Origin: Adineta ricciae
Lineage: Eukaryota > Rotifera > Eurotatoria > Adinetida > Adinetidae
Length of the DNA: 64,000 nucleotides
Direction: 5' to 3'
Assembly (NCBI GenBank): GCA_905250025.1
Contig: CAJNOJ010000063.1
Span: forward strand, 327,210-391,209
Of the stretch, positions 1-64,000 are shown piece after piece. A model generated the notes under the pieces. That model was given only the letters and a program-made list of their open reading frames with translations. It searched no databases and was not told where the DNA came from. Position 1 is the first letter of the stretch. Each line of letters opens with the position of its first letter. Made by a program: the position numbers and the translations under genes.

Positions 1-79
1 TGATCAATTATTTAATTACATAAAATCAGCAAGTGTACTTTCATTGATATAATATAAATATATTATTAGCTGATTTTAG

Positions 80-2145
80 ATAGTAGAATATGTTGATGAT
101 GAAATACAACAAGCCAACGTTTGTTTATTAATCGAAATATCAACATTGAAGAAGTTACAGGATTTATTAGAAGGAATATTTTTTCCACCAAATGTTGTCG
201 ATATTATCGTGGATAAACTACGAAAACTTTTGTTAGACGATAACAACTACAACGGTAAATTTGATAAAAGTGATTTCGTTTGTTTATGAATAGTTTATTG
301 ATTGTCTTACAGAATTATCGAGACAATTCGAATCAATTCGTCGATTAAAGATATTGAAAAATGAATTATTGAAATTAATTGAAGAGCACGTTTACGAAAA
401 AGGTCGTCATGAAATTGAATCTATCTATACCGACAAATCAATAAATGAGACTATCGTAAGCGATCTCTCTTATTTTCTTTCCTATCTATAAATTTCATAT
501 TTAGGATCCTTCATTTTATATCGAAACATTGATTGATCTTCAGACGAAATATCAGGCATTGATTCAAAAAATTCTCGCAAATGATGCAGCTTGTATTGCT
601 GCTTGTAATAGTGTACAAATATGAATATTTCATTTTCAATTTCACTTATATTCAGAATATTTTTTTAAGGGTTGTGCAAAATTTGCTAATCAAAATGTTT
701 TAACGGAAAAGTCGGATATGACGACAAAATCAGAAGTATTGTTATGCCAATACTGCGATCTTCTGTTGAAGAAAGGGTTCATATTTATATGATTTCGCAA
801 AATTTCATACGAACTCCTTGTTGATTTTCTAGAAAAACAGCGACTACGGATGATAATTGGAATCATAAACAAAAAACTATTCTCGTAAGACTTTCATTGA
901 TACTTTACTATGGTTGATGTTGATTTCTTAGATTGTTTTCGATTTTATCGAATCTAAAGATCTTTTCATGCGAATATATCAAAAGAAACTCTGCAAACGT
1001 TTACTTAATAAATCAAGTGTATCGCATGAGTACGAAACATCGTTAATTTCAACATTCAAAGTAAAACCCATTCGTCTTTCATCAACAAATACTCGATAAT
1101 TCATTCGCAGGATAAATGTGGTCATGAATATACATCAAAAATTGAACAAATGATGAAAGATATTCGTATAAGTGAAGATTTAACTAAGGAGTATAAAGAG
1201 AATGTAGAGAAGAATTCGATCTACGATTCAGAGAAATTCTCTGTCATGGTATTTATGACAAATTACTGGCCATTATCTCCTTTACCGAATGTGATTTTAC
1301 CAACCGAAGTCAGAGTTTTCATTATAAATATTTTCCTTTTGAATCGTTTTTTATTTTAATTTAGTTAAAATCAATGTTTGATGATTTCACGAAATTTTAT
1401 CTTGGAAAGTATAATGGTCGAAAGTTAACGTTACTTCATCAACATTCACATGGAGAACTTCGTATGAAAATTTCGGGACAAACTTATCAATTACTAGTAG
1501 GATAATATCTGTATGAGATGACTGAAATCGAAAATATCATTCTCTTCGTCAAGGTTTCAACATATCAAATGATGGTATTATTTTTATTCAATGACAAGCC
1601 AAATTGGACAGTCGAACAAATTCAAGATCGAACACAGATTGAATCAAAATTGTTACCAGACATTTTATCAATTTTATCAAACAAAAATATCTTAATCTCT
1701 GAGAATGGTTTTGATTCAACCAGTGTAATTCGACTAACTGACAATTTCACCAGGTAAATATTTTCTCAAGTAAAAATAAGAAAAGAAATGTTTGTTTCAA
1801 GTGATAAGTTTCGAGTGAATTTGAATATTCCATTGGAATTGAATAAAGAGAAAAAGTCCAATGATCTATCTCGAACAATTGATGAAGAACGTCGAATGAA
1901 AATTCAAGCTGCTCTTGTTCGAATTATGAAGAAGGAAAAGATATTGAAATATTCATTATTAATTGAACAAATCAGAACACAATTTCAACCAGAAGTTTCG
2001 TCAATCAAAGTAAACTTAATAAAAAAAAGAAGATCATTTTTTACGACATGTCTTCTTTCTCTAGAAATGCATTGAAATTTTGATCGAAAAGGAATATTTT
2101 CAACGTGATCCAAACGACAAAAACACTTTGGTTTACTTACCTTGA
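80..2145 (+). CDS. CUL1: Cullin-1 (SCF ubiquitin-ligase scaffold), 5' end outside window
   Basis: Scaffold of SCF E3 ubiquitin ligases: the N-terminal part holds SKP1/F-box proteins and the C-terminal part holds RBX1. About ten short exons are separated by 50-70 bp GT-AG introns. The first visible exon begins after an AG at 79. Residues visible include the cullin-repeat segment DPSFYIETL, the stretch SKDLFMRIYQKKLCKRLLNK, and the C-terminal winged-helix block. That block holds the neddylation site in RIMKKEK (about 1924-1945) and ends KCIEILIEKEYFQRD...LVYLP. Matches to human CUL1 at KRLLN, GHEYTSK, DIRISEDL and KKCIDILIEKEY-like positions favour CUL1 over CUL2, CUL3 or CUL4. The protein is somewhat diverged in its middle part. 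A polyadenylation signal AATAAA lies at 2195-2200. The N-terminal SKP1-binding repeats are mostly left of the window. Confidence 0.9.
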
Positions 2146-2501
2146 AATAATTAACCGCACGCGTTGTTTTCTCCTATATTGCTAATTAAGATAAAATAAA
2201 TAATACTTAAACTTGTACTGAAAAACGAATGCCAGTTATTATTTTCGAACTTTCAAATTTGATTTCGATATGTATCAGTGACGAGTAAAACTAATATGAT
2301 TTTCAAAACGAGGAAATTTATTCATAAAAAATATCGATTAGTTGAATTCAATTCAGAAAAGATTATCTCAACAATGTCTCAGTTGATGAACGAATTTCGT
2401 TAAACGTGTTATTCCAAGAATATTTACAAATAAAGAAAAAGATATGATGTGGCTTGAAAAGAAGATATTTTTCTAAATGAAACAATCAACAACATGTTGA
2501 T

Positions 2502-3247
2502 TTAATATCTATTGTCTTTGGAAGAATGTGATAAACGACGTCTACGATCATTTGAAGATGAATAATGTCGTTTTGAACCTAATCGTTGTTTATGTGGTGA
2601 TCGAGAACGATCATGTCTTCGACGACGATCATTTTTTGGACTTCGATGTCTAAAAAGAATTCAAGAATGAAAAGTAACGATAATCAATGAACAAAATACC
2701 TTGATGTTCTTCGACTATTCGATGATGAACGTGATCGTCGATATCCCGCATATGATTCATAACGATTTGGTCTTCGTAACTGATTCAAATCATTGTCTTC
2801 TCGATTGTCTGTCTAAAATTGTATGTTGTATTTCAATTGATATGTGAATAACACTGGAATAACTTACACGTCGATTTCGATTCAAATTTTGTCCTGGTGT
2901 TGTTTTGGTGAATTCAACAACTAAAGTTCGACCACGATGTACACGACCATGTTCACTTCGTTGTGCAGTCTTCGTAAGAAAAGCAATTAACGGAGAGTAA
3001 AGAACAAGTATATTTCATACTTCAGCATGAACAATTGAATGATAAGAAACAAATCCGAATGCGACGTTATACGCTTAAAAAATGTATGAATAGATAGTCG
3101 AAGATTAATTTCTTTCTTACTTGGTCCACCAAATCTTACTTGACACCGTTCGACTTCTCCATATCGTTCGAATATTTCCTTTAATTCATGTGATTCAGTA
3201 TCAGGATGAACATTTCCCACATAGAGATTTCTTGATACATTATTCAT
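2502..3247 (-). CDS. SR-type splicing factor with one RRM and a short RS tail
   Basis: A small RNA-binding protein of about 170 residues in at least four exons. The start is the ATG at 3245-3247. An upstream in-frame TTG is not needed. The RRM opens with RNLYVGNVHPD (RNP2) and runs through GFVSYHS (RNP1-like) to TLVVEFTK. The tail is rich in Arg/Ser: YRRSRSSSNSRR, DRSRSPHKQR, HYSSSNDRRRR. The stop is TAA at 2502-2504. Families with this layout are nuclear SR proteins that act in spliceosome assembly and splice-site choice. The RRM is too short a basis for choosing one SRSF orthologue. Splice junctions read: first exon ends at 3121 (AA|GTAAG), then about 3074-3023, 2970-2870, 2815-2700 and the last RS exon. 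Confidence 0.8.
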
Positions 3248-3846
3248 CTCTTTCGCGTTTCTTTTATACAAATGAGAACAAAAGAATAAACGACAATTGA
3301 ATAGTTACACTTCGCTGCGCAAGCGATTAGTGTGATACAATGTCTTTCTCTTTCTCGGTCTCAACCTTGGAGGTAGCAAGCGAATCAACCAAAAATGCGC
3401 TGATACTCATTCACAATCCAACTTTTTTCCTCTTTTTGATATGTAGAGGTACATATTCGTTTAATATGGGCATTTTGTATTAGAAAAATAAAACAGAACA
3501 GATCATTTGAGTGAAGTATTACTTTATCAAAAACGACGATTATTTTTTAGAAAAGAATTGATCATATGTCACAAAAGATTCATTTCGAAAAAATCAGCAC
3601 ATCTGTGCTTCAATGGAGCCCTTTCTCTTCTCACCATATCGGGTTGATTATGTGTCCAACATACAAATTAAATGCGATGATAACATTAAAGTGCATTTGT
3701 GTCCTAATTAGACAAAGAGATATACCGAGCTCGTTCCAAATTCAATAGAAACCAAGTAAAATCGGTCGCAAGAGTTATCTAGAGGATCTCCAGTTTCGGT
3801 TTTACACGCTTCTGTTACCTTTCTGCACGTTCTCGACGCGTAAAAG

Positions 3847-4086
3847 AAAGAAGTCAGAGAACTGAAAGAGATGCTTGTTAGAATAATCAATGAACTCCGA
3901 GTCGAAATTGGTAGATGGGGAAAATATTCAAATGATTGCCATTCAATACTTTTCATCTCAATTATGCTATTATTCGTCGTGATCGCGCTGTGTGTCACAT
4001 TTGTGTATTACATTATGTTCGAATATATCCGATATTTTCATTGCCACGCAGCTATTAAAAATCAGGCAGCATGGGATGGTTATTGA
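3847..4086 (+). CDS. Candidate small single-span membrane protein, exon structure unresolved
   Basis: A reading frame following a possible acceptor (taaaag, 3841-3846) encodes an amphipathic stretch KEVRELKEMLVRIINELRVE. A clear hydrophobic helix follows (ILFISIMLLFVVIALCVTF), then a short tail ending AAWDGY and TGA at 4084-4086. Upstream on the same strand, an ATG at 3613 opens a short coding-like stretch (MEPFLFSPYRVDY...). It could be a first exon, but I found no set of introns with matching phases. The tail-anchor-like layout is seen in the sequence. Function is unknown and the gene may be a relic. Confidence 0.3.
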   Translation, partial: KEVRELKEMLVRIINELRVEIGRWGKYSNDCHSILFISIMLLFVVIALCVTFVYYIMFEYIRYFHCHAAIKNQAAWDGY

Positions 4087-5067
4087 TATTTTTTTCAATA
4101 GAGATTATCAAAATTCAAAACTAATTTTGGAGTAAATATCTTCATCAGGTCACGTTATGATAATTGAAAAGAAACAATAAAAACATTAACTGGTGAACAT
4201 ATTGTCGTAGAAGGCAGATTTAATCTGTTTAATCAAATAATTATGCTACTGAAATAAGATTTTGTGGAATGAAATTTAATTTTATTGAACTTTTCATTTG
4301 AACTTAGTTGAGTTGTCATCTTCGGTAACATATCCACGACCAACTATTCTATGACAGTCTAATAACATCTTTTGAAAGGAAAATTTTAAAACAAAAATCA
4401 GATTATGAACACGAATTTCTCGCTAAACTTCATTAAAATCGTCAAAAAATTTCAATTTTTGTTTTGGAATCAATCTGTGTTGCATAGAACTCAGCTAATA
4501 TGTAGAAATTATCACATTGACGGTTGATTATATCGCAAAAAATTTAAACGAAAACAAAAGCAATTCGGAAATATGAATTTATTACAGATACAATAACATA
4601 ACTGGAGTTTAGAAAAGAAAACACATGAGTAACATTTCTATGGCATGTACAACATCGTTCATATAGAGTGAAGGTGTGTATTAATGTACTGTCATCCACA
4701 TCTTAACTAACAATCAAACGGTTTGATGAATATTTTCAATATATACAAATATCTTACTTTGTACAAATGACAATAGATATGAGGACGACAATTGTATAGT
4801 TTCATTTCACTTAGCAATCAGTGGAAAAATGCAATAATATTCAAATAATCTAGTTCCTTTTCTTTTCTTTTAGATGATTTTTTACATTCGATCAATAAAA
4901 TGGTTGATTTCTTCTGTATTTTAATCTAAAAGTTGATATTGTAGATTAATTTAACTGACGCACTAAACTTCAAGTAGATAACAATAGAAAAAGATACTTA
5001 CGATAACTTGAAAATAGATAAAAATATCATCACGATTTTTACAAAACGTGTCATTTAGATAAAAACA
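4087..5067. other. Intergenic AT-rich stretch
   Basis: Nothing recognisable apart from poly-A/T-rich sequence. It must contain the promoter of the aminopeptidase gene that starts at 5068. I see no strong TATA box close to that start. Confidence 0.6.
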
Positions 5068-6186
5068 ATGTCCATGCGAACTCGTGCAAGAGATCTTGGT
5101 ATTCCTTTTAAAGGCACTCCAGGTGTGAATAACTCCATAACCGATGTTCAAGGTGTTGAAGTTGGACATCGAACACTAATAGGAAATTCATCTACTGATC
5201 AAAAATCAATTCGTACAGGAGTGACAGTTATTCTTCCAAGAGGAAAAAATATTTCAGGAAATATTGAAAATAAGAAGCTCTTTGGAGGATGGTATTCATT
5301 GAATGGAAATGGCGAGATGACAGGTACAACATGGCTTGATGAATCGGGTCTTCTTGCTCCATTAATTGCAATAACCAATACACATAGTGTCGGAACAATT
5401 CGTGATGCTGCTATTCAATGGTTTATTCAACAATCAACTGAAGCTAATCTTTCGGAGGGAGATTACAGTTCGTTAAGTTTACCAGTTGTTGCTGAAACAT
5501 GGGATGGATTTCTTAACGATATTAATGGATTTCATGTTAAAGCAGAGCATCTTTTCGAAGCTATTCAATCAGCAAGTTCTGATGTCATTCTAGAAGGAAA
5601 TGTTGGCGGTGGAACAGGAATGATTACACATAAATTTAAAGGTGGAATTGGAACATCATCACGCATACATGACCAATATACAGTTGGTGTTCTTGTTCAA
5701 TCAAATTATGGAGTTCGAAATCAATTAACTATCGCAGGAATTCCTGTTGGTGAAATAATGTCCAATGAATTGTTACCAATACGTCAACAAGGATCGAAGA
5801 AGAGTGGTGAAGTTGGCTCAATTATTGTTATCGTAGCTACAGACGCACCTCTTCTGCCACATCAATTGAAACGCCTTGCTCGTCGCGTACCGATTGGAAT
5901 TGGACTTGTCGGAGGACGTGGTGGTAACGGTTCAGGAGATATTTTTCTCGCATTTTCAACCGCGAATCAACAAATCATGGGTAAAGAGAAAGGTGTTGTA
6001 CAGGTTGATATGTTACCAAATGAAGAAATGGATAGTTTGTTTGAATGTGTTGTACAAGCAACAGAGGAGGCAATTCTTAATGCAATGATTGCTGCCGAAA
6101 CAATGGAAGGAGTTTATGGAAATAAAATCTATGCAATTCCACACGATAGAATAAGAGAACTTTTGAAAAAATTTAATAAATTATGA
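5068..6186 (+). CDS. P1-family (S58/DmpA) L-aminopeptidase / D-esterase-like autoprocessing hydrolase, intronless
   Basis: 372 residues in one exon, almost the length of bacterial DmpA (375). Family members are N-terminal nucleophile hydrolases that cut themselves once and then release N-terminal or beta-amino residues from short peptides. The expected self-cleavage site, Gly-Ser within EVGSIIV, lies at residues 250-251, matching Gly249-Ser250 of DmpA. Other landmarks are the N-terminal GVNNSITDVQGVEVGH, EGNVGGGTGM (176-185), SNYGVRNQL (212-220) and the GGNGSGDIFLAFST block (286-299), whose Ser289 and Asp291 sit where DmpA and BapA have Ser288 and Glu290. There is no signal peptide, so it is probably cytosolic. 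Two ATGs lie close together (5068, 5074). A polyadenylation signal follows at 6225-6230. The absence of introns between intron-rich neighbours, and the mainly bacterial and fungal spread of the family, suggest horizontal acquisition. The frame is intact. Confidence 0.9.
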   Translation: MSMRTRARDLGIPFKGTPGVNNSITDVQGVEVGHRTLIGNSSTDQKSIRTGVTVILPRGKNISGNIENKKLFGGWYSLNGNGEMTGTTWLDESGLLAPLIAITNTHSVGTIRDAAIQWFIQQSTEANLSEGDYSSLSLPVVAETWDGFLNDINGFHVKAEHLFEAIQSASSDVILEGNVGGGTGMITHKFKGGIGTSSRIHDQYTVGVLVQSNYGVRNQLTIAGIPVGEIMSNELLPIRQQGSKKSGEVGSIIVIVATDAPLLPHQLKRLARRVPIGIGLVGGRGGNGSGDIFLAFSTANQQIMGKEKGVVQVDMLPNEEMDSLFECVVQATEEAILNAMIAAETMEGVYGNKIYAIPHDRIRELLKKFNKL

Positions 6187-6224
6187 AACCTTTTTTGATT
6201 AAAGGTAATATATTCATTGACAAG

Positions 6225-6230
6225 AATAAA
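6225..6230 (+). terminator. Polyadenylation signal AATAAA of the aminopeptidase gene
   Basis: AATAAA about 40 bp after the stop codon and about 50 bp before the tRNA-Cys gene. Its position fits a short eukaryotic 3' UTR, which argues that the aminopeptidase gene is integrated rather than bacterial contamination. Confidence 0.6.
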
Positions 6231-6278
6231 TGAAATTAAATTTAGAGTGTCTTTGTTCAAAACAAGATTTTCTGCCAT

Positions 6279-6350
6279 GGGGGTATAGCTCAGTGGTAGA
6301 GCATTCGACTGCAGATCGAGAGGTCCCTGGTTCAATCCCGGGTGCCCCCT
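6279..6350 (+). tRNA. tRNA-Cys (GCA)
   Basis: 72 nt cloverleaf. The acceptor stem pairs GGGGGTA with TGCCCCC, followed by discriminator T. The D arm is GCTC/GAGC, the anticodon stem TTCGA/TCGAG encloses loop CTGCAGA (anticodon GCA), and the T arm CCTGG/CCGGG carries loop TTCAATC. A-box and B-box sequences are intact. A T-rich run just downstream (from 6361) can serve as RNA polymerase III terminator. Confidence 0.95.
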
Positions 6351-6725
6351 TATCTTATTGCTTTTTCTTCTTTTTTCTCTTTCGTTCTTTTTTCGTATGA
6401 TCTTTTATTGCAATACAATGAAAGAAATAAATGAATATTTAATGAATACATCAATACTGATGTATTCCTTTCATTATACTATCAATGGAAATCAGCAAGA
6501 CCAAGAATCTGTCGTAGAAAACAAAACTGAATTCCAACACTTTCTGTGTGAATGTGAATAGTCTTTCGCTGTTGTCGTATTAGAACTACGACGAGATACG
6601 AATAAAACCAACGTAAGATTACATTATGTCAACAAGATTTTTCTATATTTTGAATTAAAAAACTCAAATGTAAGTATTATATTACAAAGGATTTGATCAG
6701 ACAGACAAAAAAATGAAAAATATTT

Positions 6726-8160
6726 TTATTGACTTCTTCTCTCTCCAATACTTGGCATTGCACCTTCATTTTGCAAACAACTATTCTTAAATAAAGACGA
6801 ATCCATCATTTGATATTCGGGTTCACTTGTTGATTCCCATTTGCACAGATTTGAATCAACCGATTGAATTTCATTATTTGCACCTTGTCTTACTATCCAA
6901 GCACCTTTACGTGCTAAACCTTGAGCAATCATACCGAATGTTGATTTCGATGTTGTGATTAAATATTTCATTTTAGATAAAATAAGTAATTCTGCTAATG
7001 TATATTGCATCTTTTCAATCGCATTCGTTGTGTGTGACATGTCGAATGGATTAAGAATTTCAATAGATGTATTTTGATAAATATTCAAAATTTGATTGAT
7101 TAGATTTTGTCGACGTTGACGAGTATTCGATATAATATATAGATAAATTTTCACTTCATTATTAAATCTATAAAATAAACGAAACATTATTTGCGTCACG
7201 CATGGATTCGAAGTATTTTACTTTGTGAGATTTTCTATAACATTTTCAATACATTTTTGAAAAGGTTCGATATGTTCAACTATATGCGATGACCAACTAC
7301 GCATATGAACACCAATTGTGATATTTCTGGTCGGAAAATTGTGTTTCTTTTCGAATTCTTGAATAATTAAGTTGACTTTTGGTATTGGTTGTAAAACTCT
7401 TTTGGCCAATTCACTGAAGATTTGTCCATTGTGAAAAAGGTTTTGAAAACTTTCTCTCAATCTTTCATTTCGTGTTAATATCGGAACAAAAATATTGAGC
7501 AGTTCGAATCCATTGCATATGATCAGTAAAAATATTTATCAAATAGAATCCAAATCGTTGAAACCATGAACGAATATCAACAATTTTATCATCACATAAC
7601 ATTATTTCGTCAAAGTAAAAAGCCCAATCTCGTGGTATTCGACTGTTACTGTTTATTTGCCAATGAATTTCATTGATCCATCGATTCTTAACCAAACTCA
7701 TCAATCGCGAAAGGGAATATTGATGAACGAAACTACTTTCATTTAATGATGATGATGATGATAATGGTAAAAAAAGATCTTCAAAATTTGCATCATGATT
7801 ATCACCAGGTTTCCAATTGATGAGAAGAACTCGATTTGTGACGAGAGCATAAGTGAGAGAAGATATTAACCCAAGAATGCGATTACCTAAACCATTGACA
7901 GCATCAAATACAACATAATTTGCATGCGAAGATGAAGATTTAAGAATACAAGTTCGGTACAATAGGTAGGAATTCAATAATAATGTTATGTTACATGTTT
8001 CGGTTGATAAAGCACATTTTTCGAAGGAATTACTTTCATAAAGATGCAAACATGAAGATGAAATAAAGAATTGATTACGAAAAATATAAAGAAAATAGAT
8101 AATTATCAATAAAACAAGAATAATATTGATCTTTTTCTGTTTGAATTTCAATAACTTCAT
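6726..8160 (-). CDS. GT37-like (plant xyloglucan-type) alpha-fucosyltransferase, type II membrane protein; one apparent frameshift
   Basis: The N-terminus is Lys-rich followed by a hydrophobic anchor (residues 11-27), typical of a Golgi type II glycosyltransferase. The block NGLGNRILGLISSLTYAL (about 89-106) matches the GDP-fucose family GT37 motif seen in plant xyloglucan fucosyltransferases. A second block has IGVHMRSW, and the C-terminal block reads STFGMIAQGLARKGAWIV. One intron of about 50 bp is clear near 7165-7225 (ACAAA|GTAAAA ... TATAG). In the T-run complementary to 7488-7492, reading on requires a one-base frame change: the first part ends WIRTAQYF and continues with VPILTRNERL. 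This may be a homopolymer sequence error or a real lesion; no intron fits. A decayed second copy lies at 10408-10765. Acceptor sugar unknown. Family match is strong, function is inferred. Confidence 0.75.
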
Positions 8161-8560
8161 AAACTAATTGTTAAACGACTTTTCTTCCAGCGGACAAAAT
8201 TCTTCTCATGTTCATTTTAATACGAAAATCACAAGAGGTTTTCTTTGTCAATTGAGATGTAATATAGTGAGTATCATATAAAACATCACAAAGAAAATGA
8301 TTGAAGAAAAAAACCTACAATCATATACAATAAAAACAGATTCAGATAAAAGTTAAGTAAAATGATGTCGCTATGTGAGGTAAAACTAAAAGAAACACAA
8401 CTTCTGTATTTTAAACTTCCTACAGGATGCGCTCGATACGACTGATGAAACGTATCTAGAAAAGTTTGTATAGCCTTTTTATTTTTTTCAATCAACGACA
8501 CAAAGAATGGGGATTAAAATGACTTTTTCAACTTTATTATGTCTGTGTCGATGGTCTTGT

Positions 8561-8775
8561 TTATCTTTTTGTACATGTAACCGATACACTTTTTCCAAGT
8601 AATTGTGGATCTCCAGGTAATGAAATCAAAACTCGTGTACCGTTTTCGAAATTCCAACTATTTGTACATTGGCTAGTCGTACTACTTGCTCGATTTACAT
8701 TGACAACAAATGTACCTGTTGCCATAGTTGGATGTGCTGCTGTAATTGTAAAACTATCGGTGTTCTCACTAAATA
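8561..8775 (-). CDS. C-terminal fragment of an unrecognised protein, cut at an assembly N
   Basis: Reading leftwards from the N at 8776, the minus strand is open for about 70 codons and ends in TAA (8561-8563). The peptide contains SFTITAAHPTMATGTFVVNV, then a pair of Cys (TSQCTNSW ... SVTCTKR), a beta-rich, secreted-looking pattern. The sequence to the right of the N does not continue it. The remainder of the gene is therefore missing from this window or was lost at the join. I do not recognise the family. Confidence 0.4.
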
Positions 8776-8776
8776 N
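8776..8776. other. Single N (assembly join)
   Basis: One ambiguous base within AAATANTAGA. It truncates the fragment to its left. Unlike the other three Ns in this window, I see no direct duplication on its two sides. From 8777 to 9069 there is no gene. Confidence 0.8.
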
Positions 8777-9069
8777 TAGACTAGATATGACTATGACTAA
8801 GAACAGCGGAAATGATTCTTCTTTCTCTATCTCCGTTTAGTGAACGTAGCATCAGACGAATGTATTCCATCTTCGCCCGTCCACTGCGTCAGTTCGTTGG
8901 TAAAGCATTTTTCAAAAGAAAGAGGTCACTAATTATTGAGGATGAAATGCAAAGAACTCTCAGTTGTTATAGTAATGTTTCTTTCATCTGAATAAAAATG
9001 GTCATTATCAACTATTTTTGATAGTGTGATTAAACTGACTATTGTACATTCTTTATCGATAGAAAAAAA

Positions 9070-9762
9070 ATGAATGAGAAAAAACCAACGACTGAAGCTA
9101 CTTCTACAGTTCAATCCAAATCATCTACTATTAAAAAAGAAGCACCTCTTTTAATTTGGTATAATAAAAACAATGAGGAAAAAATTGATGGAAATAATTT
9201 TATCTATTTTAACAACTCTCAACAATGTATTGAAACTGTCGAAAAATCAACTAAGCCAATTTTCCTTATACTGAATAGTTCTTCTGCAACAGATATACTT
9301 TCACGCACTCATTCGTTAGCACAAGTTGATACAATTTTTATTGATTGTCAATCACCACGAGAACAACAAAGATGTCAATATCTTCTCCAACATTATCCTA
9401 AAATATTTGATCTTTTTCTCGATCGTCAACAATTACTTAGAACTGTTCAAGAAAACGTCATTCTCTATCAACATCAATCTGGAAATGAATATCTTCGGTT
9501 AGGCGAACGTTATTCTAAACAAAGTAATGATCTGAATCTCGCATTAAAATATACACACAAAGCATTGAATATGTACCGAACGACACTTTCCAACCAAAAT
9601 CATCCATTAGTGGCAAGATGTTTAAATAATCTCGGTGGAATCTATGATGCTCAAGGTGATGTAAATCGATCATTTGAATATTATGAACAAGCAATTAAAA
9701 TGTATTCACAATTGGCACCTGCGTTAACCAATCAACCTGTATCAAAAGTACTTAAAAAATAG
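9070..9762 (+). CDS. Intronless TPR (kinesin light chain-like) protein with an N-terminal region of a rotifer TPR family
   Basis: 230 residues in one exon. Residues 40-140 (FIYFNNSQQCIETVEKS..., FLILNSSSA, DTIFIDCQSPREQQRCQYLL) resemble the alpha/beta region that precedes TPR arrays in large bdelloid protein families. That resemblance is from memory and not tested. The C-terminal part has about two TPR units of the 42-residue kinesin light chain type: LALKYTHKALNMYRTTL and HPLVARCLNNLGGIYDAQGD...SFEYYEQAIKMYSQL. The protein stops after these, much shorter than multi-TPR relatives, so it may be a truncated family member. TPRs bind protein partners. Substrate and location are unknown. Confidence 0.65.
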   Translation: MNEKKPTTEATSTVQSKSSTIKKEAPLLIWYNKNNEEKIDGNNFIYFNNSQQCIETVEKSTKPIFLILNSSSATDILSRTHSLAQVDTIFIDCQSPREQQRCQYLLQHYPKIFDLFLDRQQLLRTVQENVILYQHQSGNEYLRLGERYSKQSNDLNLALKYTHKALNMYRTTLSNQNHPLVARCLNNLGGIYDAQGDVNRSFEYYEQAIKMYSQLAPALTNQPVSKVLKK

Positions 9763-9881
9763 AATTCATTATAATAAAAATTTGTATGATTAACTTTTAT
9801 ATTTATAACAAAGTATAGTTTTTTAATAAAAGTTTTTTGTGTATAATCTAATCTAATAATACAGAAGAATCTGAATGTATA

Positions 9882-10085
9882 TTTCCGAGATGATCATTCC
9901 GATCCAAGAAAAAGACTGATATTTTCTATATTGGACATACGATCACATTGCCAATAAATGATATCTTGGACCTACATGTTCAGAAATCAAATAGGTTTGG
10001 ATATGCGATTGAACAAATAAAGGATTATTTGTTAAAAGATTTATTAAGGTTGCATAAGATGTGTTCACTTTTTCAACAAATTACT
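9882..10085 (-). pseudogene. Coding-like relic, family unknown
   Basis: On the minus strand, one frame reads like protein for about 60 codons (…SYATLINLLTNNPLFVQS, YLISEHVGPRYHLLAM, then a stop and a further protein-like stretch). No start, splice sites or recognisable domain are visible. It lies between the TPR gene and the fucosyltransferase relic and may be part of the same decayed neighbourhood. Confidence 0.2.
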
Positions 10086-10407
10086 TCATATACTTGCGAA
10101 TGATTGATAAAAATCTTTTTTGTTTTCCAATTTTTAAATGAAATGTATCTTCTATTTTTATCGACAAGTTCACTCAAGAAAACAATCAGCGTCTTTTTCT
10201 TGGATCTTAACGAAGAAAATCATGCAATATTTTATTTTATTTATAAATTCTTTCAAGTATAAAGTAATTCTCGAAAGAATTTACTATAGATACATAGAAA
10301 GAAATAGAAAAATCCAAAATAATCAAGCTTCAAGTTATCTTATGTGGACATATTCTTTGAGTATTTTAAATTATACTTTCAGTAATACTTAGTAATATAC
10401 GTTTATC

Positions 10408-10765
10408 GTTCAAACAACTATTATTGAATAAACATGAATTCATCATTTGATATTCTGGTTCACTTGACGCTTCCGATTGGCAGATGTCTGATGAAAAGAT
10501 TGAATTTTATATTGTTTGCATCTTTTCGGAAAATGGAACAAAATATTGATCTGTCTGAATTTCCTTATATGAAATCCTAATCGATTATCTATGAAATTTT
10601 CATTACATAAGATCTCGCAATTGGAATAAAAAGTTCAATCTCGTGGTATTCAACTATTACTTGTTGTTCGTTATTCAAATTCGTTCATCCATCGATTTTG
10701 AATCAGATAAAGAAGACTTGAGTATAACTAGAATTGAAAATATCGAACAAAACTCGGCTAGGTCC
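10408..10765 (-). pseudogene. Decayed second copy of the GT37-like fucosyltransferase
   Basis: Two blocks align by eye with the intact gene in the same orientation. Positions 10408-10530 correspond to about 6770-6890 (shared CATCATTTGATATTC and GGTTCACTTG). Positions 10604-10720 correspond to about 7590-7700 (shared TCAATCTCGTGGTATTC and TCATCCATCGATT). The order matches the parent, but the stretch between them (parent 6890-7590, including the second exon) is largely lost, and no reading frame survives. This is a dispersed or tandem duplicate that has degenerated. Confidence 0.7.
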
Positions 10766-11374
10766 AACTGGGCACATTTATTAAAAACAGTTATTATTTA
10801 AGTGAGTTGAAATTAATAAGTGTTTTTTTTATTGTTTGAGTGTCATGAAAATTTGTGAAATCCTTTCTTGTCGTTTTATCTCTAAATTTTTCCGTGCTTA
10901 CTCAAGTCTGCATATATAAACAGGTGAAGTCTTCCAGAAGGAGCTCAGTTTCGGAAACTCGAATATATGTTAGTAACAATTACTGACCATTCTACAGTGT
11001 TGTCAAGTGTATCTAAGGCACTTAAATCAAGCGAATTCTCTGGACTGAATTCATCATTTCGAAAAACAAATGACTCACTTCATTTATTTCGTTTTATTTG
11101 TGTGATCATATTTTAGACGTAGAAAAGCAATAAGTTTATGAAGTATAATTTCATTATGTTGTTCCGACATAGTATGAATGAATCACATCTATGTGACACG
11201 TAATTCAGGTGAAAGCAGAAAGTAGTCAACAGATGACGAAATTACTGAAGGATTTGTTTTTGTTCACGTGCCGCTGTCGATGTGTCTACTACAACGTGGC
11301 AATGTTAAAAAGTTCGTTAAATACCAATGGTTAATGAATATTTTTACGAAAAAACATTCTAATCAATTGACAAT
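10766..11374. other. Intergenic stretch upstream of the ARF gene
   Basis: No coding or structural signal recognised. It should hold the ARF promoter; I see no clear TATA box within 60 bp of the start codon. Confidence 0.5.
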
Positions 11375-12107
11375 ATGGGTATTTTTCTCAGTCGAATGTA
11401 CGAAGTTTTATCTTCATTTACTAGTGAAGAACCAGCACGAATTTTAATGCTTGGTCTTGATGCTGCTGGTAAAACAACAATTTTGTACAAACTTAAACTT
11501 GACGAAAATCTTCAAACAATTCCAACCCTTGGTAAATTTCTTGTCATCAATAATAAAATCATTCTATTCTTGTCTCAAAGGATTTAATGTTGAACAAGTC
11601 AGTCCATGTCCTGGTGTGTCGTTCACTGTTTGGGATGTAAGTATGAACAACTTTGAATTTCGTACTATTTTTAAATTATTTTTCTTTTTTAAACTAGATC
11701 GGTGGTCAAGAACTAATTCGTAAACTATGGCAACATTACTATCAGAATTCGGATGGTTTAATCTTCGTTATTGATAGCTGTGATGCTGAACGAATGAATG
11801 AAGCTCGTGAAGAACTTCATGGTATTCTCTCGTCACCAGCTATGTCTAATATACCTGTTGTAATCCTCGCTAACAAACAAGATTTATCAAGTATGTAGAA
11901 AAATTTTAGAAAAATCTTAATATTTCTCTCTTAATAGCGGCATTGAAGCCTGCAGATATTATTGAAAAGTTGAATATGAATTCACTACGTGGTAAACACA
12001 AGTGGTTTATTCAAGCAACATGTGCAACAAGTGGAGATGGTCTCGTCGAAGGAATGCTCGAAATGAATAATCTGATTAAACAGCGTCGTAAACAAGCAAA
12101 CTATTGA
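11375..12107 (+). CDS. ARF-family small GTPase
   Basis: Four exons (11375-11531, 11581-11636, 11698-11890, 11938-12107) with introns of 47-61 bp. The protein has about 190 residues. Gly2 (MGIFLS) is a myristoylation site as in ARFs. The P-loop is GLDAAGKTT, switch 1 has TIPTLGFNVE, switch 2 has WDIGGQE, and the guanine motifs are NKQD and CATSGDGL. These match the ARF subfamily rather than SAR1 or more distant ARLs. ARFs bind GTP on Golgi membranes and recruit coats such as COPI. Switch 1 TIPTLGFNV (usual TIPTIGFNV) and the loop [13 protein letters not shown] are diverged from ARF1, so it could be an ARF paralogue or a close ARL. The start codon is the only ATG near the myristoylation signature. 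Confidence 0.9.
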
Positions 12108-13152
12108 TTAATTTCAAAACTGAATGCAACCTGATATCTTTCTGTCTCATATATTTTTACTTGAGATTTTCTGCTTCGTATTTTTTTCTTCAAAAAGAAA
12201 ACGTACGAGTTAAAACAACAATGCTTCAACAATCATAAAACTTCAATTGAGTAAAGTTTTCACAATACATTTGTCATCGTCAGATATGATTGCAGTTGAT
12301 TGAATGAATGACATAGATTTAATATGTTTTTCTATTCGTGATTTCATCGTGGGAACAAAAAGTCCAAATCAAGGATTTTGTTTGTATGAAAAACTTTCTT
12401 TTCAAAAGGAATTATCTGATATCTCTGTGAAGCTCGCACCAAGAAACAAAAATTTATATAAAATTTGATATTTAAATGAATTACCGACAACAAATTAGAT
12501 AGACTAACCAATCATGATCTAATATCCAAAGGATGTTTCTTGAGCTTTTGCATAAAAACATGCGTAAAACATGAAATTAACTACATATTCAGAACCAGCG
12601 TGAAAAACTGCAGTGAGTCCATAGAATTGGACCAAAAAATAAGGAACTAAATTTTTTCAAAAATTTTGGCATCACTTTTAAATCAGGAGATTCAATATTC
12701 TTCGATAAATTGCTATGGCCTGTGCGTAGCGTTTAGTAATAATTCATCACCGTTTGATTGCAATTTCCCGATAATTAAGAAAAGGTTATTAATCTTTTCA
12801 TGTTATACCATAAGTTTACGTAAACATCTTGACCATGAGAACATATTTATCTGGAAGATTTCAGTTCATTCCTATCCGAAAAGAAAGCAAATTCTTCCTA
12901 TGGAGATCTTTTTCGTACAATAATCAATGATACACGAATTCTCTTTTCATTTCTACATCTCCATCGTGTTTATAGTTATTCTGTTATGTTAAATAACTGT
13001 TTAAACTCTGTATAGAACCGATAAAACAACAATTCATACTGGCGCCTACGATGTTATTACGATTGTTGTGTACATTGTTCCTATCATCATAGAAAAGAAG
13101 AGTTTTCGTCGAAATTAATTTTATTGAAAAAAGTATTTGGTGAGGAAAAGTT
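12108..13152. other. Intergenic stretch
   Basis: Contains the 3' UTRs of two convergent genes (ARF on +, inhibitor on -). A minus-strand AATAAA, read from TTTATT at about 13119-13124, can end the inhibitor transcript. A 258-bp open stretch near 12666 starts with TTG and shows no protein-like composition. Confidence 0.5.
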
Positions 13153-13153
13153 T

Positions 13154-13518
13154 TAAACTTTTGTACACGCACGAGGACAATTGCCACAGCATTTTTCATT
13201 CTCACCACAATCAGAATCATTCGTACAAGAAGCAATGCAAATACCAGGCTGAGTTTGTTCTGGACATTCACCCGGTTTATTGATTCTAGTTGAAGTTTCT
13301 AAATCAGTTCGAGGACAACACACAGCATAAGCATCNTAAACTTTTGTACACGCACGAGGACAATTGCCACAGCATTTTTCATTCTCACCACAATCAGAAT
13401 CATTCGTACAAGAAGCAATGCAAATACCAGGCTGAGTTTGTTCTGGACATTCACCCGGTTTATTGATTCTAGTTGAAGTTTCTAAATCAATTCGAGGACA
13501 ACACACAGCATAAGCATC
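13154..13518. repeat. 182-bp direct duplication flanking an N (probable assembly join)
   Basis: Positions 13154-13335 and 13337-13518 are the same sequence with one visible difference (TCAGTTCG versus TCAATTCG), separated only by the N at 13336. Read as DNA, it would repeat the WAP domain and fuse it after a TAN codon. Overlapping contigs joined without merging explain this better. The single mismatch suggests two alleles. Confidence 0.9.
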
Positions 13519-13800
13519 AGTTGGTGCTATTTTACAATAGTGTGTTTCTGGACAGTCACTACGATTCACTGCACGTCCACAAGAATATCCATCCAATATT
13601 GGTGCTTCGTTTTCACATGGACTTTTCTTACATTGACATATAGGACATCCTTGTTTATTAACACGGTTTCCATATTTACAATAAATTGCACAGATTGGTC
13701 GATCACGACAGATTAGTTTCGACTCTGTAGGATTTGACATAGTTACTGATACCAATGTCCACAAGATCAAAATTCCCAAATAAATTACGTTGTTCATCAT
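13336..13800 (-). CDS. Secreted cysteine-rich protease-inhibitor-like protein (antistasin-like, lustrin-like Cys block, WAP)
   Basis: About 154 residues. A signal peptide is followed by an antistasin-like unit (CAIYCKYGNRVNKQGCPICQC). A middle Cys block follows (SCGRAVNRSDCPETHYC...YAVCCP), then a C-terminal WAP four-disulphide core (KPGECPEQ...CTNDSDCGENEKCCGNC). Antistasin and WAP domains typically inhibit serine proteases outside the cell; which protease is unknown. The gene has no intron. Its stop codon falls on the N at 13336. A second copy of the last 182 bp (13154-13335) beyond the N carries the complete stop TAA (13153-13155), so the true gene almost certainly ends as in that copy. 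A TATATAAA (minus strand, 13902-13909) lies about 100 bp upstream of the start. Confidence 0.85.
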
Positions 13801-13901
13801 TGTTGAATCTTAGATGGTATAACGTTTGATATTGAAAAAGAGATTGAAGGATAACGAATGTAAATGATTTATGTATGAAATTCTCATCGAAATGCACAAC
13901 A

Positions 13902-13909
13902 TTTATATA
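13902..13909 (-). promoter_or_regulatory. TATA box candidate for the inhibitor gene
   Basis: TATATAAA on the minus strand, 102 bp before the start codon at 13800. The spacing is compatible with a short 5' UTR. Confidence 0.4.
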
Positions 13910-14431
13910 TGAGTGATATTGATATTTATAGAAAACAACCAACGTAAATGGGTACAATGCACTTTAAAAATATACGCTTCCGAAAACAAAAATCCTTGAC
14001 TTTTGTAAACGAAAAAATACTTCTAACCATGATAATTTGTTTTCTTTTACGCATATATAATTAATATGATGATTCAAAAAGAAATATTAGTATTCAAGTG
14101 AATGACGTTTTATCAAAAACGAATAAGATCCCGTTAAAGAACGAAAATCTGTCCTTTTGGAGCATCACAACGATATCAATCAAAATTATAAATAGAAAAA
14201 AGTGAATAAGTAATCAAAGTGTATTGAATGGATCTGACGTCATTCAACTGTATTATTTTTCGTTTGATGTGATCATAGATGTCGATGTTCTATCAAAATC
14301 AATTCATACAATAGATGTACTGTATAAGTTCAAAGTTCTAAATGATTTTAAAAAAGTACGCGATAGTGTCTCATCGCAAATTTTTTATTTTTCGAAAATC
14401 TTTTTATATTAGGAGAAAATTTCAAAATAAA
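13910..14431. other. Intergenic stretch
   Basis: AT-rich, no recognisable gene. A 62-codon open stretch from 14224 begins with a TTG and has no protein-like features. Confidence 0.5.
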
Positions 14432-14806
14432 TTAATGAATTGTCTGTTCGAGCAGAGATAAATCACTTTCATTAATTTCAACTAAAATTTTTATTGTATT
14501 GTCATCAGTATGAAGTATAGCGACATAAAGTCTTCCGACATGTGGTGCTTTCATGTCAATGATTTGATCGAGATTTCCGGATATTTCTTCTTGTTTTAAT
14601 TTTTGTTGATAATGAAATTCATAAATGGTTGATATCGATCCTTTTAATGGACGTAATTCATCTTCAAATTTCAATGTATAATGGTTAACTGGTGGATATG
14701 ATCGTACTGATAAAATCGGAGTTACATGTGTTAATCGACCAATGAATGCGACTTCAGCTGTAGCTAATCTATTTATTGCTTCTTCAGAGCCAATTAGGAT
14801 AACCAT
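14432..14806 (-). CDS. Hypothetical intronless protein, 124 residues
   Basis: A clean ATG-to-stop frame with balanced protein-like composition: AEVAFIGRLTHVTPILSVRS, YTLKFEDELRPLKGS, APHVGRLYVAILHTDDNTIK. There is no signal peptide or membrane segment as called here. The beta-rich pattern (xxVAFIGRLTxVTP...LKG...FHY) faintly recalls NTR/TIMP-like beta-barrels, but conserved cysteines are absent and I would not assign it. It may be a rotifer-specific gene or the last exon of a longer one. AT-rich flanks show no clear acceptor just before the ATG. Confidence 0.5.
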   Translation of the reverse strand: MVILIGSEEAINRLATAEVAFIGRLTHVTPILSVRSYPPVNHYTLKFEDELRPLKGSISTIYEFHYQQKLKQEEISGNLDQIIDMKAPHVGRLYVAILHTDDNTIKILVEINESDLSLLEQTIH

Positions 14807-15535
14807 TATAGTAAATCAAATCAAATAATCGACGAAGAATATTCCAAGGTAATGATATTTTGCTCTATTGAATAATCACGTGGAAAATATATAACGACGA
14901 TTTACATGTAATAAGCGACGATTATTATCCTTGATCTGTACAATAAGAAAACAATGTTATTGAGGTATTTCATCATTCAATGACAAAATATATCCAAATT
15001 CGCTTGAATTGCTATATAGAATCTTTCATTGTTGGATATATAAGTTAAGAAAAGATGTTATATTCGAAATGATTTATTTGATAATACCATACGAAAAATT
15101 CATTTTTAAAAAAAATCATCAATATTGACATTCCGCTTTTTCGAAATCATTCAAACGATGCGATACAAGCAGAAGAAATGTAAGGAGAATAGTATTTGAA
15201 TAACAAATCTAAAGCTTTTTTCCTGTGAAAATGAAGTCTTTGATGATCTCTGTTCCCTCATTAATGATCAAGGTTCGAAATCGAAGGAAAAAAAAAGAAT
15301 TCTTTATTGACAGAAGAAATATCAATGAGCTTCACAGAAAAAAAAGGTAATATAAACGAATGAAAAAAGGAAAGTGGCTGAATTTTAATGTGACCAACAA
15401 AGCCAAGGTTATCAGTCGTGAATAACAACACATACGAAGATCAACATTGAAATCGAAAAAAAAAGATTGAAGTAAAAGTGGTGTTGAAAACAATCAAATT
15501 TCTCTTATTCATATTCATATTGATTATGACATAGG
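14807..15535. other. Intergenic stretch between divergent genes
   Basis: Lies between the orphan (-) and the NCAM-like gene (+). Poly-A tracts and short AT-rich segments only; no gene or structured RNA recognised. Confidence 0.5.
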
Positions 15536-18477
15536 ATGATGAAAACAATACACATTTCGATTTTCATTGGTGAGAAATACATTTCTGTACTATTAGTCGA
15601 ACACTTTTTTTCGATCTTTTTTTCTAGTTATTTATTTGATTAGAATTGTATTTAATCAGTTAATTATTCAACCAAACGAATCAAGTATTTTACGTGATCA
15701 ATATAAACCATTTATTGCTTTGTGTAGTGGACAGGAGAATATTCGAGTTGGTTCGTATAATTTCATCTTCATTAATAATAATTCTCTTAATATGTACCTT
15801 AGTTTCTTGGGAATCTCCATCGTTAATTCACATTGAAGAGAACGGTAATGGAAGGTAATGTAATAACTCAATAGATTTGATGATAATGTCATTCATTTAG
15901 AATAACAGTTGAACGGAAAAGTTATGGATTACGTTTGCGTATACGAAATTTAACGCAGAATGAACAAGGCATTTGGAAATGTTTAGGTTTTGATCAAAAC
16001 GGAAAATCAATTTTGAATACTTTACAAATTAATGTTAAAAGTTGTTTATTTTACTTCTCATTAAAATAATCATTTTCTTCGTTTAATTAGTACCAATTAC
16101 ATTTGTTAGTGAACCAATTCAATATGCTGAATTAAATTCAAATGTGTTAATTCGATGTCGAGTTATTGCAAATCCATCCGCAGAAATCTCTTGGTTCAAA
16201 GGACGAGACAAAATCAATCTTCTTTCGTCAAACTATGAACAAAAGACTGATGGATTGAAAATTTATCGAGTATCATCAGTTGACAATGATACATTTTGGT
16301 GTCAAGCAGATGTAACTGAAACAGGTGAATCAAAAGAATATTCAATTCAAGTGATTCTTGCAAGTAAGTGTGTTCATCCTCATCAGGTATCGATTCTGAT
16401 TTAAATGTTTTAGAAACGATTTCTTCGACAAGAATTACGTGTGTTTCGCCTTGTGCTGTGGAGAAACGAACAGCTACGTTGATTTGTGAAGCAAATGGAA
16501 TGCCACTACCAAGATATACATGGTATTATGGAGAGGTTTGACAATGAAATCGAAAGAATTTATGTTAAATTTGGATAAATTGATTTTTAGTTTAATACAT
16601 TTCATTCGAATGGAATAACAAAATTTGTTGTTCGTGAAAATCGACTAATTATTAATTATGTTGATGAAACTGATAATGGTCGATATACATGTCATGCATT
16701 TAATGATTATGATAAACAAGGACAAAGAATCGATTATAATCTCAATGTTATTAGTAAATTTTTACGAATTTGTTTTGAATACTTTTCTTCAATAAATTCT
16801 TTTAGTTCCACTTCAATTATCGCAAATTCTTCCCATTGAAATTAGTATTGATGATCAATTTCCAACACAACGTGTTACATTTTCTTGTCGAGTTCTACGC
16901 GGTTCATCTACAAATCTTTCTCTAGAATGGTTTTATCCAAACAATACTCTTGTTCAAGTAAAATGAATATTAAAATTACAATTTTACTTAGAATTGTTCG
17001 TGATTTAGTCGACTGATGGTATATCAATCGATATTTCTCAGATGATGACACATCATCTAATTGAACTAACTTTCAATTCAGTACGTCGTGAACATCATGG
17101 AAATTATACATGTGTTGGAAAGAATTTGGGTGATCGAACGTCAACTATCGCGCAATTTCTTGTCAAATGTAATAGTTCATCCATGCTATATCTCTTCTTC
17201 TCACGATTTCATCTTTGAAGATAAACCAGTTTTCATAAGTCCAGATATTACTCATGTGTACAGTGCACCAGGTCATCAAGGTAAAGATTTTTTCTAATTT
17301 GATGATGAAATTCTTTGTGTTTTAGTTACAATGAAATGTCGGTTCGATAGTTATCCTCCACCGATTATGCGATGGATAAAACTGAATACAAATCATGAAG
17401 AAAATCAAATGTTGTTAGAAGAGATCAATCCACAAATGATCGAGATTCAAACAAAACAAATCGATTCAACTATTTATCAAACCGAATTAACGGTAAACTC
17501 CATTTTCTCCTTCCAATCTTCTTTGAATAACTTTGTTTTAGTACAAACCAACTGAAGAAGATTTTGGTCTCAAATTTCAATGTCAAGCCGATAATTCTCG
17601 AATGGAAAAACATACATTTACACTTCAACGTGCTGAACTTCCCCATCGAGTTCGTATTATCGAAGTTGAACCACATTCAACTACCATCAACTTAACTGTT
17701 CAACCACCTCTCGAATCCGGTGGTCTTCCTTTACTTCAATATATCGTTAAATACGAACAAATAGACAATCCTGATTCTCTTCAGATAATTTCTTTTCCAG
17801 TTTTATCCAACGAGACTCAAACAATCGAATTAAAATCTTTACAAGTTGCACATTTGTATCGAATTCAAATCGCAGTCGAATCACATGCAGGACAAAGTAC
17901 ATTTTCAGTACCTGTTCAAGCGAAAACATTGCATGGTGATGTTCCACAGTTCCATTTAACGAATATTTCATGTCTGAACAATCAATCATATCTAATTCAA
18001 TGGATAATTGACAATGATGGTGGATCAGCCATTTCACAAATTGAAATCTCTTATGCCAAAGTATCGAAATTCGTTGATATTCACAGATTTTCACATATCT
18101 TTGTTTTTTTTGAATTAAGGTTAACAAAAATAATAAAACAGAACAATGGAGTAAACCAATTCTTCTTCAACCATTGATCAATGAGTATAAATTGAAAGAT
18201 CTTCGACCTAAGAAAACTTATATGATTTCTGTTCGCTTATTAAATACAGCTGGATTTAGTGAAAGAAAAACTGAAAAAATCATTGGTAAAGAATTTTTAA
18301 TTCGAATAAATGATCGATTTTTTGTTTGATATCATCTTAGCTTGTCAAATGTATATTCCTCGATCAGCAAGAATATCAATTATTATTGGAATAATAATTC
18401 TAATTCTATTTGGTACAATCCTTCTTTTTCTTTTCTTGGTTTTGAATCGAGTTTTATGGGATCGTAAATGTCATTAG
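15536..18477 (+). CDS. NCAM/fasciclin II-type adhesion protein: five Ig domains, two FN3 domains, one membrane span
   Basis: About 780 residues in roughly a dozen exons with short introns. A signal peptide (MMKTIHISIFIVIYLI, split by an intron) precedes Ig1 (Cys in FIALCSG, GIWKCLG), Ig2 (VLIRCRV, TFWCQAD), Ig3 (TLICEANG, GRYTCHA), Ig4 (TFSCRVL, GNYTCVG) and Ig5 (TMKCRFDSYPPPIMRW, KFQCQAD). Two fibronectin III domains follow (PPLESGGLPLLQYIVKYE, SHAGQSTFS; then WIIDNDGGSAISQIEISY, LLNTAGFSE). A single helix (IIIGIIILILFGTILLFLF) and a very short tail (NRVLWDRKCH) end the protein. This order is that of NCAM and fasciclin II, which mediate cell-cell contact. The short tail lacks any signalling motif. 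The first intron after residue 11 is GT-AG; the second has an unusual donor GTTCGT at 15751. The start is the first of two adjacent ATGs. Confidence 0.85.
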
Positions 18478-18901
18478 AATCACTTTTGTATTGAAATTTA
18501 TGGTGACAATGTACAAAAGAAGAATTTTCTTTGCAGATAAAATTGTAATAGATTAACACGATAATCTCGAAAGAATTTTCACAGTGATTTTTTTATAAAT
18601 TCATTTTCATTTATTTACAAAATAAAATTCGACGATATTCCTTTACTCGATTTCAAATATTCTGTGCGATTGACAAGAAATTTCATTGCTATTGGTGGAT
18701 TTTTTTTAGATCAGGTTCGGCTTATACGAATGACTATGACGTTTATTCGTTTTAGTTGAAAAGAAAATGGAATCAGTACGCAACACAAAAAGCTATGAGG
18801 GAGGTAAAGCACAAAAAAAATTGAGGGGGCTTTGGTTGAAGAAAAAAAAAAGAGAGATAAGTCTACATTAGAGACAGACCGAAATGTTTCTTGTTCTTAG
18901 C

Positions 18902-19692
18902 TTATTTTTTCCATGTACCTAAAAGAGAAAAACAAATATACAATTAAGGAACAAGAGTCTACACGTTTGAACAAACCGGTTTCATAATCCCATTTCGATG
19001 ATAAACCGTTCATGGGACCTTGACGAGCAGCAATATGAAATTGCATTTGTTGTTTCAATTTCTCATCACTCATACTATTAGGTTTATCGAAATTGTAAGC
19101 TAAAATGATTTTAATGAAGAAAAGAAGCGCTATCGACAATGCATACCTAAACGTCGCCAACCATCATATGCAAGGGTCAAAGCTGAAAGAGCAATTAAAC
19201 CCCAACCAAGTGTCCATTTCCAAAGACCACTAGACGCTGTAAATTCTTCAAATGTTTGGCGAAAACTTGCTCGATATACTAAAAGAAAATTTTCATGAAA
19301 AAATCGATTTATTGACGCGGATTAAAAAGCTTACATCGTTTCTTTTCGTCTATTGACAATTGTTTCCAATCACCTTGCTCTTTCTTTCTTAAAACAGCAG
19401 TTTCTGGCGTATCTGCTTCCCAGCGAATGCTTGGACAAGGAAACATGACCAAATCAAAATATTCTGGTTTTCCTTTCAAACCATAACCGACGATTTGACG
19501 ATTTCCAATACGTGGGTACATTCGCATACGATCAGCATCTAACGGTGGTGGTGCTTTTCGATTGTCCAATACGATTGGGCTACTTTGAACCACGCTACTG
19601 ACTGTTGATGCATTGGCACGGCTTTGATGTTGTAGCATTGAAACTACCGGCGTTTGAGACAATTTTACATTTCGAATGAGAAAGTGGCTCAT
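18902..19692 (-). CDS. COX4: Cytochrome c oxidase subunit 4 (nuclear-encoded)
   Basis: Subunit IV of mitochondrial complex IV. The N-terminus (MSHFLIRNVKLSQTPVVSML) is a basic, Ser/Thr-rich targeting presequence. The conserved core follows (WKQLSIDEKKRLYRASFRQTFEEF), then a single transmembrane helix (WGLIALSALTLAYDGW) and the diagnostic end QGPMNGLSSKWDYETGLFKRTWKK. Four coding exons. The last, 18902-18918, supplies only the end of an Arg codon plus TWKK and the stop, using donor GTGTAG in front of the intron. The start at 19692 was preferred because an intron acceptor (TTTTTTTTAG, minus strand) lies about 40 bp before it. Upstream in-frame residues therefore belong to an intron or leader. 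The neighbouring NCAM-like gene ends 425 bp away, convergent. Confidence 0.9.
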
Positions 19693-20131
19693 TCTTGCTT
19701 GATTAAATAAATTGACTCGGTGAATATATCTAAAAAAAATTCCAATAATCAAGACAATGTTTCGAATGTACCGAATGTTGTTTATTTCACGAAGACATGA
19801 TGATAATAATTGTAGAGGAAAAATAAACAAGAGCGACATTAGCGACCTCACTACGATCTGTGATTGAATAATACAAATAAACCAATGAAATCAATTATTG
19901 AAGCCTTCGTCTTCTTTTTCTCATTTATTAATTGCTAACAGCATTGATTAATGTTCAAGATAAAATTCATCATTGACCGAAATATATCAGTTTCCCATTG
20001 AACAATAGCAAACAAACAATTAAACCCGTTTTTTCTGTTGATGAATAAGTCATATGTACTCTATATCAATATGTGAAATTGAATGTTTAAAAGGACATTT
20101 AAACTTTTGTTTTTCTTTTAGATCTTGTCAA

Positions 20132-22411
20132 ATGAGAAACTCTTTGTTCGTTTGTGTACTCATCTTTAGCCAATTGGGCTACGTATTGACAACACTTGTT
20201 GATGGAATTGTTACTTTGTCTTGGTCACCGTCCGAACCGACACCCATTATCGATCGTTTTCTGGTGAATAACACCCAAATACAATTGAAAATTCTTTGTC
20301 GAGAATCAACAACCAATGTTAGCACAACGCGCGATCAAATCAAAAAGAAAGTTTATAAATTAGACAAAACTGTCAAAGACACAACAATCAAAATTCGCGG
20401 ACGGATCGGTTATGTTGTTGGATGTTTACCGTTGCAATCGGATACGTTAATAAGTGCAACACAAGAAGATAAAACTTCACAAAAGTCTATTTTTCAAGGT
20501 TATTATGACGAAATCTGGAAAGAAATGGAACAAAGAACATTTGTTGCTTCTCAAATCGATTGTGATTATTCGGGAACACACTTATTCATTGAACAATATT
20601 CCGAGATCAAACCACCAGAAATTTCTCAAAAAGAAGCAATCAAATTACGAGAAAAACAAATGCAAACAAACAATAATCAAAAAGTTCGACGAGAAACTCA
20701 ATCTAAGATTTCTTCTAACACGACTCATTCAAATACAGGAACATTATTAACATGGGCGGATGGATATTATCTCATCGAAATTCATACGCCAGATATTTCC
20801 GGAGGAAATGGCTTAGCATTGGACGTTGATATTGAAGTATCGATGAAAAATCCATCGGGAAATTATATCACAGCTGATGAACACCCAGCTTTGGTTTTCT
20901 ATGGAGTCATGTGCGTAATCTATGCATTATTTGCTATTTTATGGTTTATTTGGTGTGCGTTTTATTGGAAAGAATTACTTAAAATACAATTTTGGGTTGG
21001 TGGAGTTATTCTCATTGGAATGATCGAAAAATCTGCATTTTTAGCGGAATATGATACGTTAAATCGAAATGGGTAAAAATCATGTTCAAAGAATACATCT
21101 GAAAAAACAAACAGATTCTTTTTAGATATAAAGTTCATTATGCCATTGTTACAGCTGAAATTCTTTCATGTTTAAAACGTAGTGTCTCACGTATGTTAGT
21201 CGTGATTGTTGCACTTGGTTATGGAATAGTTAAACCCCGTCTTGGACCATTGAAACAAAAAGTAATCGCCATGGGAGTTTTATTTTTTACAATTGCATCT
21301 ATCGAAGCTCTTCTACGAATCAACATAAAGCACGATGAAGTTAATAATAAAGTTTTGATTTCACGTCTTATATTAGCTGTTGTTGATGCAATTATTTATT
21401 ATTGGATATTTACGGGTTTAGTGGCAACAACACGAACATTGCGTTTGAGAAAAAATTTAGTTAAATTGAATGTTTATCGACATTTTACCAACTCAATTTT
21501 GTTCGCCATTTTAGCCAGTGTATTATTTATGATCTGGTCGTTAAAATCACACTTTTTCACAACGTGTATTACCAATTGGAGAGAATTTTGGGTAAGAAAA
21601 AACATTGTTTGATCGAATGGAAAGATTAAAGATGTTGCAATGTAGGTTGATGACGCATTTTGGCACATTTTATTTTCAATCATTCTGCTTGTGATTATGT
21701 TTTTATTCCGCCCATCAAATAATAATCAACGTTATGCATTTGTTCCATTACTTGATCAATCAGATAATGACGATGATGAATTCGCTGATGGAGATGACGA
21801 ACGAAGAGGTGAGAAAGATCATTTGTTTGTCTATCTTTCTCAAGAGGAATTCAACGATTTATTAAGTAGAATTGATTAATCGACAAAAAAACGATTTCGA
21901 TCGTAATTTGATCTAATGTATACCTTCGAGTGACAGAATATCTCATTAGATTGTACTTCTATAAAGGAAAAATAGAAATATTTCTCTAAGGTATTAACAT
22001 AGAGTATGATAGAAGCGTTTTTACAAAGGTCAATTGGATCGATTTTCTCTCTTGATGATATTTTGTCGATCATTGTAAATGTGTGTTTTTTGCCCATTCT
22101 TGACGAAAGTGCGTAAATTCATCGATTTTCTTTTATTTTTTTCAGAACCTACAGTACTCGATTCGATTACAATGCGAAAGGCATCCAACATAGAGAGTGG
22201 TGGATCGACAAAAGCTAAAAAACAACAACAACAAGCATATCTCAATCGTGAAGCCAATGTTGTCGGAACAGGTGTAGGTAATACAGTTGAAGATGCTCTA
22301 TCATGGGTTGAAGGCAACATTCCAACTTCAATCGCTGATCAAGCATTACAAGCTCTAGATAGTGAAGATGAAATAATGAACACAAAATTAGAAAGATCGA
22401 AAATGCAGTAA
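20132..22411 (+). CDS. TMEM87: TMEM87 family seven-span Golgi protein
   Basis: Signal peptide ([20 protein letters not shown]), then a long luminal domain with conserved cysteines and a GOLD-like fold expected from the family. Seven membrane spans begin at [17 protein letters not shown]. The acidic cytosolic tail contains [17 protein letters not shown], and the signature end is [24 protein letters not shown]...ERSKMQ. That end matches the human TMEM87A/B end almost motif for motif. Exons: 20132-21072, 21126-21591, 21646-21808, 22146-22411. The last intron (337 bp) is unusually long here; its donor GTGAG at 21809 and acceptor at 22145 give the junction ERR|EPTVLDS. An acceptor (CTTTTAG) ten bases before the ATG suggests a spliced leader or 5' UTR intron. 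TMEM87 proteins act in Golgi-endosome traffic and mechanosensitive currents. Confidence 0.9.
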
Positions 22412-22530
22412 CGAAATTTTCATTGAAAAAGATTCGATTACCTTTTGATTTTCCCTTTCACATTGTTTTGTTTTGTTTCTCATATTCAAGTATTTATTTG
22501 TTCGTATGTAATGTTATTCTATTCAAATAT

Positions 22531-22550
22531 TTTCTTTCTTTCTTTCTTTC
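22531..22550. repeat. (TTTC)n microsatellite
   Basis: Five tandem TTTC units in the short spacer between TMEM87 and DENND5. Confidence 0.8.
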
Positions 22551-22784
22551 TGTCATCATTCTTGTTTGTTTTTGTTTGTAACATGAGCTTATTCAGCAGG
22601 TGGTTGTTCCTCAATTGACAAAGAATTTCTTTGCGATTATTTCAGGAGGATGAAGATCTTTGAAAAATATTTTCCTTTTATTGTGATATTTCAGATATTT
22701 TTTGTACATAGTTCTTCTCAACATTTTCATATAGAGAAAATCTCACTCGATGTTCATATCGAATTAAAACAAGAACAGAAACGA

Positions 22785-25700
22785 ATGGCAGCAACAGTAA
22801 CATTGTCAAGTAAATCCTCGATTGACAAACCACCGAAACATTCTTCTCCAATAATTAATGAAAAAGAAATTTATTCTCCTGATTCATCGTCAACAACTTT
22901 ATCACCGGAATCGACACATTCGATTTCATCACCTGATAAATCTTTTGTTGTTCATGAACAACCACAATCTATTCGTCTTGTTGATTATTTTGTTGTTTGT
23001 GGTATAAACAAATATGTTGATGTTGAACCTTCGATTGATTTAACTCGTAAAAACATTCCGTTTTTTCAAAATCTCTATTTTTCTTTCGTGATTTCTAGTC
23101 AGTGATCAAGTAATCAATCCATTTCAATGTTCATATCGTTGTCGTGTTCTGTGTCATTATCCGAATGAACTACCAAATAATCAATTCGATGAAGATGCAA
23201 TCAGTCGTTTATCAATGCCGGATGGTGTTTCTATTCAACAGAATTCACCCGATCCACCAACGACACATCCATTTCTCATCACGCGATTGGATGGAACACG
23301 TTACTACGGTGTGGCATTGACATTTTTCGAACAATTAACTCATGATGATGGAACATATCCAGATAATTCATCTTCAACAGCAGTCAGTTCATTGAATCGT
23401 TTAATTGAAGCGTATTCTCGACAGCCACGTCGTTCGTCAACCGTCCTTTATGCAAGTAAAGCGATATGTTTGATTGGTCCATTACCTCATTATTCAACAT
23501 TTAAACATATTTTGAAGCTTCTTTATCGAATGACCAGTGAACATGATCTGCTAGGTTTACCACTCGAAGCACATTTATACAATATTTTACATGAATTGCA
23601 TATTCCATCTCCAGCGTTAACTCATTCAGTCCTGAAATTTCGTGTCGGAGAAAGACAATTAACAGTTTGGCAACCAAGTATCAATTATGATGATTTACCT
23701 CTATTAGATTTTAATTTGTTAGATTTCTTTTCTCTTCTCGGTGTCGAAGGTGTTATTGATCTTGTTACATGTGCATTATTAGAACATCAAATTATTCTAA
23801 AATCTTCAGGTAAATCAAAAGAAATTGTACTTTGACGTTTTTCTCTGACTTTTTCCATCTTTTAGATTATAATCGCCTGATGCTTGTTGCTGAATGTTTA
23901 ACCTCATTGTTATTTCCATTTCAATGGACTCTTCTCTATGTTCCAATTGTGTTTACTGCTGCTCTTGTTTGTCTGGATGTTCCTGTTCCTGCCATAATGG
24001 GTCTTCGAATCAATAAATCGACTGGTACTTCCGATAATCCAAATTCTAACAATAATAAAGATGATGATGATAATGACTCTGATGCTTACAGTGATACAAG
24101 TGATGACGCCAACTTTGAAGTTCAGCGTTGTGTTGTTCATATCGATACTGGACGAATCCAATTACCTGATGATATGCCACGTTTTCCAGATCGTTCGATC
24201 TTTCGCGATGAATTAAATGAAATTTTATCACGATTTAATAGTTATATAAATAGGAACGAATCATCGAAGAAGAACAGCTTAGGAAAACAACGAAAAAGTC
24301 AGAAAAGTGAAGATTGGACACATGTTGATAATGAAGAAGTTGTTAATGAGCCAAGTCAGGCATTATCACGCCTATCTGCCATTGCAAAACGTGCTGGAAT
24401 TGTTCTTAACAAAAACGAAGATGAAAATAGTAATGAATCTTTTTCTTTGTTCAATGAAAACGAATTGGAGAAACTTTCAGCAAGTAATTGTTTACGTTCA
24501 TCATTTATCAACCGTTTTGCACAGTTATTTTGTCAAATGGATGCATTTATATGTTATCCACCATCAGGAAAATATGCAAATATTGATCAATGGTTAGCCC
24601 AACGTAGTACAACGAAGAATTTTGATCGAACAATGTTCATTGCTGATCAACCAAAACCTCATGTGCCTTTTTTACTTGCATTTATGGAAACGCAATCATT
24701 TGTATCATTTGTGGACAGTAAAATTGCAGCAAGATTCAATGGAGAAAATCTTCTTTTTGGTTTAACACATAAACATCTGCAATTCTTTTCTGAGCGTATT
24801 CGTTTGTATCGTGATCGTCGAGATTTACCGTATCAAAAGTGTCTATCGATTGAGTCAATCGATCGCAGTACGCGTCTTCGTTTTACTTCGCCTTATCCAC
24901 CATCGTTAATAATCATCAACGCATCTCCTGTTCGTGCATTGAATAATTATATTTCGTCATCGGAAGTTTCTTATTTGTTTGAAAATCTGAATGGAACGTT
25001 ACTTGAATCATCTTCTTCGATGGCAATGCCAGCATCTCCAATGACACCGGGAATTTCAGATAGAACTGTTCGACGAACGCGATCTTATCAACAAAAACAT
25101 CCGCCAAGACGAAAAACAAGAATGAAAAAACAGCAAACAGTCGCAACAAACGAACAACAACATGTTGTTCTCGTCGAAAATGAAGTTGTCTTCCAGCAAT
25201 TATTGAAAGAATGTACAATGAAAGTAAGTCTTCGAAGAAATTTCGTATTGGACAGTAAAGAGAAGTTTTAATTTAGACAAAACGGATGGTTATCGAAAAA
25301 ATGGAAGATATCGTTGAAGGAACGTCCGGATTGAAAAATCTCGATTCGTCATCAATGTTTAATTTGGAAGAAAATGTTCTTATAGCAGGTTTTTGTGATT
25401 TACTCGAGCGAGTTTGGTCACACGGACTTAATCATAGACCAAGTGGAAAGTCTGCTCTTTGGAATCATATTAAATATTATGTTAAACTTAAGAAATATGA
25501 AGCAGAACCATCGTACGGCAATCTTCCAATGAATTACGCTAAAGACGAAGATCCAGGTTAATTCTTTTTCTTCATCGTCGTAGAGACAATTCTTCTTAAT
25601 TTTATCAATATTTTTAGCGTTAGTTTGGTGTTTAATGAGAAAACAGTTAGTTAATCGTAGTGTATCAGCTAGTCGATCACATTCGCCAAATGGCCACCGT

Positions 25701-27815
25701 AAGAAACAGGTTTTCATTTAATGAAAGTTTTTTTTCTGCGTATCTATTAAAGGTTCTCATACTCTTCCACGTCCTTACATGAGTCAACATCAGCCACGTT
25801 CATCTCCACTTCTTCAAATGACCGGTTCAACATTAAGTCTTAGTCCTTCGGAAAATGTTCCTCGAGATCATCCATCCAATACATCTATTCTTCATGATTT
25901 TCGTTCGATTCAATCATGTTTTGGACAAAATCATGTTTCTACCTCAGCATCTGAAATCGGTTTTGCTCGTGCTTTTGTCCGTTTAGCACTCGAACGGCGT
26001 CTTCTCTCTCGTCATTTATCTGAGCTCTTTGCTCACAGTGATCTCTTACAAGTCTTATATAAACGTGAAGCGTTCTTACGTGCAGACGATGGTGATTTAC
26101 GTAAACAATTCTTAGCACATGTTGAATCGCTGCGTCTACTCGATTATAAATGCTTTTCAAATTCTTATGCAGACATTGATATAATCTATCATATTACAGT
26201 CGTTCCAGCAAAAACACGAACTACTGGAATATCAAGTACAACTGCAAATCCGTACATTGCATTAGCAGGAGTGTTAGGTTCAACAAAAGTGGTCCCACTA
26301 CTTTCGAAAAATTCATCTGAAGTTCGATTGAAAGTACATAGATTCATTTTTCAAACTAAAACCTAAATGAAATTATTTAGCATAAAAATTTGGGTCAATT
26401 AACAACGCTACGAATCGGCCATGATAATTCAGGTTTAATGCCACGATGGCATATTGATCATGTTATTGTTCGAAATCAGTTAACAAATAATCGTTACCGG
26501 TTTGTTCCTAGTTTAGAATCGGTTTTCTTGTGTATCTTTTCAATTTAAAGATTTCCATGTGGTCGATGGTTAGGCAAAGGTGTTGATGACGATAGTCTCG
26601 AACGATTACTTTTTGTTGATGCAACGGGTTCATTTGAAATGAATGAAAGTGATAATAATAATTCTGTTTCCGATTCCGCATCACCATCTCAGTTAATGAC
26701 AACAAGTTTAATTGGTGGAGGATCACAAGCAAGTTTATCGGCTGTTGGACGATCAAGATCACCTAGTTTACGACGTGCAAATGATCAAAGTAAGTCATTA
26801 GTGTTGAGCTTCATTGAAACTCATGCATAGTAATAAAATCTAATCACATGAACATCCCACATACAGATACTGTTCTTGGTTGGTTCTCGGAAAATTTCTA
26901 TCGCCGTAAGAATTGCATGAAAGCCTGATTTGGTTCTTTTTACCTCTGACATACATACCCAACACTATTGCTGCTACTGATTTACCATTACTCGTCTCGC
27001 GAATTCATCTAACACAAAATTATCTTATTGCCTTTTGCTTTTCTATTTCTAGAAAATCAATCGAATCACCAAGCCGATGATATTTATGAATTACTGGGTC
27101 GATCAATTAATCAACTGGTCAAATATTTTGATGAATCTGAGAAGAAGGTAAAACTAGTTCGTTCACTTTCAGAGAACAATCGTACGGCTCGTTTAGAGAG
27201 GATTGATCACCCCGATCTTATGTGGTGAAGATGGTCTAGTGAACGCATTGGAAAAAACACTTTCGTTTGGTTTGAAAAAGTCAAGTGGTAATGTACCATT
27301 TTTTGGTGGCGGTCGAAAACGATATGTGTGGGATTTTCTAAGTGCGAATCGATTTCGAAATGATTGATTTTCATATTCAATGAATTTGCTCGTTTAGTCA
27401 AAGTCAGCGACGAATATGATGGTCGTCGATCACAATGGCAACGTAGCGGAATGGAAAAAGCCATTGTTTGTTATATCAACGGTGTTCGATCCATCGAAAA
27501 AGCTCTCGCCACATTCGGTAAAGATGGTCGCTTTCAAAGCTGGTGTTGCCTGGCTTGCAAGTAAGGATTATTATTGATGCGTTATAGAATTTTGTGGTGA
27601 AATTCTCGCTGTTTAGATTACATTTATTATCGGATTGGTTTCGATTGTTAAGTCAATGTAGTGATGCATGTCTAACGCAATTCTATGATCCTGTGAATAA
27701 TTGTTTCCGTCAAGAAAAACTTAATCAGTTCATTGTCAATATTCTCGAACCTGTTAAAGATTTCGATTTTGCTCATTTAGAACCAGCACTACTAAAAGGT
27801 CTTGCTGGTGTTTGA
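22785..27815 (+). CDS. DENND5: DENND5A/B orthologue (Rab6-interacting, Rab39 GEF-type): DENN - RUN1 - PLAT - RUN2
   Basis: About 1,350 residues in many exons. The order of domains is that of DENND5. uDENN starts at RLVDYFVVCGINKYVDVEPS, then FLITRLDGTRYYGVALTF and VLYASKAICLIGPLPHY. cDENN/dDENN follow (LLFPFQWTLLYVPIV, VPVPAIMGLRI), broken by an acidic Ser-rich insert near 24050-24110. The first RUN domain is at about 25340-26160 (SGKSALWNHIKYYV, GFARAFVRLALERRLLSRHL). PLAT is at 26180-26560 (YHITVVPAKTRTTG, PRWHIDHVIVRNQ, CGRWLGKG), and a second RUN reaches the C-terminus (CGEDGLVNALEKTLSFG). DENND5 acts as a GEF and effector scaffold on Golgi/endosomal Rabs. I place the start at 22785 (MAATVTL). 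An in-frame ATG at 22650 would add a hydrophobic leader not expected for a cytosolic protein, and an intron may lie between. AATAAA follows at about 27938. Confidence 0.9.
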
Positions 27816-28829
27816 AATTCATTGTCTATCCCAAGAATGTGAACTTTTTTGTTGTTGTTGTAATTGTATCTGTATATTAATTTGAACAAACAACAGTGAT
27901 ATACACAAAACCGAAAAGGCCTTTTTTCTCATCGCAATAAAATATTTATTTTTCCTTTTTTCAATCATGTTTTTTCTCGTTTGTTCTATTTGTCTATTTT
28001 CAATCTCTGAATAAATATGTATGAACTATTTCAATGATACTTTCTTCGTCGAAGGCAATCGGATGTAACTATCATTGCTATCAATGGACAAAGAATCCAA
28101 ATAGTTTCTTCATCAAACTGAATGGCATCTAAGACTTGACGATTTATGAACATAATTGCTTAAATAAATCCCCATGCATGATTCCTTCCTTAAGCTTTTA
28201 GCGAAACTTTCACTAACAAAAGATGGAAGAAATAAAACAATCCTTTGAATAACATCGATTTGTACAGTCTATAAATCTATATGTGATCGACTCACAGATA
28301 AACATTCAATATCATCTTTTCTCTTGAAAAAGAAAACAAGAAGTAAAAATGCATGGCGAAAAATATATCAATCATCTTTAGATCTGACTGCCAACTACAA
28401 TCTACTACATATTTGCATTTCATTTATTCTTTTTCCTCATTTTTCCTTGTCAAAATTCTTTATTTTGTTGGTAAACTACTAGTGCAATTTACGTAACCTG
28501 CCGTTGTAGACAGAAATATCTCATCAAACAGCTCTGCAAAGATATTTTCATCATCGAAACAGTGCTCCACGTACAGAGCCAACAGTATGTATATTTTTGA
28601 GCTGCAGTACTAACTTGATAGTTGCATGCTGTTAGAACTGTTTATAAATCACATATCCAATATATCTTATTTTTTTGAATATATTCACTATAAAGACCAC
28701 AGAGGTTTCACAGAATAGTTACACCAGTACCTTCTGAACTTGAATAAATACTGTTGTACTTAAAGAAATAGTTATCACACTGTTGTTTTGTACTTGATTT
28801 CTGTTAAAGCAACGATAGTTTTGATTGAG
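27816..28829. other. Intergenic stretch after DENND5
   Basis: Holds the DENND5 3' UTR and polyadenylation signal. Beyond that it is AT-rich without a recognised gene. Confidence 0.5.
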
Positions 28830-29200
28830 TAATACATATGGGCCTAGCTACCGAGACGCAAGATTTCAAACAGACGTAGAAAAAAAACCTAATACTGGAT
28901 TGTGCGGCGTGATTTGTCTATTTCAACTCGAATTTAAAGCCAAACAGAAGAGAGCAAAAACAGAGTTAACCAGTGTGAGTGTGATTATACTGTCGGGATA
29001 CAAAGACGTCTATCACATTTCGCAAGTCAATGGCAATTTTACGGTCTGCTTCACCTGTTGGTTCAGTTTTATCCTTTCCAATGTGTTCAGGCCATGAACT
29101 TCAGGGTCTCTTGAGTCGCTCACACAAGAAGGAAAGGTTCAGTTCGCTTCGATCGAAGATGTCAAACTATGCAATATGATTGGCATTTCCACCTAACAAT
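28830..29200 (+). other. Coding-like DNA with unresolved exons
   Basis: GC is visibly higher than in the surroundings. Two stretches read like protein on the plus strand: 28838-28975 (SYRDARFQTDVEKKPNTGLC..., ending just before a good donor GTGAGTG) and about 29100-29196 (SLESLTQEGKVQFASIEDVK, preceded by CTTCAG). A third frame between them also reads well (QWQFYGLLHLLVQFYPFQCV). I could not connect them with matching phases. It may be part of the gene whose tail is at 29988-30395, or a decayed gene. Confidence 0.3.
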
Positions 29201-29463
29201 GGATTTTATATGTGTGAATTCATCGTTGATTTTGATTTGTCTTATATTTCCTGTTTTGACTGACTTCATATGCATCAATCCACATAAAATTCATCTTTTC
29301 TTTTTTCGACTGTTTGTACCTGACGATACATGTTCATCTGGCGTGTCGATATTTATATCGGCAGTGTGATAGATGAAGACGTAGGGGAGACACTTGTTCT
29401 TCGAGAATATTGATTGGACTAAATTGGCCTTTATCATCTTCCATTACTCGTAAACTCTGCCTC

Positions 29464-29471
29464 TATATAAG
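29464..29471 (+). promoter_or_regulatory. TATA box candidate
   Basis: TATATAAG, with sequence typical of a strong TATA box, about 60 bp before the segment that is duplicated around the N at 29747. It could drive the unrecognised gene ending at 30395. Confidence 0.35.
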
Positions 29472-29525
29472 CCCCAAACAAATTCAAATCGATAATACTG
29501 ATAACATTATTTACGAATATTTGTA

Positions 29526-29968
29526 CTATACGTCCATGTGTGTCCGAGAAGACGTATGTTGAAAGTGAAACATGTTTTATTTCATTTGAAGATCGAGCAT
29601 GTCATCATTTTAAATTAGTCTGCTGTTTACATTAGAAAATTTTGAAAGCATTCGAGTCCATTTCATCGATACACGTCAGAATCGCGTTTTATATGAGAAT
29701 AATGTTTTCATATTGATTATCATATGGACATTGACTTACGATCAATNCTATACGTCCATGTGTGTCCGAGAAGACGTATGTTGAAAGTGAAACATGTTTT
29801 ATTTCATTTGAAGATCGAGCATGTCATCATTTTAAATTAGTCTGCTGTTTACATTAGAAAATTTTGAAAGCATTCGAGTCCATTTCATCGATACACGTCA
29901 GAATCGCGTTTTATATGAGAATAATGTTTTCATATTGATTATCATATGGACATTGACTTACGATCAAT
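29526..29968. repeat. 221-bp direct duplication flanking an N (probable assembly join)
   Basis: 29526-29746 and 29748-29968 appear identical and are separated only by the N at 29747. The second copy runs on without break into unique sequence. This is the pattern of two overlapping contigs laid end to end. The real chromosome probably has one copy. Confidence 0.9.
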
Positions 29969-29987
29969 ATTTATCCTTCTTTTTCAG

Positions 29988-30395
29988 GTAGTTCGACATT
30001 CCAACAGCAATGTGTGTGGACGAATTATCAACAATTTTGGCTGCGCCTGGCAACGTGAGAATTATTAAATATCTTCTCGTTTTTCTTCAGTGATTTTTTT
30101 CAAGATGCGGCTGATCTTCTTCACCAGTTGGCTGTTCTACATGGATCTGTGGCAAAAATCGACATAAGCATTTCGCAAACTCACACGGGTCATTTGAATT
30201 TCATCATATAGTAAGCAGCTGATTGAAATTTGCTAAATTGAAAAACCTACTTTTAGTTTTCACGCAAACAATTCCGCACAAAAGTTTTACGAATATACAA
30301 CAAATGCGTTGTGGCAAGGAAGTAGTGTCGAATGCATTACCTATGCCCAAACACCATTGCAAGACGCAACGGAGGAACAGAATCAAACACACTGA
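29988..30395 (+). CDS. Last three exons of an unrecognised gene
   Basis: Exons 29988-30054, 30091-30210 and 30257-30395 join with consistent phases through good splice sites (GTGAGA...CTTCAG and GTAAGC...TTTTAG) and end at TGA. The predicted tail includes FFQDAADLLHQLAVLHGSVA, IDISISQTHTGHLNFIIYFH and NALWQGSSVECITYAQTPLQ. Composition is natural and free of low-complexity bias. The acceptor at 29987 (TTTTTCAG) requires an upstream exon. A phase-compatible candidate (…NFESIRVHFIDT, donor GTCAGA) lies in the duplicated segment just before, but no start codon could be fixed. I recognise no domain. Confidence 0.45.
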
Positions 30396-30847
30396 CAATT
30401 TTTCTATCTGCTCTGTTGTCAAACATTTAGTTCTACATTCTCGCTCTGATTTTTGTTTGTTCAGTTGCAGAGATTCTCAGTTCACATGTTCGTATTTTTT
30501 GTTTAATGTACAACGGTGATCTTCATTCCATCTTTCTCTTATCATTTTTTCGGATGCTATGTTCAAACTTTTTTCTTCATGGCTTCATGTGTTTTCTTAT
30601 TTGTCATCATACATGTTCACTAGTTAGAATAAGAGACGTTTTTCAAACGATTCCTCATACAATCCATTAGTTCCTCTTCTAACCTGCTCGATTTAGATTT
30701 AGATTGATCAAAGAATGCGGCTTTGTTTATATTATTTAGAGTAAGAGAATGATAAGTTAAATAACACTCATATATCGATAAAAATCCCAGACAACAAAAA
30801 GAAAGTATACTAAGAAAATGTAGAACTGTTTGTTTGTCTTGTTTCTC
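30396..30847. other. Intergenic stretch between convergent genes
   Basis: 3' flanks of the unrecognised gene (+) and coatomer gamma (-). No other signal recognised. Confidence 0.5.
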
Positions 30848-33800
30848 TTATTCTACTGCTGAAGCGATGACTTGTACGGCTGATTCATCAGTTGAACGTA
30901 TAGTTAACTGCATAGTAATAGCTTGTGAACTGGGATCTGCTGATGTTCCACCTAATGCCATTTTTGCTCGAACAAGAACATCGTGTCCACCACGATAAAC
31001 ACCAGCCAAGTAGAGAGCATGAGACGCTTTGCCGTCTGGAATTTTATCGGATCTTTCACAAGCTTGCATTCCCATATAGTTGATGATTTTTTTGACACAC
31101 TCTGTAAACAAAACGAAAAAACAATTAAGAGGATAAACGAGTAATAAACAATATTACCTTCGAGTGTCGGAATAGGTAATGTATACGTATCTTCGAGTTC
31201 ATTTTCAGCGCCAATTTCCTCCCACGATGCAGACCAATTGGGTTTCAATACTTTTTGTACATGATCACTAACAGCTACTTCGACGTCTTCCAACTTAAAA
31301 ACAAGAATACATCTTTATTTCTTTTTCAAAACAAAAATACATACGACAAATTCATCGGCATAGCCTTCTTCATCATCGGGTTCACCTGTGGCTGGATCAC
31401 AATCTTTTACTGTGTATTTCATCGTGCATGCCAATGCTCCGGTGACCGCCGATGAATCATCAGGTAATTTAACTAATGTATAAGTTGTGCCTGTATCATT
31501 GCATTTAATCACTTGACAAGGAGTATAGTGAACAACTTCAAAACCTTCAGCTGATCCATCCATCTGAACAGTTACTTTCTCTAACAGTTGATCGTTCAGT
31601 GTGTTGTTTATATCAAACTAAAGATGAAAAAAAAAGGAAAGTGTTATTGAAAATGAAACAATGAATAACAGAGAAACGTTACTTGAAAAACAATGTAGTG
31701 ACTAAAAACATGTTTGATACAGCGAACTACGTATTCAACTTCACTCTCAGTTAAATCAACAGATAATGATGATTTGAAGAGTGGACCCAGATGAGCAAAT
31801 TCCGGCATAGCTGATAATTGTTCTAAAACAATGGAAGAGAAATGTGTTTAGAACAAGAAAAAGAAACACTCACCACTATAAGTATCTTCTCGAGCTTTCT
31901 TCGTTTCTGAGCCTCCTGGCGAAACACCAGTACTAATACTAATATTCGCTATAAAAGAAAAGAACAAATACATTCATCAATAGAGATTTGAAAGAATATT
32001 TAACCTTTCGGTTGTTCAACTTGAACAGCTTCTACAGGTACAGATCGAACATCGAATGGTTTCGTTGTCGGTTCCATTGTATATCGGTGTAAAAGACGTT
32101 CAAGTGCAGATAAAGATACATTCATTGCTAAATGAAACCACTCCAACTTCATTGATGGTTATATTCAATTGTTCTACTTACAGTTGAGAATATAAGCTGA
32201 GTTCAATGCTTTGTCATTTTGTTTCAATAATTGATAATAGAATGTTGCACGATCACGTACTTCATCATCTTGATCAAGAGTTGTTCGTTGTAAAAGTACC
32301 AAAATGTTTGGTAATAAATCTTCTGATGCTGCGCCAAACTTAGCCAAAGCGCTGACAGCAGCTTTAAAAAGAAAGTCATACATGAACAATTGACGAAGTC
32401 GAAATACATTACCTGCACGAACAGGTGCATTCTCAAGAATGACACGATTATAAATATAACGAATATATTTAGCTGGCGTCGTTGTTCGTGGTCCTTCACG
32501 ACCCAATAAATGAAGAATACGTGTTGCCAATGATGTATGTTCACAATCTTCAATGAATTCACATAAATGAGCCAAACCTATCCGAATAAACATACACAAA
32601 AGGGTGACGAACAATGCAAGAAATGTATTCTCACCAGCTTCTTTTGCTTCAGGATTTTCTTCAACAATTGAAATGATTGTATTGACAATTGCTTTCTTAT
32701 ATTCGTATCCACCCTCTTCACGTAACATATTGGCAAGAAACGTCATCAATACTGTATGTTTACGTGGAAACTTTTGACATAATGATCTAAATTGATTAAA
32801 AACCATCATTACCAATGTAAATCAATCCTTATCCATTTCATACTTAATGGCATCGACGACCACAGTTTTGAATTGATCGGAGATTTCAGATAAAAATGAT
32901 GAGATTTGTTTCATCAACCGATCAACACCTGCTTCATTACCAGTCTATAATGGACACAAGCGATGTAACCAATTTATGATGGAGAAAATGATATATTTAC
33001 TTTGAGAAGTGTTGTTATAGCCAGCGTTGCAATTGATCGATTTGAATCAGTGATTAATGTTTCAAGATCAACATTGCAGGCTGTGACTGCTGCAGGATAT
33101 TGAATAGCAACCTATTTTAAGAAAAACAAGTTTATTTTCATTCGCTGTCTCGTCGAATCTTCTTGTAACAAACTTTATTGAGTGTTCGAACAGCAGCATA
33201 ACGTAAAACCGGTTTAGGTGATGAAATAAATAATTGAAGAACATTAACAGCTGAACTAAGTTCTTTTGGTGTCACACATTTGAGCGAAACAATTGTTGAT
33301 GCTGCTTCATAGATAACCATTTCGTTTTTATGACGTAGACATGAATCAATGAAGTCGTACATTGGACTATCCGTTCTGAAAGTCAAACGAAGAAATAATT
33401 GATTCGACACATTTGGGCCTTTAAAAGACAAAACTTTCTACTGACCCTTCGCCTTCTTCATTGATCAAACTAGCTGCTATGCGAATGAGAAAACAATACG
33501 CGTATGGGCTTCGAAGGCCAGCCTTGGAAAATTTCACAATCAATTTTCGGATCGCATGTTTGTCCGATCGACGTATTTGATAAAGAAGACCAAGCGCATG
33601 ATATTGGACCATGATATTATCGTTATTAACTGCTTCTTGAACTTCATTTACCCATCGTTTCACTACTTCAGGACCTTGACGCATCAAATGAACGGATGAC
33701 ACCAATGCGGCCGATGCAACCGATGGAAGTTTATCAACAATTGCTTGTTTCATATATCGTTCAACACTTTGCATCATCGATGCCTATAGATTTAAATGAA

Positions 33801-34581
33801 TGGGTTAACATTTCGAAAAGAAAATCTCAATACGTACATCGGTGATTTTACATAAAGCACGTATGGCCGGTCCACGGTGTGAATCTTCTTTACCGGTCAT
33901 ATCACGAGTTAAACTTGATGTTACAATGATAACATCATTGGCAACCGTTGACATTTCCTTGATCGATAGATAAATCATTCGACGAAGCATCATCTAAATG
34001 TAAAATAGAATCAAACGAGTTGTTTTACTTTCCCGGTAAAATTTACATCTTTTGATTGAAATAATTTTGTCATAGCAAAAAATGTTTCGGTTGCTTCAGT
34101 TTGACCCAATTGTTCACCCTAAAGTAAAGGACAAATTAATTGTGCATATCTAAGCAGTCATGACAAATAAATCGAAAATAATAAGACCAAATAGATCCCT
34201 CAACAGAGAAAAAAATTATGCTGTTATTCATCACCGTTCAACAGAAAAAAAACACAGAGATTCTTTTTTTTACCATTTCTGGCTATAATAGTAATGATAG
34301 AAGACGATTCTGTAAATCTAACATGATTACAAGGGTATTTTCTTACTTGATTAATCATATAAATGATTTTCGTTAGAATTTGAACACATTTTCGTGTGTT
34401 TACAGGCGTTTCATTGAATGTTCGAGCCTATTGAGTACATAAATTATATTTTTTAGAATGATAATGAACGATTTCAGTTTACTTCTTGGAGGACAGAAGC
34501 CTTTTCGAGATTCTTGTATGGATTTCCACTTGTACTCGATTCTTCATCCTTTTTATCTTGTTTTCGGAATGACGAAAGCAT
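30848..34581 (-). CDS. COPG: Coatomer subunit gamma (COPI), complete copy
   Basis: Core COPI subunit that binds ARF-GTP and cargo on Golgi membranes. About 15 exons with short introns. The first, 34581-34483, reads [15 protein letters not shown]...[11 protein letters not shown] and joins [13 protein letters not shown] (34427-34347). The adaptin-like trunk follows: [91 protein letters not shown]. Then comes the appendage domain ([72 protein letters not shown]), ending IASAVE. Nothing essential is missing. A partial second copy is at 37017-38961. The start is the only ATG matching the family's short basic/acidic N-terminus. The GPCR gene is divergently placed about 1.9 kb upstream. Confidence 0.92.
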
Positions 34582-36479
34582 CTTTTGATCCCCGTAACAA
34601 CCACGAATTATAACAAAAGATCTGAAAAGTCCCTCGTTTAAATGAATTCAATTGGTTTCACTATACAGATAAAATAAATAAGAATAAAAATATCATATTG
34701 TTTCAAATGAGAACATTTGTTGGAATTGACAACATGGACCAATACAATTTTTACATTAATCATCTTTATTGATTCAGCAAATCCTTTTCAAATAAATTTT
34801 TTTTGTACAGAAGAACAATTCTTTCAAGTTCATATCGACATGAAATGTGTAAAATAATATCTTATAGATGTCGCCATATTTCATCAGCATAAATTAATAA
34901 AGTATCTATTATCGATAGCATAGAATCCAATTCCTAATGAAAGTGTAATATCGGTATGTAACAACAGATTAGTCATGTCCGACCTAGATCTTAGAATTGC
35001 ATCAAATATTGTGATATAATATAGCTGGAAGTATAATACAGATCAAATTTATAACAAAAATGATTGAAATTTCGCCGGCGGAATCCAATGAAAACCGGTC
35101 ATGTAGAATCTTATTGAATTTTGAGTTTGGGTTTCAGGGTAGTGTAAAACTGAAAGCTTAACGTTTCAGGCCAAAGTTCGAATGATCTATAGACGCATTA
35201 TGCTGGCGTAATTATGGAGTAAGATAATGCAGAAGCATGATTTATTCTACATGAATGGTAGCTAGGTACTTTCGCATCATACATTTAATTTTTCATTTCA
35301 AATAGATGGGTTTTGAAGATATTTTTTCAGATTTTTGCGCCTTCTCATCCAAGTATTCTTTTCAAATTACCACTCAGATGATGATAATCCTCAGATTGTA
35401 ATGAATGAAATAGTCATTGTCCTTCGAAACGCAATTCTTCCACTGCGAATTTTCCTACACACTATTGAAAAGGATTGAAATAATATTTATTCACTAACAA
35501 AATAATCATCACGGTTTTGAACTCGACAATTGTCCATTTCAATAGGAAATAAACGATTCATGAAGAAAGTTGAATTACTCCAAATCAGAACTAGAATAAA
35601 TACAGCTAATCGAAAGATAATCATTGGCCGAAAAGAGAAGCCTAATAATAAGATGTATGTGCAAACAAAGAGATGCGAGGTCGTTTCAAATGTACTGAGC
35701 CAAATGCGCAAATCCAACAATGACGGCGACTATCTGACATAATTCAACAAGGTTCTTGGTGATGGATTTACGTCGGATTCCATCGGAAAAATTTTAATAT
35801 TCTACTGCAAATTTGATGAGCGTTATTTTCAGCCACATATATTGTATTATAGCCTTACGCGTCTATCGGATCCGGAAGCGACAGAATCTTATATAATTTT
35901 GTCCGGTTCGATAGAATTTTACGAATTTTCATCCGCTACAAAAATAGCACGAAGTAAAAATCAAATTAAATCGTCATCTGTGTTACCTAAAGATAATGAG
36001 CGAATACGAGATGAGGTTATGTCATTGAAATGCATGCAAAATAGACAACAAGAAACACTTACAAAAAGAAGTAGTGATTTCTTTCTTTCTTCATTATTGT
36101 ATATTTCTTCATTTACAGACAGTTTTATGTTTGTATCCGACTCAGTTTGATTCAAAATTGCGAACTCATGTTGGCAAAATTACGATCCTACATCAGCTAG
36201 TACACTATATACGTATTTAGAGCGCTTTTGAAAGTGTATTAGAATATAGTTCAGCTTCGGCTAATCTATATCTTCAGTTCTGTGTATTAAATTTTCTAGC
36301 AAAGATGAGCTTTTAATCAGTTAAATTGACATTAGTGGGAAAAGTAATCTTTTTATTGACGCACATAATGCGTCAAAGGATAACGGGAATATTTTTTATT
36401 AACTATTTCTATTCTTATAATTTAATAAGTGTTTTATTACTACCAAGAAGAACCTTCACTTCTTTTCAACTCATTTCAG
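34582..36479. other. Divergent spacer between COPG and the GPCR (left copy), with a coding-like relic
   Basis: Between about 35530 and 36140 the plus strand carries interrupted protein-like sequence (MKKVELLQIRTRINTANRK..., then RLSDPEATESYIILSG and ARSKNQIKSSSVLPKDNERI). The same is found, in a slightly different state, at about 39960-40473 in the right copy. Family unknown; it may be a decayed gene. The rest is AT-rich. Confidence 0.4.
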
Positions 36480-37015
36480 ATGGATCCATATATCTATCGT
36501 TTGTCTCGTTTTATTATTTTATTTATTTTTGCAATACCATCACTCATCTGTTTCCTTCTTATCTTTTTTTTTCTATTCAAAAATGGAGAAATCAATCACA
36601 AGCGCTTGCAGAATCATATCATTGTTGTATTTCTCTTTTGTAATTTCTTTCTTGTTACTACTGAATTACCTATTACATTAATTTATTCTTATGAAGGTTA
36701 CGTTTTACCTCAGATTGAACAATTCTGTTCGTTTTGGGTAGCACATAATTATGGATTATATTGTGTTGGTTTAATGCTTATGGCTTTTGGATCGATTGAA
36801 AGATACTTTCTAATTTTTCATGAAAGATTAATGCATCGATGGCGTTTCATTGTTCATTATCCTGGTATATTTATATGTTTTATTTATCCACCTTTATTTT
36901 ATCATTTGGTCGTTAATTTTTATCCATGTGAAAATAACTATGATTATGAATATTATGTTTGTGGAGGAGCTTGTTATCAATTCGAACATGTTATCAGTAT
37001 TATTGATTATCTTCT
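36480..37015 (+). CDS. Rhodopsin-like GPCR, left copy, truncated at the N
   Basis: Same receptor as at 40882-41877, here reading from MDPYIYRLSRFII to ISIIDYL, that is up to the beginning of span 5. It is then cut by the N at 37016. There is no stop codon or decay before the cut, so the truncation belongs to the assembly join and not to the gene. A splice acceptor (CATTTCAG) directly touches the ATG. Confidence 0.8.
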
Positions 37016-37016
37016 N

Positions 37017-38961
37017 AGCTTCTTTTGCTTCAGGATTTTCTTCAACAATTGAAATGATTGTATTGACAATTGCTTTCTTATATTCGTATCCACCCTCTTC
37101 ACGTAACATATTGGCAAGAAACGTCATCAATACTGTATGTTTACGTGGAAACTTTTGACATAATGATCTAAATTGATTAAATACCATCATTACCATGTAA
37201 ATCAATCCTTATCCATTTCATACTTAATGGCATCGACGACCACCGTTTTGAATTGATCGGAGATTTCAGATAAAAATGATGAGATTTGTTTCATCAACCG
37301 ATCAACACCTGCTTCATTACCAGTCTATAACGGATACAAGCGATGTAATCAATTTATGATGGAGAAAATGACATATTTACTTTGAGGAGTGTTGTTATAG
37401 CCAGTGTTGCAATTGATCGATTCGAATCGGTGATTAATGTTTCAAGATCAACATTGCAGGCTGTGACTGCTGCTGGATATTGAATAGCAACCTATTTTGA
37501 GAAAAACAAGTTTATTTTCGTTCGCTGTCTCGTCGAATCTTCTTGTAACAAACTTTGTTGAGTGTTCGAACAGCAGCATAACGTAAAACCGGTTTTGGTG
37601 ATGAAATAAATAATTGAAGAACATTAACAGCTGAACTAAGTTCTTTTGGTGTCACACATTTGAGCGAAACAATTGTTGATGCTGCTTCGTAGATAACCAT
37701 TTCATTTTTATGACGTAGACATGAATCAATGAAATCGTACATTGGACTATCCGTTCTAAAAGTCAAACGAAGAAAGAATTGATTCGACACATTTCGGCCT
37801 TTAAAAGACAAAAACTTTCTACTAACCCTTCGCCTTCTTCATTGATCAAACTAGCTGCTATGCGAATGAGAAAACAATACGCGTATGGGCTTCGAAGGCC
37901 AGCCTTGGAAAATTTCACAATCAATTTTCTGATCGCATGTTTGTCCGATCGACGTATTTGATAGAGAAGACCAAGCGCATGATATTGGACCATGATATTA
38001 TCGTTATTAACTGCTTCTTGGACTTCATTTACCCATCGTTTCACTACTTCAGGACCTTGACGCATCAAATGAACGGATGACACCAATGCTGCCGACGCAA
38101 CCGACGGAAGTTTATCAACAATTGCTTGTTTCATATATCGTTCAACACTTTGCATCATCGATGCCTATAGATTTAAATGAATGGATTACGATTTCGAAAA
38201 GAAAATCTCAATGCGTACATCGGTGATTTTACATAAAGCACGTATGGCCGGTCCACGGTGTGAATCTTCTTTACCGGTCATATCACGAGTTAAACTTGAT
38301 GTTACAATGATAACATCATTGGCAACCGTTGACATTTCCTTGATCGATAGATAAATCATTCGACGAAGCATCATCTAAATGTAGAATAGAATAAAACGAG
38401 TTGCTTTACTTTCTCGGTAAAATTTACATCTTTTGATTGAAATAATTTTGTCATAGCAAAAAATGTTTCGGTTGCTTCAGTTTGACCCAATTGTTCACCC
38501 TAAAGTAAAGGACAAATTAGTTGTGCATATCTAAGCAGTCATGACAAATAAATCGAAAATAATAAGACCAAATGGATCCCTCAACAGAGAAAAAAATTAT
38601 GCTGCTATTCATCACCATTCAACAGAAAAAGAAACACAGAGACTCTTTTTTACCATTTCTGGCTATAATAGTAATGATAGAAGATGATTCTGTAAATCTA
38701 ACATGAGTACAAGAGTATTTTCTTACTTGATTAATCATATAAATGATCTTCGTTAGAATCTGAACACATTTTCGTGTGTTTACAGGTGTCTCATTGAATG
38801 TTCGAGCCTATTGGGTACAGAAATTATATTTTTTAGAATGATAATGAAAGACTTCAGTTTACTTCTTGGAGGACAGAAGCTTTTTCGAGATTCTTGTATG
38901 GATTTCCACTTGTACTTGATTCTTCATCCTTTTTATCTTGTTTCCGGAATGACGAAAGCAT
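37017..38961 (-). CDS. COPG: Coatomer gamma, right copy, 3' (C-terminal) half missing at the N
   Basis: Starts with the same ATG context (MLSSF... at 38961) and contains the same first exons and intron positions as the left copy. Between 37512 and 38374 the exons match with few substitutions (for example [12 protein letters not shown] versus [12 protein letters not shown], an intronic stretch). It runs leftwards into the exon [20 protein letters not shown] and breaks at the N. The appendage domain is absent only because of the join. Frames are intact. Confidence 0.85.
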
Positions 38962-40881
38962 CTTTTGATCTCCTTAACAACCACGAATTATAACAAAAGA
39001 TCTGAAAAGTCCCTCGTTTGAATGAATTCAATTGATTTCAGTATACAGATAAAATAAATAAGAATAAAAATATCATATTGTTTCAAATGAGAACATTTGT
39101 TGGAATTGACAACATGGACCAATACAATTTTTACATTAATCATCTTTATTTATTCAGCAAATCTTTTTCAAATAAAATTTCTTTTGTACAGACGAACAAT
39201 TCTCTCAAGTTCATATCGATATGAAATGTGTAAAATAATATCTTATAGATGTCGCCATATTCCATCAGCATAAATTAATAAAGTATATAAGCATGAATCC
39301 AATTCCTCATGAAAGTGTAATATCGGTATGTAACTACGGGTTAGTCATAGCCAAACTATATCTAAGAAGTGCGTCAAATACTATGATATTATATAGCTGG
39401 AAGTATAATACTAATCAAATTTGTAACAAAAATGATTGAAATTTCGCCGGCGGAATCTAATTGAATTTTGAGTTTCAGGGTAGTATAAAGCTGAAAGCTT
39501 AACGTTTCAGACCAAAGTTCGAACGCACTATAGACACATTACGCCGGCGTAGTTATGGAGTAAGTTAATGCAGAAGCGTGATTTATCCTACATGAACGAT
39601 ATAATATTATTCAATCTTTTGAATCATTCAGCAGTAAAAGAGAATCAACGTATCACATACGTACTTTCGCACTATACATCTAATTTCTCATTTCAAATAG
39701 ATGTGTTTGGAAGATATTTCTTCAGATTTTGACGGCTTTTCATCCAAGTATTCTTTTCAAATTACCAGTCAGATGATGATAATCCTCAGGTTGCAATGAA
39801 TGAAATAGTCATTGACCTCCGAAAAGTAATTCTTCCATTGCAAAGCTCATGTTTTCTACACACTCTTGAAAAGAATTGAAATAATATTTATTCACTAACA
39901 AAATAATCATTACGATTTTGAACTCAATAATTGCCTATTTCAGTAGGCAATAAGAAGTTCATGAAGAAAGTTGAATTACTCTAACTCAGAACTAGAATAA
40001 ATATAGATAATCTATAGATAATCATTGGTCGAAAAGAAAAGTCTAATAATAAGATATGTGTGCAAACAAAGAGATGCGAGATCGCTTCAAATGTACTTAT
40101 CCAAGTGGACAAATCCAATAATGACGACGACTATCTGACATAATTCAAAAAGATGCCTGGTGATGGATTTACGTCGGATTCCCTCGGAAAAATTTTAATA
40201 TTCCACTCCAAATATGAGCGCTATTTTCAGCCATATATATTGTATTAGAGCCTTGTGCGTCTGTTGGATCCGAAAGCAACAAAATCATATATAATTTTGT
40301 CCGTCTCGACAGAATTCTACGACTTTTCATTTGCTACAAAAATAGCACGAAGTAAAAATCAAATTAAATCGTCATCTATGTTACCTAAAGATAATGAGCG
40401 AATACGAGATGAGGTCGTGTCATTGAAATGTACGCAAGATAGACAACAAGAAACACTTACAAAAAAGAAATAGTGATTTCTTTCTTTCTTCATTATTGTA
40501 TATTCCTTCATTTACAAACAGTTTTATGTTTGTATCTGACTCAGTTTGATTCAAAACTGCGAACTCATGTTGACTATTAAAATTGGAATCCCGCATCAGC
40601 TAGTACACTGTATACATATTTAGGGCACGCTTGAAAGCATATTAAAGTATAGTTCAGCTTCCGCTAATCTTTATCTTCAATTTTGTGTATTAAATTTTCA
40701 AGCAAAGACGAGCTTTTAATCAGTTACATAGATGTTAGTGGAAAAAGTAATCTTTTCATTGACACACATAATACGTCGAAGGATAACAGGGCATATTTTA
40801 TTAACTATTTCTATTCTTATAATTCAATAAGCGTTTCATTACTACCAAGAAGAATATTCATTTCTGTTCAACTCATTTCAG
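38962..40881. other. Divergent spacer (right copy)
   Basis: Counterpart of 34582-36479. Carries the same coding-like relic at about 39960-40473 (RLLDPKATKSYIILSV, ARSKNQIKSSSMLPKDNERI) with its own interruptions. An insertion of about 60 bp near 39594-39650 is not in the left copy. Confidence 0.4.
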
Positions 40882-41877
40882 ATGGATCCATATATCTATC
40901 GTTTGACTCGTTTTATTATTTTATTTGTTTGTGCAATACCATCCCTAATCTGTTTCCTTCTTATCTTTTTTTTTCTATTCAAAAATGGAGAAATCAATCA
41001 CAAGCGTTTGCAGAATCATGTCATTGTTGTGTTTCTCTTTTGTAATTTCTTTCTTGTTACTACTGAGTTACCTATTACATTAATTTATTCTTATGAAGGT
41101 TACGTTCTACCTCAGTTTGAACGCTTTTGTTCGTTTTGGGTAGCACATAATTATGCATTATATTGTGTTGGTTTGTTGCTTATGGCTTTTGGATCAATTG
41201 AAAGATACTTTCTAATTTTCCATGAAAGATCAATGTATCAATGGCGTTTCATTGTTCATTATCCTGGTATATTTATATGTTTTATTTATCCACCTTTATT
41301 TTATCATTTGGTCGTTAATTTTTATCCATGTGAAAATAACTATGATTATGAATATTATGTTTGTGGAGGAGCTTGTTATCAATTCGAACATGTTATCAGT
41401 ATTATTGATTATCTTCTAAATGTCGCCTCTCCTACTATTATAATCGTATTAGCAAATATGATTCTTCTTTATCGTGTAATCAATCAAAAACGAGCAATGA
41501 AATTAGCGAATACTTGGCAAAAAAACCAATTGATGTATGTTCAACTAGTATCGATTTCAGTATTATATTTAATTATCTGGATACCATTTGTTATTATTTC
41601 ACTAATTCGCTTATTTTATGATCCATTTTTTTTACAAGATGTGATTTTATTAATTATAAACTACTGTTTATATATCATTCCACTAGTTTCACCATTTAGT
41701 TGTCTTATTGGTTTACCAAAAGTACGATATCAATTGCGAAGAAGACATTGGCATTCATTGTGGGCACATAGTATTAATCATAATCGAATCGGACCAGCAA
41801 GAACTATGGATGTTGTTCGAACTAGACAGCAACATATTTTGCCAAGTCGACAACTAGAAAATGAACATATATGTTAA
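40882..41877 (+). CDS. Divergent rhodopsin-like (class A) GPCR, orphan
   Basis: 331 residues in one coding exon. Seven hydrophobic spans are visible: about 9-33, 44-69, 84-108, 124-146, 172-198, 217-243 and 252-278. Span 3 ends in ERY (107-109), the counterpart of DRY. Cys83 and a Cys in the second outer loop (C161 or C165) can form the usual disulphide. Span 6 has LIIWIPF. Span 7 lacks a canonical NPxxY and reads PLVSPFSCLIGLPKVRY. The tail is basic, 50 residues, without a cysteine cluster. Such short, divergent class-A receptors are numerous in rotifers; ligand unknown. An acceptor CATTTCAG abuts the ATG, so the 5' UTR is spliced or a leader is added. Confidence 0.85.
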   Translation: MDPYIYRLTRFIILFVCAIPSLICFLLIFFFLFKNGEINHKRLQNHVIVVFLFCNFFLVTTELPITLIYSYEGYVLPQFERFCSFWVAHNYALYCVGLLLMAFGSIERYFLIFHERSMYQWRFIVHYPGIFICFIYPPLFYHLVVNFYPCENNYDYEYYVCGGACYQFEHVISIIDYLLNVASPTIIIVLANMILLYRVINQKRAMKLANTWQKNQLMYVQLVSISVLYLIIWIPFVIISLIRLFYDPFFLQDVILLIINYCLYIIPLVSPFSCLIGLPKVRYQLRRRHWHSLWAHSINHNRIGPARTMDVVRTRQQHILPSRQLENEHIC

Positions 41878-42995
41878 TCATTTCAATCAAAATATTCTTA
41901 TTCACGTCATATGACTTAACGAAAATTGCAATAATTAATCGACTATCAGAAAAATCTAAACACTAGAATTTCACGAATAGATTGTTTTTTATTTTAATGC
42001 TTTTCTTTCATCTATTTATATTCAATTAACAATATGTATTTGTGCTGCACTCCTATAATAATCTGTAACTTAACCTTCTCAAATACAATAATGATCGAAA
42101 TCAATTATACGTTTTCTGTCGAGGGAGCGGACATAGACAAGAGAATCTATATGATACTGTTATCATCACCTACTCTCATCCTTTTTCGTAAATTCTTTAA
42201 TATCATCGATCACGATATGTTCATCATTATATACATATAAACATAATTTACTATTAATATTTTTATGAAACAAGAATTTTGACATGATACAACTGCTCGA
42301 CATGAAATATCTTCCAAAAAGCAAAGCGATTTTGATTCTTGATCACAGATACCAAGAATCGATTGTGCTGGAAGATAAAAAAAAACCGACAAGAACACAC
42401 CAGCTAGTTGAATATACAATCAGTTCCATTTTGTACATGCATATGTAGAAAATTTCGTTTCAAGTCGAGAATAAACGGGTTATATTAACCCTGAACAATA
42501 TAATTCCAGCATCCGAATTCTTTAAATGATTCACGCGATTGACTTTACTTGAATCTGTGAATTCTAAAGAAAGCCCGATGAATCCTTCTGGTGAATTTGT
42601 TCAAAAGATTTCTGCTTCTGTTTTCCATGGATCTCTAATGTCTTCGTACAGGTTCCAATCCGTACTTCTCGATACGATTATACGAAAAAATACGAAAGTG
42701 ATGAATTGTTAGTAAAATACAACTATTCCCACTAGTAAGAATAACTCTCACTTCATTTTCTTACTACTCAATTGAGATAAATATGAAAAAAGAGAAAATT
42801 CTCAAATCGATAACATTTGACATCTATTTTGACGAATACGTATTCATGTCGCTACAATCCATTAGGTCGGCCATTGCATACATGGCTATAAACATAATTT
42901 CATTCGTGGCATTACAAATTGATTGTTTGTTTGTCTACTTTTTGCAATTTTCCATAAAGAAAAATGCTAAATATTCATGAAAAAATATAATTAAC
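41878..42995. other. Intergenic stretch
   Basis: No gene recognised. The segment 42780-42995 resembles 46770-47010 (for example GTCGCTACAATC), showing that the KLHL20 duplication described below includes upstream flank. Confidence 0.5.
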
Positions 42996-45397
42996 ATGGA
43001 AACAATGGATTCAACACCAATATCTTCGTTAGTAGGCGAAACTTGGTTCGTTTTCTTGCTTAGAAAAAATCAATTGCAAACAGAATAGGTTTTTTTTCTG
43101 TTTTTCTATTTTAGTACGATTGACCAAAATCAAAATGAAATCAATAGTTGTACCACAATTGATATGCTCAAAGATTGTTCATCATCAAATAATAAACTTA
43201 TTAAAACATCAGATAAACATGCAAAATTGCTATTAGAAAACTTAAATTTACTACGACAACAAAAGCAATTGTGTGATGTTATTTTAATTATCGGACAAAA
43301 TCAAATCTATGCTCATCGAGCCATTCTTTCAGGTTTGAGAAAATCTTTTTCATTGATCAATAAACCTTTTTTTAACTTTTTTTCAAGCATGTAGTCCTTA
43401 TTTTAAAGCGATGTTTCCTGGTGATTTAATTCAAAGTCAACAGATGGAAATAACTATTCATGATATTGATTATTGTGCAATGGATTTATTGATCAATTAT
43501 TGTTATACATCGAGAATCATTGTTGATGAACAAAATGTACAAATCTTATTACCAGCAGCTTCCATTCTTCGAGTAAAGAACTCACCAATGAAATTTATTT
43601 CAATCAAACAGTTGTTTTTCTATTTAGATTGATGAAGTTCAACTGACATGTTGTGAATTTCTACATAAACGATTGAATCCAAATAATTGTCTGAGTATTC
43701 GTGCATTTGCTGAAAAAAACGCTTGCCAAGAATTATTAAATCTTGCTGATCGTTATACGCAACAACATTTTCTTAACGTCAAAGAAAGTGAAGAGTTCTT
43801 ATTCTTACCAGTGAATCAGTTGATTGATATACTATCAAATGATGAATTGAATATTGCTTCGGAAGAAGATGTTTTTCTTTGTGTGATGAAATGGGTCTCA
43901 TATAACGTGGAGCAAAGAAAAGAGTATTTATCTAAGGTAAATTTATTGGACTTCATGGACAAAAATGAGTTTTGTTATTTTTTAGATCTTTGAGCACATT
44001 CGATTTCCATTGATGTCGGCGCGATTTCTTGTGAATCGCGTTAGTTCAGATCCATTGATAAAAGCTGATCAAAGGTGTCGTGATTTGGTTGATGAAGCAA
44101 AAGATTATTTACTATTACCACACGACCGATTGAATATGCAAGGACCTCGAACTAAACGACGAAAACCAGTAAAATCATGTGAAGTTCTATTTGCTGTTGG
44201 TGGTTGGTGTTCTGGTGATGCAATAGCCAGTGTCGAAATGTTTGATTCGGAAACAAATCAATGGAAATCTGTTGCATCGATGTCGAAACGAAGATGTGGA
44301 GTTGGAGTTGGTGTTCTTAATAATCTTCTTTATGCTGTTGGTGGACACGATGGTGTTAGTTATTTGAACAGTGTTGAAAGATTCGATCCTCAAACGAATC
44401 AATGGAGTAATGATATAGCACCGACGAGTTCATGTCGAACAAGTGTTGGCGTTGCTGTTCTTGACGATTACGTATTCGCTGTTGGTGGCCAAGATGGAAT
44501 TTCTTGTTTGAATCTTGTAGAAAAGTAAATGAAAATTATTCTGCTCTATGAGAACATTTATATTCTACTTTTTATGATCAAGATATGATCCAACTATGCA
44601 ACGATGGACTCGTGTAGCATCAATGAGTACGAAACGATTAGGCGTTGCTGTAGCTGTTCTTGATGGTTATCTTTATGCGATTGGCGGATCGGATGGACAA
44701 TCACCTCTCAACACTGGTAAATGGTGTTCGAAAAGAGAGATTACATAAATTTTATTCGATCATTTAGTTGAAAGATATGATTCGAAAACGAATAAATGGA
44801 TATCAGTAGCGCCAATGTTAACACGTCGAAAACACCTTGGATGTGCTGTTTATAATGGATTCATTTGTATGTTTGTTCATTCATTAAAATATCCTTTTTA
44901 TCTTTATTTTCATTTTTGTAGACGCAGTTGGTGGTCGAGATGATACAACAGAATTATCGACAGCTGAAAAATATAATCCGAAAACAAACCAATGGACATA
45001 TATTATTTCAATGAACTCAAGGCGCAGTGGAGTAAATAGTTTTTGTTGATTTGGATCATTTAAATCATTTGCTTGATCAAAATAGGTTGGATTGGCTGTA
45101 GTGAATAATAATTTAATGGCAATTGGTGGATTTGATGTGAGTCAAATCTAATGAGAGCATTTCAATTGAAAAATCATCTTTTTTCAGGGAACATCATATC
45201 TAAAAAGTGTTGAATTGTACGATCACGAGAGTAATTGCTGGAAAATGCAAGGAGGAATGTCTTATCGTCGATTAGGTGGTGGTGTTGGTGTTCTTAAAGT
45301 TCAACAATATGACTTGATATTTTCTGACACAATAAATCCGAATTCTTCTCTAGATGACGTCAAAAATCACTCACTTTCACAACTTGTCGACCTCTGA
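42996..45397 (+). CDS. KLHL20: KLHL20 orthologue (BTB - BACK - six Kelch repeats)
   Basis: Substrate adaptor of CUL3 ubiquitin ligases. [27 protein letters not shown] and [79 protein letters not shown]. The kelch propeller follows human KLHL20 blade by blade: [143 protein letters not shown]. Introns are 50-65 bp. The first exon (42996-43045, [11 protein letters not shown]...) uses donor GTTCGT and joins TIDQNQNE at about 43116. The C-terminal tail is 30 residues longer than in vertebrates. Cullin-3 itself is not in the window; the cullin at the left end is of the CUL1 type. Confidence 0.92.
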
Positions 45398-46984
45398 ATG
45401 ATCTCCGACACTTGATTTCACGTGTATACTTCATTTTGATACTTTTCTTATCTTCTCGGTGTAAAAAATTCGTTTCTCTTTCATTGTATTTTTTTTCTTC
45501 TATTTAAATGATGATTAATCAATAATGAAAAAATAATAAGAAATCGGTGGTTCTGAGAATGAAGTGGAGTTTCTCTAGCAAATGAATTTCATTTTATATG
45601 CAAATCAGCATGGACACTTTACTGTTCGAATTATTTCTCATACATACACGGTTAAAAGTGTTTCTAATGTTAATATGGATAGATGTCCGCAAAAGAATCA
45701 TCAAAATAATATTTCTAAAAGTTCTCTAGGAGAAGAAATTATTATACTTATTCAACCAAAGTCTAATACATGTCATTTTCTATCTGTCAAAATAGATAGT
45801 TTGTAATACTTATATGTTAAGTTGTCCCATTGTCTCAGACACATTTACTCTTGTTTATTCATCGAATGTAACATATCAATAATTATTTCGTTGTTTCCAG
45901 AATCCAAGAATACATTTACAATAGGACGTGTTAACACTGAGTAGTTTTTGATAATCCGTAGTTCACTCATTAATCTCGTGATGGAAACTGTGTTATTTTG
46001 TAGTCTTTGGGTGAGATATACCACAGAATTGCTTTACTGTACAATGCTAAAACGAATTGATTATCAAATATTGAATCTTTACGTTGTTCTTCTATTGTTT
46101 TTCACTAACATTGATTATGGCAGTGCTCTATTCGTTAACTATCAGCAAAATGTGTTAACATAGTACAGCAATGAGAATTCATCCTTTCAAAATAATATAA
46201 TGATTGAAAAAATTCATCGGTTGATTCATAAATAATTCTGTGTATATAGAATGATAGTAACATGTTGCTCGAAATACGAATTAGAGACGTTGCCCGGTTC
46301 TATAATTCTGAATTATCAATTTTGAATACGATCTTTTACCTATCATCTTTGTATTAAAAAACGAATTTGAATTATCGAAATTATCAGAACTAGCAGAGAT
46401 ATGATAGTTTTTGGAAATGTTGCACCTACTAACACTAGTCCAAGGTGCTTTGTTGGGAGAAAGCATTCACACCCTTATCCTCACCACCATATCACTATAT
46501 CTCTTAAACTTAATTTAGTAAATATACATATATTACGTATTTTCTGATTTTGTTAACAATTAGTAATTGATTTTGTCGCAAAATCATTATTCCTCAGTTT
46601 TTACTTGTATAGAAAGTTATAAGCAAAATTTCGTTTTTTCGTACTAGCTTCGTCGTCGTGCTAGCTTCACATTGATTTATTAGAACCATATCAGCCAATC
46701 AACAAAGTCTACTAATGAAGAGTTTTCAAAAACAGATTGCGAATTTTATTTGTTTATCAGCTCGATAAGAATATGGAACAAGAAAAAGTATTTTATATTC
46801 AATTTCGAAAAGAATGCTTTTGAAAATATTTATTGATGTCGCTACAATCGACTAGATCAATCATTAGAGATGAAGAGAAAGATGACTAACGATCATCATC
46901 AGCCGTCATTCATTCTATAAATTGTTTGTTGTTTGTCTGTTAGTCAACGAACATCTTTTTTTTCTTTTCCTTTTCTAAAAAGAG
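45398..46984. other. Spacer between KLHL20 and its relic
   Basis: No recognised gene. An ATG-initiated 74-codon frame at 45582-45806 (MNFILYANQHGHFTVRIISH...) has fair composition but no support. From about 46770 the sequence is homologous to the 5' flank of KLHL20. Confidence 0.45.
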
Positions 46985-48100
46985 GAAATGAGGATTTTTT
47001 TACAGAGTTTAAATGAAGATAGTGAGTACAATACCCTCATCTTTGTTAACAAGTAAAACATGGTTTGTTGATCTCGTTTCTAAAGAAAAAAGCAACGATG
47101 AAAAAATGACAAGACTTCACTTCATTCCATTAATACAGCAATTGGTACATTAAAAAATAGTTCGTCTTGCCACAATATACTCATCGAAACACTCAGTGAA
47201 TATGCTATACTCATTAAATTATTAGAAGAAACCTTTGGTTTGTCAAGCAGCTTTTCTGATGAAAATACATTCGAACTTTGAAAAGACTTCAAAATAAGTT
47301 TATTTTCAAACAATGGTCCTATTCAAAATTAACATATGGAAATAAAGTTTAACAAGTATAATTATTGTTACGTGTAAACAATCACTACTATTTGATAAAC
47401 TGCACAAAATTTATTATCAACAGATTCAATCTTTCGAGTAAAAATCTCAAAAGTAAAAAAATTCATTTCGATCAAACTGTTGTTTTTCAATTTAGATTGA
47501 TGAATTTCAACCAACGTATTGTGAAGTTCTCCGAAAACAATTGAATTCAAATAATTGTCTGAGTATTCGTGCATTTGCTGGAAAAAAAATATCCAGCGAG
47601 AAAGTGAATATTCCTTCAAAAGAAAATGCTTTCCTTTATGTGGTAAAATAAGTTTCATGCGACGTAAAACAAAGGAAACAGTATTTATCTTAGGTAAATT
47701 TATTTGACTTGATAAAGAAAAATAAATTTGTAGGAGACTTGCTTGTAGATCTTTGTGCACATTTTATTTTCATTGTTGTCTGGAAGATTTCTTGTGAATC
47801 ATGTCAATTCAGATTTCTTAATCAAAGGTGTTGTGATTTGGTTGATGAATCAAAAGATTATTTCATGTTACGATCAAAATGAAACGATAAGAACCAGAAA
47901 TATCATGTGAAATTCTCTTTGCTGTTTGTGTTTTTAAAGTTCAACAATAATTTGGTTTTTTGTTGGTATAACAAAAGCCGCTCGTTCTCACGATTTGTTG
48001 ACCTCGAAATGATTTTCGATAATTGAATTGACAGGTGTACCTTATTTTGATATTTTCGTGTCTTTGTGTTTTTTCTTTAATTTAAATGATGATTATTGGT
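46985..48100 (+). pseudogene. KLHL20 pseudogene lacking the kelch propeller
   Basis: Collinear with KLHL20. The first-exon region at about 47010-47075 (ACCCTCATCTTTGTTAAC...AAAACATGGTT) matches 43010-43050. The BTB part is badly eroded. The BACK start at 47500-47585 (TTGTCTGAGTATTCGTGCATTTGCTG) matches 43685-43710. Later BACK sequence at 47690-47930 (AGGTGTTGTGATTTGGTTGATGA) matches 44074-44100. At about 47935 the sequence jumps straight to the last exon's end (TTTTTAAAGTTCAACAATA, GTTGACCTC). All blades between the first and last are deleted. Numerous frame breaks; not functional. Confidence 0.85.
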
Positions 48101-48273
48101 GAGAAAAGTAATGCAAAATGATCATTTTAGATGGTTTATTAGAAAACAATAGATGCGAGAATGGATCAAAGATTTTAAATTCTTGTTTTTGTTATATGAA
48201 ATCAAAAAATATTTGAACGTAAGTTGAACTTTTTCATTTCATAAATTCCGTCTTTTTGTTAATTTAAAACAGG

Positions 48274-49991
48274 ATGATAAATAGTCAAACATCTTCAAAT
48301 GATGGACCACATTCATCATCTGAAAACAATAATGATTCATTAAATGATAATTTTGATAATCCAAAAGACGAATCTTTATCAAATGATGATAATCATAAAG
48401 AAACATTGAATTCAATCCAAGATGGAAAAGTTCCCAAACCAGATGATGAACGAAAATTATTTGTTGGGCAATTATCATCCGATATAACAAGAGAAGATTT
48501 AGAAAAATATTTCTCCAAATTTGGTTCAATTGAGGATGTCACAATAAAATATGATGTCCCCGGTGGAAGAGCACGTGGTTTTGCTTTTATTCTATTCGAC
48601 GATAAAGAATCGATACAAAAAGTTCTTCATGTTCAATCTCACACGATTAATCAATGTCAAATTGATCCAAAACCAGCACATCGACGTCCACGTAAGTTCC
48701 ACGGTATCTATTCGAGCTATAATGATCGAGATGGATGTTTTTCTTTCGAATAGCTGTGACAAATCCGGTGAAGAAAATATTTCTTGGTCAACTTCCAATT
48801 GATTTTGTTGAACAAGATTTATCTGATTATTTTTCACAGTTTGGAATTATCGACACAATTGAATTGGTAGAGAGAAGATAACGGAAATGATTTTCAATTT
48901 CAATTTTTCTTTTAGCCTATGGATCGAGAGAAAAGTGTTCGTCGTCCATTTGGCTTTGTTTCATTTTCGTCTGAGAAGAGCGCCGAAGAAGTTTTACGTC
49001 AGCAACGTCATTCAGTCAATGGCGCGTCCATTGAAGTTCGGCCAGCGAAACCACGTCCTCACGATCAACATCAATTACAAATGCAACAGCAGTATCAATA
49101 CGGAGAATATATATCACCACATCATTTTAATAATGTTTTTATCTCACCAATCTCGAATGCTACAATGCCACATCCGTCTATGATGAATACACCGATGAAT
49201 CCGAATGTTTATTACACACCAAATAATAATAATAATAATTATTCTGTACCAGTAAATGAATTTCATTTGAAAGTTTTATTTTACAAAGAATTTTTCATTT
49301 GCTAGATCGAGCAATGGAGTCAAGGAACAAATAATGGTGGAACATATTGGAACTCAAACAATGGTGATAGTAGAAATAATCATAATAATAGTAGTACGTC
49401 GGGCTCACAATGGTCAACAGGTAATTCGATTGAAAACTATCTTGAAGCATTCTCTATTTTGAAATCAATTCGATATGAATAGGAAATAATGGTGGTGGAT
49501 TATCATCAACGAATAGCAGTAATAATGTATATGGAACATTAGGTAATTCAGGTTCATCGTCATCCTCAGTTTATTCACAAAATCAAGGACAACCGATATA
49601 TAATTCGAATGGAATGAACCAACAAAATCCATATGCACAGTCGAATTATCCTAATCAGATTCAATCGTCGTATGCTCTACCATCGTCACAGTCAACAGGA
49701 AACATTTATTCAAGTGGATATTCATCGTCAGCGCCACCTAATGATATCCAATCGCCGTCCGCATCATGGAATCAATATCTATCTGTTAATGGCAACAATC
49801 AAATAAATTATGATCCAAATGTTTACTATACACCATATTACCCAAACATGTTCGCTCAACAGTACTATTCGCAACAAATACCTAATCAAAACCAAGCACA
49901 AGTGCCAGTCGAACAAACTGTATCACCAAATGGGTTTCCAACATCATCAAATGGTGGTTTAGAAAAATCGTATCAACATCTTTCTCGATGA
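48274..49991 (+). CDS. hnRNP A/B/D-type RNA-binding protein with two RRMs and a Q/N/Y/S-rich tail
   Basis: An acidic, Asn/Ser-rich N-terminus precedes RRM1 (KLFVGQLSSDITREDLEKYF, RGFAFILF) and RRM2 (KIFLGQLPIDFVEQDLSDYF, PFGFVSFSSEKSAEEVL). RRM2 is split by introns at 48694-48753 and about 48867-48915. The remainder is low complexity: NVYYTPNNNNNN, QWSQGTNNGGTYWNSNNG, many SS/QN/YY. It resembles the prion-like tails of hnRNPs and ends YQHLSR. The tandem RRM pattern is closest to squid/hnRNP D (AUF1) and hnRNP A/B proteins, which act in mRNA packaging, stability and localisation. Start ATG 48274 lies directly after an AAACAG acceptor. The 3' end of this gene has been copied to about 52430. Confidence 0.85.
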
Positions 49992-50840
49992 AATACAAAA
50001 AAAACGAGATGAATATATTCGTGTTTGCATCATTATATTTATGTACTTTATTTCTATGTTTAACTAACATTCGCTTTATTGTCTTTTTGTGTGTTCTTTT
50101 GTCTACGCTGAGGTAACAAATAAAAGCAAAGCACGGACGACGTTTGTTTTTCAACCCGAACTATGCAACAGTAATGATACAGAACTCAATTCCAAGTGTA
50201 CAGACGTGTCGAACATTTTCACCTCTTTTCAAATAGACTGATTGACACATGATACAATTAGTTATTGATTTCCGATTTGGCTGCAAGTTGCACTCAGGCA
50301 GCTTCTGCCAATGTTTAGTTGTCTCACTTACAGATACAGTACTCTTTTTGTCAATATATCACATGTGAAAAACCATGCGTTATCATCTCAATATAGAAAG
50401 CAAACACAATATTCACCTAATGAGGTCGAAAAAGCTGCGAAACGACTTGAAAAAGTTGTGTATCGATTTCATCATCTCTGACATGCTAAGCGAGCACTTT
50501 GCCTTATAATCTTCATTTCCATGTTAATCTTCCACTCAGGCCATCGTCTGTTCAATATTGTTATTTTGCCAGTATTGCTAGTCATCGCCGAAAGTAGAGG
50601 AATAATGATAACGAAGTTTTTCTTTAATGTTCAAGCTCAAGCTCGCATTCTAATATTTATTATTCTTTGAGAAAAAAGCACAACAAAACAGAAGCATCGC
50701 TTTCGTGAAATTTGTGCCTTCGCATCGAAACCGTGCTGCGTAGAGCAACATCGATTGAATGAAACTCATTTGAAATAAAAAACGAAATACTCCGTTTGAA
50801 GAAAAAATGACCTCATAACATTTTTGTGATCTTCTCTGTT
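49975..50840. repeat. Duplicated segment A (hnRNP 3' end and tRNA-Ala neighbourhood)
   Basis: Collinear with 52430-52960: hnRNP tail and UTR (CAACATCTTTCTCGATGAAATACAAA versus CAACATTTCTCTCGATAAAATACAAA), then the tRNA-Ala-like unit, then CCATGTTAATCTTCC and TATTCTTTGAGAAAAAAG. Divergence is considerable (roughly a quarter to a third by eye), so the event is old. Confidence 0.7.
50448..50520 (-). pseudogene. tRNA-Ala pseudogene
   Basis: Counterpart of the tRNA at 52675-52747. The anticodon arm region CATGCTAAGCGAGC is conserved, but the acceptor stem, D arm and T arm no longer pair. It sits in the duplicated segment after the hnRNP gene. Confidence 0.7.
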
Positions 50841-51289
50841 CGAGCTTCATTAGTTGAAATTAGATGTCACCACACTTAGTGCATTAATTGTTGATTGACG
50901 GATGCAGTTTCCTTTTCTCGTGATAATGAGTTAATGAATGCACTAGTCAATCTTCTTTCACCTTTTCATTTCTTTATGACTTTCAATTGAACGTTTGTAT
51001 GTAACGCATATACCTCGATCTCAATGTGTAAAGTCAAACAAGACACAGTAAATGTACATATCTGACTGATAACTAATAAGAAACATTTCAGACGTAGTAA
51101 AGAAGAAGATGAAAAAGAGAAATCCGTTTCGTTCGTTTATATTTGTACCTTTGTGCCATGAACCGTTTACGCCCATTACGGCTACAAAATGAAGTACTAA
51201 AACTGTCTGTGAATACATTTGAATTCATTCTTCTTTTTAGAACCAACCACCAAGCAATGACGAACAGGAAATTCGGCGTAATCCCAGGT
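50841..51289. other. Intergenic stretch
   Basis: No gene or RNA recognised. Confidence 0.5.
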
Positions 51290-51740
51290 CCATCATTCCT
51301 GTGACTGGATCCGTTTAAATCTGAGTCGGTTTCGGTATAATTCCAGTCGATTCCAGCTCAAAGTTTGCAGAAAGTAACTGAAAACTTCGTTTGAACTTCT
51401 GGCGGTAAGGAAGTCGTCGGAAAGCGAACTTAACGGGTCGGAACCGACCGAGCCACAATAATCTGGGATCGTGTCCATCAACTTGAAGTGCTTTTACAAA
51501 ACGTGCAAGTCGAGTTGGCATCTGCCGTGAACACTTTGAATCAAACAAATTGTATCATCGACCAGTTAGTATCAACAAATAAAAAATGGGAAGAAAAGTT
51601 CGTAGAAGTAAAAACAAGCAAATGAAATATTGTTTCCGTAGGTACATGAGAATGGGCTGTAAATTATGAAATACCTGTTCGTTTATTTTAGTCGCTGTGT
51701 TCATCGCATTTGGTTCTTTGTATATATCTTATCTGTTCAA
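51290..51740 (+). other. GC-richer coding-like stretch, possible small tail-anchored protein gene or relic
   Basis: GC is clearly above the local level. On the plus strand, 51468-51608 encodes a heptad-like helix (DRVHQLEVLLQNVQVELASA...LVSTNKKWEEKFVEVK). At 51692-51748 there is a membrane-helix-like end (VAVFIAFGSLYISYLFK, stop) after a TTTATTTTAG acceptor. Upstream bits read LKTSFELLAVRKSSESELNG. The minus strand is also open over part of this. I could not join exons in phase. Either an unannotated small gene with coiled coil and tail anchor or a decaying one. Confidence 0.3.
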
Positions 51741-52429
51741 ATAAATTACCAATATGACAAGTTGCTTTTTTCCATTTGGAGAAAACACTAACAGAGATAA
51801 ATGCCACTTGGCTGCCTCAGTGTTGACCTAAAAAGAAAGAGAGAAGAGGATCGAATAGATATATTTGTCTTTACTTGAATCTATCGCCTGAGAACATCAA
51901 GTGGACAAAAAAGAATATGTTCGAGAAAAAACTAAACAAAAGTTGATGTTAATATTTCGAGTGTTATCAATAGAACAGTTAGTAACCGCGCCATTTTAAA
52001 TCCTGCTGATTGGCAACTTGTCTTGAGTTTAATAATAAAAAAAGAAAAGTTTGATGAGAAGATGTAGAAGAAAAAATTACTTGGATCAGTTGACCGACCG
52101 AAAACATCAGTATAATATGGCGATCATGGTGATGACTGCGTCAACACAAATCTAGACAACATACATGTGTACAGCTCGTTTAGGAAAAATTGATTGCGAA
52201 AAGAGGGACTTTGATTTGATCTTTTCTTCTTCGAGGCTCTCGTCAAATTCTTTCTTTATTTGGAAGTTTATTGGTGGCGTCTTTCATCTAAATCAAATAT
52301 AGTTCAAAGCAAATTTTGTGAGTTTTTGTCGAATTAATTGTTTAACACTTCGTCAATGCTGTTGAAGAATGATATCTAGTCGTCATCTGCCTCACAAAAT
52401 CAATATCGACTTGCGAATGGTAATCTAGA
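51741..52429. other. Intergenic stretch
   Basis: Nothing recognised. Confidence 0.5.
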
Positions 52430-52960
52430 CAAATCTGATCAACATTTCTCTCGATAAAATACAAACAAAAAACAATATATTCGTATTTTCAATCCTTTCG
52501 AGAGAAACTACGTTTACTGCATATCGCATCACGTTTAGTTACCCTATTAAAAGCCGTCGTTCTCTTTTTGCTACTAAGTCACATGTTACCATCATTTATG
52601 ATCCAAATGTAAAAATAAAACGCCATATGCATTCCATGAAAACGAAAAAGTAATTTTGAAAAAAGGAAACAACTTGGAGAAGTTGGGCATCGATCCCAAT
52701 ACCTCTCGCATGCTAAGCGAGCGCTCTACCATATGAGCTACATCCCCATGTTAATCTTCCCATCGTTACATCATCCGTTTAATATCGTCATTTTCACACA
52801 ACGTTGTTAGTCATCGATAAGAGGACGAGAGAATAATCGAGAGAAAGTTTTTTTGCCGTGAAATTATTTCCTCGGTATAAAACTCAATGAAGAGGTTTAC
52901 TTTTGAATGTTTATTATCTCTTTGAGAAAAAAGTTTAACAAATAATGAAATAGATATAAA
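52430..52960. repeat. Duplicated segment B
   Basis: Second member of the pair with 49975-50840. It starts with a dead fragment of the hnRNP last exon (…SDQHFSR then stop), contains the intact-looking tRNA-Ala, and runs to the 3' flank of the hydrolase gene. Segment A carries the live hnRNP end and a dead tRNA, segment B the reverse. Confidence 0.7.
52675..52747 (-). tRNA. tRNA-Ala (AGC)
   Basis: 73 nt on the minus strand. Acceptor GGGGATG pairs with CTTCTCC (one T-T mismatch), discriminator A. The D arm is GCTC/GAGC. The anticodon stem CTCGC/GCGAG encloses loop TTAGCAT (anticodon AGC). The T stem TTGGG/CCCAA has loop ATCGATG. The acceptor mismatch and the A at the first T-loop position are mild departures; it is probably functional but may be drifting. 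Confidence 0.85.
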
Positions 52961-52973
52961 TGTCATGAAGGAA

Positions 52974-53804
52974 CTAATGAATCGATCGAATGAACTGAAC
53001 GATATTTTCAATCATATGAATTTGTTCTTGTTCATTCGTAACACTATGATCAGACTGTTCTAATAAAACAAACTTCGAATTATTTTTCGTCGCTAATTTA
53101 TCTTTGACAAAACTTTCAGCTTCTTCTCGGATCTGATCAGGAACGTATTCATCTTTTCGCGACCATATCCACATGTTTGGAACATCAATCTGTTGATAAA
53201 TCTTCGATAGTTGTTCATCGGACAGATCACTTGAAAAAAGATCTTCAATGGAATTGATTTGATTCAATGATAAACATCGTTCAATTGTTATTGGTGGATC
53301 ATGGAGACATCTGGGTAACCATTCATGAATATTTTCTCGATTTTGTTCACAATATTCCAATTGTTTTTGTGTTGAAGAAAGCGTTGAAAGGTATTGTCGA
53401 TCACTAACTGGTCCTTGAAGAATAATTCCATGAAGAAATGAATGTTTATTTCCTTGTCGCAAATAATGAATAATATCTTGACAACCCGTTGAATGGCCCA
53501 TTAGTATAATTGATTCTAAATTTGTTCGTTGCTTAATTAAAAAATCAATTAAACTTTGAAGATCTTCGATATCATGATCAATTGTATGCCAACCATACTG
53601 AAGATTCGATGAACGAAACAATGGTTGAATCAATGAATATGACAATTGCGAAAGACATTGGTTAAGACGTGAGATGTATGGTAGAGATAGGAGACCATCT
53701 GTAAGACCACCAAGAAATATAAAACACCGTGATGATAAGCGTAGGCTAGATTCAAATGCAACTAGTTTATATTTTTCATCATAAATAAACAGATTTCCAT
53801 GCAT
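52974..53804 (-). CDS. DUF1749-type alpha/beta hydrolase, intronless
   Basis: 276 residues in one exon. The family start is visible (FIFLGGLTDGLLSLPYISRL), followed by LQYGWHTIDHDIEDLQSLID and the nucleophile elbow ILMGHSTGCQDIIHYL (Ser105). Likely acid Asp218 (WIWSRKDEYVP) and base His253 (EQSDHSVTNE) complete a triad. This pattern, including the GLTDGL oxyanion region and GHSTGCQD, is that of DUF1749 proteins known chiefly from fungi, plants and algae. Substrate is not established; esterase-like chemistry is inferred from the fold. There is no signal peptide. Lack of introns and family distribution make a horizontally acquired gene plausible. Start ATG at 53804 fits the family N-terminus. 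Confidence 0.85.
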   Translation of the reverse strand: MHGNLFIYDEKYKLVAFESSLRLSSRCFIFLGGLTDGLLSLPYISRLNQCLSQLSYSLIQPLFRSSNLQYGWHTIDHDIEDLQSLIDFLIKQRTNLESIILMGHSTGCQDIIHYLRQGNKHSFLHGIILQGPVSDRQYLSTLSSTQKQLEYCEQNRENIHEWLPRCLHDPPITIERCLSLNQINSIEDLFSSDLSDEQLSKIYQQIDVPNMWIWSRKDEYVPDQIREEAESFVKDKLATKNNSKFVLLEQSDHSVTNEQEQIHMIENIVQFIRSIH

Positions 53805-54398
53805 CTACAATATTAATAAGAAATAAAAAAATAATGATTATTGTAATCTGATCTGATTCTGCAAAATAATTTGATTTATTGATTGACAAGCAGCTCCCTC
53901 TTTAAGTTCATCTTATTTTTTGGATGATGTTCAAAAGGGAAGAAGAGGGCGAAAAGTTCTTCCTCCCTTTCTTTCACTATCGTCTGCAAATCATACGAGA
54001 CACGGACTAACCGATTTTTTTTATTCGCTCGTTCTTCTACTTGTATGTCGTTTCTTTTCCTAGGTCACTTCACTTGAATCGATTATTCGTCTCTCTTTCT
54101 CTCTGCAAGTACCAGTAAATAATGATAAGAACATTTCGAAAGAGAAAGAATGAAAGAAATTGTCTGTTTCAATTAATGTTTATTCTTCGCTTTTTTACGC
54201 AAATATCGAAGAGGAGAAATTAAAACTGAAGGCATTGCATAAAGAAAAACAATATAGTAAGTGAGGGTATCTGGTACAAAAGAATGAGAAGAATCTATTT
54301 GTTTAGTCATTCTGCGTGAAAAGTCCACAGAGTAAAACGGGTTTTTTTTCAGTACAACATTTTCTTTTTATTTTAGATCATTTCATAACTAATTCACT
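53805..54398. other. Spacer between divergent genes
   Basis: Promoters of the hydrolase (-) and coiled-coil gene (+) must lie here. CT-rich tracts occur near 54090. An acceptor-like TTTATTTTAG lies at 54367-54376, 22 bp before the coiled-coil gene's ATG. Confidence 0.5.
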
Positions 54399-55244
54399 AT
54401 GTCAGGTATCATCAAAGCTATTTTTGGTCATCATAAAGATGAAGATGAGAAAAAACATCATCAAAATACAACTGAAACAGTTGCAACTGTTGGGACAGCG
54501 TCTGGTTCATCCATAGCTCACACGGCTATTAGCGAAGATGTTCGTGTCCAATCTGTGGTCTCAACCGAAACAAATACAAGTGTTAGTGTGCAAAATTCAA
54601 AGAAAATTGCCGATCTTATGAACAAACTAGGCACAACACATCATCAAATCGACGAATATTCAAAAAAACGTACAGCTGAAATTAGCGAAGCAGTTTCCGA
54701 TGCAATTAATAAAGTTGTTGCTGATACAGCTGCACAACAACATAAATTGTTATCCGATGCCAATGAACGTTCAGTCGCAATTGAAAACGAATACAAAGTC
54801 CGTTTACAAGAACGTATTGTTCAACTCGATAATGAAAAAGCGATTTTATTAGCTGAGTTAGAACGGGCGTTAAATGAACGTCAAGAAGCGATTTTGCTCA
54901 AAGCAAGACAAGAAATTGATATGGTACAAGATGCTGCCAATCGAGAAAAAATGGCCGTTTTCAAAGAAGCACAAGCAAGAGCGAATCAACAAGTCGATCA
55001 AATTACTGAACAAGTTGCTGAACTTGCTGCTGAAGATGCACAACGGCGTCTGCAATCGACAACTCAAACCGTAATTCAAATAAAAGAATGTTTTTGTCAC
55101 ATAAATTTTCTTTTCTTTCTTTGTTAGGTTATTACAACAAAAGCTGTTGCATCAGGCGAGACGCACACTCAAGGTGCACATGTTACAACTACAACAACAT
55201 CACGAAAATCTTCCGAATCTCATCATTCATCAATTAGCAATTAA
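54399..55244 (+). CDS. Highly charged coiled-coil protein, candidate stress/desiccation-type protein
   Basis: 262 residues, two exons (54399-55070, 55128-55244; intron 57 bp). The N-terminus MSGIIKAIFGHHKDEDEKKHH pairs a short amphipathic helix with a His/Asp/Lys-rich stretch. A Ser/Thr/Val-rich linker follows, then a long continuous helix of about 150 residues rich in Ala, Glu, Gln, Lys and Arg (ISEAVSDAINKVVADTAAQQ, KVRLQERIVQLDNEKAILLA, NREKMAVFKEAQARANQQVD). The tail is Thr/Ser/His-rich (THTQGAHVTTTTTSRKSS). There are no Cys or Trp residues and no globular core. The layout resembles LEA and tardigrade CAHS proteins, that is soluble, disordered helices forming gels or shields on drying. 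That is analogy, not proven homology; a plain structural coiled coil is the alternative. Confidence 0.7.
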
Positions 55245-58200
55245 CATTCTTTTTCTCATTGTTTGTCTTCTTTCTTTCTTCCTATTTTAATCTCGCCGTT
55301 GTTGATTTTGTCTGTGTAGATACGTTCTTTTGTCGTCACTTTAATTGTCAAACACGATTTTACTGAAACATATTTATTCACGAAGATAAAAAAATACTCA
55401 AGATAAATCGATGCAAAAGTACATTCATCTTGGATTTATTCACATGTGCACTGTTCTTGTTGATATATTTTTAGGACACATAAAGGAAGTTGCGTGGGTT
55501 TTATTACTATGACTGGAGATTTTAAACTGAAGGGTAACATTAAACTAATAAATATTATTCAACTAGATTAAAAATGTATGAAGAAGAGTTGCCTTTAAAA
55601 AGAAAAGTTATATTTGTATATTGAAAATTAAGGACGTCATACTCATTGGATTTGTCGAAGTGAAAAAAAAAGGATTAATTAATTCAATGAGAGCAAAAAT
55701 AGATCCTGATTCATTTTCCTATAAAATAAAGATTACATAAGACAGACTTACCACTCAATTTAAGAAGAAAAAGTCTCGACGACCGTACATGACCTAGGCT
55801 AATCAATTACTATTTTCGGAAAACTTATTCTGAACAGAAATTGGTTTTTAATACATCGATTCGCTCAGCGTAACAGTCAATTTAAGTGTGAGCTTATTTC
55901 CTTGGAGAATCAAGCTCAAGTTTTAATTTCTTCCTCGAATAGCATTAAACAAAAGATTTTTTTATTACGATGGATAAATTTTTTGCAGTGAGAAGTATGG
56001 TACTACAGATTAATATTCTAGAGATTTTATATTATGAGAATAGAGCAAAGAAAAGTGTGGAAAGTTCTTATTATAACAAAACGAAAAACGGATATTTTTT
56101 TATTGGATTTATATGTGTACAGTACTTAGCAAGAAGATTTACAACAACTGTCTGATCTGCATTAGAAGTTTTCTTTTTTTAATAACGATCAATTTCAAGT
56201 CGTGAAACATATCATTCAATAGTTTATTGATCTTCTTTTTATTCGAGAATAACAAAGTAACTATTTTCTTTTTTGCTCCAATAAAAAGTGACTAAAATAT
56301 TTTCCCGTTATTTATGCTTCAAAGAGAACCAAGTGATTTCAGGCTGTATTTTAGAATAGCACTTAACCTATGCTCTTCCAGAAACTCTTGATCTTATTCC
56401 ATTACATCGTTTACTGAGGTTAATATCATAAACGGTTGGTTGAGCAGTCATATGTACTTTTAGTGACAATATGGATCATCTCCAACAGTCAACATTACAG
56501 TTTTCATACATCGATTAGCACTCTGACGTTTCAAGATTGTAATTAAGACATCTGACTTTGTTTTTTATCAGTTTCGTATTGTGCAGTGATAATTGAGAAC
56601 AACAAGGAATCAAAAACGGTAAGCGTATAGGTAGATCGCCTGTTTAGTATAAATCTAAAGGATTGTGGGAGAAAATCTCAAGCGGATCAGGAAAGCGAAA
56701 CACTCGTTAAATAAGTAATAAGTTATTCTTAGTCTTTTTGCGAAATACTATCATTAAACTAGTCGATAATTTTAATATAGGTAATTTCTTGAAATGGTAT
56801 AACTTTTTGCTTTATTTTGAATGATTACATATGTAAGGACATTACTTTGAATGTCATCATGCGTGAATGAGTAGATCATAAATTGATATGAAAAGTAATG
56901 TGTTGTTTGATAATAATAATAATAATAATCTGAAATATTTTATGTCTCGTGTTGTTTTTCCCTAAGAAGTGATTAGTTTTCGCATGAAAACCTTTCCATC
57001 ATCAGGAAAACTGTAATAGTAGAGGAGAAAAATGGGACCAAACTTCATCCTGTTGAGTACATTTACTTCAGTTTACAAGATTGTAATATTTCCTTATAGT
57101 CAAACGAGAGATCTTATGTCAAATAGTTTCTTTGTGGAATGATCTTTCATCAGATAATTAAGATGAGAATATAAACAGACTCTTATCTCTCAAACTTTAA
57201 CGTAACTTAATTGTAGGAAATTCTGTTTTTGTTCCCGCTGAACTCATCAAAATCTAAATAAGACTTTCTATGAATCTTTACTTGACGTATATTTGATAAT
57301 TATCATAAAACAAAGTGTTCATTGTTTATTACATTGTAATTTTTTTTCAACAAACATTATTTTTCTATCTCAAGTATTTAACAACAAATGTACGCTTCAC
57401 CCTTCATCACCCTGAGAGTTCGTCGAAATGTACTGAATAATCACAGATAATGAAAATTCAATGTTCTTGAGTATCACGTCATTGAAATTTGACACTTTTG
57501 TTCTGTCGAGCATGAATTATTCCAAGTAAATCGATGAGGGTGTTCTTGTATTAAAGTGTTTTCTTTGTCCTTTGGTGATTAAGTGTATCCTTGCTTTAGA
57601 GTTATTTGATGACAATTCATAGGAAGAGAAATATTTGCGATTATCACATGAATGTCGAAAGTTTTTTAGATGATCAAATGTTTGATGAATAGTACTGAGA
57701 GTAAATCTATTTTTTTCTAAAGAAATCAAATGCGTATGTTTTTATTCTTTTCTTTTCTTCTACTTGTCTACACAGTTGAGTATCGTTAAAATATAGTAAA
57801 CGGCTTTTTCGTGGTACTTAATCATGAGTAAGTAATGAAAAACGATAGTTTGGCTCGTTAACACATTGTCATTTGGCGAGAAATATCGTTTAAGTGGGCT
57901 TTGAATGTAAATAAAAGCGAGAAAGTATTTCATCATTTATTGATTAAAAGAAATTATTTTCAAGCTGATAGTTTTTAATAAATAAAGAATAAGATTTCAT
58001 CACATTTTTTATTTTTAATCGTTAACTGTTTGACTTTTCTCTTCATAAAACTAACCACTAATTGTAATACATATATAGAACAAGAGAAATGAATGAATCA
58101 TTGATAGTTCTTCTAGTTTAACACTATATCGATTTTATTCTCAAAGTCCAAAATCATTTTTCATAGGAAAATTTCTTTCGAGCTGTTCATTGATGTTTTT

Positions 58201-59236
58201 CTGTGTTTTCTTTTGTCCTTATTTAAAGAGAAATAGATTTATTAATTTTAAAATGTGTAGTCATTCCGTTAGATTAACTTTTGATCTATATACGAACGGA
58301 AACGTTGTAATGTGTATTTATGCAAGAAAAATTTTTGTTTTTGACTATTAAACGGAAAGATAAATCATGTGGTAATACCGATAGACTTATTCTTTTATTT
58401 ATAATAAAGAGAAAAAAAAAACAAATTTATTCTTTTTGATGCCTTAGAGACGTTTCTCTAGTTTCAAGTGACAACTGTTACCCATCAGACTTTGTTTTTG
58501 AAGGGAGAATATTATGCAAATAGATACTCTTTTGTTTGGAAATGCACTTCTCAAGCTGTAAGATTTTTCTTGAAAGAATTTGTTAGTTAAGACTTAATCA
58601 AGTAAACATGAAGAAAATCCCAAATGTAAATAAATGAGAAATTGAAGGAAGATTTTGTTTTTCATTAAAGAACACTTAATGAAACATTTAATGTATGCGT
58701 AGGTCTTCAAGCGACTTTTTTTTTATGTTCTTGAAGAACGAAAAGTTCTTTGATCATAATCATTTATATCAATAAAAAAAAGAGGAGAAAAATAGATTAA
58801 TCAAAAAAGTCACGAAATAATCGATCATTGAGTTGATCCATCTACAAAAGAATCTTCTCTTCATGTATTCATTGTTTTTCTTAAGAAAATCTTGATTAAA
58901 TTTAGTTCGCATGTTATTCACTTTCTCTTTTCTTCAAATGAATCCATAGACAATGAGAATCAGATTTCATTGATCTCGAAAAAGAATATGAAACTTATTC
59001 TTTCAAATTGAAGATTTTTAGAAGAGAAATCTCCATTTATTCTAATAAAGAGAAATAGGAGAAATAAAGAAAAAAAAAATTCTATAATATATCGAATGCG
59101 TGACAAAAAATAAGAGAGAAGAAAAGAGAAAGTATTCTTTTGTTTTCTCTTCGTTTCTCATTTGACAGTTTCTGAGAAGAATATTTTTCTGTTTTAGATC
59201 AAATTCCATTTTGACTATGTAAAATCTTCTTTGAAC
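55245..59236. other. Long gene-poor stretch (about 4 kb)
   Basis: The longest empty region in the window. Very AT-rich, stop codons in all frames, no tRNA or repeat family recognised apart from a short (TAA)n. A probable acceptor (TGTTTTAG) at about 59199 suggests that a distal 5' UTR exon of the GPCR gene lies somewhere within it. Confidence 0.5.
56911..56929. repeat. (TAA)n microsatellite
   Basis: About six tandem TAA units in the gene-poor region. Confidence 0.8.
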
Positions 59237-61564
59237 ATGTTTGTTTCATCGTGTCGAATCATTACTAATCGAAATATTTCATCGAACTTTTTCAATACAA
59301 CGATACCAACGATTTCTTCATCAAACAAAACCGATGGTGAATGGGTTTTAAATAGTATATCACTATTGATTTGTATATTTGCTTTACTTGGAAATGCCGC
59401 TGCACTCGTTGTTATGTTTGGTTCTCGTGGACCAATTCGATTAACAAATAATAAATATTTAGCAAATTTAGCGTGTGCAGATTTGTTACGTGCATGTTTT
59501 ATGCCTTTTACGATTATTGCACGAATGAATCGAAACTTTATGTTTGGACCGATTATTTGTAAAGTTTTACCAGTTATTCAAGGTAAAGGTTATTTTACTT
59601 TTCTTGTCAATTAATTGAAACTTCATAGAAGTGAGATGCTTTTTACTTTGATATTGATGATGAATTTTAAGTAGATGAATTCTTTTGGGAAATGGAATTG
59701 AATAAAAAAGATGAATTCTTTTTCTTAAGAAGACAAAGAATTGTTAGTGATTTTTGAAGTTTTTTCGAGTATGAGACATGTTTTTTTGTTTTTCAAGAAA
59801 AACAAATCTTTTTGACAAGTTTTATTTGAGAGATTTGCATAATCCATTATGTATTTATCAGTCTAATTATTCTTGTCTGTCTTTCTTTTTCTTTGTTCAT
59901 CATTGAATTACGAGTTCATTTGAATATCTATGTGATCAATTTACCAACTAGAGTTCAAAGAGGAAAAAAAAGACTAAAAACGAAATTTGTCTGTCTCAAA
60001 GTAATCGACGTCAAAAGAACTACGTCTGTTCGAAAGTAACTGACACTTTATAATCTAAAGTAGACTTCATTAATAGGCAAGAATTTCTTTAAAAAAAAAG
60101 AACCTGAAAAGGAAACGTTATAAATATCGTAAGAGATTTTCTAATTAAAAATAGACCTATTTTATTCGATTTATTTGAAAATCTCTTGAACTTTGTACCA
60201 AAGAAGATAAAAATCGAAATCATTATGAAGTATACAACAATATTTCAATAGAAAAAAATCAAAATCTTCTGTTGTTTTTAGGTTTAAGCGTTGCTGTGGA
60301 TGTTTTTACTCTTGTTTGTATTAGTGTTGAACGTTATATAGCCATTTGTCGTCCATTATTAATATTAAAACTTCAATCATTAAGATTTGCAAACGTTTTT
60401 AATGGTTTAATTCTATTTTTAATATGGACATTGGGACTCTTAACAGCATTGCCGAACATTCCGATGTATAATTTGTGTTCTTTGCCTAAACCTGGAAAAT
60501 TTAAATGTGAACGAGTGAAAACTCAATATTTCGATGAACGATATTATATGATTGCTTTAGATAGTAAGTGATTTATTGATTGCAGAAAGATTTTATTCAA
60601 TTGTTGTTTGATAGTTTTTTATTTTTTGGTACCGATGGTCGTCATGCTCGTTCTTTACACTCTGATCATTTGTAAAATGTATAAAAACAATACTGCGATG
60701 CGAATGCGATCGTTTCAATGTGAGTTTTAAAAAGAATTATCGTGAAAAATGTCTCATTTATTTCGTTTTGCTTTCATAGGTAGTAATAATCAAAGTAAAA
60801 CTCAATCAAATTCATCAACTCCGACTCAACTTCGTCAAAGTACTTATGCTCAACGTGAATTAAACGAAGATAAATTCAATAGTCGCGAATCATCAAAATT
60901 CGAAAGCGTTGGAAGAATATCTGGTCAAAGTAATAAATCTCGATCGGGTTTGAACGACGATGAATACCAAAAGACTTCCTCTTGGTCGAAAGGTTCCACT
61001 CTCGGGAGAAGACATTCACAATCGAATCTACTTCATCGTCATTCGTCGAAAGAAACTAAACGTTCACGAACAAGTAATAATAGTAATCGAAGTCAACCGT
61101 CATCTTCAAATCAAGGAGTTTATCGAATGGATCGACATCGTCGCAAAGCATTGAAACTTCTCATCGTGATTATCGTCGAATTTTTCCTTTGTTGGACTCC
61201 ATTATTTATCTACAATACCTTGGGAACATTTGATAAAGAATTTTATCGTAAAATGCCAACAATTCTCATTGATGTTATTCTTCTATTTTCATTTGCATCG
61301 CCCTTGTGTAATCCATTAACGTATTATTTCATGTCAAAACGATATCGATCAGTTTTATACGCACATTTATCGTGTTGTGTTTGGCGAACAAATGAAGAAA
61401 AACTCAATTCAAAGCATCAAGAAGCACATCAAATGATTAAAGCTTTGCATTTACATCAACAGCAGAACAGTTTGAGATATAAACAGAAAAATACGAAAAC
61501 ATTAACAAGTTCGTCGAATCAAGTTTTATATCATTCAAAATTTCGATCAAATACTGAAGAATAA
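59237..61564 (+). CDS. Class-A neuropeptide GPCR, cholecystokinin/gastrin-receptor-like
   Basis: About 530 residues in four exons: 59237-59582, 60282-60563, then about 60616-60719 and 60780-61564. The first intron is about 700 bp, much larger than usual here. The N-terminus is Asn/Ser-rich with glycosylation sites. Span 2 has LANLACADLLRACFMPFTII. Span 3 has VAVDVFTLVCISVERYIAIC (ERY). Span 6 has VEFFLCWTPLF (CWxP), and span 7 has CNPLTYYFMSKRYR (NPxxY form). The third intracellular loop is very long (over 130 residues, Ser/Arg-rich). MPFT, the ERY context and the NPLTYYFM-KR end resemble CCK/gastrin and sulfakinin receptors. Such receptors couple mainly to Gq; ligand not proven. Start is ATG 59237; an upstream in-frame TTG is ignored. 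Confidence 0.85.
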
Positions 61565-63007
61565 TAAACAAGTTAAACGATTCCATTCACGTTGATTTTT
61601 AGTTTTTTTTTATTCGAATAAAATGTTCATTGAATTCATTGATTGTTCTTTGTTGTTTTTATCGAGAAGAAATGTCAGAGGTTCATTTGATTGTCTATCG
61701 GCAATTTTCTTCTTTCCAACGGAAATGAAGTGTTTCGGGAACAAAAGACTTTCGGACATCAATATGGTGAAAATTTATGTTTTTACGGATCAAATTCAAT
61801 TAATACGTTTTTACGCAACATATTTTTGAAAGAGTATTGGCATCATTTGGTTTTCAGACTCAGCAATAATACACAATAATGTGCTCGTCTACTAAATAAC
61901 CCTTTGTTTTTTCCTTTGGTAAATATCGTGTCACTCGAGGAAAATCTTCTCCGATTTATTTTCAATCACGATATAAACGATTTTTTTTCTTAACTACGTC
62001 TTTTATTCAGTGATATTATTTATCCAAATCTAATTAAATCTTTATTTCATTTCTGAGACTATTTAAAGTCATCAATGCGTTCAAACAAGACCATTTTTTG
62101 ATTTTGGAATCATTGACCTGATAAAGAATCTTTCAGTTCAGTTGATCGGCGGATGTTTATGAACTACCTTGTTTTAAACAGACACAGACAGTAATTATAA
62201 ACTATTCAAAGTCGTTTTGATCTTTCTCAAGAAGATTTTATGAAATGCTCGAATACATTATTTAATTATTTCCTTCAGTTGGAACATCAGTCCAACTAGA
62301 CACCAGATTTTGTTGTTACGAGCAATGACGAATCGTATACTTATGAGTACTTATTGCATAAATAATCATGTCTGACATTAATTTCATACCGGAATTACAT
62401 TTCGAAAACTAATCACTGCAAAGAAAATGAAAAGACTACGCCATTCATTGAAAAATATATCTCCCGATCAAGATAAATTTGTAGAAGGAGTGCATCAGCA
62501 CTCTGATCGTTATTTTCCTAGGTCGCACAGTACTGAGTGAACATTTTTCAAGAAACTACACGTCCACAGTTCCTGTCCTAACTAATCGACTGTCGAAAAG
62601 AATGTTAGACTCTATAAAACACGATTTATTTACATTCATCTGTTATTTTGATCATTTCATGCAAGATAATTTCGACTTTTCCCATTTGATTAATCATACA
62701 ATACACACATCTATGAAGGAAATGCGTAGTTGGAAGAAAAAGAGTCATCATTGAGAAAATAAAAGCTCAAACTCGATGAAAATACATTTGTGTAAATGTA
62801 TTGAATAACTAAAAACAAGATATTGGTTTGTTTAGCCTTGATGATAAAATATAATCGTACATATTTCGTCAAAAACAAATCATGTCGGAACTGAATCATA
62901 ATATTTCTCCGTGATAGTTAATCGACACCGCTCTCCTTCGTCACACTTGGTTAACTATAAAATTTTAACACAGAGAAACTGTTTGTTATGCTCGACTGGC
63001 AACGATG
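61565..63007. other. Intergenic stretch
   Basis: No recognised gene or RNA. Short open stretches at 61623-61879 overlap each other in different frames and lack protein character. Confidence 0.5.
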
Positions 63008-63015
63008 TATAAATA
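63008..63015 (+). promoter_or_regulatory. TATA box of the small secreted protein gene
   Basis: TATAAATA, 63-70 bp before the start codon at 63078. This leaves room for a transcription start near 63040 and a short leader. It is one of the clearest core promoters in the window. Confidence 0.6.
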
Positions 63016-63077
63016 TTCGAGAGCATATAGTGAGGATACCTTTTTTTTCTTTATCAGATTGTGAATAGGAGAAAGAG

Positions 63078-63383
63078 ATGCGTTTTGCTATTCTTCTTCT
63101 TCTTGTGCTCGTCGTTTTTTCGATCTTCGTCAATTGTGAAGATGCAGTGGACACTGGAAAATTAGCAAAACATCCTTCTCGATCAAATTTAGTTGCACTT
63201 ACGAAGAAAGTCGGAGGAAGACGACGTGGAGGAAAATTCGCCCAAGAATGTCAAAAAGAATGTCGAGAGAAATTGGGCGCATCCAAAATCACTGATGAAT
63301 ACAAACTTCAGTTGAAACAATGCCGAACTACATGTATTGAAAATAAACGGAAACAAATTACTTCAAAAAAAAGCTCGTCTTAA
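63078..63383 (+). CDS. Small secreted cysteine-hairpin protein
   Basis: 101 residues, intronless. The signal peptide MRFAILLLLVLVVFSIFVNC is followed by a probable propeptide with basic sites (LTKK, then GGRRRGG at 46-52) and a mature part of about 50 residues. Its four cysteines (58, 62, 82, 86) are arranged CX3C-X19-CX3C. Two helices with this spacing would be held together as a disulphide-linked helical hairpin, the pattern called alpha-hairpinin in other organisms. The C-terminus is very basic (KRKQITSKKSSS). It may be a secreted peptide precursor, antimicrobial or signalling; none is established. A TATA box lies upstream and AATAAA at about 63447 and 63520 downstream. Confidence 0.75.
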   Translation: MRFAILLLLVLVVFSIFVNCEDAVDTGKLAKHPSRSNLVALTKKVGGRRRGGKFAQECQKECREKLGASKITDEYKLQLKQCRTTCIENKRKQITSKKSSS

Positions 63384-63675
63384 TTTAGACCAACTGAAAA
63401 CGAACATTCAATTGATTTCCTTGTCATCTGTATGTTGAATTTAGTTAAAATAAATTGTCCTGTCTAACTTGTTTCATAATAAGAATTTTTTAAAACTTGT
63501 TTTCTTTCCTTTGTCAAACAAATAAATGCAGTGTTTGATCATGTCTAACAACTTCCAATTGGTTACCAATGTTGTTCTGTTTTGAAAACACGTGAATGAA
63601 ACAAACTCGTTTTTTTTCTTCGCATTCGAATCAAACTTGTGATGATTTTTAATGCGTCGAAAGTGAAAAAGAACT
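63384..63675. other. Short spacer
   Basis: 3' UTR of the secreted-protein gene and the 5' flank of the next gene; nothing else seen. Confidence 0.5.
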
Positions 63676-64000
63676 ATGGTTGATTCAGCAACACAAGATC
63701 GTCTATTTTCATTTGGTTATCCACCTACCGATATTCGACTTCGACGTGTCGGAATTGATTCATCATTACCTTATTCTGTTGCATTAAATAAAAGTAAATA
63801 TCATTAGAATATCAGGTAAATAATCTTCAATTGATTAGGACATAATTGTGGTTTACAATCCAAAGAATATGTGGAGAAAAGTAGTTCTAATGAAAAACTT
63901 CATCAAGGTTTAAAAGATGCGATCGATTTTCAAGAAAATATTTGCGAAAAGGAGAAAAAAAAGTAATGGTGAAAGAAATTCTTTTCGAACAAAAATCTTT
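63676..64000 (+). CDS. 5' end of an unrecognised gene, runs off the window
   Basis: ATG at 63676 opens MVDSATQDRLFSFGYPPTDI...SVALNK. A 45-bp intron (donor GTAAAT, acceptor GATTAG) then leads to HNCGLQSKEYVEKSSSNEKL...AIDFQENICEKEKKK. The next position gives either TAA or, more likely, a donor (AAAA|GTAATG), so the gene probably continues to the right. No domain recognised. Confidence 0.5.

Follow-up and report, generated by a model that had tools for sequence, protein, structure and literature searches.

What kind of protein is encoded at positions 54399 to 55244 of the window (the whole 64,000-nucleotide stretch of DNA analyzed here), and would it serve its host in drying, as a sequence-only reading had proposed from what looked like the architecture of CAHS and LEA proteins? 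The locus is a real two-exon gene. In the spliced model, the coding region extends from the ATG at 54399 to the stop codon at 55244 and is interrupted by one intron (Table 1), and the product has 262 amino acids (aa) with 0 Cys and 0 Trp, in agreement with the earlier remark that both residues are lacking. The ATG frame spans 242 aa, compared to longest frames of 87 to 140 aa per shuffle in 10 mononucleotide shuffles of the whole window. The splice model is supported by a paralog, L020, that carries its intron at the same residue and in the same phase (after aa 224, phase 0). Just 5' of the ATG, at 54366-54377, the sequence TTTTATTTTAG was noted by eye; it is a possible acceptor, either of a 5' untranslated region intron or for trans-splicing.

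TABLE 1 Features of the gene and its predicted protein, in window positions
Feature	Positions	Strand	Basis
Exon 1, ATG to aa 224	54399..55070	+	Open frame and spliced model
Intron, 57 bases, GT..AG (GTAATT..TAG), phase 0, after aa 224	55071..55127	+	Same site as the L020 intron
Exon 2, last 38 aa (VITTKAVASGETH.. tail) and stop TAA	55128..55244	+	Tail motif also present in paralogs
N-terminal MSGIIKAIFG, short hydrophobic start	54399..54428	+	Alignment by eye
aa 40-64, conserved segment (AHTAISEDVRVQSVVSTETNTSVSV)	54516..54590	+	Family alignment
aa 65-212, hendecad amphipathic rod, 148 residues	54591..55034	+	Peak at 97.5-98.0 degrees in 12/12 members
aa 53-223, one uninterrupted predicted helix	54555..55067	+	AlphaFold2, single sequence

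AlphaFold2, run on exon 1 alone with no alignment, predicted a single long helix (mean pLDDT of 81, pTM of 0.40), with block pLDDT values of 92 to 98 over aa 71-210; together with a hydrophobic periodicity above that of all 500 shuffled sequences, this bears out the long uninterrupted amphipathic helix that had been read from the sequence. The ends had been described as charged and flexible. Low pLDDT agrees with flexibility (48 of the first 56 residues are below 50, and a short helix at aa 5-9 was predicted with low confidence), but it is the helix that is charged, with a charged-residue fraction of 0.32 versus 0.20 for aa 1-64 and 0.16 for aa 213-262. No signal peptide was seen by eye, and the hydrophobic start follows a form, M-x-x-[IV]-I-x-[AK]-[LI]-x-G, that was found by eye, in the family alignment, in 5 of the 12 readable members described below (e.g., MSAIINALFG). 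The conserved segment ahead of the rod contains Ser52, which is invariant in all 12 members, and has weak beta propensity. In the window protein, the tail is Thr/Ser-rich and beta-prone (P of 0.005), as is the N-terminal part (P of 0.032); across the family, the tail is more beta-prone than the whole protein at a P value of <0.05 in five members and not significantly so in seven, and the N-terminal part reaches this level in just three.

The hydrophobic residues of the rod recur with a period of 98.0 degrees and a power of 13.6, a value reached by none of the 500 shuffles, and the power at the heptad angle of 102.9 degrees is 1.0. In every one of the 12 members, the peak lies at 97.5 or 98.0 degrees, with powers of 8.5 to 14.6 at 98.18 degrees versus 0.1 to 1.6 at 102.86 degrees, and periodicity of the heptad or intermediate-filament type (102.9 degrees) was found in none of them. 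The helix period is thus that of an 11-residue hendecad with little heptad signal, and the rod is not a heptad coiled coil; the description as a coiled-coil protein stands for the long helix and fails in the classical heptad sense. Among 10 other open reading frames (ORFs), drawn from a list of 22 for the window, the best 148-residue stretches peaked at 82 to 120.5 degrees; only a Kelch ORF came near the angle of the rod (99.0 degrees, power of 5.7), and one TPR protein had a power of 11.0, but at 110 degrees. Rod length is nearly constant (145 to 149 residues in the 12 members), column entropy is 0.99 bits at hydrophobic positions compared to 1.63 bits at the rest, and seven polar residues are invariant in the alignment (H81, Q83, D85, T110, Q114, K147, and K184). 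Lys and Arg keep to no single phase through both rod halves, the phase drifting slightly, in a count that had no LEA control.

Protein searches of the host's own 130-Mb assembly found at least 16 loci of this family, of which 12 are readable and 4 are broken or partial. The alignment comprises the 12 members with full or nearly full readings, several of their starts having been picked by eye from translated frames, and leaves out L014 (in-frame stop), L021 (fragment), and L026 and L027 (decayed). Identity to the window protein ranges from 24 to 58%. At least two members share an intron, in the same phase, at each of window residues 78, 98, 185, and 224, and the dN/dS ratio is 0.15 to 0.29 in five of seven tested pairs, which were our own choice out of 66; the other two, L015-L018 and L019-L020, are saturated and gave no dS. 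The family members are constrained protein genes. A maximum-likelihood tree, with stars on 3 of its 9 inner branches, leaves the window gene unplaced. Two members, L015 and L018, were aligned without their upstream exon, which is joined to the rod via a short intron at the same place in both (by eye) and begins MGSSSSCSKKK in L015 (contig C101) and MGSAACRPK in L018 (C72). These starts resemble sites of N-myristoylation and palmitoylation, and because of them, membrane anchoring rather than a free cytoplasmic gel is suggested for these two proteins.

Several further features of the family loci were observed. Three imperfect repeats of a unit like NVTLSSSAIDSIMAKA make up part of the tail of L017 (C124) and were not seen by eye in other members. 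L026 (C168) and L027 (C175) are two similar decayed copies with stops. Three copies lie within ~70 kb on contig C57 (C57:199862, C57:211960, and C57:269661), one of them readable (L011), one broken, and one a fragment; over the core, L011 shares 98% identity with L010 on contig C88, where the family locus is at C88:319187.

The expectation that no named family would fit holds for Pfam, NCBIfam, and PDB sequences. In Pfam, the window protein matched no family at cut-off (best, DUF3597, E value of 0.011), and neither did five paralogs for which scores were printed; for the other six members, best E values only were obtained. One of the matches, of L016 to DUF6279 (E value of 1.3e-4, 22.4 bits, below the cut-off of 27.7), was judged to reflect helix composition and was rejected. 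Among the prokaryotic families of NCBIfam, 1 of 12 members matches DivIVA_Wag31 (E value of 0.0066, cut-off not printed). Searches of PDB sequences gave nothing significant, either with the window protein (best chain, Cwc15, E value of 0.016) or with the family profile (best, RNA polymerase II RPB1, E value of 0.024). Short peptide patterns found no relative in two scans of prokaryote contigs and one of viral contigs, and a literature search with four short family peptides gave no match. One finding named beforehand as refuting a role in drying, a clear match to a structural coiled-coil family, was not made at significance in Pfam or PDB sequences.

For comparison with CAHS proteins, we used one sequence, that of CAHS D (CAHS-8, P0CU50) of a eutardigrade, taken from PMC11524581. 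PMC10949331 describes the linker of CAHS D as an amphipathic helix flanked by ends in which beta structure is transient; the protein is reported to bundle via the helix, with beta-beta contacts joining the ends. According to PMC3429414, the CAHS helix carries two 19-mer motifs. In the window protein, too, the ends look flexible and beta-prone, and a long amphipathic helix lies between them. The two proteins are of comparable length (262 and 227 aa) and share the order of a flexible N-terminal part, a long 11/3 helix, and a less helix-prone or beta-prone tail that contains, by eye, a stretch rich in Gly, Thr, His, and Val. They also share the amphipathic period: residues 94-195 of CAHS D peak at 98.0 degrees (power of 9.3, reached by 0 of 500 shuffles), with little heptad signal in either protein. 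Alikeness of build, period, and tail would be expected if the family were a true homolog of tardigrade CAHS and hence the missing outgroup of the CAHS family. We give this next to no probability: an hhalign comparison of the family alignment (12 members) with CAHS D returned a probability of 0.7% over 17 columns, which indicates no sequence kinship as far as this one CAHS sequence goes, and by eye, nothing in the window protein corresponds to the N-terminal part of CAHS D. In PMC10799326, CAHS proteins are reported from Eutardigrada only and the gene family nearest to them is stated to be unknown; the host here is a bdelloid rotifer. In the texts searched, no paper combined three of the four subjects CAHS, hendecads, tardigrades, and undecapeptides.

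Membership among the LEA proteins fared no better. The likeness to group 3 LEA proteins (LEA_4, PF02987) consists in the 11-residue amphipathic hydrophobic periodicity, present in all 12 members, and its period of 98 degrees would suit a protectant that is little folded in water and gains an 11/3 helix on drying, on membranes or clients. We consider this improbable. LEA repeats vary, and the invariant residues and near-constant length of the rod are unlike that. The profile search proposed by the sequence-only reading, against CAHS and LEA families, came back empty on this side too, LEA_4 being absent from the matches of all 12 members at E values of up to 0.1, and no near-identical repeated 11-mers were seen by eye. 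Of the 12 members, 3 match the apolipoprotein A1/A4/E family (PF01442) weakly (best E value of 0.0058, or 0.0012 when L015 is read together with its upstream exon), which speaks for such a protectant, apolipoproteins A1, A4, and E being 11-mer amphipathic helices; the one member with a printed score, however, reaches 19 bits where the cut-off is 90, and no signal peptide was seen by eye. The hydrophobic order within the 11-mer (two neighbors, +3, and +4; by eye) resembles, up to a shift, that of the group 3 LEA 11-mer as given in PMC3429414, but the identical order is found in any hendecad. LEA_4 was found nowhere in the host's own genome, a weak result since the control genomes gave none either and LEA genes are reported in Adineta vaga in PMC10809525. 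CAHS or LEA membership is not supported by sequence comparison; the likeness to CAHS is one of build.

ATP synthase subunit b is a hendecad right-handed coiled coil, and its weak matches to the family profile in the PDB (E values of 0.36 to 0.73, not significant) are expected, because the hendecad is common to both; the family differs in having no membrane helix, and RPB1 scored better in the same search.

In composition, the rod departs from the linker of CAHS D, which is shorter (~100 versus 148 residues), more highly charged (0.54 versus 0.32), and less rich in aliphatic and aromatic residues (18% versus 26%). A stably folded, bundling rod is favored because the window rod is less charged and more aliphatic and has invariant polar residues. 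These features, together with near-constant length, are as compatible with a constitutive structural rod as with protection in the dry state, or more so. Such a protein would be a constitutive part of a permanent lattice, either cytoskeletal or submembrane, present wet or dry, with paralogs specialized by cell type; the intracytoplasmic lamina of the rotifer epidermis is an example of a lattice of this kind. We treat it as a serious possibility, though less likely than not. Consistent with it are the confident prediction of the helix from a single sequence and the acylation-like starts of two of the 12 members, L015 and L018 (MGSSSSC and MGSAAC). Against it stand the lack of a significant structural coiled-coil match in Pfam and PDB sequences, the flexible Thr/Ser-rich tail, which is unexpected in a rigid lattice protein, and a literature search that found no data on lamina composition in the texts it covered. 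By fold, Foldseek returned a single match in the PDB (E value of 9.6), a comparison of no use for a lone helix.

The sequence-only reading tied the need for such proteins to the host being a bdelloid, an animal that survives drying. Two N6_N4 methyltransferase matches occur in the genome, one each on contigs C2 and C5, and the N4CMT-type methyltransferase on C2 runs in frame into a chromodomain (first 32 of 53 positions). According to PMC8885841, the methyltransferase occurs in each major bdelloid family and is absent from monogononts and other sequenced eukaryotes, and sequenced bdelloids have a chromodomain at its end. The fusion therefore identifies the host as a bdelloid, as had been guessed. 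A search of the genome with a spliced-leader sequence gave 0 matches, which counts against either a bdelloid or the query sequence, and TGTGGG arrays were found, for which the control was the same repeat in another phase; neither result was used for host identity.

Nothing found in the genes themselves pointed to a role in drying. The 700 bases that precede the window gene contain no heat-shock element, and a perfect three-unit element occurs in 1 of 12 upstream stretches, that of another member; the stretches scanned for L015 and L018 are not true promoters. The words TGATAAGA/TCTTATCA occur in 4 of 9 upstream stretches versus a fraction of 0.025 in background pieces, uncorrected for multiple testing. 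Against a poor reference set (two EF1A pieces and an actin-related protein), codon usage did not clearly show the bias of an abundant protein. The absent heat-shock element suits the permanent rod, and with the lack of clear codon bias, it weakens the case for a gel or filament scaffold. Many drying-response genes of Adineta vaga have no known function, as stated in PMC10809525.

Other genes of the window were noted in passing. An open frame at 5071-6183 (+) matches almost the whole profile of Peptidase_S58 (E value of 2.5e-111), a mainly bacterial family, and is a possible case of horizontal transfer. A reading frame at 7468-8163 (-) has a partial match (E value of 4.8e-10) to xyloglucan fucosyltransferase, a family known from plants. 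Two nearly identical frames ~4 kb apart, at 36429-37052 and 40831-41877 (+), are likely a tandem duplication; the second encodes a G protein-coupled receptor, and the first runs into an undetermined base near its end. The rod gene is adjoined on the opposite strand by a DUF1749 alpha/beta hydrolase gene at 52974-53804 (-; E value of 5.4e-57).

The reading that we tentatively put first, at somewhat less than an even chance, is that of hendecad rods that bundle into a gel or filament scaffold, as proposed for CAHS D; CAHS-like assembly of the family is plausible. Each protein would be one hendecad helix of ~150 to 170 residues, roughly 22 to 26 nm long, with a flexible N-terminal part and, in the window protein, a Thr/Ser-rich tail. 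The hydrophobic stripe of the 11/3 helix would allow side-by-side bundling, and the ends may link the bundles to one another or to membranes, so that the rods would assemble, in the cytoplasm or beneath a membrane, into a scaffold of filaments or gel and stiffen the cell. In a bdelloid host, drying would be the likeliest single occasion for such a scaffold. The patchy beta propensity across the family, significant in 5 of 12 tails and 3 of 12 N-terminal parts, weakens this reading as well, and we rate service in drying and a permanent scaffold as almost alike in probability. More speculatively, bdelloids may possess a family of hendecad proteins, convergent with CAHS, whose gels or filaments set up the drying cytoplasm, with some members tied to membranes by acylation; this we find possible but rather doubtful.

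If it is true, the tardigrade solution would have arisen a second time, in a different animal phylum and from a different ancestor. A bdelloid family of CAHS build but without CAHS sequence would allow a direct test of whether an 11/3 helix with sticky ends suffices for gelling and protection, irrespective of sequence. If the proteins are structural rods instead, they would constitute a structural family of animals undescribed in the libraries searched, with 12 readable genes in one genome.
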